Shown here: in pieces, positions 1 through 64,000 of the stretch | Position numbering within the stretch: position 1 is the first letter of the stretch | Layout: each line of letters starts with the position of its first letter | Assembly: GCF_006716565.1 (NCBI RefSeq) | Contig: NZ_VFPG01000001.1 | Span: 3,410,001-3,474,000 of the forward strand | Direction of reading: 5' to 3' | From: Nocardia bhagyanarayanae | GTDB lineage: Bacteria; Actinomycetota; Actinomycetes; Mycobacteriales; Mycobacteriaceae | DNA: 64,000 nt | Program-made: the position numbers and the translations under genes | The notes under the pieces: model-generated | What the model was told of the DNA's origin: nothing | Seen by the model: the letters and a program-made list of their open reading frames with translations, nothing else | Database searches by the model: none

Positions 1-1
1 A

Positions 2-2023
2 TGGCGGGTCGGCAGTCGGTTCGGGCCGTACGAGTTGCGCTCGCTGCTGGGTAAGGGGGGAATGGGCGAGGTCTACGAGGCCTACGACACGGTCAAGGAC
101 CGCGTCGTCGCGGTCAAGTTGCTGTCCGAGGAACTCGCCAAAGACCCGGTGTACCAGGTGCGTTTCCGCCGGGAATCGCAGGCCGCCGCCCGGCTCGCCG
201 AGCCGCACGTCATCCCGATCCACGACTGGGGCGTGATCGACGGCGTCCTGTTCATCGACATGCGGCTGGTCAACGGTGTCGACCTGCGCACCATCCTGCG
301 CGGGCAGGGGCCGATGAGCCCGGAACGCGCCGTCTTCCTCATCGAACAGATCGCCGCCGCGCTGGACGCCGCGCACGCCGACGGCCTGGTGCACCGCGAC
401 GTCAAGCCCGCGAACATCCTGGTCACCGACGCCGATTTCGCCTACCTCGTCGATTTCGGCATCGCCCACACCGAGGGCGACTCGGCCGTGACCCAGGTGG
501 GCATGGCGGTCGGCTCCTATATCTACATGGCGCCCGAGCGTTTCGACGTCGGCCCCGTGACCGGCCGCGCGGATATCTACTCGCTGGCCTGTGTGCTGCA
601 CGAATGCCTCACCGGGGCAACACCCTTCCCGGCGGCGAGCATGAGTGTGCTGATCAAGTCCCATCTTTCCGATCCGCCGCCGCGCCCGAGCGCCGAGCGC
701 CCGGGCATCGCGCCCGCTCTCGACGACGTCATCGCCCGCGGCATGGCGAAGGATCCCGCCGACCGTTTCGCGACCGCGACCGAGTTGGCCCGCGCGGCCC
801 GCGCCGTGGTGGGCTCGGCGTCGCCCGCCGCGACCGGGCCGACGTTCGTCGTGCGCGCGCCCGACCCGTCGAGGTTCGGGAAATCGGATCCGACCGTGCG
901 CGGGGCGGTTCCGCCGGAATCCACCGGGGAGCTATCGGTGCCGGCGGTCATCCACCCCACGGCGCCGACCGAGATCCGTCCCGCCGACTTCCAATTCACC
1001 CCGCTCCCGCCGCAGCAGCCGCAGGCGCCGCAGGCGACCGGACCGTTGCCGCAGGTGCGCCCGTTTCCCGACGCGCATCTCTACCCGGAATCCCAGCGGT
1101 ACGCCGAACCTCAGTACGGCGAGAGCCAGTACGCCGAAACCCAGTTCAACCAGGCCCAATACGCGGAGCCGCAGTATCCGGCGCCGCAGTACACCGCGCC
1201 GGAGACGCAGCGCTACCCGGTGCCGGAGGAGCGGCGGCCCGCGCCGGAGACCCAGCGCTATCCGGTGCCGGAGACGCAGCAATCCGCACCGGAAACCCAG
1301 CGTTACCCGTTTCCGTCGACGCCCGAATCGCAGCAAGCAGCGCCGGAAACCCAGCGCTACCCGGAATCGCCGTTCGCCCCGCCGCCCCAGCCGCGGCACG
1401 GCGCGCAACCGGTCCCGCAGCCGACCTACGCCGACCACGTCGCGCAGGGCGAACCGTATCCGCCGCACGGGTACGGCGCCGACGCCTACGACGCCCGATA
1501 CGCCGGACCCGATCCCTACGCGCCGCAGGAGCGGCGCGGGTCCGTCGTGCTGCCCCTGCTGTTCGCAGTGCTGGTGATCGTGGTGGTCACCGTCTCGGGC
1601 GCGGTCGCCTGGCAGGCGATCGGCTCGCGCGATTCCGGCATCGACAACGCCGCCGACGGCAGGACCGATGTGTCCCTGACCTCGGCGCGCGCGCCGAGCG
1701 CGACCGCGACGCCCGCCGCGCCCAAGACCGCCCCGACCTCGACGTCCGCGACCCCGGTCCGGCTACCCGACGGTGCGACGCCTTGCGGCGCCACACAACC
1801 GTCCGGAGCCTTCGCCAGGGCCGCGATCGGCAACGCGGTCACCAGTTGCCCGTTCGCGGAGGAAGTGCGGAGGGCCTACTCCGCGGCGGGAAGCGCGGGC
1901 GGATCCCGGTCGGTGGTGGCGACGAGCCCGGTCACCGGCCGGACCTACACGATGAATTGCGCAGCCGAAGGCCAGCTCGTGGTCTGTACCGGCGGTGAGA
2001 ACGCGGTGGTTTATGTTTACTGA
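2..2023 (+). CDS. Membrane serine/threonine protein kinase (PknB/PknF-like), 5' end cut by window
   Basis: This is an Hanks-type Ser/Thr kinase with a cytoplasmic catalytic domain and an extracytoplasmic tail. The frame is open to the first base of the window and codes in-frame (VGSRFGPYELRSLLGKGGMG), so the start lies at or just before position 1. Counting from base 2, the Gly-rich loop GKGGMGEV is near residue 18, the ATP-binding Lys (AVKLL) near 39, the catalytic loop HRDVKPAN near 131, DFG near 151 and the APE motif follows. Next comes a long Pro/Gln/Tyr-rich linker with PETQRYP-type repeats, one membrane helix near residues 515-538, then a short Thr/Ala-rich extracellular domain with Cys residues. 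There are no PASTA repeats. The substrate and ligand are unknown. The next gene overlaps its stop. Confidence 0.93.
   Translation, partial: WRVGSRFGPYELRSLLGKGGMGEVYEAYDTVKDRVVAVKLLSEELAKDPVYQVRFRRESQAAARLAEPHVIPIHDWGVIDGVLFIDMRLVNGVDLRTILRGQGPMSPERAVFLIEQIAAALDAAHADGLVHRDVKPANILVTDADFAYLVDFGIAHTEGDSAVTQVGMAVGSYIYMAPERFDVGPVTGRADIYSLACVLHECLTGATPFPAASMSVLIKSHLSDPPPRPSAERPGIAPALDDVIARGMAKDPADRFATATELARAARAVVGSASPAATGPTFVVRAPDPSRFGKSDPTVRGAVPPESTGELSVPAVIHPTAPTEIRPADFQFTPLPPQQPQAPQATGPLPQVRPFPDAHLYPESQRYAEPQYGESQYAETQFNQAQYAEPQYPAPQYTAPETQRYPVPEERRPAPETQRYPVPETQQSAPETQRYPFPSTPESQQAAPETQRYPESPFAPPPQPRHGAQPVPQPTYADHVAQGEPYPPHGYGADAYDARYAGPDPYAPQERRGSVVLPLLFAVLVIVVVTVSGAVAWQAIGSRDSGIDNAADGRTDVSLTSARAPSATATPAAPKTAPTSTSATPVRLPDGATPCGATQPSGAFARAAIGNAVTSCPFAEEVRRAYSAAGSAGGSRSVVATSPVTGRTYTMNCAAEGQLVVCTGGENAVVYVY
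1196..1372 (+). repeat. Imperfect tandem repeats in the kinase linker
   Basis: Four imperfect copies of a unit reading roughly GCGCCGGAGACCCAGCGCTA start near 1197, 1241, 1287 and 1342 and encode APETQRYP(V/F/E)P. They sit in the disordered juxtamembrane linker of the kinase. Earlier QYAEPQY-type repeats lie around 1110-1195. Confidence 0.7.
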
Positions 2024-2900
2024 TCGAATCGGGCGCCTCGGTAAGGCGCTGGGTGCCTGCACGCTCGCTCTGGCGTTGCTGACCTCGTGCGGCGCCGACT
2101 CCAGTGGGGACGCCGCCGAGGCGACGACCATCACCGAAGCGGCATCGCGCAGCGATCAGATGAATCTGGAATTCACGCTGCCCGGCACGCTGGCGGCCGG
2201 ATTCCAGGAGTTGCGCGCCGGTGTGCGCGGCCGCTTCGGCATGGCGATCATGCCGGTGGGCGGTAAAGAACGAATGCTGACCTTCGGCGACTGGACCACC
2301 GGGCCCGCCTGGTCGACCATGAAGGTGCCGCTGGTCATCGCCGCGCAGCGCCGTAATCCGTCCACCTCGACCTACGCGATGACGGCCGCGATCACCTCCT
2401 CCGACAACGCCGCCGCCGACACGCTCTGGCAGGGTCTCGGCAGCCCGCAGGAGGCGGCCAAGGCCGTCGAGGCGGTGCTGCGCGAGGGCGGCGACAGCAC
2501 GACCGCGGTGCCCGCGACGCGCAGCCGCGCCGAGCACTCGGCGTTCGGCCAGGCGGAGTGGTCGCTGACCGAGCAGGCGCGGTTCGCCTCGCGGCTGCCG
2601 TGCCTGCCGGAATCGGAGACGGTGCTGGAACTGATGGCCGAGATCGTCCCGAACCACCGCTGGGGTCTCGGCGCCTTCCGCGGCGCGGAGTTCAAGGGCG
2701 GCTGGGGGCCGGACGCCTCCGGCGACTACCTGGTACGTCAGTTCGGCATCATCGACGGCCCGACCGGAAAGATCGCGATCGCCTTTGCCGCCCAGCCCGA
2801 TTCGGGCGCGTTCTCGGACGGCATGAATGTGCTCGACAAGATGGCCACGCTCGTCTCCGAACACCTCGACGAACTGACCGGCGGCAAGTGCCCGTCCTGA
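2013..2900 (+). CDS. Beta-lactamase-like serine hydrolase lipoprotein
   Basis: This is an exported lipoprotein of the class A beta-lactamase/penicillin-recognising fold. The N-terminus has a hydrophobic stretch ending in the lipobox LLTSC. A SxxK motif (STMK) lies near residues 101-104, SDN near 130-132 and a KTG-like KGGW near 228. These are the expected catalytic elements, although the last deviates from KTG. I chose the ATG at 2013, which overlaps the kinase stop by 11 bases; an in-frame GTG at 1995 would add six residues. Coupling to the kinase suggests a cell-envelope role, possibly peptidoglycan-related. That role, and any lactamase activity, are inference. Confidence 0.8.
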   Translation: MFTDRIGRLGKALGACTLALALLTSCGADSSGDAAEATTITEAASRSDQMNLEFTLPGTLAAGFQELRAGVRGRFGMAIMPVGGKERMLTFGDWTTGPAWSTMKVPLVIAAQRRNPSTSTYAMTAAITSSDNAAADTLWQGLGSPQEAAKAVEAVLREGGDSTTAVPATRSRAEHSAFGQAEWSLTEQARFASRLPCLPESETVLELMAEIVPNHRWGLGAFRGAEFKGGWGPDASGDYLVRQFGIIDGPTGKIAIAFAAQPDSGAFSDGMNVLDKMATLVSEHLDELTGGKCPS

Positions 2901-2993
2901 CCCGCGCGGTGAATGCGGCGCTGAGCGGGACGTAACCCAGGGTTCACGGGGGCGGGGCTGCCAGGCCTCGCCGAGCGGGGCAAGATATCGGCC

Positions 2994-4028
2994 ATGCGCA
3001 TCGGAGTCTTGACCGGAGGCGGGGACTGTCCAGGACTGAACGCGGTCATCCGCGCCGTCGTTCGCACCGCGAACGGACGGTACGGAGACGCGATCGTGGG
3101 CTTCCAGGACGGCTGGCGCGGCCTATTGGAAGACCGCAAGATCAACATCCTCAACGACGACCGCACCGACCGGCTGCTCACCAAGGGCGGCACCATGCTC
3201 GGCACCGCACGCACCAATCCCGACACACTGCGCGCCGGGCTCGGCCAGATCAAACAGACGCTCGACGACAACGGCATCGAAGCACTCATCCCCATCGGCG
3301 GCGAGGGCACCCTCACCGCCGCCAGCTGGCTGGCCGACGAGGGCGTCCCCGTGGTCGGCGTGCCCAAGACCATCGACAACGACATCGACTGCACCGACGT
3401 GACGTTCGGCCACGACACCGCACTGAGCATCGCCACCGAGGCGATCGACCGCCTGCACACCACCGCCGAATCGCACCAGCGCGTGATGCTGGTCGAGGTG
3501 ATGGGCAGGCACGCGGGCTGGATCGCGATCAACTCCGGCATGGCCGCGGGCGCGCACCTTACCCTGGTGCCCGAGGTCCCGTTCGACGTGGACGAGGTCT
3601 GCGCCATGATCAAGCGCCGCTTCCAGCGCGGGGACAAGCACTTCATCTGCGTGGTGGCCGAGGGCTCGCATCCGGCGCCGGACTCCGGCTTCGCGCTGCG
3701 CGAGGGCGGCATCGACGAGTTCGGGCACGAGCGGTTCACCGGTGTCGCCCAGCAGCTCGGCGCCGAGATCGAACGTCGCATCGGCAAGGAGGTGCGCACC
3801 ACGGTGCTCGGCCACGTCCAGCGCGGCGGCAGCCCGACTCCCTACGACCGCGTGCTGGCCACCCGGTTCGGGCTGCACGCCGCCGAGGCGGTGCACGCCG
3901 GGCAGTTCGGTCAGATGGTCGCCCTGCACGGCACCGCGATCGGCCTCGTACCGCTCGCGGAGGCGACCAAGCAGCTCAAGCGGGTGCCCGCCGACCGCTA
4001 CCGCGAGGCCGAGGCGTTCTTCGGCTGA
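2994..4028 (+). CDS. pfkA: 6-phosphofructokinase
   Basis: The 344-aa product phosphorylates fructose 6-phosphate in glycolysis. It opens with [20 protein letters not shown], the nucleotide-binding loop of the PfkA family. It contains GGEGT at the position that decides the phosphoryl donor (Gly104 in E. coli numbering, an ATP-type residue) and PKTIDND with the catalytic Asp. The residue before TIDND is Lys, as in pyrophosphate-type enzymes; this Gly/Lys combination is known in actinobacterial PfkA. Length is normal. It lies upstream of gatB as in mycobacteria (Rv3010c-Rv3009c), here with two genes in between. Confidence 0.95.
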
Positions 4029-4060
4029 CACCCGTCCGCGCGGCAATTACCCTGGCCGCC

Positions 4061-4489
4061 ATGGGTCTTGCCATCGACGATCTGCCCGCCGACACCGCCG
4101 CCGTGCTGCGCCGCCGGGCCCGCGCCGCCGAACTCCCCGTCGCCGCCTACCTGCGCGCGGAGCTCGTCGCGCGGGTCGGTGCGCGCGCACCGGAGGATGC
4201 CGTCGTCGAGTTCCTCGAATCGGAAGGGCGCGACACCGCGCCCGAGATCGATGCGGACGCTTCGGCGCTCGTCACGGTCTACGACCTGCCCGCCGAGACG
4301 CTGACCGTGCTCGGCAGACGGGCCCGCGCCGCCGGATACCCGCTCGGCGACTACGCGCGGCGAGAGCTGATCGCCTCGGCGCGGCGTAGCACGGTCGAGG
4401 ACGCGATGCTCGAGTTCGGCCAGGTCGCGGACCATGGGCTGGACATGGCGGCGGTCGCGGCCGCCGTGCGGTACGCGCGCGGGGAGTGA
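4061..4489 (+). CDS. Tandem ribbon-helix-helix (FitA/VapB-antitoxin-like) protein
   Basis: The 142-aa protein consists of two similar halves. Each begins with (D)LPA(D/E)T, followed by a helix with RRRARAA or GRRARAA, then (V)AAYLRAELVA or (L)GDYARRELIA, and ends in EDA(V/M)xEF. This is the pattern of FitA/VapB-type ribbon-helix-helix antitoxins, here duplicated in one chain. A single polypeptide could form the two-fold RHH unit that normally needs a dimer. No PIN-domain or other toxin gene is adjacent: pfkA is 32 bases upstream and a lipoprotein gene is downstream. A role as an orphan DNA-binding regulator is inference. Confidence 0.65.
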   Translation: MGLAIDDLPADTAAVLRRRARAAELPVAAYLRAELVARVGARAPEDAVVEFLESEGRDTAPEIDADASALVTVYDLPAETLTVLGRRARAAGYPLGDYARRELIASARRSTVEDAMLEFGQVADHGLDMAAVAAAVRYARGE

Positions 4490-4592
4490 TCGTCTTCCGG
4501 GATTCCCTGGAGCCCAGATCATTCCCGCGGCGTACGGTGCGTGCGACTCGCGGTTGATCCCGATCCGCGGGCGTCGTGGGTACTGTCGCTGC

Positions 4593-5972
4593 ATGCGTAC
4601 CGGTCGAGTGCTCGCCGTGGTCCTGTTCGTGGTCGCCGCGCTGGTGGCGAGCTGCACCGAGGAGTCCAACCCGCCGGAACCCACCACCGGTGACTGGCAC
4701 GGCGCGATCCAGATCCCCGGCCAGCCGCTGGACATCGGGGTGACCTTCGCGGGCGACGGCACCGCCACCATCGACATCCCGCAGCAAGGCGTGCGGGACG
4801 AACCGCTGAAAGACGTGAAGTCCGATCGGACCGGCGTCTCCTTCGCCATTCCGGACGTCCCCGGCGATCCCGTGTTCAAGGGCGGTTACGACGCGGGCTC
4901 CGACCGGATCAGCGGGGATTTCACTCAGTTCGGCCAGTCGTACCCGCTGACGCTCGAGCGCGGCGCCGTCGCTGGGCTGGACCGGCCGCAGGAGCCGAAA
5001 CCGCCGTTCCCGTACCGCTCGGAGGACGTGAGTTACGCCAGCGGCGACATCACCGTCGCGGGCACCCTCACGAAACCCGAAGGCGCCGGAGCGTTTCCGG
5101 CGGTGCTGCTGGTCACCGGCAGCGGACCGCAGGACCGGAACGAAGAACTGATGGGCCACAAGCCCTTCCTGCTGCTCGCCGACACCCTCACCCGCGCCGG
5201 CTACGCGGTGCTGCGCACCGACGACCGCGGCGTCGGAGGCACCGGCGGCGATCTGGCGCAGTCGAACTACACCGAGCTGGCCGACGACGTCGCGGCGGGC
5301 GTGAACTACCTGCGCGGCCGCCCCGACATCGACCCGGCGCGCGTCGGCCTGCTCGGCCACAGCGAGGGCGGCTACCTGGCGCCGATGGTCGCCGCGCGGC
5401 CCGACAGCGGCGTCGCCTTCGCGATCCTCATGGCGGGACCGACGGTGCCCGGCGGCGATGTGCTCATCGAACAGACCAGGGCGATCCTGGCCGCCAATGG
5501 CGTGCCGCCCGAGGAGATCGACAAGCAGGTGCGCGACACCACCGAGATGGTGGCGCTGCTCAAGGCCGGTGATCTGGCCGGGGCCAAGGACTTGGCCAAG
5601 CGCAACAACGCCGCGCTGCCCGAGAGCGAGCGGGTGCCCGACGACCAGGTCGGCGCCGAGATCACCCCGTACTTCGCCGCGCTGATCGCCCACGATCCCG
5701 CGCCCTCGCTGTCCGCGCTGCGGATTCCGGTGCTCGCCTTCTTCGGCGAGAAGGATCTTCAGGTCCTCGCCACCCAGAACGAGCCGCCCGCCCGTACCTT
5801 GCTGGCCGCGGGCCCGGACGCCACCGTGCACGTCTTCCCGGGGCTCAACCACCTGCTGCAGCCCACCCAGACCGGCCTGCCCAGCGAGTACACCGCCATC
5901 GAGACGACCATCGATCCGCAGGTCCTCACCTACGTGACGAACTGGCTGACCCAGCGGTTCCCGCCGAAGTGA
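4593..5972 (+). CDS. Alpha/beta-hydrolase family lipoprotein (putative esterase/peptidase)
   Basis: The 459-aa secreted lipoprotein starts at the ATG at 4593; upstream in-frame codons do not resemble protein. The signal peptide ends in the lipobox LVASC. Residues about 30-140 form a beta-rich N-terminal domain of the type preceding some hydrolases. The hydrolase domain then follows, with the oxyanion region GSGPQDRN, the nucleophile elbow GHSEGG near residue 255, an Asp in FFGEKD near 387 and a His in PGLNHLL near 417. The substrate cannot be told from sequence. It lies directly upstream of gatB in the same direction. Confidence 0.85.
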
Positions 5973-6037
5973 TTCGGCGGAACCGAACCGCGGAGGTCGG
6001 CGCGGTGTCCACCGACCTCTTCCCTAAACTGATCGGC

Positions 6038-7543
6038 ATGAGCACAACCACCGTCGAGCTGATGGACTACAGCGACGTCATCGCCCGGTTCGAGCCGGTG
6101 CTCGGCATGGAGGTCCACGTCGAGCTGTCCACGGCGACAAAGATGTTCTGCGGCTGCGCCACGGAATTCGGCGCGCAGCCCAACACCCAGGTGTGCCCGG
6201 TGTGCCTCGGGCTGCCCGGATCGCTGCCGGTGGTGAACCAGCAGGCGGTGGAGTCGGCGATCCGCATCGGCCTGGCGCTGAACTGCTCGATCACCCCGTG
6301 GGGCCGGTTCGCGCGGAAGAACTACTTCTACCCCGACCAGCCGAAGAACTACCAGATCAGCCAGTACGACGAGCCGATCGCGACCAACGGCCACCTGGAC
6401 GTGGTGCTCGACGACGGCAGCACTTTCCGGGTGGACATCGAGCGCGCCCACATGGAAGAGGACACCGGCAAGTCGGTGCACGTCGGCGGCGCCACCGGCC
6501 GCATCCACGGCGCGAGCCACTCGCTGCTCGACTACAACCGTGCGGGCGTGCCGCTCATCGAGATCGTCACCAAGCCGATCACCGGCGCGGGGGAACGCGC
6601 GCCCGAGGTGGCCCGCGCGTACGTGACCGCGCTGCGTGATCTGCTGAAGGCGCTCGACGTCTCGGACGTCAAGATGGAGCAGGGTTCGCTGCGCTGCGAC
6701 GCCAACGTCTCGCTGATGCCCATCGGCGCCACCGAATTCGGCACCCGCACCGAGACCAAGAACGTCAACTCGCTCAAGAGCGTCGAGGTCGCGGTGCGCT
6801 TCGAGATGCGCCGCCAGGCCGCCGTGCTCGCCGACGGCGGCAGCATCGTGCAGGAGACCCGGCACTTCCACGAGACCGACGGAACCACCTCGCCGGGACG
6901 CCGCAAGGAGACCGCCGAGGACTACCGCTACTTCCCGGAGCCGGACCTCGAGCCCATCGCGCCGGACGCGGAGTGGGTCGAGGGACTGCGCGCCACCATC
7001 CCCGAGTACCCGTGGCTGCGCCGGGCGCGGATCCAGGCCGACTGGGGCTGGTCGGACGAGGTCATGCGCGACGTGGTGAACGCGGGCGCGCTGGACGCCA
7101 TCATCGCCACCGTCGAGGCGGGCGCGCCGCCGAACGAGGCGCGCTCCTGGTGGGTCAACTACCTCACCGAGAAGGCCAAGGAGCGCGAGGTCGGCCTCGA
7201 GGACCTGCCGATCACCCCGGCGCAGGTGGCCGAGGTGACCAAGCTGGTCGAGGCCAAGACCGTCAACAGCAAGGTCGCCAAGCAGGTCGTCGACTTCGTC
7301 CTCGCGGGTGAAGGCGAGCCCGCCGCGATCGTCGAGGCCAAGGGTCTCGGCATGGTCAGCGACGACAGCGCGCTGCAGACCGAGGTCGAGAAGGCGCTCG
7401 CCGCCAACCCCGACATCGCCGAGAAGATCCGCTCCGGTAAGGTCCAGGCCGCGGGCAAGATCGTCGGCGACGTCATGAAAGCGACCCGGGGACAAGCCGA
7501 CGCCGCGCGCGTCCGCGAACTCGTTCTCGCCGCCTGCTCCTGA
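6038..7543 (+). CDS. gatB: Aspartyl/glutamyl-tRNA(Asn/Gln) amidotransferase subunit B
   Basis: GatB activates the side-chain carboxyl of Glu-tRNA(Gln) or Asp-tRNA(Asn) inside the GatCAB complex, which then amidates it with ammonia from GatA. The N-terminus reads [15 protein letters not shown], followed by the zinc-binding FCGC...CPVCLG cysteines. The C-terminal half carries the helical YqeY-like tail that binds tRNA. I chose the ATG at 6038 ([14 protein letters not shown]), which gives 501 aa, close to family length; a GTG at 6005 is an alternative. gatA and gatC are not in the window. It complements the gltX and tRNA-Gln genes found 47 kb away. Confidence 0.96.
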
Positions 7544-7652
7544 TCGAACACACCGCGCCGCCCGCAACCGTTGGTAGCGGGCGGCATGGTCGTTTTCGAG
7601 CACCGCGGCGCGGCCTGCGCACGCTCGTGCTCAGGGGCGCGCCGTACGTCGG

Positions 7653-8756
7653 TCAGTCCGGTCCGGTGCCGCTGGCGCTCTGCGGCGGGATGCGGACGAC
7701 GCGGTCGTCGTTGGGGCCGGGTTGGCCGTCGGTCTTGTTGACGGTGCCGACCCAGATGTTGCCGTCGGGTCCGACCGTCGCGCCGCCGAGCTGGCCGTAG
7801 CGGTCCTGGGCGAGCAGGCTGGGGGCCGCGGTCACGGCGTGGGTGTTCTCGTCGGTGGCGGCGATGGCGAGCGCCTTGGCGTAGGTCAGCGAGACCGCCA
7901 CACCGTCGGCGGCCGCCGCACAGCCCGCGACGCCGGGCCGGTCCGGCCAGGTCCACGCGACGCTGATCGCGCCGTCCGCGCCCAGTCGTTGCAGCCGGTC
8001 CTCGACGGGGGTGCGGTCGGTGAACCAGACGTTGTCCTTGCCGTCGCGGCACAGATCGCCCGCGACGCCGATGCCCGAGGCCGCGACCTCCGGCGCCGCC
8101 GCACCGCCCGGCGCGGGGGAGTTCACCCGCAGCAGCTTTCCGGCCAGCGAGGAGGGGGTCGAGGCGAGGCCGGGATTGCCCGCGTCGCCGGTCAGTACCA
8201 GCAGCCGGTCGGGGCTCGCCCATTCGATCGCGCCGTGATTTCCGCTGGCGCCCTTGGGGATTCCGGTGAGGATGTCCTTGGGCGGCCCACCTTCGGCGAT
8301 CCGGACGACCCGGTTGTCGCTGCCCGTGGTGATGTACGCGTAGATCAGCCCGTCTTCGCGGTAGGTCGGGGAGAGGGCGATGTCGCTGAGTCCGCCGTCG
8401 GCCGAGCCGTCCACGTCCAGGCGCGCGATCTCGATCGGCGGCTGATCCGGATCGACCACCTTCAGGATGCGCCCGGTGCGGCGCTCGGCGACCAGCGCGC
8501 CCTCGGCAACGCCGACCATGCCCGCGGTGGTGTCCAGGCAGGTCGCGACCACCGCCGGGTCGGGGTCGATGCAGGGCCCGCTCGGGCGGGTCGTCGACGG
8601 CGGCGCCTGCTTCGGGGACTTGGGGTCCGCGGGTTCGAACGTCGGCTCGGGGGTGAACGGGCTCGACGCGGAATCGTCGAACCTGGCGCATCCGGCCAGC
8701 AGAGCGGATCCGAGCGCCACACTCATGGCGAGACGCCCCACGACAACCAACCTCAT
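7653..8756 (-). CDS. LppZ-like lipoprotein, glucose/sorbosone dehydrogenase-type beta-propeller
   Basis: The 367-aa lipoprotein has a signal peptide ending in LLAGC. It has the six-bladed propeller signature of PQQ-dependent sugar dehydrogenase-like proteins: SDIALSPTYREDGLIYAYIT, GNHGAIEW, GDAGNP, LLRVN and GPDGNIWVGTVN. Position and type match mycobacterial Rv3006 (lppZ), whose true substrate is not established. It is transcribed away from the DoxX-like gene across a 113-base region with a strong palindrome. The pairing is conserved in mycobacteria (Rv3006/Rv3005c). Catalytic activity is not assured. Confidence 0.85.
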   Translation of the reverse strand: MRLVVVGRLAMSVALGSALLAGCARFDDSASSPFTPEPTFEPADPKSPKQAPPSTTRPSGPCIDPDPAVVATCLDTTAGMVGVAEGALVAERRTGRILKVVDPDQPPIEIARLDVDGSADGGLSDIALSPTYREDGLIYAYITTGSDNRVVRIAEGGPPKDILTGIPKGASGNHGAIEWASPDRLLVLTGDAGNPGLASTPSSLAGKLLRVNSPAPGGAAAPEVAASGIGVAGDLCRDGKDNVWFTDRTPVEDRLQRLGADGAISVAWTWPDRPGVAGCAAAADGVAVSLTYAKALAIAATDENTHAVTAAPSLLAQDRYGQLGGATVGPDGNIWVGTVNKTDGQPGPNDDRVVRIPPQSASGTGPD

Positions 8757-8835
8757 GCCCCAGACGTTACGGAAATACCGTCGCCCGCGCCGCTCCCGGG
8801 GGGCGTGTTGACACGCCGTCGGGCTTTCGACTCCC

Positions 8836-8858
8836 CTATGTCGCGCGGCGCGACATAG
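8836..8858. promoter_or_regulatory. Perfect 23-bp palindrome between divergent lppZ-like and doxX-like genes
   Basis: The arms CTATGTCGCGC and GCGCGACATAG are exactly complementary around a single central G. The element ends 11 bases before the GTG of the DoxX-like gene, so a bound repressor would block it, and it lies 80 bases from the lppZ-like start. It is best read as an operator for a dimeric regulator; an RNA hairpin in a 5' UTR is the alternative. The cognate regulator is not evident in the window. Confidence 0.6.
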
Positions 8859-8869
8859 GGTGTGAACCC

Positions 8870-9712
8870 GTGAGCGACAAGCCGAATCAGCTTCCCACCG
8901 GCCCGGTCACGGGCGAGCAGCCCGCCACCGGCCGTCAACCGGTGACCAGCCCGTACGATTCGCCGACCCAGCAGCTCCCCGTGGTGGACGTGACCAAGCC
9001 GCGTCCCGCCGACGTGCCGCGCACCGACGACGAGCTCGGCCTCGATCCCGACGTGCCCAGTGTCGAGCAGACCAAGGCCGGCGAGCCCGCGTACTCCTAC
9101 GCCAGCATCCCGCCCGCCGCCAATCCGCCGAACGAGCCGAGCAAGGCGGTGCGCCGCCGCACGGCCGAAAACCGGCGCGGCACTTTGAATTTCGGTTTGT
9201 TCCTGCTCCGGCTGGTGATCGGCGGCACCTTCATCTATCACGGCTTGCAGAAGCTCACCGGCTGGTTTCACGGCCCCGGCCTGGACGGCACCCGCGACAT
9301 GATGGCCGACGGCGGCTGGGACCACCCCAGTCTCGCCACCGTCCTCCTCGTCGCGGGCGAGCTCGGCGGCGGCATCTTGCTGATCCTCGGCCTCGCCACC
9401 CCGCTCGCCGCGGGTGCGGTGCTCGCCGTGATCCTCACCGCGTGGGCGTGGAAGCAGGGCATGATCCCCGGCTTCCAGTACAAGGGCTCGGTCCCCTCCG
9501 GCGTCGAACTCGAGACGATCCTCGCGGGCACCGCCGCCGCCCTCATCCTCACCGGCCCCGGCCGCTGGTCCCTCGACCGCAACCGCGGCTGGTCCACCCG
9601 CCCCGCCTGGGGCTCCTCCGCCGCCCTCCTGGCCGCCCTCCTCGCCGCCGCAGCCACCTACTGGTACCTCCACGGCGGCAACCCCCTCACCGGCATCGGC
9701 CCCTTCGCCTGA
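8870..9712 (+). CDS. DoxX-family membrane protein (Rv3005c-like)
   Basis: The 280-aa protein has a hydrophilic, Pro-rich N-terminal region (about 100 residues) and then a DoxX domain with four hydrophobic helices. The domain starts at NFGLFLLRLVIGGTFIYHGLQK and includes the typical EL(G)GGILLILGLATPLAA segment. A last helix lies near the C-terminus. DoxX proteins are integral membrane proteins; the mycobacterial Rv3005c (SseA/SodA partner) contributes to thiol and oxidative-stress handling. That link is from knowledge of the family, not from this sequence. Start is GTG, 11 bases after the palindrome at 8836. Confidence 0.85.
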   Translation: MSDKPNQLPTGPVTGEQPATGRQPVTSPYDSPTQQLPVVDVTKPRPADVPRTDDELGLDPDVPSVEQTKAGEPAYSYASIPPAANPPNEPSKAVRRRTAENRRGTLNFGLFLLRLVIGGTFIYHGLQKLTGWFHGPGLDGTRDMMADGGWDHPSLATVLLVAGELGGGILLILGLATPLAAGAVLAVILTAWAWKQGMIPGFQYKGSVPSGVELETILAGTAAALILTGPGRWSLDRNRGWSTRPAWGSSAALLAALLAAAATYWYLHGGNPLTGIGPFA

Positions 9713-9733
9713 ACCGGCCCAAGACACAGACAT

Positions 9734-9770
9734 GCGGAAGGCCCCCGGCGCGAAACCGGGGGCCTTCCGC
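9734..9770 (+). terminator. Intrinsic terminator after the DoxX-like gene
   Basis: A perfect 15-bp stem, arm GCGGAAGGCCCCCGG, closes a 7-base loop 22 bases after the stop. No long T-run follows, as is common in high-GC actinobacteria. Confidence 0.75.
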
Positions 9771-9933
9771 GTTCAGTTCATGCGTAGAAGAGTCTGGTCA
9801 GAGGTTGTGGCGGCTGGACTGGTCGCGAGCCCTATTTCGGAGCGCCAGCACCTTCCGCCTTCATGGTCCACCGGATCGACCCATCCGCTGAGCGGCGGTA
9901 TGAGCAGACCGAATCGCCGTCGCGGTTGGAAAG

Positions 9934-10188
9934 TCAGTCGTGAAACAGGTCCCGGACGTCGGTGACCACCAACGCCCGATCCAGCCAGGTGAGCAGCATC
10001 TCCCGATCGGTGCAGGCCGCGATGCGGTCGTGAGCCTCTGCTGAAACCTCGACACCGCGGCGCTCGAGCACCCGGAGAATGCTCCCACATACACCTTCGG
10101 CGTGGCCCTCGGCATGCCCCTCGGCACGCCCTTCGGCGCGCAGGCGCTGGGAGCTTTCCGAGCGGAAGAACGTCAGGTCCAACGACAT
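9934..10188 (-). CDS. Short hypothetical protein resembling the C-terminal tail of Rpn/PD-(D/E)XK family proteins
   Basis: The 84-aa product starts MSLDLTFFRSESSQ and has an (R)AEGRAEGHAEGHAEG repeat, then ILRVLERRGVEVSAEAHDRI and CTDREMLLTWLDRAL. The AEG-repeat plus RG(V)xVS...RIxxCTD pattern is what is seen at the C-terminus of Rpn-like recombination nuclease/transposase-associated proteins, but the nuclease domain is missing. A clear Shine-Dalgarno GGAGG sits 6 bases before the ATG, so it appears to be translated as it stands. Function unknown. It is flanked by the ilvD terminator and the DoxX terminator. Confidence 0.55.
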   Translation of the reverse strand: MSLDLTFFRSESSQRLRAEGRAEGHAEGHAEGVCGSILRVLERRGVEVSAEAHDRIAACTDREMLLTWLDRALVVTDVRDLFHD

Positions 10189-10230
10189 CAGCTTCCTCCA
10201 GGTGTGGCGGCCAGGCTGGGTTCCGAACTC

Positions 10231-10263
10231 ACGGTGGCCCCGGTGCGAAACCGGGGCCACCGT
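10231..10263 (-). terminator. Terminator downstream of ilvD
   Basis: A perfect 14-bp stem, arm ACGGTGGCCCCGGT, with a 5-base loop. It lies 12 bases beyond the ilvD stop and upstream of the 84-aa gene, so it separates the two transcripts. Confidence 0.75.
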
Positions 10264-10274
10264 CGTGTGGGCGG

Positions 10275-12116
10275 TCAGGGGACGCGGCGGACGGCGCCCT
10301 TGTCGGCGGAGGTGGCGAGGGCGGCGTAGGCGCGGAGGGCCGTGGTGACGGGGCGCTCGCGGTTGGCGGGCTGCCAGGGGCGCTCGGAGGCTTCCATCTT
10401 GGCGCGGCGCTCGGCGAGCACGGCGTCGTCGACGAGCACTTCGAGGGCGCGGGTGGCGACGTCGATGCGGATCTGGTCGCCGTTCTCGATGAGAGCGATC
10501 ACGCCGCCGCTGGCCGCCTCGGGGGAGATGTGGCCGATCGAGAGGCCTGAGGTGCCGCCGGAGAAGCGGCCGTCGGTGATCAGCGCGCACTGCTTGCCGA
10601 GGCCGGAGCCCTTCAAAAACGCGGTGGGGTGCAGCATTTCCTGCATGCCCGGCCCGCCGGCGGGCCCCTCGTACCGCACGACGATCACGTCTCCGGGCTT
10701 GATCTGCTTGCCGAGGATGACCGACACGGCCTCCTCCTGCGATTCCACGACCACGGCCGGGCCCTGGAAGGAGAACAGGTCCTCGTCGATGCCCGCGGTC
10801 TTGAGGATCGCGCCGTCCGGCGCGATGTTGCCGCGCAGCACGACCAGACCGCCCTCGACGGTGTAGGCGTGCTCCTTGTCGCGGATGCAGCCGCCCACGG
10901 CGTCGGTGTCCAGCGAGGACCACCGGTTGTCGGTGGAGAACGGCTCGGTGGTGCGGACCCCGCCTGGCGCGGCGTAGAACAGCTCGACGGCCTCGTCGGA
11001 TGCCTTGCCGGAGCGGATGTCCCAGGTATCGAGCCACTCGTCGAAGCTCGCGGTGTGCACGGTGGTCACGTCGGTTTCGAGCAGCCCGGCGCGGCGCAGC
11101 TCGCCGAGGATGGCGGGGATGCCGCCCGCCCGGTGCACGTCCTCCATGTGGTAGTCCGAGTTGGGCGAAACCTTGGACAGGCAAGGCACTTTGCGGCTGA
11201 TCTCGTCGATGGTGCCCAGATCGAAATCGATCTCGCCCTCCTGCGCGGCGGCGAGGGTGTGCAGCACCGTGTTGGTGGAACCGCCCATCGCCACATCGAG
11301 CGTCATCGCGTTGCGGAACGCCTTCGCGTTGGCCACGTTTCGCGGCAGCACCGAGGCGTCGTCCTCGCGGTACCAGCGGTTGGCGATGTCGACGATCACC
11401 CGGCCCGCCTTCTCGAACAGCGCGCGGCGCGCGGCATGCGTGGCCAGCGTGGACCCGTTGCCGGGCAGCGCGAGACCCAGCGCCTCGGTGAGGCAGTTCA
11501 TCGAGTTGGCGGTGAACATGCCGGAGCAGGAACCGCAGGTCGGGCAGGCGCTGCGCTCGACCTCGTCCAGTCCCTCGTCGGTGACACTGCTGTTGGCGCT
11601 GGCCGAGATCGCGGTGACCAGGTCGGTCGGCGCCTGGGCGACACCGCCGACCACGACGGCCTTACCGGCCTCCATCGGACCGCCGGAGACGAACACGGCC
11701 GGGATGTTCAGCCGCATAGCGGCGTTCAGCATGCCCGGAGTGATCTTGTCGCAGTTGGAGATACACACCAGCGCGTCGGCGGTGTGCGCGTTGGCCATGT
11801 ATTCGACCGAGTCGGCGATGATCTCGCGCGAGGGCAGCGAGTAGAGCATGCCGCCGTGGCCCATCGCGATGCCGTCGTCCACCGCGATGGTGTGGAATTC
11901 GCGCGGCACGCCGCCCGCGGCGCGGACCGCCTCGGCCACGATCTCGCCGACGTCCTTCAAATGCACATGGCCAGGCACGAACTGGGTGTAGGAGTTCGCG
12001 ATGGCGACGATCGGCTTGCCGAAGTCGGAGTCGGTGAGGCCGGTGGCCCGCCACAGCGCGCGTGCGCCTGCGGCGTTGCGTCCGGCGGTGGTGGTGCGTG
12101 AACGAAGCGGTGGCAT
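10275..12116 (-). CDS. ilvD: Dihydroxy-acid dehydratase
   Basis: IlvD is an iron-sulfur enzyme that dehydrates dihydroxy-isovalerate and dihydroxy-methylvalerate to the 2-oxo acids in valine and isoleucine synthesis. The 613-aa product starts at [21 protein letters not shown] (ATG at 12116, with GAGG 7 bases upstream). It has the cluster ligands [12 protein letters not shown] and [19 protein letters not shown], and the C-terminal substrate region ends with [14 protein letters not shown]. It is monocistronic and opposite in strand to ilvBNC, with the cfp6-like gene in between. Confidence 0.96.
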
Positions 12117-12594
12117 GGGTGGTCCTCGAAGGGGTCGCGGGGGCTGTGGTGCGACTGCGCGGAGTTCGCTCGGCGTGCCCGGAACTCGCTCGGCGGCTGT
12201 TCCACGGTACTCCCGGGGGTGCCGGGCCGATCTCGCCGGTCGCGGTAGTCGATGTGTCGCGCGTCGCGTGTACGTCGTGTCGCCGCGGATGGTGGTCGTC
12301 GGCGCGGACGGTGTCATCGAGTGTGTGTCGGTACCCGAACCGTCCAGCCGCGCGGGCGGTTGTCCGTCGTCGGCGCGGCTACGCCAAGACTAGCGCCGCG
12401 TGTCCAGCCGATATTCCGAAGCGCCGGGAGCACCCAGTGCGCGAGCGGATCTCGTACCGTCCGCGAACTCCCAGGCCTGCGCACGCCGTGTCGTCTGAGC
12501 GACCGTCCACCGCGGCATTCGCTCCGGCCGTACGCACCTCCGCGTTCGCTCTGGGCTCGAGCGTGCCGCGGACGGACTCCGGCCTACGGCGCTT
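12117..12594. other. Intergenic region upstream of ilvD, no gene seen
   Basis: The 478 bases between the ilvD start and the end of the PH-domain gene (both minus strand) hold frames with biased composition but no recognisable protein. It presumably carries the ilvD promoter; I could not identify a convincing -35/-10 pair or operator. Confidence 0.4.
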
Positions 12595-13176
12595 TCAGTC
12601 GTCGGACTTGCGATCCTTTTCCGCTGCCTCGGCCGACTCCGCGCCTTCGGTCGGCCCCTCGCTCGCGTCTCCGGCCGACTCCGCGCTCGCCCGCTCCTCC
12701 GCGTCCCGCTCGGCCTCGGCCGCCGCGGCCGCGCCGAACAGATCGGGCAGCCGTCCCTTCGACGCGGCGATCAGCGTGCGCAGCTGGTCGTAGCTCACCG
12801 CGGGCAGCCGCACCTCCGACTCGTCGGTCAGGTGCGCGCGCACGAACCCGCGCTTGGGAATGCTCACACCCTTGATCTGGTCCCAGTCGATGTGCCGCGA
12901 ACCGAAGAGCGTGCGCAGGTCCAACCCGGCGTCGGAGACGACGGTCCGGGTGCGCGCCACCCAGGCGGCCACTACGACGGGCAGCACCAGCAGCCACCAC
13001 AGGGCGGCGGGCCAGCCGACGAAGAACAAGAACACGCACAGCGCGAGCACGACCACGCCGAGGTAGGCGAGCGGCTGAATGCGGATGACCTTGGCCTCCG
13101 GCCGACCCGTATCCGATCCCGACTCGGAGGTATGGGACGATTTAGCCGGTGGCACGGACTGATGCGGTGATGACAC
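12595..13176 (-). CDS. PH-domain membrane protein (CFP-6/Rv3004-like)
   Basis: The product has a hydrophilic start, two adjacent hydrophobic helices (YLGVVVLALCVFLFFVGW and LWWLLVLPVVVAAW), then a bacterial PH-like beta domain (TRTVVSDAGLDLRTLFGSR, WDQIKGVSIP, GFVRAHL). It ends in a long Ala/Glu-rich acidic tail. This is the architecture and position of mycobacterial Rv3004 (cfp6), next to ilvB. I chose the GTG at 13176; an ATG at 13251 would add 25 poorly protein-like residues that overlap the ilvB promoter region. Function unknown; membrane anchored by inference. Confidence 0.75.
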   Translation of the reverse strand: MSSPHQSVPPAKSSHTSESGSDTGRPEAKVIRIQPLAYLGVVVLALCVFLFFVGWPAALWWLLVLPVVVAAWVARTRTVVSDAGLDLRTLFGSRHIDWDQIKGVSIPKRGFVRAHLTDESEVRLPAVSYDQLRTLIAASKGRLPDLFGAAAAAEAERDAEERASAESAGDASEGPTEGAESAEAAEKDRKSDD

Positions 13177-13222
13177 ACCACCATCCTCGCATCCTGGTAA
13201 TCGGACACAAGCAACCACTGGA

Positions 13223-13239
13223 GTCCCACATAATGGGAC
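13223..13239. promoter_or_regulatory. 17-bp inverted repeat just upstream of the ilvB promoter
   Basis: The arms GTCCCA and TGGGAC are exact complements around CATAA. The repeat ends 17 bases before the proposed -35 of ilvB, the place for an activator or repressor site. It also lies between the divergent cfp6-like gene and ilvB. The binding protein is unknown. Confidence 0.45.
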
Positions 13240-13255
13240 GCACTGGGTCATCTGT

Positions 13256-13285
13256 TTGACTCATCGCTTCACGCCCGCTTAACGT
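13256..13285 (+). promoter_or_regulatory. Probable ilvB promoter
   Basis: TTGACT at 13256-13261 and TAACGT at 13280-13285 are separated by 18 bases. Transcription would start about 7 bases later, at or next to the GTG of the leader peptide at 13293, which would make that peptide leaderless. Confidence 0.5.
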
Positions 13286-13292
13286 CGTGCGC

Positions 13293-13340
13293 GTGAATCG
13301 AAACGAGTTGCTCGTAATCGGCCGGCGCGTCCAGCGTTGA
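13293..13340 (+). CDS. ilvB leader peptide (15 aa)
   Basis: The short frame encodes VNRNELLVIGRRVQR and then TGA. A block of codons for leucine, leucine, valine and isoleucine, the end products of the pathway, is placed just before the hairpin region. This matches the actinobacterial ilvB leader peptides described by comparative analysis (the Streptomyces peptide has ILVLGKRV). Ribosome stalling at these codons when branched-chain aminoacyl-tRNAs are scarce would favour an antiterminator. There is no Shine-Dalgarno, consistent with leaderless initiation. Confidence 0.75.
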   Translation: MNRNELLVIGRRVQR

Positions 13341-13387
13341 GCCTGACTACCTAGGTCGAATACGTCAGCTCGCGTTGCGACGCGCCA

Positions 13388-13423
13388 CCCTCGAACAGCC
13401 ATGCGCTGGTCGGGGGCTTTTTT
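13388..13423 (+). terminator. ilvB attenuator terminator
   Basis: A 12-bp stem (CCCTCGAACAGC against GCTGGTCGGGGG, with one A-G mismatch and one G-T pair) closes loop CATGC. It is followed by CTTTTTT, one of the few real T-runs in the window. It lies 48 bases after the leader-peptide stop and 101 bases before ilvB. Position and form fit transcription attenuation of ilvBNC. Confidence 0.75.
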
Positions 13424-13524
13424 GTGTTCGGGCAGTTTCCGGCGCGGTGGGTCGCGAAGACCGGCCGTGTCCAGCACAGCAGTGTTGTCCGGGGTCAAGA
13501 ACGACAAGTTAGGAAACGAAGACG

Positions 13525-15459
13525 GTGAGCGCACCAACCGCACGGCCCGGGCCCTCGGCCCGCAGGTCAGCGCCTTCGGCTACTCAGCAGGCATCGCCCG
13601 CTGGCAACCCGACGACCACGGCGAACCGCCGCCAGGTCCCGCCCGAGCGGGTCACCGGCGCGCAGTCTGTCGTCCGGTCGCTCGAGGAGCTCGGCGTCGA
13701 CACCGTATTCGGCATTCCCGGCGGCGCGATTCTCCCGGTGTACGACCCGCTCTTCGACTCCACCAAGGTCCGCCACGTGCTGGTGCGCCACGAGCAGGGC
13801 GCCGGTCACGCGGCCACCGGTTACGCGCAGGCGACCGGCAAGGTCGGTGTGTGTATGGCCACATCCGGCCCCGGCGCGACCAACCTGGTGACGCCGATCG
13901 CCGACGCCCAGATGGACTCGGTGCCGATCGTCGCGATCACCGGTCAGGTCGGCCGCGGCCTGATCGGCACCGACGCCTTCCAGGAAGCCGACATCTCCGG
14001 CATCACCATGCCGATCACCAAGCACAACTTCCTGATCACCGACGGCGCCGACATCCCGCGCATGATCGCCGAGGCGTTCTACCTGGCCGCCTCCGGCCGT
14101 CCGGGCGCGGTGCTCGTCGACATCCCGAAGGACGTGCTGCAGGCGCAGACCACCTTCAGCTGGCCGCCGGAGATGCGGCTGCCCGGCTACCGTCCCGTCA
14201 CCAAGCCGCACGGCAAGCAGGTGCGCGAGGCCGCGCGGATGATCATGGAGGCCAAGGCCCCCGTGCTGTACGTGGGCGGCGGCGTGATCAAGGCCGACGC
14301 CTCGGCCGAGCTGCTGGAATTGGCGGAGCTGACCGGCATCCCGGTGGTCACCACCCTGATGGCGCGCGGCGCGTTCCCCGACAGCCACCAGCTGAACATG
14401 GGCATGCCCGGCATGCACGGCACCGTGGGCGCGGTCGCGGCCCTGCAGAGGTCGGACCTGCTGATCACCCTCGGCGCCCGCTTCGACGACCGCGTCACCG
14501 GTCAGCTGGACTCGTTCGCGCCCGGCGCCAAGGTGATCCACGCCGACATAGACCCGGCCGAAATCGGCAAGAACCGCCACGCCGACGTCCCGATCGTTGG
14601 CGACTGCCGTGAGGTCATCACCGAGCTGATCGAGACCCTCAAGGCCGACCCGGCCGCGGGCGAGGCTCCGCTGCTGGACATCTCGGAGTGGTGGTCCTAC
14701 CTGGACGGCGTGCGCAAGCAGTACCCGCTCGGCTGGACCCCGCCGAAGGACGGTTCGCTGTCGCCGGAGTTCGTCATCGACGCGCTCGGCCGCCTGGCCG
14801 GGCCGGAGGCGATCTACTGCGCGGGCGTCGGCCAGCACCAGATGTGGGCCGCCCAGTTCATCAAGTACGAGAAGCCGCGCACCTGGCTGAATTCCGGTGG
14901 TCTCGGCACCATGGGCTACGCCGTCCCGGCCGCCATGGGCGCCAAGATGGGCGCGCCGGAGAAGGAAGTGTGGGCGGTCGACGGTGACGGCTGCTTCCAG
15001 ATGACCAACCAGGAGCTGGCCACCTGCGCCGTCGAGGGCGTGCCGATCAAGGTCGCGCTGATCAACAACGGCAACCTGGGCATGGTCCGGCAGTGGCAGA
15101 CCCTCTTCTACGAGGAGCGCTACTCCAACACCGACCTGGGCACGCACACCCTGCGCATCCCCGACTTCGTCAAGCTGGCCGAGGCGCTGGGCTGCCACGG
15201 CATCCGCGTGGAGAAGGAAGAGGACGTCGAGGCCGCGATCCGCGAGGCGCAGTCCATCAACGACCGTCCGGTGGTGATCGATTTCATCGTCGGCAAGGAC
15301 GCCCAGGTGTGGCCGATGGTCGCCGCGGGCACCAGCAACGACGAGATCATGGCCGCTCGCGGCATCCGCCCGCTGTTCGACGAGGACGAGCAGGCCGCCG
15401 AGCCCGCGGTGATCCACGAGGCGATGGCGCACGACAAGAACAAGGGGACCGACGCATGA
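13525..15459 (+). CDS. ilvB: Acetolactate synthase large subunit
   Basis: IlvB is the ThDP- and FAD-dependent catalytic subunit of acetohydroxyacid synthase, the first common step of valine, leucine and isoleucine synthesis. The 644-aa chain has a 40-residue Ser/Thr/Pro-rich extension. [16 protein letters not shown] follows, with the ThDP-activating Glu in [15 protein letters not shown]. The ThDP-binding [14 protein letters not shown]...NNGNLGMV lies in the C-terminal third. The start is the GTG at 13525. It overlaps ilvN by ATGA and heads ilvB-ilvN-ilvC, controlled by the attenuator upstream. Confidence 0.96.
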
Positions 15460-15959
15460 GCAGCACCCACACCCTGAGTGTCCTCGTGGAGGACAAGCCG
15501 GGCGTGTTGGCGCGGGTGGCGAGTCTGTTCTCGCGCCGCGGGTTCAACATCGAGTCGCTCGCGGTCGGCGGCACCGAGATCCCGGAGATCTCGCGCATGA
15601 CGATCGTCGTGACGGTCGAGGACCTGCCGCTCGAGCAGGTCACCAAGCAGCTCAACAAGCTGGTGAACGTCATCAAGATCGTCGAGCAGGACGCCGACGC
15701 CTCGGTGGCGCGCGAGCTGATCCTGGTCAAGGTGCGCGCCGACGCGAGCGTGCGCACCCAGGTGATCGAGGCCGTGCAGTTGTTCCGCGCCAAGGTGATC
15801 GACGTTTCGCCGGACGCGCTGACCATCGAGGCGACCGGAACCCGGTCCAAGCTGGACGCGCTGCTGCGCATGCTCGAGCCGTACGGCATCCGCGAGATCG
15901 TGCAGTCGGGTGTCGTGGCGGTGGGTCGCGGACCCAAGTCGATCACCGCGACGCGCTAG
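15456..15959 (+). CDS. ilvN: Acetolactate synthase small (regulatory) subunit
   Basis: The 167-aa regulatory subunit begins [20 protein letters not shown]. This N-terminal ACT domain binds valine for feedback inhibition, and its loop [12 protein letters not shown] is typical of the family. A second ACT-like domain forms the C-terminal half. The ATG overlaps the ilvB stop (ATGA), so the two subunits are translationally coupled. Confidence 0.96.
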
Positions 15960-15986
15960 ACAAACAGACCTATCAAGAATCACTAG

Positions 15987-17012
<1,026 letters not shown>

Positions 17013-17029
17013 TCGCCGTACGCACACGA

Positions 17030-17062
17030 CGGCCCGGCACCTGGTTGGTGCCGGGCCGTTCT
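17030..17062 (+). terminator. Terminator of the ilvBNC operon
   Basis: A perfect 12-bp stem, arm CGGCCCGGCACC, loop TGGTT, followed by TTCTGTT, begins 17 bases after the ilvC stop. It faces the end of the small secreted-peptide gene. Confidence 0.8.
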
Positions 17063-17076
17063 GTTGTCAGCCGGTA

Positions 17077-17370
17077 CTAGCTGCTACCGAAGAAGCCGCG
17101 CGGCCAGCCCCAGTGGCCGTTGCCGTGCCAGCCGTTGTTGTGCCAGCCGTCGCAGCGATCCCACTGGTTCCAGTCGTTGTCCCAGAAATCCCAGCCCCAG
17201 TTCCCGTGGCAATCCTTGGGGTGGTGGTGGCGGACCTCGGTGATGGTGGGGGCGCCCGGCTCGGCCGATGCGGGTACGGCCAAGGCGGCCAGAGGTATTG
17301 CGGCGACCGCGCCTGCGACGGCCACTCGGGCCAGCATGCGTCCGGTCGCGGACTTGCGTGTGGTCGACAA
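17077..17370 (-). CDS. Small secreted Trp/His/Asn/Gly-rich peptide
   Basis: The 97-aa product has a clear Sec signal peptide (basic start, then VAVAGAVAAIPLAALAVPASA with an ASA cleavage site). The mature part of about 60 residues is rich in Trp, Asn, Gly, His and Asp, with repeats such as WGWDFWDNDWNQW and WHNNGWHGNGHWGW and two cysteines. I chose the TTG at 17370 because AAAGGA stands 6 bases upstream; a GTG at 17385 is possible. I recognise no family. The His/Asp clusters could bind metal, which is inference. Confidence 0.6.
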   Translation of the reverse strand: MSTTRKSATGRMLARVAVAGAVAAIPLAALAVPASAEPGAPTITEVRHHHPKDCHGNWGWDFWDNDWNQWDRCDGWHNNGWHGNGHWGWPRGFFGSS

Positions 17371-17851
17371 CGTGAATCCTTTCACTCTGCGGCGAACCGC
17401 TCGCTCGCCATCCCCTCGCGGAGATCCGTCCGCCTGAGCTGGGCGGACGGGTCGGGATAGGACGTGCCGTCGTCGTCGCGGGAATGCGACCCCCTGGACA
17501 TACCGCCGCGTCGGCGACCGCACGCCTACACTCTGCACCACTCGGGCCGAAAGGTCACTGGGCGATCGGCATTCGAGAAAAGTTTCAGCCTGAAGTACTA
17601 CGCCGATCGGGGGATACCCTGAGGGCGCGGCCGGGGTTGCGCCCGGACCGGATGCGCGCAGGCATTGGGCCGCAGTGGCATCCATCGCTTGTCCGGCGTT
17701 CGGCGAGCTGTGCCGCTGACGAAGTTCTTTGTCGGCCAAGCAATTTTCGAGCAACTGCGATCGCTTGCGGACTGGTCCGTGCCGGGCTCCGGACGCGCCG
17801 CCGGGTCCTGCGAACCTTGCCACCCTGTCTGCAGCGCATCAAACTGGGCAA
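17371..17851. other. Divergent intergenic region, no gene seen
   Basis: The 481 bases lie between the divergent secreted-peptide and DUF2252 genes. Open frames here do not read as protein. It must hold both promoters, but no clear -35/-10 pair stands out. Confidence 0.4.
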
Positions 17852-19216
17852 ATGACGATCTCGTCCGCCGCTGCCCAAGGGTCGGCCGGCGCCTCGTTCG
17901 GACGCGCGGCGCGCAAACGGGTCCCGCGTTCCGCGCTCGGCGCCTGGCGGGCTCCGGCCGACCGCATCGATCCGGTTACCGTCCTGGAACGCCAGGCCGC
18001 CACCCGCGTCCCGGAGCTCGTGCCCATTCGCTACGCGCGGATGGCCGCGGGTCCGTTCCCGTTTCTGCGCGGCGCGCCCGCCATCATGGCCGCCGACCTC
18101 GCCGCGTCGGAGATCACCGAACTGACCGTGCAGCTGTGCGGCGACGCGCACCTGTCGAACTTCGGCCTGTTCGCCTCGCCGGAACGCTCGCTGGTGTTCG
18201 ACCTGAACGATTTCGACGAAACATTGCCCGGTCCGTTCGAGTGGGATGTGCAGCGCTTGGTCGCCAGCGTCGCGGTGGCCGCGCGCGCGAACGGGCGTGC
18301 CGACACCGACGCCGAACAGGCCGTACTCGCCGCGGCCCGCGGCTATCGCGAGTCGATGCGCAGGCTGGCCAGGCTCGACGGGATGACCGTCTGGTACGAA
18401 CGGGTCGACGCCGACGAAGTCGCGGCGTTGATTCGCAAACCCAAGCGGCGCAAGAGCGTCGAGCGGACCCTCGACGCGGCCCGCGCCCGCACCAGTTTGC
18501 AGGCGCTGGCCAAGCTCACCGAGCCCGACGCCGACGGCATCCCGCGCATCCGGCACCATCCGCCGTTGGTGACGCCGTTGGCGGAGCGGGAAGCGAACGC
18601 TGTCTCGGCGGTGTTCGCCGACTACCGCGGCAGCCTGCCGGAGGAGCGCCGCGTCTTGCTGGACCGGCACCGGCTGGTCGACGTCGCACGGAAGGTGGTG
18701 GGCGTCGGCAGCGTCGGCACCCGCTGCTTCATCGTCCTGCTCGCCGACCGCGACACGGCGGGTCCGCTGTTCCTCCAGGTCAAGGAGGCCGAGGAGTCCG
18801 TGCTCAGCCCGCATCTCGCGCCGAGCCGGTTCCGGCACCAAGGTCACCGGGTGGTGCACGGCCAACGACTCACGCAGGCGGCCAGCGACATCTTCCTCGG
18901 CTGGGCCACCGGACCCGAGGGGCGGCACTACTACTGGCGCCAGCTGCGAGACATGAAGGGCTCCGCGGTGATCGAGAACATGTCCCGCCCGGTGCTCGCC
19001 GACTACGCCAGGCTGTGCGGGCAGAGCTTGGCGCGCGCCCACGCCCGCTCCGGCGATCGCGTCGCCATCGCCGCCTACCTCGGCACCGGTGACGCGTTCG
19101 ACCGGGCGATGGTGGAGTTCGCCCTCGCCTACGCGGATCAGACACTCCACGACCACAAGGCGTTGCTCGCGGCGATCGAGACCGGTCGCGTGCGCGCCGC
19201 CGCGCCCGGGACGTGA
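17852..19216 (+). CDS. DUF2252 family protein
   Basis: The 454-aa protein covers the whole DUF2252 domain. It has the family hallmark CGDAHLSNFGLFASPERS, followed by VFDLNDFDETLPGPFEWDVQRL, and later the GSVGTRCF and QVKEAEESVL segments. The fold is thought to be related to protein or aminoglycoside kinases, with D-x-N and DFDE-like acidic motifs, but no reaction is established. I started at MTISSAAAQGSAG (17852); frame upstream is poor. It stands alone between two intergenic regions, and its GC matches the core genome. Confidence 0.85.
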   Translation: MTISSAAAQGSAGASFGRAARKRVPRSALGAWRAPADRIDPVTVLERQAATRVPELVPIRYARMAAGPFPFLRGAPAIMAADLAASEITELTVQLCGDAHLSNFGLFASPERSLVFDLNDFDETLPGPFEWDVQRLVASVAVAARANGRADTDAEQAVLAAARGYRESMRRLARLDGMTVWYERVDADEVAALIRKPKRRKSVERTLDAARARTSLQALAKLTEPDADGIPRIRHHPPLVTPLAEREANAVSAVFADYRGSLPEERRVLLDRHRLVDVARKVVGVGSVGTRCFIVLLADRDTAGPLFLQVKEAEESVLSPHLAPSRFRHQGHRVVHGQRLTQAASDIFLGWATGPEGRHYYWRQLRDMKGSAVIENMSRPVLADYARLCGQSLARAHARSGDRVAIAAYLGTGDAFDRAMVEFALAYADQTLHDHKALLAAIETGRVRAAAPGT

Positions 19217-19320
19217 GAGCCGCCTGGCCCGGCGCGTGAAATCGGCTGCTGATCCGAGCGCCTGAGGACCGGGTCCGTCCGTGCGAGCGACGCCGTGACG
19301 CCCTTCTACACTGGCTACCG

Positions 19321-20202
<882 letters not shown>

Positions 20203-20347
20203 ACGGTTGTGGCGCCGAAGCCGTTGTCCGACAACGTGTGGAGCCGGTTGGTCGAATCGCCGTCAGCGGCCGGAGATTCGTGGCTTCGAAGCGAGGCGGG
20301 ACCTTCCGTACGCTAGCGGGCGGTCCGCAGCGGAAAGGGCGGGCAGG

Positions 20348-21769
20348 GTGAGTGCGTCCCCTCGACACGACTTTCGACCCGGGTCGAGCGAAACGCTGAC
20401 CGATCGTCTCGTCGACTTCGTCGGCCTCCTCCGTGAACACGGAATCCACGCGGGCCCCAGCGAAACCGTCGACGCCGCGTCGGCGATCGTCGCTCTCGGC
20501 GTCGAGAACCGCGAACGCCTGCGCTCCGGTCTGGCCGCCTGCCTGCTGCGCCGCAACGGCCAACGCGCCGTCTTCGACCAGCTCTTCGATCTCTATTTCC
20601 TGACCGCCGAACGGCCAGAGCCCGCAACGGTTCCCGAGTCCGTCGAGACGCTGCGCGAACGGCTCGCCGCGGCGCTGGCCGCCGACGATCAGGCCGCGCT
20701 CGCCGAACTCGCGAGCCAATCCCTCACCGAGCTGGGCGGTTACGGCGGCGCGGGCGGCGCGGGTCAATCGTCGCGGCCCGTCACCACCGCGTCGGGTGCC
20801 GGTTGGTCTTCGTACCAGACCATGAAAGCCCTTCGCCCGGAAGAACTTCTGGATCGTGTCGTCGCCGGCATGGGTGGCGCGGGCGAACTCGATTCCGCCG
20901 TCCACACCATCGAGGCCCAACGCAGGCTGCGCTCGTTCCGCACCGCCGTCCAAACCCAGGCCCGCCTCCGCTCCGCCGACCTACGCGGCACCGACTACAT
21001 CGCCCGCCGCGGCGTCGAAACGGCAACGGACCGAATCGATTTCCTCGGTGCCCGCGAACAAGACCTCGCCGAGATGCGCCGCCTCGTCAACCCTTTGGCC
21101 CGCAAACTCGCGACCCGCCTCGCAGCCCGCCGCCGCAAGGCCGTCCGCGGCCAGATCGACATGCGCCGCACCCTGCGCCGCTCCATGGCCACCGGCGGCG
21201 TCCCCGTCGACCCGGTGCTGCGCGCCCGCAAACACGGCCGCCCCGACCTCGTCGTCCTCGCCGACCTCTCCGGCTCCGTCACCGGCTTCGCCGAGTTCAC
21301 CCTCCAACTCGTCCAAGCCCTGCAAGACCAATTCAGCAAAGTCCGCAGCTTCGGCTTCATCGACACTTGCGACGAGATCACCGGCTTCTTCACCCCCGGC
21401 GAACCACCGCAGCCCGGCCTCTCCGCCCGAATCATCCGCGAGGCCAGCGTCTCCCGCTTCGGCAGCAGCAACTACGGCGAAGCCTTCCGCACCTTCGCCG
21501 ACACCCAGCTCGACATCCTCGGCCCCCGCACCTCCCTCCTCATCCTCGGCGACGCCCGCACCAACCGCACCGACCCGAATCTTGCTGCCCTGCAAGCAAT
21601 GACCGACCGAGCCAAACACGCCCACTGGTTGAACCCCGAACCCGCCCGCTCCTGGTCCACCGGCGACTCCGCGGCATCGACCTACGCCGAGCACGTCACC
21701 ATGCACGAGTGCCGCAACGTGCGCCAGCTGACCGAGGTAATCTCCCGCCTCTCCTGCGTAGTGCTGTAA
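20348..21769 (+). CDS. VWA-domain protein, CoxE/MoxR-partner type
   Basis: The 473-aa protein starts at GTG 20348 (VSASPRHDFRPGSSETL) preceded by a G-rich ribosome site. The first part matches CoxE-like proteins (LVDFVGLLREHGIHAGPSETVDAA; a mid region ending KAVRGQIDMRRTLRRSM). The C-terminal half is a VWA domain with the metal-site motif VVLADLSGSVTGFAEF (DxSGS). It is the expected partner of the MoxR ATPase upstream. This is the last core-like gene before the lower-GC island. Confidence 0.87.
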   Translation: MSASPRHDFRPGSSETLTDRLVDFVGLLREHGIHAGPSETVDAASAIVALGVENRERLRSGLAACLLRRNGQRAVFDQLFDLYFLTAERPEPATVPESVETLRERLAAALAADDQAALAELASQSLTELGGYGGAGGAGQSSRPVTTASGAGWSSYQTMKALRPEELLDRVVAGMGGAGELDSAVHTIEAQRRLRSFRTAVQTQARLRSADLRGTDYIARRGVETATDRIDFLGAREQDLAEMRRLVNPLARKLATRLAARRRKAVRGQIDMRRTLRRSMATGGVPVDPVLRARKHGRPDLVVLADLSGSVTGFAEFTLQLVQALQDQFSKVRSFGFIDTCDEITGFFTPGEPPQPGLSARIIREASVSRFGSSNYGEAFRTFADTQLDILGPRTSLLILGDARTNRTDPNLAALQAMTDRAKHAHWLNPEPARSWSTGDSAASTYAEHVTMHECRNVRQLTEVISRLSCVVL

Positions 21770-21789
21770 CCGGGGTCGCGCGACGTCGT

Positions 21790-21835
21790 TTGACGTGCTG
21801 ACACATGTGGAGATGTTGAGACACAAGTGAGTTCG
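21790..21835. repeat. Short direct repeat at the left edge of the island
   Basis: Two related copies lie side by side: TGCTGACACATGTGGAG and TGTTGAGACACAAGTGAG (about 21796-21832). They sit directly after the VWA gene, where base composition drops. They resemble the repeated ends of actinobacterial insertion sequences, but no transposase is present, so a remnant end is a guess. Confidence 0.3.
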
Positions 21836-21852
21836 AAGCTATTCTGATTCAC

Positions 21853-22173
21853 TTGGGGTCGGATCCCGCCTGGACTAGAGATGAGCTGATCCTCGCGTGC
21901 GACTTGATGATGGAGAACAGTTGGCGACAGATTCGAGAGACTGACCCCCGGGCGGCCGCGTTGTCGAAGCTACTGAATGGTCTGCCGCCAGACCACGACG
22001 ACAGCAAAACCCCTAGGCTTGAGGCATGGCACGTAGCCCTAACGAGGGGTCGTGGGCGTCATCGCCCGGCCGCCGACGGAACATGCAGGCGAACCGATCG
22101 CAAGATACGCAGCCTGAGCTGGCGGTCCGGCGACGACTGCATGGCGAGGGGCTTCGGTACCGCATTGCTGTAG
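21853..22173 (+). pseudogene. 5' remnant of an HNH/McrA-like restriction endonuclease gene
   Basis: About 55 residues (PAWTRDELILACDLMMENSW, then DPRAAALSKLLNGLP) match the N-terminal domain that precedes the HNH nuclease in actinobacterial McrA-like proteins. There, WTRDELILALDLY and an ELSxLLRxLP segment are followed by FRNPNGV. Here the similarity stops near 22015 and the rest is unrelated sequence. The only start is TTG at 21853, and the HNH catalytic part is missing. It overlaps the start of the Vsr-like gene. It is probably a truncated relic. Confidence 0.45.
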
Positions 22174-22544
22174 CACCTGTACCGGGCCTGCGCCGGAGAG
22201 CCGATATCGTTTTTACGAGGGCCCGCATTGCTGTCTTTATAGACGGATGCTTTTGGCACGGCTGCCCAGCGCACGGTCGACAGTCGTTCAAGCGCAACGT
22301 CGATTATTGGCGGACCAAGATAGCAATGAATGTTGCTCGCGATAGGGAAACCAACAGCAGGTTAAAGTCTGAAGGGTGGACGGTGTTGAGGTACTGGGAA
22401 CACGAGGACGCTGACTTGGTCGCCCGAGATATCGTGCGGATTGTGCGCCAGGCACAACTTAGGCCAACAAAAGGTCCGCGAAGTAGCCTAACCCGGGGTC
22501 TCGGAATGTACCCACAACCAGACCGCGATCTAGAAAGCGATTGA
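22026..22544 (+). CDS. vsr: Very-short-patch-repair (Vsr-type) DNA endonuclease
   Basis: Vsr nicks DNA 5' of T in T:G mismatches made by deamination of 5-methylcytosine. The 172-aa product shows the family motifs in order: MQANRSQDTQPELAVRRRLH, the catalytic RADIVF, then VFIDGCFWHGCPAH with zinc/catalytic Cys and His, WRTKI, N..RD, and GWTVLRYWEHE. It is on the strand opposite to the island operon, and its last 86 bases overlap the 3' end of drmB. A cytosine methyltransferase in the same island provides its biological reason. Its GC and codon use are those of the island. Confidence 0.9.
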   Translation: MARSPNEGSWASSPGRRRNMQANRSQDTQPELAVRRRLHGEGLRYRIAVAPVPGLRRRADIVFTRARIAVFIDGCFWHGCPAHGRQSFKRNVDYWRTKIAMNVARDRETNSRLKSEGWTVLRYWEHEDADLVARDIVRIVRQAQLRPTKGPRSSLTRGLGMYPQPDRDLESD

Positions 22545-24429
22545 ACTCCTCACAGCTGGTTTCGGGGACGAGCGCGCAGCCGTGGCAGGCGGCCAAGTTG
22601 CATGAGTCAGGCCCCTGGCCCTTTTCCCCCATGTCCATGCAAACGGGGTCGGTTGAACACCACCTAGCCCCGCTGAGCGCATTGGCCACGACCGACCAAA
22701 GTGCATCGGGTCGTGCCATCCGGACGAGCCCGCCCATGGTTCCCTCGGAGTCTCCAGCCGCCGTGTAGATAAGTAGCCCAGCCATCCGGTGGTTTGGTCT
22801 CTCGGAAACGTAGAGACGCTCACGGAGCGATGCTGAACTGTAGCCGCAGGCGAAGACGAGTTCATTCATCAGCAGGTGTCCGAGCGTGTGGAGCAGGACA
22901 AATCGTGGGCTGATCTGGCGCTGCTGCAACCCTCGCTGCCGGGCGACGTTGCTATGGTGATCGATGATCTTTTGTGACCGCGCTATCACTTTCGGCCGCT
23001 GTTCCCAATCTTCGAGGCGCTGTTGGTCTAGTTCTAAATAGATGCCTTCGCCCTTGACAACGTATGCCGGGAGCCAGTCGTGCTCGATTGGTAATTGACG
23101 GCGACGCAGCAGCCTCTTCCCTCGTGTCAGCTTCAAGCCCTCATCGCGCACGCGAGTGAAGCCGCGCAGTGCACGCGTCTCGGTCAGTGTCTCCAGTCGT
23201 CGTACCCGGTCGAGAAAGCTTGAGAGTTCTTCATGTACGCCCGGATCGGTTGAAGTGAGTAGGTCATCGACGGGGATCTCACGGAGCAGTTGATACTCGG
23301 GGTAGCGCCATTCATCGTTCCCGGTAAGCGTCTCAACAGCGTCTTCAGCATCCTCGTTGCCTCCCGCCATAGAGTCATCCAAGGAGCCCGAGTCCCCAAA
23401 ACTGCCGTGCCCGAACATGTCCCGATAGCCCGCCAGCAGTTCATGGTCCGTCATCGGCTTGAACAGTTCGTGCGGCAGCTCAGCGCGGATCTGGGCAGCA
23501 GTCACACCGGCACCGTCGATTCTATTCAGAATTCGCAGTATCGGCCGTACATCGGCCCGGTTCATCAGCTTGTGCAGCTCCGCGCTCACCGCTCCGACCT
23601 GGCGAGGCAGGTAGATCGAAGATTCGACCTTCGGGAAATAGACGTTCCCCGCGCCGCGCAGGGCACCGCGTATCGGCTGACTGCAGCTACCGTCGAGCTC
23701 GGCCAACCAAGGCCGCGAACCGGTGCAATAGAACGGTCTTTCGTCGGCGGCCAACTGGTCGGTGAGATGGGTACGCTCTACCTGGTTTTCCCAGTGCGAG
23801 TTCATGATCCCATCGAGCGACCGCTCTGCGCTGCACCCCTTCGGCATACTGCTGGGATCACAGACTACGACCTGGCCCTCCAGTCCACCGCCGCCACGCG
23901 ACTCCAGCCGCAACGTTCCTCTGCAACCCGGGCTGTGGCTGCGGTGAACCCATTCCCTGAATGGGAAGTCGTCGAGGTGACCGTGAGCGCAGATGGCGAT
24001 AAAGGGCACCTGTGACATACGAGGCGGCCTCTTCTTGCGACCGTCGGCGTCTTGCTTGTGCTTCGAGTCCGGGCATTCGACGGGCTGAGCCATCGTAAGG
24101 GGACTGAGTTCCAACCGCTTACAGTACATGCAGAACGACCAACGCGGGAACCGCAGCACAGGAACACTCAGGTTGGTATTGCGCAAGTCTTTTCCACGCT
24201 GTCGAGGCCGATAGTCGGGCGGGAGCCGGAATTCGCGAACCCGCAAGCGAGCTTCCAAGCGCCAGTCCTGCGCTTGGTACTCATCGAGCTCAAGTTGGGT
24301 CGGGTCATCCACTGAGTACCAGTGGTCGAGGCCGGCTGTGATTACCGAGGTTCCATTTACCAGGACACTCATGGCACCGACGCCAAAAGGCGTCACCAAC
24401 TGTGCACGCCGGATGCTGCCTGTAGTCAC
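22459..24429 (-). CDS. drmB: DISARM protein DrmB (DUF1998)
   Basis: The 656-aa product is the DrmB partner of the DrmA helicase. It opens with IRRAQLVTPFGVGAM, as DrmB proteins do. It carries zinc-type pairs (FCMYCKRLEL; ICAHGHLDDFPFREWVH). The DUF1998 end has FACGYSSASLRERLYV, then DPVCMDMGEKGQGPDSCNLA, CHGC and PETSCEEFN. I chose the GTG at 24429 because it overlaps the drmA stop as GTGA; an ATG at 24495 adds 22 Arg-rich residues. DrmA-DrmB form the core DNA-binding complex of DISARM. The 3' end overlaps the convergent vsr gene. Confidence 0.9.
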   Translation of the reverse strand: MTTGSIRRAQLVTPFGVGAMSVLVNGTSVITAGLDHWYSVDDPTQLELDEYQAQDWRLEARLRVREFRLPPDYRPRQRGKDLRNTNLSVPVLRFPRWSFCMYCKRLELSPLTMAQPVECPDSKHKQDADGRKKRPPRMSQVPFIAICAHGHLDDFPFREWVHRSHSPGCRGTLRLESRGGGGLEGQVVVCDPSSMPKGCSAERSLDGIMNSHWENQVERTHLTDQLAADERPFYCTGSRPWLAELDGSCSQPIRGALRGAGNVYFPKVESSIYLPRQVGAVSAELHKLMNRADVRPILRILNRIDGAGVTAAQIRAELPHELFKPMTDHELLAGYRDMFGHGSFGDSGSLDDSMAGGNEDAEDAVETLTGNDEWRYPEYQLLREIPVDDLLTSTDPGVHEELSSFLDRVRRLETLTETRALRGFTRVRDEGLKLTRGKRLLRRRQLPIEHDWLPAYVVKGEGIYLELDQQRLEDWEQRPKVIARSQKIIDHHSNVARQRGLQQRQISPRFVLLHTLGHLLMNELVFACGYSSASLRERLYVSERPNHRMAGLLIYTAAGDSEGTMGGLVRMARPDALWSVVANALSGARWCSTDPVCMDMGEKGQGPDSCNLAACHGCALVPETSCEEFNRFLDRGLVVGTFRDPGLGYFADLLLA

Positions 24430-27400
24430 TCGTCCGCCGCCTCGGCTGCGGCGGCTGCGTCCCGGTTGTAATCGAGCGAGATCTCCAGTCGGCACTCGGC
24501 GTCGACGTTACGCATGCTAGTGGGTACGTCCCACATAGTTGCAGATGCCTTGAGATCCGGCAGGGTGCCGGCGTAGCGCATCAAGCCTTGCTTGGGATCG
24601 CCACCCACAGCGTTGGCGCTCCAATCAGTGCGCTCCCATTTCTCCCATTCGTTTGCCCGTCTGTGTTGCTCTCGTCTCAGCGTTGCCAGCTCGCCTCGAT
24701 CAGCTATCTTGGCACGCTTTTCCAGAAGATCGACGGCAGTTTCGTACTGCGTAGCGGGGAATGGGTAGACCGGCAAGTCGAGTTCGGATGTTTGACGAAT
24801 ATGCGAGATCACGGCGGCGTGTAGCGCGCGGTTGAGCACGGGCGCCGCGAATGGTGTCAACGAGGTTGGTTCGACCTGGGCGTATAGCTGCTGATGGTAT
24901 GTACGGAAGCGCTCGTAGTGGCTACGATCCCGAGGCTTGGCAGCGCCATAGATTGTGATGACAAGGCCTGGATTGCGGTCCGGCCTACGGCCGATGCGGC
25001 CACTGACCTGGATGTATTGCGCGGTGGTCTTGGGTTGGCCAACTATCGTGATCAGTCCCAGCCGGTCGATGTCGACGCCGACCTCGATGATGTTCGAGGC
25101 GAGGCAGAGGTCGACGCATCCGGGCTCGCCATAGTGAAGCTGAAGCTGCTCGATTGCCTTTGGGATGTCATCACTACGCCGACGGCTTGTAAGTTCCATC
25201 GGTATACGTGGCCATCGGAGCGACTCTAAATCCTCTCGTCGCCGAAGCCCTGCCAGATAGTCCGGTATGTCAGATTGGACCAACGAGACCGTGTTACCAA
25301 GCTCCCGGAGAGAGTTCAGAAAAATAAGGTTCGTCCAGTAGCCATCCCTGTCAGAATCACGGAGTGCGACTGCCCCTTGCAGGGTGGCCGCGGCCACCCT
25401 TACCTGAACAGTCTGAGTCGACCCGAGCGAGGCGCTCATGACACCCAAATACCGCCGCCCCGGCTCAGGTTCACCATCTTCCCGCGTTGCTGGTTCAGCG
25501 AAGAAGGAATGCCCGTCGTCCAGGCCCTGCGGTGGGAAGAGAGCCACCTGCTCGCGTCCAAAAAGACTGCGAATCTGGTCGCTGTAGCGCCGAATGGTGG
25601 CCGTCGAGGCGATAATCTTCGGCGGACTGGGTTTGCTCTCGCGTTTATCGGTACAAAGGTCATCGATTACGGGCTCATATAGGCCAACCATCGAGCCGAG
25701 CGGGCCCGAGATCAGGTGTAGCTCGTCTTGGACAATTAGGCCGGGCGGTGAGACCCTCCGGATGCCATCATCGTCCAGCCCGAAGAGGGCGCGTGCCTCC
25801 GGACGCCAAGCCATCATGGCGAACTTGTCCACGGTGCCGATCACAATCGAGGGCTTGCTGTCGTAAATGTCTTGATCGACAACGTGGATCGGCAGTTTCC
25901 GACGCCCGCCGAAACGGCAGGCGTTGTCGATGCACCGGAATTCGACCTTCTTGCCAACGAGTTCGTAGCCGACTATGTCCTGGCCGCGACGAGGCTTCGG
26001 CTTGGGTCCCATCTCGGTGCCACACCACGGGCACCGCAGAAGGAGGAATTTGTTTTGTGCAGCGGGGTCGCTACCAAGTCGGCGCCAGTTTGTCACTGCC
26101 TGATCCCAATTGTTGGGAGTCGATGAACCGCCCAACCAGATGCCGATGCCGAAGGGTGCCGTCCCGAGCTCGTTCTGGTTCCTCGACCGGATGTCCTCCA
26201 GCACGCAAATCAGAACAGCCGCGCGGAGGAACTGCTGGGCTGTGAGTAGGCGCAGCGTATACCGCATGAGGGTGTCGGTCCCAGAGTCGTCCTTATTGCG
26301 CAGGCGTCGCGCCAACAGGCTTATGGCAGACGCACCAAGGTAGGCCTCGGTCTTTCCGCCTCCAGTTGGAAAGAAGATCAAGTCGACAATTGATCGGCTC
26401 GCTCGTGTTCGATCAACGAGTTCGGGCAAGCTAGCGAGCAAAAAGGCAATCTGGAAGGGTCGCCAGTTGCCCTTGCCTGGCAGTCGCTTGGGCACTGGAT
26501 GGGAGCTGGTGACAACGAGCCGCCCGTCGCGCTGGCGTTCTACCTCTCTCCGTTCGAAACTAGAGCGAAGTTGCTGGTAGAACATGGCCTCGTTTGCGAG
26601 ACGAAATGCCCGGCGAGCAGTAGGATCTGTTGTCGCTAATTGCCAGCCAATCTGCATGCGCTCAAGCGCCTCCCAGCAGAGTCGCATGTGACGGCGGGCT
26701 GCGGGTTGAAACTGCGGGAGCAGTCCATCAATCTCTACTTCACGCTCCCGAATCCACTCTTCGTATAGGCGCAGCACGGTGTCAACCTGGCCACGGCCAA
26801 CATCGCTCCCTTTGGCGAGCTCCTCCATGCTGACAGTCACCACTTGGCGTTTGCCGTCCCGTCCGTTGACATAGACGTTTGGTGTCAGGCTCACGACCTC
26901 GTGCGCGGGTAGGGGCTCGGCGCATACAGCGTCGACTAGCTCCTCGGCACTGAGGTTCCATTCGGCGGCGCAGCCATGCCCGATGGCGTAGGTCCGCTGT
27001 TTCCGGTATAGCAAGGCAATCGACTGTTCCTCCGTGTCCGGCTCGCGCAGTTCGACATCTGGATACGGCGTGATGCGGGCGCCGTCCTGAGGGTTCGCGT
27101 GGAATCTCATCTGGAAAAGCGCCGAAGATGGGCCACGACCCGACGCGGTGTTGAGCGCGGCGATGGTGACAAGACGAAGCGTTGAATCCGCAGGCTGTCT
27201 CGGCGCGCGGCGGCTGAACACCTGCAGTGTGGGCGTGATCTTAAGGTTTTCCGCAGGGCTCAGCGGGACGGTTATCAGTTGGTTATTCTCGGCCAGAAGC
27301 ATCTGGTGGGAAATAGCCCCAGACAGTTGGAAGGGGCGGCGTACCCACCATGTGCGTGGCCTACGAAGTCCCGGCCATAAAACCGAGACTCGGTCGTAAT

Positions 27401-27920
27401 AGGCGCCTGTCACCGTGACAGCCAAACTGCTTCCTGGTGGCACTTCGCATTGGAACGAGATCGCCATCGCTGCGGGTTTGAAGGAATTGGCGTCCGTCAA
27501 ATCGAAGTCGTCGCTATCGGCTTCGCCGCGAGCCGCCGACGTACTCTTCACCTCGATCGCCAACACCGGCTCGGTCAACAACCCCTCGCTGGTACTCAGT
27601 CCAGTGACTCCGACGATCTCGTCGCTATCGTCGTCCATGGCACCGCGAGGCTCGGGCGCTATCGATGTGCTGGGGGCGGGGACGGCTCCTCCAAAGAGGA
27701 TCCCAACGCCGTACCGGCGTAGTGGGTCGGATTCCGTAAGAATCTCTTGACTGGTGGCTTTCTCGTGCCAGAGGCCCCAACTGTCCTCGCGCTTCTCGAA
27801 ATGCACCACTCCGGATGAACAGTCTAGTGGTTTGCCGCGGGCTGGCTCGTCGGTAGGTGGGCCGAAAAGCTCTCGCCGGACGGCTGCCTCAAGGATGGCG
27901 CGTGCCTCAACCCCTGTCAT
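24426..27920 (-). CDS. drmA: DISARM helicase DrmA
   Basis: The 1164-aa SF2 helicase begins with VRRELFGP and YGVGILFGG, the N-terminal DrmA signature. Walker A FFPTGGGKTEAYLG lies near residue 515. A zinc insertion (LRCPWCGTEM...RCIDNACRF) lies near 630-665 and the DEXH-type box QDELHLISGPLGSM near 730. ASTATIR follows, then motifs V-VI in ASNIIEVGVDID and QVSGRIGRRPDRNPGL. In DISARM, DrmA with DrmB loads on invading DNA with free or single-stranded ends. The start ATG overlaps the preceding helicase stop as ATGA. Low-GC composition compared with flanking genes suggests transfer. Confidence 0.92.
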   Translation of the reverse strand: MTGVEARAILEAAVRRELFGPPTDEPARGKPLDCSSGVVHFEKREDSWGLWHEKATSQEILTESDPLRRYGVGILFGGAVPAPSTSIAPEPRGAMDDDSDEIVGVTGLSTSEGLLTEPVLAIEVKSTSAARGEADSDDFDLTDANSFKPAAMAISFQCEVPPGSSLAVTVTGAYYDRVSVLWPGLRRPRTWWVRRPFQLSGAISHQMLLAENNQLITVPLSPAENLKITPTLQVFSRRAPRQPADSTLRLVTIAALNTASGRGPSSALFQMRFHANPQDGARITPYPDVELREPDTEEQSIALLYRKQRTYAIGHGCAAEWNLSAEELVDAVCAEPLPAHEVVSLTPNVYVNGRDGKRQVVTVSMEELAKGSDVGRGQVDTVLRLYEEWIREREVEIDGLLPQFQPAARRHMRLCWEALERMQIGWQLATTDPTARRAFRLANEAMFYQQLRSSFERREVERQRDGRLVVTSSHPVPKRLPGKGNWRPFQIAFLLASLPELVDRTRASRSIVDLIFFPTGGGKTEAYLGASAISLLARRLRNKDDSGTDTLMRYTLRLLTAQQFLRAAVLICVLEDIRSRNQNELGTAPFGIGIWLGGSSTPNNWDQAVTNWRRLGSDPAAQNKFLLLRCPWCGTEMGPKPKPRRGQDIVGYELVGKKVEFRCIDNACRFGGRRKLPIHVVDQDIYDSKPSIVIGTVDKFAMMAWRPEARALFGLDDDGIRRVSPPGLIVQDELHLISGPLGSMVGLYEPVIDDLCTDKRESKPSPPKIIASTATIRRYSDQIRSLFGREQVALFPPQGLDDGHSFFAEPATREDGEPEPGRRYLGVMSASLGSTQTVQVRVAAATLQGAVALRDSDRDGYWTNLIFLNSLRELGNTVSLVQSDIPDYLAGLRRREDLESLRWPRIPMELTSRRRSDDIPKAIEQLQLHYGEPGCVDLCLASNIIEVGVDIDRLGLITIVGQPKTTAQYIQVSGRIGRRPDRNPGLVITIYGAAKPRDRSHYERFRTYHQQLYAQVEPTSLTPFAAPVLNRALHAAVISHIRQTSELDLPVYPFPATQYETAVDLLEKRAKIADRGELATLRREQHRRANEWEKWERTDWSANAVGGDPKQGLMRYAGTLPDLKASATMWDVPTSMRNVDAECRLEISLDYNRDAAAAAEAADE

Positions 27921-29617
27921 GCATTGCCTCCATAGGTGGCGCGAAGCGTCTGTACTTCGATCAAAGTGATCAAGCGATCCGTCGCGCGCGTCAATCCGAC
28001 ATACAGCAGCGCTTCGAAGTTGGGTGCGGATGCCGCGTCGAGGTCGGTGGCGATGATTGCCGGGGCATCCAGCCCTTTGAAGGCATGGATTGTGCTGTAG
28101 CGAAGTCGGCCTCGCTTAGGCACTTGGCCATCAGCAGGTTGCAAAATCTGTCGAAGCCATGGATCCGTCGTTGTTTCGGCAGTTGCCCCGTGCCGGAGAG
28201 GGCTTAGCACTACGATCTCATCCAGGTTGTAACCATCGGCTCGCAGCATATGCACCGCGTCGGTCAAGGCCTTCGATTGATCAGTGCCACGGGGGACTGG
28301 GATGAACTCGGGATCGGCACCATCATCCGGACGGCGGAAGCGACGGTAACCGGGCGCCATATGGCTGAGCTTCTTTACGACTGTCCCAATTCGCGGCAAA
28401 TTCCGGCAGTTGACAGTCAGCGCGAATGTTGTCAGGCCTGGTATCCTATCGCGCAGCAGAGCCCTTCCGTCGCCTCGTTCATAGATTGCCTGGCGCTCGA
28501 AATCGCCAAAAAGGAGCACTCGGCCACCTCCAAGGCCACCCTCGACCAGGAACTCGAGCACGTCAATGAACGGCTCACGGGCGAGATCCTGGATCTCGTC
28601 GACAATGAGGAAGTCGGCGGCTTCATCTTCCCCATGATCGAGTAGCGCTTCAATGGCGCGATCTGGAAGATCGCTTTCCCAGAAGTCAGGCTCAGCTTGA
28701 GACGGCGCTCGCCCGCCGCTGAGCCTGAGCGCCTCCTCGTGAAACGTCGCGATCCGAACGCCCTCGACCCCGATCAACTGCTGCTTCAGTCGCTGGCCGA
28801 GTAGACGATTGAAGCACAGCACCCGTCCAGTTCGCCCGACCGCGACTTCCCGTCGGGTGGCTTCCATTGCCAGCCAGGTCTTCCCAGTCCCTGCGGGGCC
28901 TGCGAACAGAACCGCTTGGTTGTGCTGCATGTTGTCGAGCGCATCGTATTGTTCGTCAGTGAACGTTGCGAGCTGGGTCTCCCGTGCTCGTCGGATGTCC
29001 CCCGGCACGATTGCGGCCTCGAACTTCGGCCGTAGGACGTTTGCGATCCGGAGGGCTGCTGCGTCATCTAGTCCGCCTACGTCGTGGCTGAACCCAGGTA
29101 CCCGGCTCTCCAAATGCTTGATCCCTGCGACTATGACCCGCAGGATTGCTGGTACGGCGCCAGTGTGTAGATCTTCTGAGTCTAGTAGCTGCCACTCCTG
29201 CCACTCCGGACTCCGCGGAAGCATAGTGCGGGCGCGGACAGAGGTGAACCAGACCGCATTTAGCACCGGGACGGAATGCAGGTCGACGTTGCGTGATCGT
29301 AGATAGTTGCGAATGCTGTGCATAGATTCATTCGCCTGCTGAAAAGGGCTGCGGCTGGTCGGCGGCTGTGAACCGAGCTTCCATTGGCCATCGGGCGACC
29401 GCTTCACCGAGGAATGCGACTTCACCTCGATGACCAACATGCCGTGCTTCGGCGTGATCACGACGAAGTCGGCCTCACCCTCGACCTGGCTCACATGCGA
29501 AGCGATTGCCTGGGAGTGCAATACGATCCAGCCGTCGGTTTCCGCGCTGGACGCCAATGCCCTGAAGAGAGCCTTCTCTCCGGGCGGCGCATCATCAGGG
29601 CAATACGGCGGCATCAT
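27917..29617 (-). CDS. NERD-domain SF1 (UvrD-like) helicase
   Basis: The 566-aa protein has a NERD nuclease-related domain near residues 45-80 (GEADFVVITPKHGMLVIEVKSH, a PD-(D/E)XK-like D...EVK pattern). A UvrD/PcrA-type helicase core follows: Walker A FAGPAGTGKTWLA near 240, VDEIQDL near 342, the QAIYERG region, and the C-terminal STIHAFKGLDAPAII and YVGLTRATDRL. I chose the ATG at 29617, which overlaps the previous stop as ATGA; ATGs at 29626 and 29614 are also possible. It is coupled to drmA. A nuclease-helicase taking the place of DrmC is my inference. Confidence 0.88.
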   Translation of the reverse strand: MMPPYCPDDAPPGEKALFRALASSAETDGWIVLHSQAIASHVSQVEGEADFVVITPKHGMLVIEVKSHSSVKRSPDGQWKLGSQPPTSRSPFQQANESMHSIRNYLRSRNVDLHSVPVLNAVWFTSVRARTMLPRSPEWQEWQLLDSEDLHTGAVPAILRVIVAGIKHLESRVPGFSHDVGGLDDAAALRIANVLRPKFEAAIVPGDIRRARETQLATFTDEQYDALDNMQHNQAVLFAGPAGTGKTWLAMEATRREVAVGRTGRVLCFNRLLGQRLKQQLIGVEGVRIATFHEEALRLSGGRAPSQAEPDFWESDLPDRAIEALLDHGEDEAADFLIVDEIQDLAREPFIDVLEFLVEGGLGGGRVLLFGDFERQAIYERGDGRALLRDRIPGLTTFALTVNCRNLPRIGTVVKKLSHMAPGYRRFRRPDDGADPEFIPVPRGTDQSKALTDAVHMLRADGYNLDEIVVLSPLRHGATAETTTDPWLRQILQPADGQVPKRGRLRYSTIHAFKGLDAPAIIATDLDAASAPNFEALLYVGLTRATDRLITLIEVQTLRATYGGNA

Positions 29618-31137
29618 TCGAGCCACTTGGAACCTCGATTCTTCATGAGAATCCGCACATCATGGCGCGCGACGATCTCCACGTGCGGTGCGATGGCGAG
29701 CACTTTGGTCGCAATCACGCCGCGAAAACCATTTACCTCGAGCTCAAGTCGAAGATGACCATCGCGCTCTAGCACAGACATGTCGGCGGTGCCGACGGCG
29801 TCTTCGAGCTGCTCGGCAATTTTGGCGCTTGCTTGGGCACGTATGCGCCGCAACGCCGTCGCAAGTTCGAATGTCGGATGTACTGGGAGGCAAAGCCACT
29901 GCAGGAGAAGCTCGAAGTCTTGGTTGTTCTGCGGCCTGGCAAGCATGGGGTCGGTCCACGCGTATACGCGCTCGGAGGAGCGAATACCAAGTTCGGCAAG
30001 TTCACGCGCCACTGCCGTCCGGCCCAGCTGGTTGAGCCGGGCCTGCAAGGTTGCCTTCCAGCGTGCCTGCGATGCCTCAACAGCCTGGGCCGGCGAGCCC
30101 AGCAATTCAAGCGCCGCATCGTATAGCGCTCGCCGCTCAGTCTGGCCGTCCCGAAGAAGCAGGTATGTGCCTGGACGGACGTCAGGTACATCGACTGTCG
30201 TCACACGTCCGCCACCCCGTTGCGAGGGATCGACAGCGCGGATCCACTCTCCGTCGTCCAGCCAAATGGCGTAGCCGCCACTCAGCAGAACCTGTCGAGC
30301 AGCGATCTCGTCAGCGTCAGGTTCCCTGGCGGGTGCTTCCGGAATGATCCATGTCGCCTGCGGGAGCAGTTCTCCCTCATCCTCGGCACTTTCGCGGGAA
30401 GCTGTCGCCGCCTCCCAGGTTTCTCCCACTGCGGAAAGTCGCCCCTTCACCAGTACTGCGCTTTCGGCATACTCGGCCAGGAGGGAATTTGGGATCGCCT
30501 GGTCCCCGAACCATCCGGGCATGATATAGCTCAGCGCCTCGGTCGTCGGGGATGTTACTAGTGATGACGGGAAGAAACGCGGTGGTCCGATCGCGTAGCC
30601 CTGTCCCACAAACAGCTGGTCGCGGACCACCTGACTAGCGAGGCGCACAGTGAACCCCTGCGGGGCCAGCCAATTCGCCAGCCCTACCATGGCAGACCCG
30701 CTTGCAGCAATTACGACACAGCCGTCTGAGCCAGCGTCCTTGAGTGACTCAAGTAGGACTCCTCCGGCCGCGGGGTCTGCTGTTGCAGCTTCTTCGGCTG
30801 CGGTAGCCAGCTCATCGATCGCCTGCTGAACAACTGGACCGGCTACTTGTCGAAGCCTTACGGATTCGTCGATAACAGCAGTCACCGCCTGCAGGAGCGC
30901 GGCGTTGAACTGGCGCGGCTGCGGCTGTGTCATCAGTCGCCATCGGAGCGCCTTGGCGGCTCCGAGTAGGTCGTCCCAGATGCCGGGAATATTGTCCCGC
31001 ACCAGGACATAGACATGGCGCACCGCGGCGTCGACCCGGGCGCTGATGGGGTCTCCGACGGCCACGATCCCGACGCCAGTTGACATAAGCCGAGTGGTGC
31101 GCTCGTAGCGAGTGTTGAGTGCAGCGATGCGACTCAT
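29614..31137 (-). CDS. Island protein of unknown function, candidate DrmE C-terminal half
   Basis: The 507-aa product starts MSRIAALNTRYERTTRLM at an ATG overlapping the previous stop (ATGA). It looks soluble and mostly helical. It has an early SARVDAAVRHVYVLVRDN stretch, a central GYAIWLDDGEWIRAVDPS segment and VRPGTYLLLRDG. The C-terminal region (LYDAALELL, RWKATLQARLNQLGR, YAWTDPMLARPQNNQDFELL) resembles what I recall of the C-terminal part of the class 2 DISARM protein DrmE. No catalytic motif is evident. Together with the 297-aa protein upstream it reaches typical DrmE size, so the two may be one split DrmE. Confidence 0.6.
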   Translation of the reverse strand: MSRIAALNTRYERTTRLMSTGVGIVAVGDPISARVDAAVRHVYVLVRDNIPGIWDDLLGAAKALRWRLMTQPQPRQFNAALLQAVTAVIDESVRLRQVAGPVVQQAIDELATAAEEAATADPAAGGVLLESLKDAGSDGCVVIAASGSAMVGLANWLAPQGFTVRLASQVVRDQLFVGQGYAIGPPRFFPSSLVTSPTTEALSYIMPGWFGDQAIPNSLLAEYAESAVLVKGRLSAVGETWEAATASRESAEDEGELLPQATWIIPEAPAREPDADEIAARQVLLSGGYAIWLDDGEWIRAVDPSQRGGGRVTTVDVPDVRPGTYLLLRDGQTERRALYDAALELLGSPAQAVEASQARWKATLQARLNQLGRTAVARELAELGIRSSERVYAWTDPMLARPQNNQDFELLLQWLCLPVHPTFELATALRRIRAQASAKIAEQLEDAVGTADMSVLERDGHLRLELEVNGFRGVIATKVLAIAPHVEIVARHDVRILMKNRGSKWLE

Positions 31138-32027
31138 AGCGGCACCACAAAGCCGAGAGTTTCGACGCCAGGCGGCGGCGCCCACCGGACCTCTCGCTCG
31201 ACGGACAGCGGCTGCCCCCGCGTATTGCGATAGTTGAGGACCCGCTCGGGGGCCGACTCGTCGGCAACGCTGCGGTCTAGCACCACAATGACAACGGAGG
31301 CCTCGATCGCCGCCAAATAGCTTGTCGCAGAAGCACCATCCAGAACAACCGCTCGTACGTCGGCGGGCGGGAGTTGCATGTCGAGGCGCGACGCGGCGTA
31401 AAGACGTGTCGACCACGTGGCAACGCGGGGGGCTTCAGGCAGCAAGATCTGTGCGATCGGCTCACGCTCGTTTCCGCGGCCGAGGAAGGTGCTGACGTCT
31501 TGTCTTAGCCACTTGAGGGTTCCGGCAAATGCAAGGTCGGCGGGCGGCTGGCACAATCGGGCGGCCCACTCCTTATCCAACCCTGCCATCCTGCTGATCA
31601 CACCCGGTTCAGGGAGCGGCTGCTCTTGCGGCACTTTCAGACTCCGTAACGGTGTCATCGCAAGGACCTTGTCCAGCTGCCACTGGCGGCCGACACGCAG
31701 CCGGTCGCGGTTCGTGCCGATCCAGTCGAAGAAGTCGGTGATGATCCTCGTCCGAGTAACGATGCGAACCGGCGCGCCCGGTTGAATAGAAGTAGCAACC
31801 TCACGGACGGGGGGAAGCCTGGGTGCAGGCGAGGCCATCATCCAACCACAACCGATCAGCACTGCCGCGAAATCTCGAGCCGGAACGGAAACAGCAATTA
31901 CCAGTTGCTGCCCCGAGTGAGATCTGGACCAATGCGCAGCCCTACTTCCAAGCATCAGGAGTCGACTCGCCCAGGGTGCAGCAACGTGCGGACCGACGCC
32001 TTCGGACAGAGTGAGTGCGCCGCTCAT
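31134..32027 (-). CDS. Island protein of unknown function, candidate DrmE N-terminal half
   Basis: The 297-aa product begins MSGALTLSEGVGPHVAAPWA. It contains QQLVIAVSVPARDFAAVLIG followed by an SIQPGAPVRIVTRTRII segment that suggests a beta-rich domain. Later come VRAVVLDGASATSYLAAIEA and VVIVVLDRSVADES, which look like a Rossmann or helicase-like beta strand with Asp. There is no complete nucleotide-binding motif. It ends in an ATGA overlap with the 507-aa gene. I do not firmly recognise the family; a DrmE N-terminal half is the best guess from size, neighbours and strand. Confidence 0.55.
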   Translation of the reverse strand: MSGALTLSEGVGPHVAAPWASRLLMLGSRAAHWSRSHSGQQLVIAVSVPARDFAAVLIGCGWMMASPAPRLPPVREVATSIQPGAPVRIVTRTRIITDFFDWIGTNRDRLRVGRQWQLDKVLAMTPLRSLKVPQEQPLPEPGVISRMAGLDKEWAARLCQPPADLAFAGTLKWLRQDVSTFLGRGNEREPIAQILLPEAPRVATWSTRLYAASRLDMQLPPADVRAVVLDGASATSYLAAIEASVVIVVLDRSVADESAPERVLNYRNTRGQPLSVEREVRWAPPPGVETLGFVVPL

Positions 32028-32153
32028 GCGATGGGGCTCCCAAGCACAGGTGTCCCCCTACTCGTATTACTTCCGAGTCCCGACCTTGCTACACCATATC
32101 AGAGCAGTGCTGACAGAGCTTGGAGTCAGCGCGGCAAGGAATCCCGTCGATGG

Positions 32154-33182
32154 TCAAGCAGTCAGCATACCGCTAAAGGGTGAATCTGCGGCCGTTACAA
32201 GGGCTCTCGCCGTCGCCTCCGCGAGAGCCCTTGCCAGCGGGGGCGGTACAGCGTTGGATACCTGCTCGACTTGTGCAGAAAGCGTCCCTTCAAGTACAAA
32301 ATCCGGAGGAAATCCTTGAAGTAACATCGACTCGAAGATACTCAAGCGTCGGTTTCCGTCAGGATGCACGTGTATCTCGCGGTGGCCGTAAGCGACTGTC
32401 GGACTGGGCCTGTCCCAGGCCAAGCGGCGAAAGCTTCTCCCCGCGTTTGTCGCGCCCTCAGGATCGGCGAACCGCTTTGATAACGGGCGCATCGTCCAGT
32501 GGTTCGGGTGGTGGGGAATATCCTCTGGTTTCAGATCCCGGGAGAAGTAAGCGGGTTGAGGTAGTGATCCGATTGCGCCACGCACAGTAAGATCTTTCCC
32601 AGTGATTTTGGTGGGCGTAAAACCAGCTGCGACAGCCGGGTTGGAGAAGCCCGAAATGATAACGCGGTTCCGTGTCTGGGCAACCCCGAAGTCGAGAGCC
32701 GAGTACTCGTCGACACCCGGCTTCAGCCCGATATCATCGAACTTCGCCAAGATGCCTCTAAAGGCAATGGAATGCTTTGTGTCACGGATACCTAGGACAT
32801 TTTCGAAGAGCACGAACTGGACCCGATACTTCTTCTGGAGCGCTTCAACGATCTCTAAGTAAAGCAGCGGCAGCCTATTACGTGGATCGTTGGCGGCTGA
32901 TCCGCTATTGGCACGAGAGAACCCCTGGCACGGAGGTCCTCCGATGACGCCTATCGGTTCGTGCGGCCTTAGAAGTCCTTCAAGGTGGTGAAGTACTCCC
33001 GCGGGCCCTAGCTTAACGAGATCGGCTGTGATGGAGGTGGTCTGCGGGAAGTTGCGCTGATGCGTCTTGATGGCGGCCGGCGAACTGTCGACCGCGAACA
33101 CGATCGGAAAGCCAGTCTGGTGATAGCCCAAGTCCAGCCCGCCGGCCCCGGAGAACAGGCTTACGATCTTTGGCGGTGACAA
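32154..33182 (-). CDS. C5-cytosine DNA methyltransferase (DrmMII-like)
   Basis: The 342-aa enzyme methylates cytosine C5 in DNA. Motif I is SLFSGAGGLDLGY, motif IV GGPPCQGFSRAN with the catalytic Cys85, motif VI FENVLGI, motif VIII AQTRNRVIIS, and motifs IX-X span RLAWDRPSPTV to QVSNAVPPPLARALAEA. The target sequence cannot be read from the protein. The start is TTG at 33182, chosen because AGGGAGG lies 4 bases upstream. It is the first gene of the island and 126 bases before the next gene. In class 2 DISARM the cytosine methylase DrmMII marks self DNA. Confidence 0.9.
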   Translation of the reverse strand: MSPPKIVSLFSGAGGLDLGYHQTGFPIVFAVDSSPAAIKTHQRNFPQTTSITADLVKLGPAGVLHHLEGLLRPHEPIGVIGGPPCQGFSRANSGSAANDPRNRLPLLYLEIVEALQKKYRVQFVLFENVLGIRDTKHSIAFRGILAKFDDIGLKPGVDEYSALDFGVAQTRNRVIISGFSNPAVAAGFTPTKITGKDLTVRGAIGSLPQPAYFSRDLKPEDIPHHPNHWTMRPLSKRFADPEGATNAGRSFRRLAWDRPSPTVAYGHREIHVHPDGNRRLSIFESMLLQGFPPDFVLEGTLSAQVEQVSNAVPPPLARALAEATARALVTAADSPFSGMLTA

Positions 33183-33611
33183 GTGGCCTCCCTCTCATGC
33201 AGTGCACAACCTCGTCCAGCGTTCGCATCTTCACGGTCCAAATGACCCCATAGGTTGCGGATCATGATCACTCTAGCCTCGCCTGTGCAAGCAGATGCTC
33301 TCAACGAGAACTCTGTTGACCAAGGCGCCAAATGCTGGGCCCCGGGACCGTCTTTGGTGCCGAGTGCAGCTTGTGAGCGTTCGTGGTTGCTGAGAGTAGC
33401 GGCTGCCTCCTGGTTGCGCTGGTCAGGTAGGGCAGTCGCGAGTGGGGGCGGTCGAGCAGAGCCATGTCGCCCGGCGACCACGTGCCTTGGCCGTGGCCGG
33501 GTTTTGGGCCACATACGGGACGACCGGATCGCGGGCGTCGAACGGCGATGAGTTCTGCCGGGGTTCCTCGTCTGTATTCATACACCCGATCAACCGCACC
33601 CGAGGAGCATC
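33183..33611. other. Right edge of the island, divergent promoter region, no gene seen
   Basis: The 429 bases separate the methyltransferase (minus) from the RibD-like reductase (plus). Base composition changes from island-like to core-like across it, so the right boundary of the inserted DNA probably lies here. I see no tRNA, integrase, attachment-site repeat or convincing promoter; ATCATGAT at 33263 is a short palindrome of uncertain meaning. Confidence 0.4.
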
Positions 33612-34199
33612 ATGACCGCCACTTACACCTTCGACGTCTTTTCCACCCTCGACGGCTTCGCCTCGTATGGTGCCGATGGTGACTGGGGCGGCTACTGGGG
33701 CAAACAAGGTCCCGAGCTGCTCGACCACCGTCTCGCCCTGTACGGCGAGGCGCAGCGGATGGTGTTCGGGGCCGAGACGTTTCGGCAGTTCGTGCAAATG
33801 ACGGCCGCTAGCGCCGAGTATTCCGAAATGTACGACCCGTGGGTCACCCGGATGCGGAACCTGCCGGCAACGGTGGTGTCGACCACCACAATGGAAGAAC
33901 CCCTCGACTGGCCGGACGCGACCGTCGTCGAGGGCGACGCCGTCGACGTCGTGGCCCGGCTCAAGGACGAGTCGGACGTGCCGTTGCGCTCGCACGGCAG
34001 CCTGTCGATGAACCGGTCGTTGATGGCCGCTGGTCTGGTGGACCGCGTCCAGGTGACGATCTTTCCGGTGATCACAGGCCGAACCGGGGTGGAACCGATT
34101 TTCCAGGGTGCGGCCGACTTCGACCTCGAGCTGATCGAGCTACGGACGCTCGACGGCAACATCCAAGAGCTCGTCTACCGGCCCACCCTGCACGTCTGA
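33612..34199 (+). CDS. Dihydrofolate reductase/RibD C-terminal-family reductase
   Basis: The 195-aa protein has the RibD_C/DHFR-like fold: a start TFDVFSTLDGFASYG, the WGKQGPELLDHRLALYGEA segment, the NADPH-binding HGSLSMNRSLMAAGLVD, and QVTIFPVITGRTGVEPIF. GAGGAGCATC precedes the ATG. Such stand-alone proteins are common in actinobacteria with unknown substrates; it is not a true folate or riboflavin gene by context. It is the first gene after the island. Confidence 0.85.
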   Translation: MTATYTFDVFSTLDGFASYGADGDWGGYWGKQGPELLDHRLALYGEAQRMVFGAETFRQFVQMTAASAEYSEMYDPWVTRMRNLPATVVSTTTMEEPLDWPDATVVEGDAVDVVARLKDESDVPLRSHGSLSMNRSLMAAGLVDRVQVTIFPVITGRTGVEPIFQGAADFDLELIELRTLDGNIQELVYRPTLHV

Positions 34200-34273
34200 G
34201 CCCACCCATTCCCCGTCGGCAGCTCAACCCGACCCACGATCTCGGTGCACATTCGAGAGAAGGGGTGGCGGGT

Positions 34274-35287
34274 TCAGCGGCGGACTTCGGCCAGCATGAC
34301 CGGTCGACGCTCGGCGCGGGAGAGTTCGCAGGCTTCGGCGATGTAGAAGGCTTCGAGGGCGTCGGCGACGGTGCAGGGGCTGGGTGCGGTTCCGGTGGCG
34401 ACGGAGACGAAGGTGGTGAGTTCCTCGGTGTAGGCGCGGCGGAACCGTTCCATGAAGCCGGGGTAGGCGGGGTAGGGGGAGGCGGGGTGGTCGGGTTCGA
34501 CGGAGCGGAGTGGGGCGCGGTCGTCCAGGCCGACGATGGCGTTGCCTCGGGAGCCGAGCACCTCGAGGCGGACGTCGTAGCCGGCGCCGTTGTAGCGGCC
34601 GAGGTTGACGGTCGCGAGGGTGCCGTCGTCGAGGGTTAGCACGACGGCGGCGGTATCGATATCGCCTGCGGCGGTGAAGAATTCGTCGCCGAGGTTGGCG
34701 CCGCGGGCGTAGACCTCGGTGATTTCGCGGCCGCTGACCCAGCGGATGATGTCGAAATCGTGGACGCCGCAATCGCGGAACAGGCCGCCGGAGCGCGGGA
34801 TGTAGTCGGCGGGCGGCGGCGCCGGGTCCAGCGTGGTGGCCCGCAGGGTGTGCAGCCAGCCGAGTTCGCCGCTGGCGACGGCCGCGCGGGCGGCGCGGTA
34901 ACCGGCGTCGAAGCGTCGTTGGAAGCCGATCTGTACGGGAACGGCGCTGCTGCGCACACGGTCCAGCACGGCAAGCGTGCCGTCGATGTCGGTGGCGACC
35001 GGTTTCTCGCAGAAGACCGGGATGCCGCGGTCGACGGCGGCCGCGATCAGCGCGGGGTGGGAATCGGTCGCGGTGGCGACGACGAGTCCGGTGAGGTCGG
35101 CGGCAAGGAGGGTCTCGATGTCGGGTACGGCCTCGACGCCGAGTTTGGCGGCGGTGGCGTGCGCGCGGGTGGTGTCGATGTCGGCGACCACGACGCGATC
35201 GACGCCGGGGAGTCCGTGCAGGGTTTCGGCGTGCGCCGTGCCGATGCGGCCGACGCCCGCGAGGCCTAGCGTGACGGTGCTGCTCAT
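34274..35287 (-). CDS. iolG: Inositol 2-dehydrogenase-like oxidoreductase (Gfo/Idh/MocA)
   Basis: The 337-aa enzyme should oxidise myo-inositol (or an isomer) to scyllo-inosose with NAD+. The Rossmann motif is GLAGVGRIGTAHAETL, the catalytic Lys is in FCEKPVATD near residue 93, and GGLFRDCGVHDFDIIRW carries the Asp/His pair of the family. It follows the LacI regulator by 42 bases and faces the iol operon, which supports the inositol assignment over other sugars. Confidence 0.85.
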   Translation of the reverse strand: MSSTVTLGLAGVGRIGTAHAETLHGLPGVDRVVVADIDTTRAHATAAKLGVEAVPDIETLLAADLTGLVVATATDSHPALIAAAVDRGIPVFCEKPVATDIDGTLAVLDRVRSSAVPVQIGFQRRFDAGYRAARAAVASGELGWLHTLRATTLDPAPPPADYIPRSGGLFRDCGVHDFDIIRWVSGREITEVYARGANLGDEFFTAAGDIDTAAVVLTLDDGTLATVNLGRYNGAGYDVRLEVLGSRGNAIVGLDDRAPLRSVEPDHPASPYPAYPGFMERFRRAYTEELTTFVSVATGTAPSPCTVADALEAFYIAEACELSRAERRPVMLAEVRR

Positions 35288-35329
35288 CGATCCTCCTGTG
35301 GTAGGAATGCGATTGCGTGCCTTGGTGTT

Positions 35330-36331
35330 TCAGCTGGGCGCGGCGGTGGTGCCGCGGACGACGAGCTCGGGTTCGAGTCTGCGGCGGACGGGGTCGGTGC
35401 GGTCGCCGCGCAGCCGTTCGGCGAGCGCTTCCACGGCCAGCCCGCCCATCCGGACGCGCGGCTGGTCGATGGTGGTGAGCGCGATGTGGCGCAGCGCGGC
35501 GAGCGAGGTGTTGTCGTAGCCGACGACCGAGACGTCTTCCGGCACACGCAATCCGGCTTCCTCGAGCGCCGACATGGCGCCGACCGCGTTGAAGTCGTTG
35601 CCGCAGACCAGCGCGGTGGGAAAGTCGCAGGGGGAGAAGATCTTCAGCAGCTTGCGCACGCCGGCGATGCCCGCCGAGTCGGTGTGCTCGCTGGAGATCA
35701 CCATCGGCTCCAGGCCGTGTCGCGCCATCGCGGTGCGGTAGCCGCGGCGACGGGCGGCCGCCGTGAACGCGGCGCCGCCGTCGAGGTGCACGATTCGGCT
35801 GTGGCCCAACGAGACAAGATGATCGACGGCCAGTGCCCCGCCGAGTTCACCGTCGTCGTTGACGGTGTCTACGCCGGCGATCGTGGAGCCGCGTGAGACC
35901 AGCACGACCGGAACCTGCTGCGCCGCTTGCCGAATCGCCGCCGCGGGCAGTACGGGGGAGAGCAGGATGATCCCGCCGGGCCGGAACGACAGCAGGCTCT
36001 CCAGCGCGGTGCGCTCGCGGGCGGCGCTGCGGCGGCCGGTGTTCAGGATCAGTTCCAGCCCGGAGCGCTGGGCGGCGGCGTCCATGCCCTCCACCACGTC
36101 GGCGAAGAAGGCGTTGCGCAGATCCGAGACGAGGACGCCGACGATATTGGAGGTCCGGCTGGCCAGCGATCTGGCCATGATGTGCGGCTGATAGCCCAGG
36201 TCCCGCGCGGCCTCCAGCACGGCGCGGCGCCGGTGCGCGCTGACCTTGGGCGAATCCCGCATGACGAGGGAGACCAGCGCACGGGAAACACCCGCGCGGG
36301 CGGCGACGTCCTCCATCGTCGGTCGCGCCAT
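35330..36331 (-). CDS. LacI-family transcriptional regulator of the inositol locus
   Basis: The 333-aa repressor-type protein has the LacI helix-turn-helix and hinge at the N-terminus (MARPTMEDVAARAGVSRALV, then ARSLASRTSNIVGVLVSD). A periplasmic-binding-like sensor domain follows, with VVGYDNTSLAALRHIALTT. It is divergent from the iol operon and cotranscribed with iolG. The two operator-like palindromes in the 278-base region upstream are of the CG-centred type bound by LacI proteins, so it probably represses both directions and is released by an inositol-derived ligand. Confidence 0.9.
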   Translation of the reverse strand: MARPTMEDVAARAGVSRALVSLVMRDSPKVSAHRRRAVLEAARDLGYQPHIMARSLASRTSNIVGVLVSDLRNAFFADVVEGMDAAAQRSGLELILNTGRRSAARERTALESLLSFRPGGIILLSPVLPAAAIRQAAQQVPVVLVSRGSTIAGVDTVNDDGELGGALAVDHLVSLGHSRIVHLDGGAAFTAAARRRGYRTAMARHGLEPMVISSEHTDSAGIAGVRKLLKIFSPCDFPTALVCGNDFNAVGAMSALEEAGLRVPEDVSVVGYDNTSLAALRHIALTTIDQPRVRMGGLAVEALAERLRGDRTDPVRRRLEPELVVRGTTAAPS

Positions 36332-36422
36332 CTCGCCTCCGTTCGCCGTTCCAGAGCCGGCTCGCCGAACTCGTCCGCCGGCTGCCGGATCGGACGTTAC
36401 ACGGGGTGCGGCGCGCCATCAA

Positions 36423-36434
36423 TAGAGCGCTCTA
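36423..36434. promoter_or_regulatory. LacI-type operator, regulator side
   Basis: The perfect 12-bp palindrome TAGAGCGCTCTA with a central CG lies 92 bases upstream of the LacI start. Its core GAGCGCTC is identical to that of the second palindrome 135 bases away, so it probably serves autoregulation or looping. Confidence 0.65.
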
Positions 36435-36529
36435 ATCGGACATTGCCAGGCGGTCGCCCCGCGCCCTGTTGTCATGGCTGGCAAAGAAATACGAGGTCGA
36501 GACGCGGAAACGCGCGGGATTCGCACCCC

Positions 36530-36558
36530 TTGACACCATGTGGCCTGCGTTACATAGT
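36530..36558 (+). promoter_or_regulatory. Probable promoter of the iol operon
   Basis: A consensus -35 TTGACA at 36530-36535 is followed by CATAGT (36553-36558, spacer 17) or TACATA (36551-36556, spacer 15). The operator at 36558 lies over the expected transcription start, the classical repressor position. Confidence 0.65.
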
Positions 36559-36571
36559 TGGAGCGCTCCAA
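36558..36571. promoter_or_regulatory. LacI-type operator, iol operon side
   Basis: The perfect 14-bp palindrome TTGGAGCGCTCCAA overlaps the -10/start region of the iol promoter and ends 38 bases before the first iol gene. Confidence 0.7.
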
Positions 36572-36609
36572 AGCGAGGGCACCTGTTCACCTCGAAGGTC
36601 GGAGAGACG

Positions 36610-37512
36610 ATGACCGAACCTCTCTACCCGCTACGCATCGCGGCCGCGCCGATTTCCTGGGGCGTGTGCGAAGTCCCCGGCTGGGGCCACGTGCTGGAGG
36701 CGGGGACCGTGCTGGCCGAGATGGCTCGGCTGGGCATCACCGCGACCGAACTGGGCCCACCCGGCTACCTCCCGGACGACCCTGCGGTGCTGCGCGCATT
36801 GCTCGATGGCTTCGGCATCCGCGCCGTTGGCGGGTTCCTCGCCCTGCCGCTGCACCGTGCGCCGGAGGACGCGCTGGCCGCCGCGCAACGGGCGGCCGCG
36901 CTCTTCGCCGCCACCGGCGCGGAGATCCTGGTGCTGGCCGCCGCCACCGGCTTGGACGGCTACGACGCGCGGCCCGAACTCGACAGCGCCGAGTGGCGAA
37001 CCCTGCTGGACACCGCCGCGGCCGTCCGCGACCTCGCGGCGGAGCACGGCCTGCGCACCGTGCTGCACCCGCACGTCGGCACGCACGTGGAGACGGAGGC
37101 CGAGGTCGAACGGTTCCTGGCGGACTCCGACCTCGATCTCTGCCTCGACACCGGCCATCTGCTGCTCGGGGGAACCGACCCGGTCGACCTGGCCCGCCGA
37201 TACCCGCACCGCATCGGACACGTCCACCTCAAAGACGTGCGCGCCGAACTCGCCGCCGAAGTGCGCAGCGGCGCAATCGAATACAGCGAGGCGGTGCGAC
37301 GGGGTCTCTACGCACCACTCGGCCGGGGGGACATCGATATCGCGGCACTCGTGCGCGCGGTCCGCGAGGCGGGCTACCGCGGCTGGTACGTCATCGAGCA
37401 GGACACCGCCCTGCGACCGACCGATACCGAGACCTCGGCCAGCCGCGACGCGCAACACAGTCTTCGCTACCTCGCCGATCTCGGCGTCGCATCGGCGTCG
37501 GCGCGACGGTAG
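36610..37512 (+). CDS. TIM-barrel sugar isomerase/dehydratase (IolE-like)
   Basis: The 300-aa protein is a xylose-isomerase-like (AP endonuclease 2 superfamily) barrel. It starts MTEPLYPLRIAAAPISWG with a GGAGAG ribosome site. Metal-ligand segments are visible in TVLHPHVGTHVE, DLCLDTGHLLLGG and IGHVHLKDV, and an E in YVIEQD. In inositol loci this family provides IolE (2-keto-myo-inositol dehydratase) or IolI/IolH isomerases. IolE fits best since the pathway needs one and no other candidate is present, but the sequence alone does not decide. It is the first gene of the operon. Confidence 0.8.
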   Translation: MTEPLYPLRIAAAPISWGVCEVPGWGHVLEAGTVLAEMARLGITATELGPPGYLPDDPAVLRALLDGFGIRAVGGFLALPLHRAPEDALAAAQRAAALFAATGAEILVLAAATGLDGYDARPELDSAEWRTLLDTAAAVRDLAAEHGLRTVLHPHVGTHVETEAEVERFLADSDLDLCLDTGHLLLGGTDPVDLARRYPHRIGHVHLKDVRAELAAEVRSGAIEYSEAVRRGLYAPLGRGDIDIAALVRAVREAGYRGWYVIEQDTALRPTDTETSASRDAQHSLRYLADLGVASASARR

Positions 37513-37524
37513 GAGGCGCGTCAG

Positions 37525-38529
37525 ATGTTCAGACGAAGCGCCGAAGTCGCTGCTATCCAAAGATTCTCGTTGCGCGCGGCCATGTCGCTGGCGGCCGTCG
37601 CGGCGCTGGCCGCCTGTAGCGGACCCGGCGCGGACGTCGTCGGCACCACCCAATCACCCGTCGCCGCAGGCGAATTCGAGTCCGTCGCCGTGGTCACCCA
37701 CGGCAGCGCGGGCGACGCCTTCTGGAACGTCGTCAAGAACGGCGCCGAAGCCGCGGGCAAGGAACTCGGCGTCGCCGTGCAGTACAACTCCTCGGGAGAT
37801 CCGGGCCAGCAGGCGAAGCTGATCGACAACGCGGTGGCACAGGGCGTGGACGGTCTGGTGGTCTCGATGGCCAACCCGGAGGCGCTGCGGCCCTCGGTGG
37901 AGCGCGCGGTCGCTGCCGGAATCCCGGTGGTCACCATCAACTCGGGGGAGGGCGAGAGCGCGAAATACGGCGCGTTCGCGCACGTCGGGCAGAGCGAGGG
38001 CCTCGCGGGCCAGGCGGCGGGCAGGCGGCTGGCCGACGCCGGACGCAAGAAACTGCTGTGCGTCATCCACGAGGCGGGCAATATCGGCGCCACCCAGCGC
38101 TGCGACGGCGCGACCCGCGCCTTCGGCAACGGCGCGACGCTCCAGGTGGACATCAACAACCCCACCGACGCTCAATCCCGGATCAAAGGCGCGCTGGAGG
38201 CCGACCGCTCGATCGATGCCGTGCTGACGCTGAACTCCCAGGTCGCCGCCCGCGCTGTGGACGCGGTGCGCGAATCGAGATCCGCCGCCACGGTGGCTAC
38301 CTTCGACCTGAACACCGACGTGGTGGAGGCCATCCGGGCGGGCGCGCTGCTGTTCGCGGTCGATCAGCAGCAGTACGAACAGGGCTATCTGCCGATCGTG
38401 TTGCTCGAGCTGTATCGCGCGAATCTGAACACGGTCGGCGGCGGTGCGCCGGTGCAGACGGGCCCCGGCTTCGTGGACGCCGACAACGTCGAGGCCGTCG
38501 CCACGCTCGTCGCCCAGGGCACCCGGTGA
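37525..38529 (+). CDS. ABC sugar/inositol substrate-binding lipoprotein
   Basis: The 334-aa lipoprotein has a signal ending LAACSG and then the periplasmic-binding-protein type I fold ([65 protein letters not shown]). It is of the ribose/inositol-binding kind that pairs with RbsC-type permeases. It lies 12 bases after the TIM-barrel gene and before the permease and ATPase, so it is the capture subunit of the operon's importer. The ligand (inositol) is inferred from context. Confidence 0.9.
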
Positions 38530-38540
38530 GGAGCGCGAAC

Positions 38541-39587
38541 ATGACCACGACGACCGAACGCACCGAGGTCACGCCCAGCACCGAAGGACCGAGCCTGCTC
38601 CAGCGCCTGGCGGTGCGACCGGAGATCGGAGCCGCCCTCGGCGCGCTGCTGGTGTTCGTCTTCTTCTCGCTGATCACCGACCGCTTCCTCAGCCCGCTCG
38701 GGATCGCGACCTGGCTGGACGACGCGTCCACGCTCGGCATCATGGCGGTCGCGGTGGCGCTGCTGATGATCGGCGGCGAATTCGACCTGTCGGCGGGCGT
38801 GATGACCGCGTCGACCGCGCTCGTCACCGCACTGCTCGCGGTGCACGCGGGGTGGAACGTCTGGTTCGCGCTGCTGGCCTCGCTGGTGTTCGCGCTGACC
38901 GTGGGCGCGTTCAACGGCTGGGTCGTGATGCGCACGGGGCTACCGAGTTTCATCGTCACCCTCGGCACATTCCTTGCGCTGCAAGGGCTCAACCTCGGCG
39001 TCACCCGCTTGGTCACCGACACGGTGCAGGTGTCGGGCGTGCGGGCCGCGGACGGCTACCAGTCGGCGGGCTGGGTGTTCGCGTCCACGTTGAACATCGG
39101 CGACGCGCGCATCCAGGCTTCGGTGGTGTGGTGGATCGTGCTCACCGCGATCGCCTCGATCATCCTGGTGCGCACCAAGTTCGGCAATTGGATCTTCGCG
39201 GTCGGCGGCTCGCTGCCCAGCGCGCGGGCGGTGGGTGTCCCGGCGGACCGGACGAAGATCCTGCTGTTCATGGGGACCGCGTTCGCGGGTTGGGTGGTCG
39301 GCTCCTGCAACATCCTGCGTTTCGCGAGCGTGCAGGCCAACCAGGGCGTCGGGCTCGAACTGCACTACATCATCGCGGCCGTGGTCGGCGGCTGCCTGCT
39401 CACCGGCGGCTTCGGCTCGGCGATCGGCGCCGCCATCGGCGCGCTCATCTTCGGCATGGCGCGCCAGGGCATCGTTTTCGCGCGCTGGGACAGCGACTGG
39501 TTCATGCTGTTCCTCGGCGTGCTGCTGCTGGCCGCGGTGCTGGTGAACAACCGATTCCAGAAGCGAGCGGAAAGGGTGCGCCGATGA
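38541..39587 (+). CDS. ABC transporter permease (RbsC-like)
   Basis: The 348-aa integral membrane protein has about nine or ten hydrophobic segments. It shows the RbsC-family signatures [34 protein letters not shown] and [20 protein letters not shown]. It would form the homodimeric channel of the inositol importer. Its stop overlaps the ATPase start as ATGA. Confidence 0.92.
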
Positions 39588-40369
39588 TCGCTCCCCTGAT
39601 CGAGACGATCGAGATCGGCAAGAGTTACGGTGGCGTCGTCGCGCTGCGCGACGTGTCGACGGTGGTGCGGGCGGGCGAGGTCACCTGTGTGCTCGGCGAC
39701 AACGGCGCGGGCAAATCCACGCTCATCAAGATCCTCGCCGGTGTGCACCGGCACGACCGAGGCGAATTGCGCGTCGAGGGCGAGCGGGTCCGATTCGATT
39801 CGCCGCGTGCGGCATTGGATCGCGGCATCGCGACGGTGTACCAGGACCTCGCCGTGGTGCCGTTGATGAGCGTCTGGCGCAACTTCGTGCTCGGTTTCGA
39901 GCCCACGACCGGATACGGGCCTTTCCGGCTGCTCGATCGGAGAGCCGGGCGCGAGATCGCGCGAAAGGCACTGGCCGACATGGGTATCGAGATCGAGGAC
40001 ATGGAACAGCCGGTCGGCACCCTGTCCGGCGGACAGCGGCAGTGTGTCGCGATCGCCAGGGCGGTGCATCGCGGTGCCAAGGTGCTGATCCTCGACGAGC
40101 CGACCGCCGCATTGGGCGTGAAACAGGCCGGGGTGGTGCTGAAATACGTGGTGCAGGCGCGCGAACGCGGGCTCGGCGTCGTCCTCATCACACACAATCC
40201 GCACCACGCCTACCCCGTCGGTGACCGCTTCCTGCTGCTCGAGCGCGGCGCGGTGCTCGGCTCCTACGAGAAGTCCGAGATCGACCTGGCCGAGCTGACC
40301 AGGCAGATGGCGGGCGGAGCCGAACTCGACGCGCTGCAACACGAATTGGCGCGGGTGATCGGCTCGTGA
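39584..40369 (+). CDS. ABC transporter ATP-binding protein
   Basis: The 261-aa single nucleotide-binding domain has Walker [18 protein letters not shown], signature [15 protein letters not shown], Walker [13 protein letters not shown] and the His switch in [10 protein letters not shown]. Many sugar importers of this type use a fused two-domain ATPase; this one has only one domain and would work as a homodimer. It is coupled to the permease by ATGA and to iolC by GTGA. Confidence 0.93.
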
Positions 40370-41322
40370 CCGGGTCCGCGGGGGCGGGCACGATCGAGGC
40401 GCTGACCATCGGCCGCGTCGGCGTCGACCTGTATCCGGAGCAGAGCGGCGTCCCCCTCGCGGAGGTGCGGTCCTTCGCGAAATCGTTGGGCGGCACGGCG
40501 ACCAACGTCGCGGTGGCCGCCGCGCGCCTCGGCCGTCGCTCGGCGGTGCTCACCAAAGTCGGCACGGACGGCTTCGGCGCGTACGTGCGCGCGGCGCTGA
40601 CCGAGTTCGGTGTCGCCGCGGACTATGTCGGCACCGCGCCGAATCTGCTGACGCCGGTGGTCTTCTGCGAGCTGAACCCGCCCGCCGATCCGCCGCTGCT
40701 CTTCTACCGCGCCCCGATCGCGCCGGACCTCGCCCTGACACCCGAGGACGTGCCGTGGGATCTGGTCGACGCCGTGCCGCTGCTGTGGGTCACCGGCACC
40801 GGCGTCAGCGCCCAACCCGCGCGCGGCACCCAGCGCGCGATTCTGGAGCGCCGCGCCAGACGCGGGCACACGGTCCTCGATCTGGACTATCGGCCGATGT
40901 TCTGGCCGGACGAGGCGACCGCGCGCGCCGAGATCGGCTGGATGCTCGACCACGTGAACGTCGTCGTGGGTAACCGCACCGAGGTCGGCATCGCGGTCGG
41001 CACGACCGATCCCGACGCGGCGGCCGATCGGCTGCTGGCGCGCGGCATCCGGCTCGCGGTGATCAAGCGCGGCGCCGAGGGCGTGCTCGTGGCCACCGCA
41101 GGCGAGCGCTGGACCGTACCGCCGTGCGAGGTGGCGGTGGTGTGCGGGCTCGGTGCGGGCGACGGCTTCGGCGGCGCGCTGATCCACGGGCTGCTCTCCG
41201 ACTGGGACCCGCACCGCATCGGCGTCTACGCCAACGCGGCGGGCGCGCTGGTCGCGTCCCGGCTGGCCTGCGCGGACGCCATGCCGACGGCCGCGGAGAT
41301 CGAGGAGCTGCTGTGCCGATGA
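40366..41322 (+). CDS. iolC: 5-dehydro-2-deoxygluconokinase (PfkB family)
   Basis: The 318-aa PfkB-family kinase has the N-terminal motif [19 protein letters not shown] and the C-terminal catalytic [16 protein letters not shown]. In inositol breakdown it phosphorylates 2-deoxy-5-keto-gluconate. The pathway assignment rests on the neighbours iolB and iolD. The GTG start overlaps the ATPase stop. Confidence 0.9.
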
Positions 41323-42224
41323 ACCCCGCTCCGCACCTGACCGACGACCGCTGGGCCGAGCTGCTGCGAGTTCGCGCGACGGACCCGGCCGCCGTCGAAC
41401 GGGCCTACGCCAAGCGGATTCGACGGTCCGCCCTGCTCTCGGAGCGCGAGACCCTGTTCCTGGTGGCCGCCGACCATCCCGCGCGCGGCGCGCTCGGCGT
41501 CGGTTCGGACCGCACGGCGATGGCCGACCGGCGCACCCTGCTGGAACGGTTGCTGATCGCGCTGGCCGATCCGGCGGTGGACGGCGTGCTCGGATCGCCG
41601 GACGTGGTCGAGGAGCTGTTGTTGCTCGACGCGCTGGACGACAAGGTGGTGATCGGCTCGATGAACCGCGGCGGCCTGGCTGGCGCCGAGTGGGAGATCG
41701 ACGACCGGTTCACCGGCTACGACGCCGACGCCCTTGTCCGCTATCGCCTCGACGGCGGCAAAATGCTTCTCCGCCTCGTCGATTCGGATCCCGGCACAGT
41801 GCCCACCCTGCACGCCTGCGCGCAGGCGGTGTCCGAGCTCGCCGCGCACGGGCTGATGGCGATGGTGGAACCGCTGCCGTACCACCGCGACGCGTCCGGC
41901 GCGCTGGTGATGAGCAAGGACGCGCCCTCGCTCGCGCGGGCCATCACCGTCGCCTCGGGCCTCGGCGTCACCTCCGCCTACACCTGGCTGAAAATCCCCG
42001 CACCCGAGGACAGTTCGGTGCTGGACGCCACGACGCTGCCGGTGGTCGTGCTCGGCGGCGTGCCTTCCGGTGACCCGGCCGCGGACCTGGCCGCCTGGGG
42101 CGGTGCGCTGCACCACGACGTGGTGCGCGGCCTGGTGGTCGGGCGCACCTTGCTCTACCCGCCGGACGGCGATGTCGCCGCCGCTGTCGACGCGGCGGCT
42201 CGGATGCTGAAGCAGTCCCGATGA
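41319..42224 (+). CDS. Cgl0159-like (beta/alpha)8-barrel protein, probable inositol-pathway aldolase
   Basis: The 301-aa protein contains LFLVAADHPARGALGVGSDR, DGVLGSPDVVEELLLLDALD, VIGSMNRGGLAGAEWEIDD and VVVLGGVPSGDPA, matching the actinobacterial family typified by C. glutamicum Cgl0159 in the inositol cluster. It resembles class I aldolases of the DeoC/LacD type. Since no separate iolJ is present, cleavage of 2-deoxy-5-keto-gluconate 6-phosphate is a reasonable inference. ATGA overlap with iolC. Confidence 0.75.
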   Translation: MNPAPHLTDDRWAELLRVRATDPAAVERAYAKRIRRSALLSERETLFLVAADHPARGALGVGSDRTAMADRRTLLERLLIALADPAVDGVLGSPDVVEELLLLDALDDKVVIGSMNRGGLAGAEWEIDDRFTGYDADALVRYRLDGGKMLLRLVDSDPGTVPTLHACAQAVSELAAHGLMAMVEPLPYHRDASGALVMSKDAPSLARAITVASGLGVTSAYTWLKIPAPEDSSVLDATTLPVVVLGGVPSGDPAADLAAWGGALHHDVVRGLVVGRTLLYPPDGDVAAAVDAAARMLKQSR

Positions 42225-42237
42225 CGAAGGAGTCCCG

Positions 42238-43125
42238 ATGACACTGCATCGTCCGGCCGGGACACTGGCCGACGACCGAGATCCGGTCCGGCTCACCGCC
42301 GAGGACGCCGGATGGCGCTATACCGGCCTGCGCGTGATCGAGCTCGCGCCGGGCGAGACCAGAACCCTGTCCACCGGCGAGTACGAGGCGTTCGTGCTGC
42401 CGCTGTCCGGCTCCTGCGTCGTCCGGGCCGACGCGCTCGTTCTCGAATTGCGCGGCCGGGAGTCGGTTTTCACCCGAGTGACCGACTTCGCGTACGTACC
42501 GCGCGACGCCGACGTGGCGTTGTCCAGCGCCGGGGGAGCGGTGCTCGCCATGCCGATGGCCAAATGCGGGCGGCGGCTCTCGCCGAAATATGGTCCGGCC
42601 GAAGAGGTTCCGGTCGAGGTGCGAGGCGCGGGCCGGGCGACACGGCAGGTCAACAACTTCGGCGTGCCCGGCGTCTGGGCGCACGCGGACAAGCTCAACG
42701 CCTGCGAGCTGATCACGCCGGACGGCAACTGGTCGTCGTACCCGCCGCACAAGCACGACGAGGCGAGCGCGTGCGAGGTGGTCAACGAGGAGATCTACTA
42801 CTTCCGCATCGCGGGTCGCGACGGCGTCACCCCGTCCCGCGAGGGTTTCGGCATGCACCGCACCTACACCGCCGAGGTCGACGAGAACGTCGCGGTGCGC
42901 GACGGCGACGTGTTCCTGGTGCCGCGCGGTTATCACGGTCCGTGCGTCGCCGCGCCCGGCTACCCGATGTACTACCTCAACGTGCTGGCCGGTCCGGCGC
43001 CCGAGCGGTCGATGGCCTTCTGCGACGATCCGGCGCACGCCTGGGTCCGGGACGGCTGGACGGGGGAGCAGCCCGACCCGCGCTGCCCGGTCACCGGCCC
43101 GGAAGGACGGTCGTCATGGAACTGA
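42238..43125 (+). CDS. iolB: 5-deoxy-glucuronate isomerase
   Basis: IolB converts 5-deoxy-glucuronate to 2-deoxy-5-keto-gluconate. The 295-aa two-cupin protein has the family segments YEAFVLPLSGSCVV, NNFGVPGVWAHADKLNACEL, WSSYPPHKHDE (metal-binding His), EVVNEEIYYFRI and VFLVPRGYHGPCVAAPGYPMYYLN. GAAGGAGT precedes the ATG. It overlaps iolD by 10 bases. Confidence 0.95.
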   Translation: MTLHRPAGTLADDRDPVRLTAEDAGWRYTGLRVIELAPGETRTLSTGEYEAFVLPLSGSCVVRADALVLELRGRESVFTRVTDFAYVPRDADVALSSAGGAVLAMPMAKCGRRLSPKYGPAEEVPVEVRGAGRATRQVNNFGVPGVWAHADKLNACELITPDGNWSSYPPHKHDEASACEVVNEEIYYFRIAGRDGVTPSREGFGMHRTYTAEVDENVAVRDGDVFLVPRGYHGPCVAAPGYPMYYLNVLAGPAPERSMAFCDDPAHAWVRDGWTGEQPDPRCPVTGPEGRSSWN

Positions 43126-44960
43126 CCACCGCGCAGGCTCTGGTGTCCTGGCTGATCGCGCAGCGCTCGGAGACGCTGGACGGCGCGGACGTGCCGCTGT
43201 TCCCGGCCGTCTTCGCGATCTTCGGGCACGGCAACGTGCTCGGTCTCGGCACGGCGCTGCACGAACGCCGCGACGAGCTGCCCGTCTGGCGCGGACATAC
43301 CGAACAGGGGATGGCGCTGGCGGCGGTCGGCTACGCCAAGGCCACGCACCGTCGCCAGGTCGGCGTCGCCACGTCCTCCATCGGACCCGGCGCGCTGAAC
43401 ATGGTGACCGCCGCGGGCGTCGCGCACGCGAACCGGCTGCCGCTGCTGCTCCTTCCCGGCGACACCTTCACCGGACGCGCCCCCGATCCGGTGCTGCAAC
43501 AGGTCGAACACTTCGGTGACGCGACCGCGACGGTCAACGACGCGTTCCGCGCCGTGAGCCGCTACTTCGACCGGATCACCAAACCCGAACAGCTCATCGC
43601 GACGCTGCCGCAGGTGGCGCGCGTGCTGACCGATGCCGCCGACGCCGGACCTGTCACCCTGGCGCTGCCCCAGGACGTGCAGGCCGAGACCTTCGACTTC
43701 CCGGACGCGCTGTTCACTCCCGTGCTGCACCGCGTGCCGCGTCCGCGCCCCGATGTGCGCGCGCTGACCGAGGCCGCCGCGGCCGTACGCGCCGCGCGGC
43801 GACCGCTGCTCGTGCTCGGCGGCGGCGTGCGCTATTCGGGCGCGGGCCCGATCGCGATGGAATTCGCGGAGCGGCACGGCATTCCGATCACCGAGACCAC
43901 CGCGGGCCGCACCCTGGCGCCCCACGACCATCCGCTGTACGCGGGACCGCTCGGCATCACCGGCTCGGCGTCGGCGAACACGCTCGCCGCGGACGCGGAC
44001 CTGGTGCTCGCGGTCGGCACCCGGTTGCAGGACTTCACGACGGCCTCGTGGACGGTCTTCGCGCCCGACGTCCGCGTGGTCACCGTCAACGCGGCCCGCT
44101 TCGACGCGGTCAAGCACGGCGCGTTGCCGGTCGTCGGCGACGCGGCGGCCACACTCGCCGAACTGAACGAGCACCTGTCCGGATGGACCGCCCCGGCGGA
44201 CTGGACTCGCCGCGCCGCGCCGCTGCGGGAGACCTGGGACGCCCGGATCGACAAGCTGCGCGCCCCGACCCCGGGCACCCCCAGCTACGCCCAGGTCGTC
44301 GGCATCGTCAACGAGCTCTCGACGCCCGAGGACTACGTCATGACGGCCTCCGGTGGGCTGCCCGGCGAGCTGATCGGCGGCTGGCGCGCCGCCGGAGGGC
44401 GGCCGAGCATGGACGTGGAGTACGGATTCTCCTGCATGGGTTACGAACTCGCGGGCGCCTGGGGCGCGGCCATGGCGCACGAGGGCGGTCTGGTCACCAC
44501 CTTGCTCGGCGACGGCTCCTACCTGATGCTGAATTCGGAACTGTTCTCGGCGGCCTTCGCCGGGCATCCGTTCGTCGCCGTGGTGTGCGACAACGACGGC
44601 TACGCGGTGATCGCGCGCTTGCAGGAGGGGCAGGGCGGCGCGGCGTTCAACAATCAGTACGCGGACTGCCGCACGACCCTCGCCGACCCGCCGCGAGTCG
44701 ATTTCGCGGCGCACGCCTCAGCGCTGGGTTGCTCGGTATTCGCTGCAACCGATACCGACCAGTTTCGAATCGCCTACCAACAAGCGCGGGTGGCCGTGGT
44801 CGAGTCGTCGCGTCCGGCGGTCGTCGTGGTGCGGACTCGGGCCGCCGCTTGGACCGAGGCCGGTGCGTGGTGGGAAGTCGGTGTGCCGCAATACCTTTCC
44901 GGCCGCGGCGACTACGATGCGAAGAAGCCCGCGCAGCTGCGCTACGCACGCGGGCGATGA
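43116..44960 (+). CDS. iolD: 3D-(3,5/4)-trihydroxycyclohexane-1,2-dione acylhydrolase
   Basis: IolD is a ThDP-dependent hydrolase that opens the inositol-derived ring. The 614-aa product has the activating Glu in WRGHTEQGMALAAVGYAKA. The middle FAD-like domain includes LLVLGGGVRYSGAG, and the ThDP-Mg motif is LLGDGSYLMLNSELFSAAF...CDNDGYAV. It is the last gene of the operon. iolA (methylmalonate-semialdehyde dehydrogenase) is not present, so the final step must be encoded elsewhere. Confidence 0.94.
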   Translation: MELTTAQALVSWLIAQRSETLDGADVPLFPAVFAIFGHGNVLGLGTALHERRDELPVWRGHTEQGMALAAVGYAKATHRRQVGVATSSIGPGALNMVTAAGVAHANRLPLLLLPGDTFTGRAPDPVLQQVEHFGDATATVNDAFRAVSRYFDRITKPEQLIATLPQVARVLTDAADAGPVTLALPQDVQAETFDFPDALFTPVLHRVPRPRPDVRALTEAAAAVRAARRPLLVLGGGVRYSGAGPIAMEFAERHGIPITETTAGRTLAPHDHPLYAGPLGITGSASANTLAADADLVLAVGTRLQDFTTASWTVFAPDVRVVTVNAARFDAVKHGALPVVGDAAATLAELNEHLSGWTAPADWTRRAAPLRETWDARIDKLRAPTPGTPSYAQVVGIVNELSTPEDYVMTASGGLPGELIGGWRAAGGRPSMDVEYGFSCMGYELAGAWGAAMAHEGGLVTTLLGDGSYLMLNSELFSAAFAGHPFVAVVCDNDGYAVIARLQEGQGGAAFNNQYADCRTTLADPPRVDFAAHASALGCSVFAATDTDQFRIAYQQARVAVVESSRPAVVVVRTRAAAWTEAGAWWEVGVPQYLSGRGDYDAKKPAQLRYARGR

Positions 44961-45183
44961 TCTACCCGCGAGGTCGCTCCGTGTACGTCGGTGTACAGAC
45001 CTGTTCGCTGGGTAATCGATACCCGTGCAGGGATGCGAGGTGAGAGACACAGACCCCCGTGGGCGTTGAATAGCTCACAGTGGACGGGGCCGAATGTGGA
45101 GAAATTCGTCGGATGATGGCATTGTGGATCTACGAGACCGGGGTGTCTATGCAAGTCCCTGGCTCGTCAACAGAAAGTATGAA

Positions 45184-45390
45184 ATGGCTCAAGGCATTGT
45201 TAAGTGGTTCAACAGCGAGAAGGGCTTCGGCTTCATTGCCCAGGACGGCGGCGGTCCCGACGTCTTCGTGCACTACTCGGCTGTGAGCGGCTCGGGTTTC
45301 CGGTCCCTCGATGAGGGGCAGCGCGTGGAGTTCGAGATCGGCCAGGGACAGAAGGGTCCGCAGGCCCAGGACGTCCGCGTCGTCGCCTGA
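45184..45390 (+). CDS. Cold-shock protein (CspA family)
   Basis: The 68-aa single-domain RNA chaperone has [20 protein letters not shown] with RNP1 KGFGFI, and RNP2 DVFVHYSAV, both intact. Roughly 220 bases upstream, after iolD, hold no gene and could be the long 5' untranslated leader common to cold-shock genes. A terminator hairpin follows. Confidence 0.93.
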
Positions 45391-45405
45391 TTCGACACGC
45401 ACTTC

Positions 45406-45436
45406 GAGGCTCCGCACCATTACGGTGCGGGGCCTC
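45406..45436 (+). terminator. Terminator after the first cold-shock gene
   Basis: A 13-position stem (GAGGCTCCGCACC against GGTGCGGGGCCTC, one T-G pair) with loop ATTAC, starting 15 bases after the stop. Confidence 0.7.
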
Positions 45437-45545
45437 TCGTCGTTTCAGGGCCGGTGAGACTCGCCGGAACCGTCGCACGATGGACCGAGCGGCGCCGGGC
45501 GTTGTACCCTTCCCCGGTTCTGCGCGTTCGGAGAAGGTGCGGCGT

Positions 45546-45752
45546 ATGGCTCAGGGCACAGTGATGTGGTTCGACACCGAAAAAGGTTTCGGTTTCATCG
45601 CCCAAGACGGTGGCGGCAAGGACGTATTCGTGGATTACCTGGATCTCCAGGGTTCCGGGTTCCGATCCTTGACGGCCGGGCAGCGGGTGGAGTTCGAGCT
45701 GCGCCAAAGCAAGTCGGGACCGGAGGCGATCGGCGTGCGCGTCATCGAGTAG
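45546..45752 (+). CDS. Second cold-shock-like protein with altered RNP2
   Basis: The 68-aa paralogue ([20 protein letters not shown]) keeps RNP1 KGFGFI, but RNP2 reads VFVDYLDL instead of VFVHYSAV, so the nucleic-acid-stacking His is Asp. Lys-to-Met and Asn-to-Asp changes in the first strand (VMWFDTE for VKWFNSE) make it more acidic as well. It probably arose by tandem duplication of the gene 155 bases upstream. RNA binding may be weaker or changed; this is inference. Confidence 0.88.
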
Positions 45753-45788
45753 GCGTCTCCCCGCGCCTGCGCTGCCTCCCGGCCGCCG

Positions 45789-46480
45789 CTACCGGTTCGA
45801 CAGTGCCTGTGCGCGAAAGAACTCCGCGGTCAGCTCCCGCGCGCGTCCCAGGTCTCGATCGCCGGGTCGTGGGAAAGGTGCTGCCGCGCCGTCGAACTCG
45901 CCCGCGATGAACCTGGCGCGATCGGCGCGGGCACGGCTCCGCTGCCCATTTCCCTTGTCCGCGACTTCAGTTCGGTCAGCTCGGCCACGGCCGCGACCAA
46001 GTCGGCGGGCAGCTCGCACTGCGCGAGCGGCGTCGGCAGATGCAGGCGCGACCGCCGCCTCGGGATGCTCCCGCAGCCACCGCCGCGCCATCGCGGGACG
46101 CAGCCCTGCTCGGCCAGCGCCCGCAACTCGGCGCGGAACCCCGCGTTGCAGCGATAGACGATCGGCGACATCAGCCACTCGATGAGCACCGCGTTGCGAG
46201 CTCTCGCCGCGGCGGCGCACGGGGGACGGCGGGCGGGGTGTCGCCCCGGCTCGGCTGACCTCCCTGGCCGCGCCGTGCGCAGGTTGCTGTGGCGCGTGGC
46301 CGGCGGTGGCGTCCAGCGCGGAAACCGCGTTCTCGGCTGCCACCGCGGAATATTCGGCGAATTGCCGACCGATAACTCGAGTTTCCTCGACCCGAAAATT
46401 GCCCGGCACTGGGACGCCTTCGGTTCACACGCTGCCCAGGCATTCTGGGGCCAATTCCACAAGCGCTCGGAAGCCGCCAT
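45789..46480 (-). pseudogene. Decayed, frameshifted gene of unknown family
   Basis: On the minus strand, protein-like stretches alternate between two frames. ETRVIGRQFAEYSAVAAENA and ARFIAGEFDGAAAPF with ARELTAEFFRAQALSNR lie in one. NAVLIEWLMSPIVYRCNAGF with RAELRALAEQG, and ELPADLVAAVAELTELKSR, lie in the other. No single frame reads well throughout, which suggests one protein of about 200 residues broken by several indels. NAVLIEWLMSPIVYR resembles a TetR-regulator C-terminal helix, but I do not recognise the family with confidence. Confidence 0.3.
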
Positions 46481-46766
46481 TCTCAGAGTTTCTCCGGCGA
46501 TTCCTCAGAGTTCTCTCATAAATGAGCGGATGCTGCGCGCGCGTACGAACTGGACGGCTGACCAGCGCTTTGCTGTCGCAAACATGCAGGTAGAGGCACA
46601 TTTTTGGGGGCGGATTCGTAGGATGTGTAGTGATCGGCGCCGCATCGAAGATTTCAAAGTAGTGTGCGTCACAATTCTCCGGAATTTCGTAACCGCATTC
46701 GCGCCGCCGCCGATGTGCCGTGTGTCAGCCAGTTCGACTGGATAAATTCGAGGAAGAGGAATTCAT

Positions 46767-46886
46767 ATGATCCCCGTTATCATCGACACCGGTAGTGCTG
46801 CCATCAACGGCCTGTTCGACACTCTCGGTGCCGCCCTGCACGGTGTGCTGAACACCCTGTGGACGGGATCCTTCGGCGGCCGCTGA
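46767..46886 (+). CDS. 39-residue hydrophobic/amphipathic peptide
   Basis: A short frame begins MIPVIIDTGSAAINGLFDTL and continues through GAALHGVLNTLWTG to SFGGR and TGA. AGGAAGAGGA directly upstream is the strongest ribosome site of this region (6 bases before the ATG), and a perfect terminator follows 59 bases after the stop, so it is a complete small gene. The helix alternates hydrophobic and small polar residues and lacks a signal peptide. It is reminiscent in size and character of corynebacterial PorA/PorH cell-wall channel peptides or of small surfactant-like peptides, but no homology is shown. Confidence 0.6.
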   Translation: MIPVIIDTGSAAINGLFDTLGAALHGVLNTLWTGSFGGR

Positions 46887-46945
46887 TTCGACTCCGCGAT
46901 CGAGTGATTCGATCGGGTCCGTGCCGCCTGCTCGGTACGGCCGAT

Positions 46946-46980
46946 GGAAGGCCCCGCACCCCCTCGGTGCGGGGCCTTCC
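46946..46980 (+). terminator. Terminator after the 39-aa peptide gene
   Basis: A perfect 15-bp stem, arm GGAAGGCCCCGCACC, loop CCCTC. The remaining 213 bases to serA hold no gene and presumably the serA promoter. Confidence 0.8.
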
Positions 46981-47193
46981 GCCTGTTCCGAAGGAGGCGC
47001 GACCTCCTCGGACGGGCGACGTGCCCCGGCGTCCTTGCGGCAGATCGGCATTCGGGCTGTGCGACGTGACCTCCCCGCGCGCCGCCCGCACACTGACGGC
47101 AGCCGCCTACCGGGTGGTACAGCCGGGCGAAATGCCGACCACTAAGCTTGTCGGCGGTAACTGCCGACCCCCATTTCCCAGGAGTACCCCACA

Positions 47194-48792
47194 GTGAGCC
47201 AAGCAGGCCGTCCTGTTGTTCTGATCGCCGACAAGCTCGCCCAGTCGACCGTCGACGCGCTCGGTGACGGTGTCGAGGTTCGCTGGGTCGACGGCCCCGA
47301 CCGCCCGGCCCTGCTCGCCGCGGTTCCGGAGGCCGACGCGCTGCTCGTGCGTTCCGCCACCACCGTCGACGCCGAGGTGCTCGAGGCAGGCAAGAACCTG
47401 AAGATCGTCGCCCGCGCCGGCGTCGGCCTCGACAACGTCGACGTGCCCGCCGCCACAGAGCGCGGCGTCATGGTCGTCAACGCGCCGACCTCCAACATCC
47501 ACACCGCCGCCGAGCACGCGGTCACCCTGCTGCTCGCCGCCGCCCGCCAGGTTCCGGCCGCCGACGCGACCCTGCGTGAGCGCACCTGGCAGCGCAGCAA
47601 GTTCAACGGCGTCGAGATCTTCGGCAAGACCGTCGGCGTCGTCGGCCTCGGCCGCATCGGCCAGCTGTTCGCCGCGCGCCTCGCCGCGTTCGAGACCAAG
47701 CTGATCGCCTACGACCCCTACGTCTCCCCGGCGCGCGCCGCCCAGCTCGGCATCGAGCTGGTCACCCTGGACGAGCTGCTGCAGCGCGCCGACCTGATCT
47801 CGGTGCACCTGCCCAAGACCCCGGAGACCAAGGGCCTGCTGAGCAAGGAGAAGCTCGCCCTCACCAAGCCGGGCGTCATCATCGTCAACGCCGCGCGCGG
47901 CGGCCTGATCGACGAGGCCGCGCTGGCCGAGGCCATCAAGTCCGGCCACGTGCGCGCCGCCGGCCTGGACGTGTTCGAGACCGAGCCGTGCACCGACAGC
48001 CCGCTGTTCGAGCTGCCGCAGGTCGTCGTCACCCCGCACCTGGGCGCGTCGACCTCCGAGGCGCAGGACCGCGCCGGCACCGATGTCGCGAAGTCGGTGC
48101 TGCTCGCCCTGGCGGGCGAATTCGTGCCGGGCGCGGTGAACGTCACCGGCGGCGCGGTCGGCGAAGAGGTCGCCCCGTGGCTGGAGATCGTGCGCAAGCA
48201 GGGCGCCCTGGTCGGCGCGCTGTCCGACGAGCTGCCCGTCAGCATCGAGGTCCAGGTGCGCGGCGAGCTCGCCTCCGAGGACGTCGCGGTGCTGGAGCTC
48301 TCGGCGCTGCGCGGCATCTTCTCGGCGCTGGTCGAGGACCAGGTCACCTTCGTCAACGCGCCCGCGCTGGCCAAGGAGCGCGGCATCACCGCGCAGGTCA
48401 CCACCGCGTCGGAGAGCCCGAGCCACCGCAGCGTCGTCGACCTGCGCGCCGTGTTCGGCGACGGCCGCACCCTGAACGTCGCGGGCACCCTGACCGAGCC
48501 GCAGCAGGTGCAGAAGATCGTCAACATCAACGGCCGCAACTACGACATGCGCGCCGAGGGCCTGAACCTGGCGATCCTGAACTACGAGGACCGGCCGGGC
48601 GCGCTGGGCAAGATCGGCACCAAGCTCGGCGAGGCCGACATCGACATCCTGGCCGCGCAGCTGAGCCAGGACGTGGACAAGGAAGGCGCGACCGTCGTCC
48701 TCCGCGTGAACAAGGAAGTGCCCGCCGACGTGCAGGCCGCCATCGCCGAGTCGGTCGGCGCCGGCAAGATCGCGCTGGTCGACCTGTTCTGA
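47194..48792 (+). CDS. serA: D-3-phosphoglycerate dehydrogenase
   Basis: SerA makes the first committed step of serine synthesis. The 532-aa length is that of the long actinobacterial form. The NAD-binding motif is [18 protein letters not shown] near residue 150, the catalytic Arg/Glu/His lie in [14 protein letters not shown] and [17 protein letters not shown], and the intervening ASB domain spans about 320-450. The C-terminal ACT domain ([20 protein letters not shown]) binds serine. The start is GTG with AGGAG 11 bases upstream. Confidence 0.96.
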
Positions 48793-48991
48793 TCCGCTCG
48801 GCGCGCCGAGCGCCGAAGAAGAACCGTGCCGCGCGCCGTCACCGCAGGGTGGCGGCGCGCCGCATGTTCCCGGCGTATGCCGGGAGGTCGCGAGCGTCCC
48901 GCCCGGGTGGCCGGACGCGGCGAGTCGCCTAGTACCGTGGCGTTGCTCGCCGAGCGTCCGGCCGGTCCGGTCGAAAATGAACGGAGTTGTC

Positions 48992-49999
48992 ATGAAGCTT
49001 GCTGTCATCCCCGGTGACGGTATCGGGCCCGAGGTCATCGCCGAGGCGCTCAAGGTGCTGGACGTCGTCGTGCCCGGCGTCGAGAAGACCGAGTACGACC
49101 TCGGCGCGAAGCGCTACCACGCGACGGGCGAGATCCTGCCGGAGTCGGTGCTGCCCGAGCTGAAGCAGCACGACGCCATTCTGCTCGGCGCGATCGGCGA
49201 TCCGTCGGTGCCCAGCGGTGTGCTCGAGCGCGGTCTGCTGCTGCGCACCCGGTTCGCACTGGACCACCATGTGAACCTGCGTCCGTCGAAGCTGTTCCCC
49301 GGCGTCACCAGCCCGCTGGCCGGCAACCCCGATATCGACTTCGTCGTGGTGCGCGAAGGCACCGAGGGTCCGTACACCGGCACCGGCGGCGCGATCCGCG
49401 TCGAGACCCCGCACGAGGTCGCCACCGAGGTGAGCACCAACACCCGCTTCGGCATCGAGCGCGTCGTCCGCTACGCCTTCGCCAAGGCGCAGGCCCGCCG
49501 CAAGCACCTCACCCTCGTGCACAAGAACAACGTGCTGACCTTCGCCGGATCGCTGTGGCAGCGCACCGTAGACGAGGTCGCCGCCGAGTTCCCCGAGGTC
49601 ACCACCGCCTACCAGCACATCGACGCGGCGACCATCCACATGGTCAACGATCCCGGCCGCTTCGACGTGATCGTCACCGACAACCTGTTCGGCGACATCA
49701 TCACCGACCTCGCGGCCGCGGTCAGCGGCGGCATCGGCCTGGCGGCCAGCGGCAATATCGACGCCTCCGGCGCCAACCCGAGCATGTTCGAGCCGGTGCA
49801 CGGCAGCGCCCCGGACATCGCGGGCCAGTCGAAGGCCGACCCGACCGCCGCGATCCTGTCGGTCTCGTTGCTGCTCGACCACCTCGGCAACGCCGAGGCC
49901 GCCGCCCGCATCGAGGCCGCCGTCGCCAAGGACCTGGCCTCGCGGTCCGGCGCGTCGTCCACCGTCGAGGTCGGCGACCGGATCGCCGCTTCGGTCTGA
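48992..49999 (+). CDS. leuB: 3-isopropylmalate dehydrogenase
   Basis: LeuB oxidatively decarboxylates 3-isopropylmalate in leucine synthesis. The 335-aa product begins [20 protein letters not shown] and carries the Arg/Lys/Asp substrate residues in [19 protein letters not shown] and [32 protein letters not shown] binds NAD. The ATG at 48992 is preceded by GGAG at 5 bases; an ATG at 48977 is less well placed. It follows serA by 199 bases, as in mycobacteria. Confidence 0.96.
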
Positions 50000-50096
50000 T
50001 CGATCGTCCGCGAATCCCCGCGTCCGCCTGTGGCGCGGGGATTCATCGCGCTCGAAGCGGTTACCCTCGGGTCGAGTGCGGAACAGGGAGTTTCAG

Positions 50097-50690
50097 GTGA
50101 CCAAGCGACGGACAAGCCGTAAGCCGGGTCCCTACACGGTTCGGGACCTGCACGCGCTGCCTTCGGACGGCAAGAGTTTCGAGCTGGAGGACGGCTGGCT
50201 CGTCGAGGTCGATCGCGGCGCGCGGCACAACCATGTGGCGCAGCGGCTGGCGCGTTTCCTCGATGTCGCCGCCGACGCCGAGGTGCACGTCTGCCTCGGC
50301 GGCGGCTGGGAAGTGAGCACGCCGGGCGGTATCCGCAAACCCGACATCGTCGTGGTGCCACGCGAAGTGGTGCGTTCCGCCCTCGTCGCCGACCCGCCGC
50401 GGCTGCTGCCCGGCTCCGAAGTGCGGCTGGCCGTGGAGGTCGTCGCGCCGGGGACCGGCAGCGAGCGCACCGACCGCGTGCGCAAGGTCCGGGAGTACGC
50501 GGCCGTCGGCATTCCGCAGTACTGGATCGTCGAACACCACCCGCAGGTGCGCATTCACCCGCTCGTCCTCGACGGCGACACCTACCGCGCCGACCCACCC
50601 GTCGGTCCCGGTTCGACACTGAGCGCGAACATCGGCCCAGACAACAACTTTCGCGTCGAGGTGGATCCGGCGGCGTTGCTGGAGGTGTGA
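50097..50690 (+). CDS. Uma2-family PD-(D/E)XK nuclease-like protein
   Basis: The 197-aa protein has the Uma2 pattern: YTVRDLHALPSDGKSFELED, HNHVAQRLARFL, GIRKPDIVVVPREV (catalytic Asp), RLAVEVVAPGTGSERTDRVR with the E-x-V and Lys/Arg positions, and EYAAVGIPQYWIVE. Uma2 proteins are abundant in actinobacteria and cyanobacteria, with unknown physiological targets. I chose GTG 50097 after GGGAGTTTCAG; codons at 50076 add seven residues. It lies between leuB and a convergent transporter gene. Confidence 0.8.
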   Translation: MTKRRTSRKPGPYTVRDLHALPSDGKSFELEDGWLVEVDRGARHNHVAQRLARFLDVAADAEVHVCLGGGWEVSTPGGIRKPDIVVVPREVVRSALVADPPRLLPGSEVRLAVEVVAPGTGSERTDRVRKVREYAAVGIPQYWIVEHHPQVRIHPLVLDGDTYRADPPVGPGSTLSANIGPDNNFRVEVDPAALLEV

Positions 50691-50717
50691 GTAGCGTTCG
50701 CCCGCGGCGGGATTCGA

Positions 50718-51899
50718 TCAGCGCGGGTTTCGGCTGTCGGTGGGAACCAAGGGGATGGCGGCGGTGGCCAGGGCCGCGGCGGCCAAGTAGGCGGCGGGGA
50801 AGCCACCGACGGTGATCAGCGCGCCGAAAACCGGTGGTATCGCGGCGATCGCGAGGTTCTGGCCGGTGTTCTGGATGCCGAGTCCGCGTCCGCTCCAGTA
50901 CGGGCCCGCGATCTCGGCGACGGCCGTGAATGCTAGACCGTTGTCGGACACCGTGATAACCGAGGCGGCGATCAGCAGCGGGATGGCGGTCCACCACCAC
51001 TGCGTCCACGCGGTCAGACCCAGTGCGGCCATGGACAATACGGCCGCGACGGCCACCGTCCGCAGCGGACCGAGCCGGCTGCCGACTCGGTCGGACCACG
51101 CGCCCGCGCCGATTCGGCCGAACGCGCCGAGGATCTGGGTCGCGGTCACCAGCACGCCCGCGGCGGGCAGCGACCAGCCGATGTCGCGGTGCAGCCACAG
51201 CAGCGCGAAGGTCCACACCACGCCCTGCGGCACACACAGCAGCACGGAGACGGCGTGGATGCGCCACAGCGTGGCGTCGCCGCGATACGGATTGGCACGG
51301 TCGACGCCCTTGCCCTCCGGACGCGGCGGATCGACGATGCCCAGGTAGCACCCCGCCGCGGCGACGCCCGCCATGATCGCCGGTACCAGGATCGCGGTCG
51401 AAATGCCGTGCGCCGCAGCGACCGCGGGCACGGCGAGCGCGCCGACGCCGACACCCAGGGGCTGCGCGGTCTGCCGGATGCCCATGGCCAGCCCGCGCCG
51501 CTCCGGCGGGAACCAGCCGACGATGACGCGTCCGCTGGCTCCGTTGGTGCTCGCCGCACCCGCTCCGCCGAGGAACAGCAGCGCACCGAGCGCGAGGTCG
51601 TCGGTGGTGACCGCCGCCGCCGCGCCCGCGACGAACATCACCAGCGGCCCGCCGACCAACACTTTCCGCTCACCGATGCGGTCCACCACGTAACCCCACG
51701 CGATCAGCGTGCAGACCAACCCGACGGTCGGCATCGCCACAAGGAGACCCGCGGCGGGCAAAGACATTCCGCGTGCGGTGAGCGCAGGCAGCAGGAACGG
51801 GGTGCCGTGCACGAACACCGCGCTGGACGCCTGCGCGAAGACGCCGAGGCCGAGCATGGACCACCGTCGTCCCGCGCGTACTTCTGTCACGGTCGCCAT
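50718..51899 (-). CDS. Major facilitator superfamily transporter (Rv2994-like)
   Basis: The 393-aa membrane protein has about twelve hydrophobic helices and the MFS loop motif DRIGERKVLVGG between helices 2 and 3, with a second GAWSDRVGSRLGPL in the other half. Position before the FAH gene and gltX corresponds to mycobacterial Rv2994. I chose the ATG at 51899 (MATVTEVRAGRRW) with GAGG upstream; ATGs at 51920 and 51962 are less likely. The substrate is unknown. It points away from the FAH gene, with a shared 185-base promoter region. Confidence 0.88.
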   Translation of the reverse strand: MATVTEVRAGRRWSMLGLGVFAQASSAVFVHGTPFLLPALTARGMSLPAAGLLVAMPTVGLVCTLIAWGYVVDRIGERKVLVGGPLVMFVAGAAAAVTTDDLALGALLFLGGAGAASTNGASGRVIVGWFPPERRGLAMGIRQTAQPLGVGVGALAVPAVAAAHGISTAILVPAIMAGVAAAGCYLGIVDPPRPEGKGVDRANPYRGDATLWRIHAVSVLLCVPQGVVWTFALLWLHRDIGWSLPAAGVLVTATQILGAFGRIGAGAWSDRVGSRLGPLRTVAVAAVLSMAALGLTAWTQWWWTAIPLLIAASVITVSDNGLAFTAVAEIAGPYWSGRGLGIQNTGQNLAIAAIPPVFGALITVGGFPAAYLAAAALATAAIPLVPTDSRNPR

Positions 51900-52084
51900 G
51901 GGCCACACCTCGAATCTCATAATATGGAACTCAGGTCTCACTGAGTGAGCACCAGCGCTCACGCTACACCCGCGGGCGATCCGATTTCTCGCCGGACGGC
52001 TTCCCGAGGCCCGCCGCCGCGCCGATCGGACCGCTCGGTCGGGTGCGTTCGGGCAGGTCGATGCCGGTCGATAGACTCCGAGGC

Positions 52085-52858
52085 ATGCGTCTAGGTCGAG
52101 TTGCCAGTCCCGATGGGGTCGCGTTCGTCAGCATCGAGGGGGAGGACAGCGACAGCATCGCCAAAGAGATCGCGGAACACCCGTTCGGTACGCCGACGTT
52201 CACCGGACGGAGCTGGCCGCTGGCCGACGTGCGCCTGCTCGCGCCGATCCTGGCCAGCAAGGTGGTGTGTGTCGGCAAGAACTACGCCGCGCACGCCGCG
52301 GAGATGGGCGGCCCCGCGCCGGAGGAACCGGTGATCTTCATGAAGCCGAGCACCGCGATCGTCGGGCCCAACGCCCCGATCATCTTGCCGCCCAGCTCCT
52401 CTCAGGTCGACTACGAGGGCGAGCTCGCCGTCGTCATCGGCCGCCCGTGCAAGGACGTGCCCGCCGCCCGTGCCAAGGACGTGATCCTCGGCTACACCGT
52501 CGCCAACGACGTCACCGCCCGCGATCAGCAGCGCCAGGACGGCCAGTGGACGCGCGCCAAAGGTTACGACACCTTCTGTCCGCTCGGCCCGTGGATCGAA
52601 ACCTCGCTGGACCCTTCGGATCTGGAGATCGTCACCGAACTCGACGGCGAGGTCCGCCAGCGCAGCCGCACTTCGCTACTGCTGCACGACATTCCGAAGC
52701 TGGTCGAATGGGTGAGCACGATCATGACGCTGCTTCCGGGCGACGTCATCCTGACCGGAACGCCGGAGGGCGTCGGCCCCGTCCAGAACGGGCAGCAGGT
52801 GTCCGTCACCGTCGAGGGCCTCGGAACCCTCACCAATCCCGTTGCCGCCAAACGCTGA
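52085..52858 (+). CDS. Fumarylacetoacetate hydrolase-family protein (Rv2993c-like)
   Basis: The 257-aa protein is of the FAH/HpcE type: [47 protein letters not shown] with the metal-binding Glu residues, [11 protein letters not shown], and [14 protein letters not shown]. Family members hydrolyse or decarboxylate 2-oxo-diacids; the substrate here is open. It is followed by gltX 13 bases later, as in mycobacteria, so the two are probably cotranscribed. Confidence 0.9.
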
Positions 52859-52871
52859 TCGAAAGAGAGCC

Positions 52872-54347
52872 ATGACTGAAGTACGGGTCCGATTCTGCCC
52901 GTCACCCACCGGCACACCGCACGTCGGCCTGATCCGGACGGCGCTGTTCAACTGGGCGTACGCCCGCCACACCGGCGGCACCTTCGTCTTCCGCATCGAG
53001 GACACCGACGCGGCGCGCGATTCCGAGGAGTCCTACCGCGCCATCCTCGACGCGCTGCGCTGGCTCGGTCTGACCTGGGACGAGGGTCCCGAGGTCGGCG
53101 GCCCCTACGGCCCCTACCGCCAGTCGGAGCGCCGCGAACTGCATTTCGACGTGGTGCGCAAGCTGCTCGAGGCCGGCGAGGCCTACGAATCCTATTCCAC
53201 GCCAGACGAAGTCGAGGCGCGCCATCTGGCCGCGGGCCGCGACCCCAAGCTCGGCTACGACAACTTCGACCGCGACCTCAGCGCCGAGGCCGTCGCCGCG
53301 TACCGCGCCGAGGGCCGGGCCCCGGTGATCCGGCTGCGCATGCCCGACGAGGACCTCACCTGGCACGACCTGGTGCGCGGCGAGACCACCTTCAAGGCGG
53401 GCTCCGTGCCCGACTTCGCGCTCACCCGCGGCAACGGCGATCCGCTCTACACGCTGGTCAACCCGGTCGACGACGCGCTGATGAAGATCACCCACGTGCT
53501 GCGCGGCGAGGATCTGCTCTCCTCGACGCCCCGCCAGCTGGCGCTGTACGCCGCGCTGCGCCGGATCGGGGTGGCGGAGTTCACCCCGGAGTTCGGCCAC
53601 CTGCCGTTCGTCATGGGGCAGGGCAACAAGAAGTTGTCCAAGCGTGATCCGGAGTCGAATCTGTTCGCCCACCGCGACCGCGGATTCATCCCCGAGGGTT
53701 TGCTGAATTACCTGGCGTTACTCGGTTGGGGCCTCGCCGACGATCACGATGTGTTCTCGATGGCCGAGATGGTGGCGGCCTTCGACATATCGAAAGTGAA
53801 TTCGAATCCGGCGCGTTTCGATCAGAAGAAGGCCGACGCGCTGAACGCCGAGCACATCCGATTGCTGGAGCCCGGTGATTTCGCGAGCAGGCTGCGCGAG
53901 TTCCTCACCGAACACAACCACATCGGCGCCGAGGTGGACGAGAAGATGTTCGCCGCGGCGGCGGAATTGGTGCAGACCAGAATCGTGGTTCTGTCCGACG
54001 CGTGGGATCTCTTGCGATTCCTCTTCGCACCCGCCGAAGAGTTCGCCATCGACCCCGCGGCGGGCGCCAAGAATCTGGGCGCGGACGCGGTGCCGGTACT
54101 CGATGCCGCGATCGCCGCGCTGGAGCCTTTGGCGTCCTGGACGACCCCGGCTATCGAAGAGGCGCTGAAAACCGCGCTGATCGATGATTTGGGGCTCAAA
54201 CCGCGCAAGGCTTTCGCGCCGGTGCGGGTCGCGGTGACGGGATCGCACATCAGCCCGCCGCTGTACGAGTCGCTGGAACTGCTCGGCCGCGAGACGACGA
54301 TGGCTCGGCTGGCCGCGGCGCGGGAGTGGACACCCGCCGCCGACTGA
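52872..54347 (+). CDS. gltX: Glutamyl-tRNA synthetase
   Basis: GltX charges tRNA(Glu) and, in organisms lacking glutaminyl-tRNA synthetase, also tRNA(Gln). The 491-aa class I synthetase has the HIGH-type motif [20 protein letters not shown] and the KMSKS-type [11 protein letters not shown] near residue 255; the C-terminal helical anticodon-binding domain ends near residue 490. The ATG at 52872 follows GAAAGAGAG. Its tRNA substrates (Gln and Glu) are encoded just downstream, and GatB in the same window supports a non-discriminating role. Confidence 0.96.
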
Positions 54348-54600
54348 GATCTACCTCACGCTCGCTGACCCCGTGCGTGCCGTGGACGGATCCCGTCCGG
54401 CGGTGCGGCCGGGGCCTCGCGGGTCGCCGGGGACCGGTTCGCTCGACGTGCGCGGGCCGGCGCCCCGGACCGTGATTTCGGCCGAAAACCTGCCTTTGAC
54501 CAGGCGATTTGTAGTTTACCGGTAGTGGTTTGGTAATCTCTTTCTCGGCCGGAACGCGGCCCCGAAGTCAGCCAGACGGCGGGGTCGAAAGACTGGTCAC

Positions 54601-54672
54601 TGGGGTATGGTGTAATTGGCAACACAGCTGATTCTGGTTCAGCCATTCTAGGTTCGAGTCCTGGTACCCCAG
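54601..54672 (+). tRNA. tRNA-Gln (anticodon CTG)
   Basis: The 72-base cloverleaf has acceptor arms TGGGGTA and TACCCCA and anticodon stem GCTGA/TCAGC with loop TTCTGGT (anticodon 54634-54636). The T-loop is TTCGAGT and the discriminator is G. CCA is not encoded. Confidence 0.95.
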
Positions 54673-54821
54673 CGGAGAATGTTGTTCGTCTCTCGGTTCG
54701 CGACCGAAAGTGGTTCAGCATCCGGCGATTTGGTCGCCGAGCTTCGGTCAGCTAAACTAACCGAGCTTCCAACGATCGAAAGATCAACCGGAGATCATCA
54801 CGAAAGTGAGTGATCAGTCCT

Positions 54822-54894
54822 GGCCCCGTCGTCTAGCGGCCTAGGACGCCGCCCTCTCAAGGCGGTAGCGCGGGTTCGAATCCCGTCGGGGCTA
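54822..54894 (+). tRNA. tRNA-Glu (anticodon CTC)
   Basis: The 73-base cloverleaf has acceptor arms GGCCCCG and CGGGGCT (with a terminal G-T pair), and anticodon stem CCGCC/GGCGG with loop CTCTCAA (anticodon 54856-54858). The T-loop is TTCGAAT and the discriminator is A. CCA is not encoded. Confidence 0.95.
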
Positions 54895-54904
54895 CGCAAG
54901 TGGG

Positions 54905-54937
54905 AGGCCCATGCTCATGGAGAGCATGGGCCTTTCT
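54905..54937 (+). terminator. Terminator after tRNA-Glu
   Basis: A perfect 12-bp stem, arm AGGCCCATGCTC, loop ATGGA, followed by TTCTTG, begins 10 bases after the tRNA. Confidence 0.75.
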
Positions 54938-55570
54938 TGCTTCGCAAGTGTTTTGTGGGGGCGCAGCCCCCACGCCCCGCCCGGAGGGGCGGTGCCCCCC
55001 GGACCCCCCCTTGGTGCGTGGTTGCGTTTGGTGCGGGTTGTCACCCTCGAGTCTTTGGTTGCGTAGCGTCTTCTGCGTGGGTGGTCCCGTTTTGGGAGGT
55101 CGTCGCTTTGAGCCTCTGTCTGCGCGGCGTCTTCGCTTGGGCGGATCGGATGTTTGTGGCCGTCCGCGTCGGTGTTCGCCGGTCGTGTTGCGGCGTCCAT
55201 GATGCGATCACCATCTGACCGTGCTGGGTACGCCGCTGGAGGGATACTGCTCGTCCTTGGTCGGCCGATGTCGGGGCGCGACTCCGATCGAGGTCGCCAC
55301 CCAACTGCGCTGGCCGCAGTGCCGTTGCTGCTCGATCGTCGCCGGTCGTGGAGCTCGTCGAGTCGCCGCTGCATGTAGCGGCCTTCCGAGTGCGGGGAGG
55401 GGCTGCTGGTGATGCCTTCTACCTCCGGCTTTCGGAATGCCATGGGGCCCGCGCAGTGTGCCGGATCATGTTGGCGAAGCCGAGCCATGCAAGGGCTTGT
55501 GTTCCTCGGTGGTGGCGGCCGGCCTGCGGTGTCTTCGCGGGCTGGCGGAGAAGGGCTACGGGTCGAGAGT
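54938..55570. other. Gene-poor stretch with a GC-rich inverted-repeat element
   Basis: The first part (about 54955-55011) is a block of G- and C-runs with inverted repeats, such as GTGGGGGC/GCCCCCAC and CCCCGCC/GGGGCGG; this type of element recurs in intergenic DNA of related actinobacteria. The rest, to 55570, has open frames on both strands but none reads as protein, and no promoter is clear. Confidence 0.45.
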
Positions 55571-56140
55571 TCAGCGGCCTGTGGCGAGGAGCAAGAGGTC
55601 GATCGCGGGGGCCTGGATTTCCTTGGGGCCTTCGCCGTAGGTCCAGGTGGTATCTGTGGCGGCCAGGCGGGTTCCCTGTAAACGTTTGCGGGCGCCGTAG
55701 AAGCGGCTGGGGAGGACGTGGTCCAGGGCGGCCGTCACGCGGTCGGTGGGGGTGTGCCTGGGGCGGTTCAGGGGGCGGGCGATGTCTTGGCCGTGCACGA
55801 TGATGTCCACCAGTGGGTCGAGCGGGCTCGCGCCGGGGGCGTGTCGTGTGGAGTCGGCCGATTCGCGAAGCTGGGCGATCAATTCGGCGGGGGTGAAGCG
55901 GGCGGCGCGGGTTGTCGCCAGGGTGGCGGTCATTCGGTCCCAGTTGCCCCTGGCGCGGATCAGGCCGACGAAGGTGTCGCGCAGGGTGTCGGGGGAGGTG
56001 ATGTGGGCGAGGACGTCGTGCACTGTCCAGCCCGTGCACAGGGAACGCCGCCTCCACTCGTCCTCGGTCAGGTGCTCGAGATAGTCGGCGAGATCGAGGC
56101 GCTCGGCGCGCAGCCAAGCCGGGAGCAGGTCACGGTTCAT
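55571..56140 (-). CDS. Mycothiol-dependent maleylpyruvate isomerase-family (DinB-like) protein
   Basis: The 189-aa protein has the family N-terminus (RAERLDLADYLEHLTEDEW, CTGWTVHDVLAHITSPD) with the metal His in AHI. The C-terminal part has DIIVHGQDIARPLNRPRHTP. Such proteins use mycothiol, the actinobacterial thiol, in isomerase, transferase or detoxification reactions. The chain stops right after LLLLATGR, where relatives usually go on for some 10-15 residues, so it may be slightly truncated. Start at ATG 56140. Substrate unknown. Confidence 0.82.
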   Translation of the reverse strand: MNRDLLPAWLRAERLDLADYLEHLTEDEWRRRSLCTGWTVHDVLAHITSPDTLRDTFVGLIRARGNWDRMTATLATTRAARFTPAELIAQLRESADSTRHAPGASPLDPLVDIIVHGQDIARPLNRPRHTPTDRVTAALDHVLPSRFYGARKRLQGTRLAATDTTWTYGEGPKEIQAPAIDLLLLATGR

Positions 56141-56323
56141 CGTCGAATCTTCCGGTCGAAGGTCGGTTACCGGTATCGACGGAGCCGGACGCCGCAACTC
56201 ATCGGCGCGGGGTGTTCGAAGGGATTCGGGGGAGCGGGAATCGAGAGATGAGAACGGGGCGCCGCCGACGGGAATCACTGCGAGCTGCTCGCGATCCCCT
56301 GGCGCCCCGATCCGGATGGCTGG

Positions 56324-56506
56324 TTATCCGCTCTTGCGGCGGAACTCCCGCTTGTGGCTGGCATTGCCGTGCGCGGCGGTCGCCTTCGAGTGGCCGTCCA
56401 GGTGGTCCGTCGACTTGGCGTGCTGGGCGTTCTTCCGCTCCAGCGCCTCGCGGAACTTGCGCTTCACTTCTTCGGCACTGCCGTTGGAACTACCCGATTC
56501 CGTCAT
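56324..56506 (-). CDS. DUF5302 small basic protein
   Basis: The 60-aa hydrophilic protein begins MTESGSSNGSAEEVKRKFRE, then ALERKNAQHAKSTDHLDG and a basic HKREFRRKSG end. This is the actinobacterial DUF5302 family of unknown function. GAGGAG 6 bases before the ATG makes translation very likely. It is probably disordered apart from one helix. It lies between the DinB-like and PPOX genes on the same strand. Confidence 0.82.
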   Translation of the reverse strand: MTESGSSNGSAEEVKRKFREALERKNAQHAKSTDHLDGHSKATAAHGNASHKREFRRKSG

Positions 56507-56697
56507 CGCCTGCTCCTCGTCGTCGCGGCCGCTGCGCAGCGCTACCCGCTGGGCGGCGCTGCCCGGCCGAATCGTGTCGAACGACTCGACGCTAACGCGC
56601 GACAGCGCCGATGTCAGCTCGATTTCCGCTGCGCCGCGCGCGATCTTGCCGACACAGCCGCACGAAGCCCGCCGGAGCGAATGCGGAGGTACGCCTC

Positions 56698-57198
56698 CTA
56701 GTCCAAAGCGTTGGCGGTCGTGCCGCCGAGCGGCAGCGCGGGCAGGCCGAGCTTGCGGTGATCCCAGCTGCGTATCCGCTCGGGCACCACGCGCACCGCG
56801 ACCCGCTTGTTGAGCATGTTCTCCACCAGCGGCCGGACCTCTTCGCTGTACGGGCCGGTGTAGCGCTCCCAGACGCTCACGCCGACCGCGAAGAGCTTCT
56901 CCGGATCGTCGATGATCTCGGCGCGCCCCTCGATGGACACGCCGCGCAGCTGGTCGTAGGTCTGCCCGGCCTCGACCATGCAGGTGACGCGCGGATCGCG
57001 GCGCAGGTTCACCGCCTTCTGCGATTTGGCCTTGGTCTCGAACCAGATCTCGCCGTCGATCAGCGCGTACCACATGGCGGTCAGGTGCGGTCTGCCCTGC
57101 GGACCGAGGGTGGCCAGCGTCGCGATGCGGCTGCGCTCCAGGAACTCGGCGATCTCGGCGTCCGACATGACGATCTGCGCCCGTTGGTTGACTCCCAT
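56698..57198 (-). CDS. PPOX-class F420-dependent enzyme (Rv2991-like)
   Basis: The 166-aa split-barrel protein has the pattern of the PPOX/F420 family: FLERSRIATLATLGPQGRPH, TAMWYALIDGEIWFETKAKS, QKAVNLRRDPRVTCMVEAG and RGVSIEGRAEIIDDPEKLFA. It corresponds by position to mycobacterial Rv2991. It should bind flavin or F420 as a homodimer; the substrate is unknown. Confidence 0.88.
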   Translation of the reverse strand: MGVNQRAQIVMSDAEIAEFLERSRIATLATLGPQGRPHLTAMWYALIDGEIWFETKAKSQKAVNLRRDPRVTCMVEAGQTYDQLRGVSIEGRAEIIDDPEKLFAVGVSVWERYTGPYSEEVRPLVENMLNKRVAVRVVPERIRSWDHRKLGLPALPLGGTTANALD

Positions 57199-57231
57199 GG
57201 GCCAACTCTAGAGAACGAAATCTGAAACGTG

Positions 57232-57933
57232 TTACAGACGCTTGTGCAGTGCGTCCGCGGCGGCGACCAGATCGGCCGCCCAGCGCGCGCCGGGCCTGCG
57301 GCCCATCCGGTCGATCGGGCCGGAGACCGAGACCGCGGCGATCACGTTGCCCGCCGTGTCGCGCACCGGCGCGGAGACGCTGGCCACGCCCGCCGCCCGC
57401 TCGGCCGCGCTCTGCGCCCACCCCCGCTTGCGCACTTCGGCGAGCGCGCGTTCGCCGAACACCGCGTCGGCGAGGATGGTGCGCTGCAACTCCGGATCCG
57501 CCCATGCGAGCAGCACCTTGGCGGCCGAGCCCGCGGTCAGCGGTAGGCGGGCGCCGATCGGGACGGTGTCGCGCAGGCCGACAGGCGGTTCCATGGCGGC
57601 GATACAGACCCTGGCGCCGCCGTCGCGGCAATACAGTTGGACGCTCTCGCCGGTGATCTCGCGCAGCCGGGGCAGAATGGCCGCCGCGGCCTCCTGAAGG
57701 GGATCGGTCGCGCCCGCGGCGAGCTCGGCGAGGGCCGGACCCGGCCGCCACGTTCCGTTGTTGTCGCGGGCGAGCAGACGGTGCACCTCGAGGCCGACGG
57801 CCAGCCGGTGCGCGGTGGCCCTCGGCAGGCCGGTGCGGGTGCACAACTCGTTGAGACCGCAGGGATGCTCCGCGACGGCGTAGAGGACTGCCACTGCTTT
57901 GTCGAGGACGCCGATACCGCTATGCTGTCTCAT
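57232..57933 (-). CDS. IclR-family regulator of leucine genes (LtbR/NdgR-like)
   Basis: The 233-aa protein has an N-terminal winged helix (GVLDKAVAVLYAVAEHPCGL, LNELCTRTGLPRATAHRLAV) and an IclR effector domain (PIGARLPLTAGSAAKVLLAW; VSVSGPIDRMG). It is divergent from leuC. The orthologues LtbR in Corynebacterium and NdgR in Streptomyces control leuCD and other amino-acid genes, so it probably regulates leuCD here. Corresponds to Rv2989. Confidence 0.9.
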   Translation of the reverse strand: MRQHSGIGVLDKAVAVLYAVAEHPCGLNELCTRTGLPRATAHRLAVGLEVHRLLARDNNGTWRPGPALAELAAGATDPLQEAAAAILPRLREITGESVQLYCRDGGARVCIAAMEPPVGLRDTVPIGARLPLTAGSAAKVLLAWADPELQRTILADAVFGERALAEVRKRGWAQSAAERAAGVASVSAPVRDTAGNVIAAVSVSGPIDRMGRRPGARWAADLVAAADALHKRL

Positions 57934-57948
57934 AGAACGATATTAGCG

Positions 57949-57963
57949 TCTCGGATATTGAGA
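57949..57963. promoter_or_regulatory. Possible IclR-type operator in the leuC divergent region
   Basis: TCTC and GAGA flank an AT-rich GGATATT in the 190-base region between the IclR gene and leuC, 16 bases from the regulator start. An AT-rich short inverted repeat is what IclR proteins bind; the match is short. Confidence 0.35.
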
Positions 57964-58123
57964 TAGTCAAACTCCGCCGAGAAAGTCGCCGCCGAGGCGA
58001 GCGGCCAGGGCGGGGCGGCACGGTCGAGATGTCCGTCGACCCAATCCACAACTCTGTGCAGCAGGCGCCGCGCGCTCAGCCCGAATCGCGCGGACCCGCT
58101 GCTCGTCCGAAAGGTGATCGAGA

Positions 58124-59548
58124 ATGGCCGACCGCCCACGCACCCTGGCCGAAAAGGTGTGGGATCAGCACGTCGTAGCCCGCGGCGAGGGTGAAGGCGC
58201 CTCGCGCGAGCCCGATCTGATCTACATCGATCTGCACCTGGTGCACGAAGTGACGAGTCCGCAGGCCTTCGACGGACTGCGGGCCGCGGGCAGGAAGGTG
58301 CGTCGCCCCGACCTGACCATCGCGACCGAGGACCACAACGTCCCCACCATCGATATCGATAAGCCGATCGCCGACCCCATTTCCCGCACCCAGGTCGAGA
58401 CGCTGCGGCGCAACTGCGCGGAATTCGGTGTCCGGCTGCACCCGATGGGCGATCTCGATCAGGGCATCGTGCACGTGGTCGGTCCGCAGCTCGGCCTGAC
58501 CCAGCCCGGCACGACCGTGGTGTGCGGCGACAGCCACACCTCCACGCACGGCGCGTTCGGCGCGCTGGCGATGGGCATCGGCACCAGCGAGGTCGAACAC
58601 GTGCTGGCGACACAGACTTTGTCGCTGCGCCCGTTCAAGACGATGGCCATCAATATCGACGGTGAACTGCCGCACGGGGTCACCAGCAAGGACGTGATCC
58701 TCGCCGTCATCGCCCAGATCGGCACCGGCGGCGGCCAGGGCTACGTCCTGGAGTACCGCGGCGAGGCCGTGCGCGCCATGTCCATGGAGGCGCGGATGAC
58801 GATGTGCAACATGTCCATCGAGGCGGGCGCCCGCGCGGGCATGATCGCGCCGGACGAGGTCACCTACGAGTTCCTGAAGGGCCGCCCGCACGCGCCCCAG
58901 GGCGCCGACTGGGATGCCGCGGTGGCCGCATGGGACGCGCTGAAGACGGACGAGGGCGCCGTTTTCGACGCCGAGGTGCACATCGACGCGAGCAAGCTGA
59001 CGCCGTTCGTCACCTGGGGCACCAACCCGGGGCAGGGCCTGCCGCTGGGCGAGACCGTGCCCGACCCCGCCGAGATTGCCGACGAGACGGCGCGGGAGGC
59101 CGCGGAGAAAGCGCTGCGGTACATGGATTTGGAGCCGGGAACTCCGCTTCGGCAGATCCCGATCGACACCGTATTCGTCGGATCGTGCACCAACGGACGC
59201 ATCGAGGATTTGCGCGCTGTGGCCGGGATTTTGAAGGGACGGCGCGTCGCGGACGGCGTGCGAATGCTGGTCGTACCGGGCTCGATGCGGGTTCGCGCGC
59301 AGGCGGAAAAAGAAGGATTGGGTGAGATTTTCACCGCGGCCGGCGCCGAATGGCGGCAGGCCGGTTGTTCGATGTGCCTGGGAATGAACCCGGATCAGCT
59401 TTCGCCGGGCCAGCGCTGCGCCTCCACCTCGAACCGCAACTTCGAAGGCAGGCAGGGCAAAGGCGGGCGCACCCACCTGGTTTCCCCGCTGGTGGCCGCC
59501 GCGACGGCGGTCCGCGGAACTCTGTCCTCGCCCGCGGATCTGAACTGA
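58124..59548 (+). CDS. leuC: 3-isopropylmalate dehydratase large subunit
   Basis: LeuC with LeuD isomerises 2- to 3-isopropylmalate in leucine synthesis. The 474-aa subunit carries the 4Fe-4S ligands: one Cys in [15 protein letters not shown] and two in [27 protein letters not shown] and the [11 protein letters not shown] segment are typical. It precedes leuD by 37 bases and faces the IclR regulator. Confidence 0.96.
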
Positions 59549-59585
59549 CGACGCCCGGCACCCCCTACGTATCCAGGAGAATCTG

Positions 59586-60194
59586 ATGGAAGCCTTCACC
59601 GTGCACAAGGGGATCGGCGTGCCGCTGCGCCGCTCCAACGTCGACACCGACCAGATCATCCCGGCGGTCTATCTGAAGCGGGTCACTCGAACCGGATTCG
59701 AGGACGGCCTGTTCGCGGCCTGGCGAACCGACCCTGACTTCATTTTGAACACCGAGCCCTTCAAGCGGGGTAGTGTGCTGGTTGCGGGTCCGGATTTCGG
59801 TACCGGTTCCTCACGCGAGCATGCCGTATGGGCGCTGTCGGACTACGGCTTTCGGGTGGTCATCTCGCCCCGATTCGCCGACATCTTCCGTGGCAATGCG
59901 GGTAAGGGCGGCCTGTTGGCGGCCCAGATGTCACAGAACGATGTCGAATTGCTCTGGAAGATGATCGAGGAACAGCCCGGTCTCGAATTGGTAGTGGATC
60001 TCCAGGCGCGAACCGTGACGGCAGGAACCGTCGTGTTGCCGTTCGATATTGATGACTACACCCGGTGGCGCCTGCTCGAGGGTTTGGACGACATCGGTCT
60101 GACGCTCCGGCGTAGCGACGTCATCGCCGAGTTCGAAAAGGCAAGGCCGAGTTGGAAGCCCACCACCCTGCCCGCCCATATTTCGCAGGCGTAA
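59586..60194 (+). CDS. leuD: 3-isopropylmalate dehydratase small subunit
   Basis: The 202-aa subunit has the swivel-domain motifs [20 protein letters not shown] and [20 protein letters not shown], which complete the active site with LeuC. CCAGGAGAATCTG precedes the ATG. Second gene of the leuCD operon. Confidence 0.96.
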
Positions 60195-60351
60195 TCAATC
60201 AGGGGCGATAGCTGGACGTCATGGCGAGCGGTAGCTAGACGTGTGCTAAACCACCATGAATTTTGGCGTGGCACATAGACTCTTGCTCAAAGTGGGTTTA
60301 CCGTGGTACCTAGTCGGTCCGACGACGGGCCATTAGTCTGCGGAGGATTCA

Positions 60352-61002
60352 ATGAACAAGGCGGAACTGATCGACGTTCTGACCGAAAAGTTGGGTACGG
60401 ACAGGCGCACGGCTACCGCGGCAGTCGAGCATGTTGTGGACACCATCGTGCGCGCGGTGCACAAAGGCCAGAGCGTCACGATCACCGGATTCGGTGTGTT
60501 CGAACAGCGTAAGCGTGCCGCCCGTGTGGCTCGGAACCCGCGCACCGGCGAAACCGTCAAGGTGAAGCCGACTTCGGTGCCCGCGTTCCGTCCCGGCGCC
60601 CAATTCAAGGCGGTCATCGCGGGCAAGCAGAAGCTCGCGGCGACCGGTCCTGCGGTCAAGCGTGGCGTGAATGCCCCTGTGGCGGCGAAGAAGGCGGCCG
60701 CCAAGAAGACGGCGGCGAAGAAGGCCGCCGCCAAGAAGGCGACCGCCACCAAGGCGCCCGCCAAGACGACGGCCAAGAAGGCCGCGGCCAAGGCTCCGGC
60801 GAAGACCACCGCCCGGAAGACGGCCACCACCGCCAAGAAGGCGCCCGCCAAGAAGACGGCCACCAAGGCCACCGCGGCCAAGAAGACCGCGGCCAAGAAG
60901 ACGGCCACCAAGGCCACCGCCGCCAAGAAGACCACGGCGGCGAAGAAGGCTCCGGCCAAGAAGACCGCGGCCAAGAAGGCTCCGGCCCGCCGCACGCGCT
61001 GA
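60352..61002 (+). CDS. hupB: Nucleoid protein HU with histone-H1-like tail
   Basis: The 216-aa protein has a normal HU domain in residues 1-90 ([20 protein letters not shown], then [20 protein letters not shown]). A tail of about 110 residues, almost entirely Ala, Lys, Thr and Pro in AAKK(T/A)-type repeats, follows. This is the actinobacterial HupB/HlpA form; the tail binds DNA and is acetylated in mycobacteria. GGAGG stands 5 bases before the ATG. The gene lies between leuD and mutT1, as in mycobacteria. Confidence 0.96.
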
Positions 61003-61045
61003 GGCTTGGTCGGCGGCCCGGCCGACTGCCCACCCATACGGACCG

Positions 61046-61080
61046 GAAACGGCCCCGGGAACGATCCCCGGGGCCGTTTC
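61046..61080. terminator. Bidirectional terminator between hupB and mutT1
   Basis: A perfect 13-bp stem, arm GAAACGGCCCCGG, with a 9-base loop, in the 120-base gap between the two convergent genes. The AAAC/GTTT at the base gives a short T-run in both directions. Confidence 0.75.
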
Positions 61081-61122
61081 GGTCTGTCCGCGTCCGGTTT
61101 TCAGGGGCCCGGAAACCCCGCC

Positions 61123-62091
61123 CTACGGCTTCACCAAGCCTGTCGACAGCGACCGGTCGAGGTGGTCCGCGGCCACCATCCGGCCGTCGGCGAAGGACAG
61201 CACCCAGACGCTGCCCTTGCGATTGCGCGCCGGTGGAACGGTGAGCCCGGACCGGTCCGCCCACCAGGTCAGCAGATCGGGAATCACCTTGCCCTGGCTG
61301 CACAGAACCCGCACCGCGCCGTGCGGCTCCAGCTCGACGGCGCGTTCGCGGGCCGCGTCCCGCGCTGCCGCGTAACCGGTTTCGGAGAACAGCGGCTCCA
61401 GATGGATCTCCGCGCCGAGTTTCTCGGCCAGCGGCTGCACCGTCTGCACGCAGCGCACCGGATCGGCCGAATAGATCTCGCTCGCGCCGAAGGCCAGCAG
61501 ATGCGGCACCAGCGCCTGCGCTTGTTCGCGCCCGGCCCGCTCCAGCGGCCGTTCGTCGTCGGGGCCGTCGAAGCGTTCGCGGTGGCCCGCTTTCGCGTGC
61601 CGCACCAGCAACAGGGTGTCGGTGGCGGCGGGCATTCGGCTGAAGGCGCGCACGACCTGCCGATCCATCGGATAGGACAGCTCGTCCATCACCCGATCCA
61701 GCGGATACCAGGTCAGCAGATCCACTTCGGTATTGGCGGTGAATTCGCCACCCGACACTTCCGCCGCCCAATAATCGACGCGTTTGAGTTTGCGGTGCCC
61801 GGGAATGGGGTAAGTGACATGCCCGAGGTATCGGCCGAGGCGGGAATCGAGGCCGGTCTCCTCGCGCACCTCGCGGACGGCGGCCAGCACCGGAGTCTCA
61901 CCCGGATCGATCTTGCCCTTGGGCAGGGACCAGTCCTGGTACTTGGGCCGGTGCACGACCGCGATCTCCACGCCGCCGGGCTTGCCCGGGGCGCGGCGCC
62001 AGAGCACGGCGCCAGCGGCGTGAATATTGGCCGTCACCCGGGGATCCCAGAACGGCCCCCCGTCCATCTCGTATCCCGTCGTCTCTTTCAC
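61123..62091 (-). CDS. mutT1: MutT1-like Nudix plus histidine phosphatase protein
   Basis: The 322-aa protein fuses a Nudix domain (box [20 protein letters not shown] near residue 60) with a histidine-phosphatase domain ([15 protein letters not shown] near 165, second His later). Mycobacterial MutT1 hydrolyses 8-oxo-dGTP and diadenosine polyphosphates, protecting DNA from oxidised nucleotides. The GTG start overlaps the ppk stop as GTGA, so it is coupled to ppk as in mycobacteria (Rv2985/Rv2984). Confidence 0.93.
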
Positions 62092-64000
62092 TGCTGTTCT
62101 GGTCTCCGCAGTCGCATGAGAAATTCCTGGTGGTCGCGGACTTGCTCACCGTCCTCGCCGGTGCGTGCCGGTGCGGCATGCCAGCTGCCATCCGCCTGGA
62201 GTACCCAGCAGCGGGTGGTGGGATACAGGGCAGAGTCGAAGACACCGCCCAACTGCTCGCACAGCTTCGGATCCTTCACCTGGGCCATCACCTCGACCCG
62301 GCGGTCCAGGTTGCGGTGCATCATGTCGGCGCTGCCGATCCAGTACTCGTCCTGGGCCTGGAAGTGCATGATCCGCGAATGCTCGAGGAAGCGGCCGAGG
62401 ATGGAGCGCACCTCGATGTTGTCGCTCATGCCGGGCACACCGGGGCGCAGCCCGCAGATGCCGCGCACCACGATCTGCACCGGCACGCCCGCTTGCGAGG
62501 CGCGGTACAGCGCGTCGATCACCTGCTCGTCCACGATCGCGTTGGCCTTCAACCGGATTCGCGCCTCGGCGCCCTCCAGTGCCAGCTCGGTCTCGCGCTG
62601 GATGCGATCGATGATGCCCGCGCGCACGCCCTGCGGAGCGACAAGCAGGTTGCGGTAGTTGGCTTTTCGGGAGTAGCCGGTCAGCGAGTTGAACAGATCT
62701 GTGAGGTCGGCGCCGATTTCCGGTGCTGCCGTTAGTAATCCGACGTCCTCGTATAGCCGGGCCGTCTTCGGGTTGTAGTTGCCGGTGCCGATGTGACAGT
62801 AGCGGCGGATGGTGGAACCCTCGCGCCGCACCACCAGACACGTCTTGCAGTGCGTCTTCAGACCGATGAGGCCGTACACCACGTGCACGCCCGCCTGCTC
62901 CAGCGCCCGTGCCCATTTGATGTTGGCCTGCTCGTCGAAGCGAGCCTTGATCTCCACCAGCGCGACCACCTGCTTGCCCGCCTCGGCCGCGTCGATGAGC
63001 GCGTTGACGATGGGGGAGTCGCCGGAGGTGCGGTAGAGGGTCTGCTTGATCGCGAGCACCTGCGGGTCGGCCGCGGCCTGCTCGATGAAGCGCTGCACGC
63101 TGGTCGAGAACGAGTCGTACGGGTGGTGCACCAGCACATCGCCCTCGCGCAGCGCCTGGAAGACGTTGCGCGGGGTCTCGCGTTCGCCGAACGCCGGCGG
63201 GGTGGCCGGAACGTACGGCGCGTCCTTCAGGTTCGGCCGGTCCACGCCGTACACCTGCCACAGGCAGGACAGGTCCAGCAGGCCGGGCACCTGGATCACG
63301 TCGCCGGGATCGACGTCGAGTTCGCGCAACAGCAGATCGAGCATGTGCTCGGTCATGTCGTCGGAGACCTCCAGCCGCACCGGTGATCCGAAGCGGCGGC
63401 GAGCCAGCTCGCGCTCGAGCGCCTGCAACAGGTCCTCGTCGCGGTCCTCGTCGACCTCGAAATCGGCGTTGCGGGTGATGCGGAAGGAGTGGTGCTCCAC
63501 CACGTCCATGCCGGGGAAGAGCAGATCCAGGTGCGCGGCGATGAGCTCTTCCATCGGCAGGAAGGCGGCCACCGGGTTGCCCGGCGAATTGCGCCGGACC
63601 CGAACGAAGCGGTCCACGTTGTCGGGGACCTTGACCCTGGCGAAGTGCTCGCCTCCGGTGGCGGAGTCCTTCACCGTCACGGCGAGGTTGAGGCTCAGCC
63701 CGCTGATGTAGGGGAACGGGTGCGCCGGATCCACCGCGAGCGGGGTCAGCACCGGGAAGACCTGATCCTGGAAGTAGGCCGAGAGACGCTGGCGCTCATC
63801 GTCGTTCAGGTCGCGCCACTCGATGATGGCGATGCCCTCGGCGGTGAGCGCGGGCAGCACCGAATCCAGGAAGGCCCGCGCGTGCCGGTCCGCGATCTCC
63901 TGGGCGCGGGCGGCGATCAGTTCCAATTGCTCGCTCGGCGAGCGACCGTCGGCCGAGCGCACCGACAACCCGGTCTCGGCGCGGCGCTTCAGCCCGGCGA
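62088..64000 (-). CDS. ppk: Polyphosphate kinase, 5' end cut by window
   Basis: PPK1 polymerises the gamma-phosphate of ATP into polyphosphate. The visible 637 residues begin inside the N-terminal domain ([20 protein letters not shown]); the frame stays open to base 64000, so a short N-terminal part is missing. The autophosphorylated His is in [15 protein letters not shown], with the second catalytic His further on, and the Arg/Lys-rich [33 protein letters not shown] is also typical. It is coupled to mutT1 by a 4-base overlap. Confidence 0.95.

Follow-up and report, generated by a model that had tools for sequence, protein, structure and literature searches.

The window, a stretch of 64,000 nucleotides from a Nocardia bhagyanarayanae chromosome, probably carries a chromosomally inserted antiphage system that belongs to the DISARM superfamily, forms a class of its own and would act by the mechanism proposed below. 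A new DISARM-like class with a predicted defence role is, in our opinion, the best label. Six genes form one block on the minus strand, and a Vsr gene on the plus strand converges on them. The features are as follows.

33182-22459, minus strand: six-gene block encoding the methyltransferase (MTase), U1, U2, the NERD/UvrD helicase, DrmA and DrmB
32154..33182, minus strand: C5-cytosine DNA methyltransferase, 342 aa, TTG start after gagggagg (Pfam DNA_methylase, 4.4e-47)
31134..32027, minus strand: U1, unknown protein, 297 aa, no profile match, conserved family
29614..31137, minus strand: U2, unknown protein, 507 aa, a part like the second domain of helicases, then a beta-rich part, then a helical part
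27917..29626, minus strand: fusion of NERD (PD-(D/E)xK-type nuclease) and UvrD-type helicase, 569 aa (Pfam)
24426..27920, minus strand: DrmA, SF2 (YprA-family) helicase, 1164 aa (PADLOC DrmA, E = 5.7e-199)
22459..24429, minus strand: DrmB (DUF1998/MZB), 656 aa if GTG 24429 is the start (NCBIfam, Pfam, 7s9v_B)
22026..22544, plus strand: Vsr very-short-patch-repair endonuclease, convergent with drmB, 3' ends overlapping
21853..22017, plus strand: probable N-terminal remnant of an HNH-endonuclease-like protein (tblastn)

As the original prediction had described, drmA, drmB and the C5 methylase gene all lie in one minus-strand block of low GC content. The GC content was 60.7% for positions 21770-34200, compared with 69.3% across the remaining window and 67.5-70.7% in flank windows of equal length (n = 54). 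No direct or inverted repeats were found at the island edges, with no common word of 11 or more bases between 21700-22150 and 33150-34330. The extent first proposed, 21853 to 33182, held for the gene block, but its low-coordinate edge (21853 to ~22017) is not a whole gene and appears to be a remnant. By tblastn, two annotated HNH endonucleases were 41% and 44% identical to this stretch (E = 1e-3 for both), and an unannotated part of a Nocardia farcinica record matched it at 65% over 43 aa (E = 4e-11). The candidate P0008 was rejected as a gene, its likeness being limited to about the first 50 residues. In relatives with the same left flank, Mza, Druantia or other defence genes come next, and related genomes thus have a defence hotspot at this site. 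The genus-wide distribution is patchy (3 of 148 genomes).

The DISARM core was confirmed by profiles, with strong PADLOC matches for both DrmA and DrmB (E = 6e-66 for the latter). DrmA aligned to the solved DrmA 7s9v_A (E = 3.2e-136); against NCBIfam DrmAS it scored 809.7 bits (E = 4.9e-243), under the cutoff of 950, so that it represents a divergent DrmA. Its N-terminal ~285 residues gave no alignment with Serratia DrmA. Walker A is kept in 32 of 32 DrmA rows, as is V1139, which aligns to Serratia V1296, the valine proposed as the methylation sensor in the solved structure of Serratia DrmAB. The match of BrxH to DrmA covered only 43 residues among the PADLOC matches shown. DrmB, encoded by a separate gene, scored 427 bits against NCBIfam DrmB_fam (cutoff 240), and also matched Pfam MZB (3.4e-8) and 7s9v_B (E = 1.1e-70). 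Its open reading frame begins at 24495, and the match of the long frame starts at residue 23 in several relatives.

The set recurs as a unit, on which the original prediction had been staked. Of 33 single-contig loci, 28 had the order U1-U2-NERD/UvrD-DrmA-DrmB on one strand. Distant relationship, a split gene or a short contig explains each of the remaining five; with every exception accounted for, the shared order is more than chance. According to the tree labels, the five-gene set spans at least 11 actinobacterial families. Chaperonin-like weak matches, weak partial matches (G274, G427, G043) and duplicate contigs under other ids, recognised by their length (L020, L021, L032, L073), were left out of the counts. 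In the phylogenetic tree, the DrmAs of 31 such loci, together with that of Nostoc, fell on one side of a branch with SH-aLRT support of 100, and those of class 1 and of the sampled DrmC-bearing systems fell outside this group; the sample held no certain class 2 DrmA.

The reported absence of drmC was borne out. A DrmC model made from four sequences and run on 43 DNA stretches, the whole window included, found nothing at E <= 0.01, and a search of the whole host genome with one DrmC protein gave nothing credible (best E = 0.173 over 34 residues). The NERD-helicase was recognised by Pfam (NERD PF08378, 2e-13; UvrD_C_2, 1.5e-8), and NERD was found in 33 of 34 loci. Residues E17, D53, E67, K69, G248, K249, T250, D343 and E344 were at least 95% identical (33 rows), and D53, E67 and K69 were assigned in this analysis as the D..ExK residues of the NERD domain. 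Since these residues are conserved, the NERD domain is a likely substitute for DrmC. The idea that other nucleases replace DrmC is therefore plausible for NERD but weak for Vsr, which occurs in half of the loci and each time with a C5 methylase. In DISARM, DrmC appears to be non-essential, and phages without the methylated motif are still restricted, according to PMC9142583.

The methylase exceeded the cutoff of NCBIfam dcm (133.9 bits, cutoff 100.65), and its best PADLOC match was DruM2 (4.7e-98), followed by MTase_II (8.2e-71) and DrmMII (1.7e-39). In 14 other loci, an orthologue with 65-80% identity precedes U1 on the same strand. Over the 34 loci, 15 had this window-type methylase, six a methylase with a NaeI relative, nine another kind and four none. 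Because several kinds occur near the loci, the C5 methylase looks exchangeable. The Vsr nuclease said to accompany the core was verified by TIGR00632 (131 bits, cutoff 97.85) and PADLOC (6.6e-18). Vsr was present in 17 of 34 loci (window counted), and the DNA fetched for each of these 17 included a C5 methylase, though in L084 only a piece of it at the edge. A C5 methylase beside Vsr is the usual setting of very-short-patch repair. Given the co-occurrence in 17 of 17 loci, a role of Vsr as an effector is less likely than one as repair partner of the methylase.

The variable kind of methylase would also fit a composite island, in which a type II restriction-modification (R-M) set of methylase, Vsr and broken HNH endonuclease flanks an independent five-gene helicase system that works without the methylase. 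The endonuclease remnant at the block edge agrees with this, as does Rhodococcus opacus pROB02, where NaeI-type R-M genes, Vsr and HNH lie behind drmB. However, 30 of 34 loci had a C5 methylase within ~10 kb (DNA fetched), and the window-type enzyme was upstream on the same strand in 15 of 15 cases, which is more than one would expect of chance neighbours. A composite origin is somewhat unlikely. Among 17 plasmid loci of other DISARM-like systems, by comparison, only 4 had a C5 methylase.

For the two unfamiliar proteins beside the core, U1 and U2, PADLOC indeed gave no match at E <= 0.01. U1, whose family is conserved in a 31-row alignment, also had no match in Pfam or NCBIfam at E <= 0.1. 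The ATG of U2 overlaps the stop of U1, and U2 residues 1-240 resemble the second domain of SF2 helicases with a modest score. No U2 relative was found in viral contigs, nor in a first search of genome contigs with the single U2 protein. A relationship of U2 to GroEL was rejected: PDB chaperonin matches (best E = 3e-4) span residues ~18-153 only and were treated as chance, as were many weak matches in the phylum over the same residues, which we take by their length to be chaperonins.

PADLOC describes type II DISARM as DrmA, DrmB, DrmC, DrmE and DrmMII, with DrmC and DrmE required (PMC9252829). As DrmC was not found, the locus is not class 2 DISARM in PADLOC's definition. We therefore see no support for the class 2 label of the original prediction: DrmC was not found, no DrmE-type PADLOC match was obtained, and DrmA lies outside the DrmC-bearing group in the tree sampled here, which had no certain class 2 DrmA. 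For class 1, neither the DrmD SNF2 helicase nor DrmMI appeared among the PADLOC matches of the eight proteins (for the methylase, the best 25 of 56). An ordinary class 2 system that lost drmC and whose drmE was split into U1 and U2 would likewise have DrmA-DrmB together with DrmE and a C5 methylase. On a Lactiplantibacillus plasmid the order is C5 MTase - 801 aa unknown protein - DrmA - DrmB, 801 aa being close to 297 + 507, and the C-termini, judged by eye, have a WK...W.DP pattern in common. The lack of PADLOC matches for U1 and U2 is a weak test for DrmE, because PADLOC missed the 801-aa protein too. However, profile comparison with this protein gave P values of 0.38 for U2 and 0.6 for U1, no U2 profile, whether Priestia was included or left out, recovered it (E <= 5 and E <= 10), and the Lactiplantibacillus DrmA groups on the opposite side of the tree, though on a very long branch. 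Such a split drmE is unlikely. A DNA-repair or plasmid-maintenance operon, suggested by the repair helicases in some branches of the YprA family (PMC12458937), is very improbable, with DISARM models by far the best matches for DrmA and DrmB and with the patchy distribution and hotspot site described above.

For the preferred reading, a DISARM-like class of its own, we propose the following mechanism. The C5 methylase would mark host DNA, an activity expected from its family. DrmA-DrmB, a helicase with a DUF1998 canopy, would load where single strands are exposed, for example on phage DNA that is entering the cell or being replicated, and be activated by unmarked DNA; the solved Serratia DrmAB and the conservation of its proposed sensor valine point to this step. 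U1-U2, whose overlapping frames precede DrmA-DrmB, may be a partner module and, as the U2 fold suggests, would probably serve as a scaffold or sensor resembling a divergent helicase. The NERD-UvrD protein, with its conserved catalytic residues, would be the nuclease-helicase effector replacing DrmC. Outside the attack, Vsr would repair T:G mismatches from deaminated methylated cytosines. We also speculate, as a doubtful extension, that a third DISARM class uses a plug-in self-marking methylase: the five-gene module would pair with unlike C5 methylases and read 5-methylcytosine status with no need for a fixed recognition sequence. U1-U2 would then be a Hef/XPF-like helicase, split and ATPase-dead, which senses DNA forks or junctions and passes such DNA to the NERD nuclease-helicase. 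Self/non-self discrimination and the cutting agent of DISARM both become directly testable in a class with a swapped methylase, a candidate NERD nuclease in nearly all loci and no DrmC found.

The operon resembles DISARM in its consecutive, separate drmA and drmB, the methylase nearby and the kept helicase motifs and proposed methyl-sensing valine, but differs in having U1, U2 and NERD-UvrD, while DrmC, DrmD and DrmMI did not turn up and DrmE was not detectable. U1 and U2 represent two protein families that the copies of PADLOC 2023, Pfam and NCBIfam used here do not meaningfully recognise, so a detector built on the DISARM rules published for PADLOC would not count the locus as a complete system. 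A literature search, with subscription papers largely out of reach, gave no recognised description of this gene set. A YprA-family helicase is also part of the defence operons of ARMADA, Druantia and TALON, as described in PMC12458937; the nuclease of TALON is a NERD nuclease, and a Vsr-type domain occurs in ARMADA, with a GajB-like UvrD helicase in ARMADA type II. However, OB-CON-DUF1998 is typically fused to the helicase there, whereas DrmB is separate here. Nothing similar to the TALON TPR-CSD/TBP genes was seen in the Pfam matches of the eight proteins, and the PADLOC matches shown for them included no PglX-like methylase or separate BrxHII-like helicase. Type II R-M systems with Vsr (NaeI-like) share the C5 methylase and Vsr, with HNH or NaeI nuclease in related loci, but no intact restriction endonuclease was found in this block, where methylase and Vsr bracket a helicase operon. 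The closest uncharacterised arrangements are a Tsukamurella NCTC13231 plasmid (MTase - RelA/SpoT-like - UvrD - DrmA - DrmB), in which the U1 profile had no match, and a genus relative (G657), in which UvrD-type helicases adjoin DrmA-DrmB. The U2 profile had no significant match in either, and in the tree both DrmAs fall opposite those of the five-gene loci.

The DISARM-like genes occupy a minus-strand block of lower GC content than the remainder of the window (60.7% vs 69.3%), as originally noted.

Genes of the block and its neighbours (window coordinates)
33182-32154, minus strand: C5-cytosine DNA methyltransferase, first in transcription order
32027-31134, minus strand: U1 (unfamiliar protein, 297 aa), second
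31137-29614, minus strand: U2 (unfamiliar protein, 507 aa), third
29626-27917, minus strand: NERD-UvrD helicase, fourth
27920-24426, minus strand: DrmA, fifth
24429-22459, minus strand: DrmB, last
22026-22544, plus strand, convergent with drmB: Vsr gene, its model matched across nearly the full length
ahead of the Vsr gene, plus strand: probable HNH-endonuclease remnant

The start and stop codons of consecutive genes overlap from U1 through DrmB, suggesting that these genes are translationally coupled. Both DrmA and DrmB matched their DISARM profiles and also aligned with Serratia DrmAB, whose structure is solved; this bears out their original identification. DrmA is divergent, since its NCBIfam score (809.7 bits) is under the 950-bit cutoff and its residues 1 to ~285 do not align with Serratia DrmA. 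In an alignment of 32 full-length DrmA rows (31 loci of the gene set and Nostoc), every Walker A position, D732/E733/H735 and V1139 were kept in 32/32 rows. By residue counting in the alignment, V1139 pairs with Serratia V1296, put forward as a methylation sensor in PMC9142583. Residues E17, D53, E67 and K69 of the NERD-UvrD protein, together with its Walker residues, were conserved at ≥95% across 33 rows, and we read them as putatively catalytic from the PD-(D/E)xK pattern. Among PADLOC models, the window methylase, a C5 enzyme, lay closest to those of Druantia DruM2 and of type II enzymes, ahead of DrmMII, the class 2 methylase. U1 had no match in PADLOC (E ≤ 0.01), Pfam or NCBIfam (both E ≤ 0.1), and all U2 matches in these databases were far under curated cutoffs.

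U2 was found (E ≤ 0.001) in 3/148 genus, 8/298 order and 6/394 class genomes, in overlapping samples that each include the own genome, with one weak partial match counted for the order and one for the class. Among named genomes a scan turned up 25 loci; the total came to 34 once four duplicates of others had been taken out. The gene set recurs as a unit, as the original prediction required: 28 of the 33 single-contig loci have the exact order U1-U2-NERD-DrmA-DrmB on one strand, and in the 34th, from Nocardia uniformis, it is divided between two contigs. Two distant loci lacked only U1 at the BLAST level; in L065 a profile recovered it (E 1.3e-15), as it did in L035, whose own sequence was part of that profile. 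The contig of L092 stops within DrmA, and DrmA of L093 is spread over two frames. The NERD gene is present in 33/34 loci, since locus by locus only L076 (U1-U2-DrmA, with the DrmA start ~190 bases past U2) is without it. More distantly, Nostoc HK-01 and Priestia have DrmA-DrmB with U-like genes and no NERD gene. Nostoc U2 was matched by BLAST, and for Nostoc U1 the only match came from a profile built with the Nostoc sequence in it; the C-terminal part of Priestia U2 was matched (E 2.9e-23) and its U1 was recognised by eye only.

A C5 methylase was found in the fetched DNA (mostly ≤10 kb either side) of 30/34 loci, including one in an additional stretch of G244, ~3 kb beyond drmB, and three cut by the edge of the fetched DNA (L023, L076, L084). 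The window type (65-80% identity) occurred in 15/34, always ahead of U1 and on its strand; 6/34 loci had a NaeI relative, and 9/34 had other methylases. No C5 methylase was found in the fetched DNA of L071, L079 (two more 20-kb stretches searched), L081 or L086 (the last two close to a contig end). The methylase is therefore a near-constant yet apparently interchangeable neighbour. By rough comparison, unmatched for taxon or length, a methylase was found at 4/17 other DISARM-like plasmid loci; two of these 17 (L012, L013) fall in the same DrmA group as the gene set. Vsr was found in 17/34 loci, and lies convergent behind drmB in 6 of the 15 with the window-type methylase. An AspBHI-like restriction endonuclease (RE_AspBHI_N + Mrr_cat; L020, 2871-4169) lies close to the operon of Nocardia carnea, and Nocardioides iriomotensis has a relative 51% identical to it (L032, 3186-4445), also close to the operon. 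AspBHI being a 5mC-dependent enzyme, this is odd next to a C5 methylase.

In a quick, midpoint-rooted DrmA tree of 50 rows, a branch with SH-aLRT 100 separated the 31 full-length gene-set rows, Nostoc, Priestia and Deinococcus psychrotolerans from class 1 and DrmC-bearing DrmAs. The Lactiplantibacillus row had a very long branch. Our literature searches found no text describing the gene set, and a figure legend in Bell et al. 2025 (PMC12458937) places many uncharacterised DISARM-like classes in the DISARM-like clade; the set is therefore DISARM-like, and by the definitions tested neither class 1 nor class 2. Thus the DISARM-like part of the original assignment is supported by the DrmA and DrmB profiles, and its class 2 part is not supported. 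An ordinary class 2 DISARM is nevertheless an unlikely reading rather than a negligible one: the tree contains no certain class 2 DrmA and so does not establish a split from class 2, for which reason we raised our estimate for class 2 and lowered that for a separate class. The block is probably a DISARM-superfamily antiphage system of its own class, and, going by that legend, may be one of the uncharacterised classes of Bell et al.

Six stretches adjoining the left flank (VWA_CoxE gene) were taken from genus relatives. The right flank (GFO/IDH/MocA gene) is also colinear in G666 and G656, with 8-10 kb of different cargo in between, while the G657, G662 and G665 stretches end short of it. The RibD_C gene (33612-34199) appears to be part of the variable stretch. 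PADLOC, run on 19 cargo proteins from the stretches other than that of G060, found Mza genes in G666 (MzaC 2.9e-94), Mza genes and another DrmA-DrmB-UvrD set in G657, Druantia DruE/DruF in G662, and a DruM2-type methylase with a ZorD/DrmD-like helicase in G665; nothing matched the one protein examined from G656. At least four of the six stretches mark the site as a defence hotspot.

Defence hotspot
window 21770-34270, and fetched stretches L120, L121, L122 and L124: chromosomal, beside the VWA_CoxE gene, with the GFO/IDH/MocA right edge where reached

Other DISARM-like sets were met. That of G657 (L120, 11440-19900; DrmA 7.4e-246, DrmB 5.1e-66) has UvrD/GajB-like proteins on either side and adjoins the Mza genes; in the tree, the DrmA of this set falls with the one from Tsukamurella NCTC13231. 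In a Tsukamurella plasmid operon (L016, 6102-7493), the C5 methylase and the UvrD helicase flank a RelA/SpoT-domain protein (1.6e-15), possibly a nucleotide-signalling effector. On Lactiplantibacillus plasmids (L038, 5877-8282), an 801-aa protein without a match in PADLOC or NCBIfam lies between a C5 methylase and DrmA and is a candidate divergent DrmE. On a Sphingomonas plasmid (L098, 1-16382), type I-E cas genes come immediately after DrmD-MTase-DrmA-DrmB.
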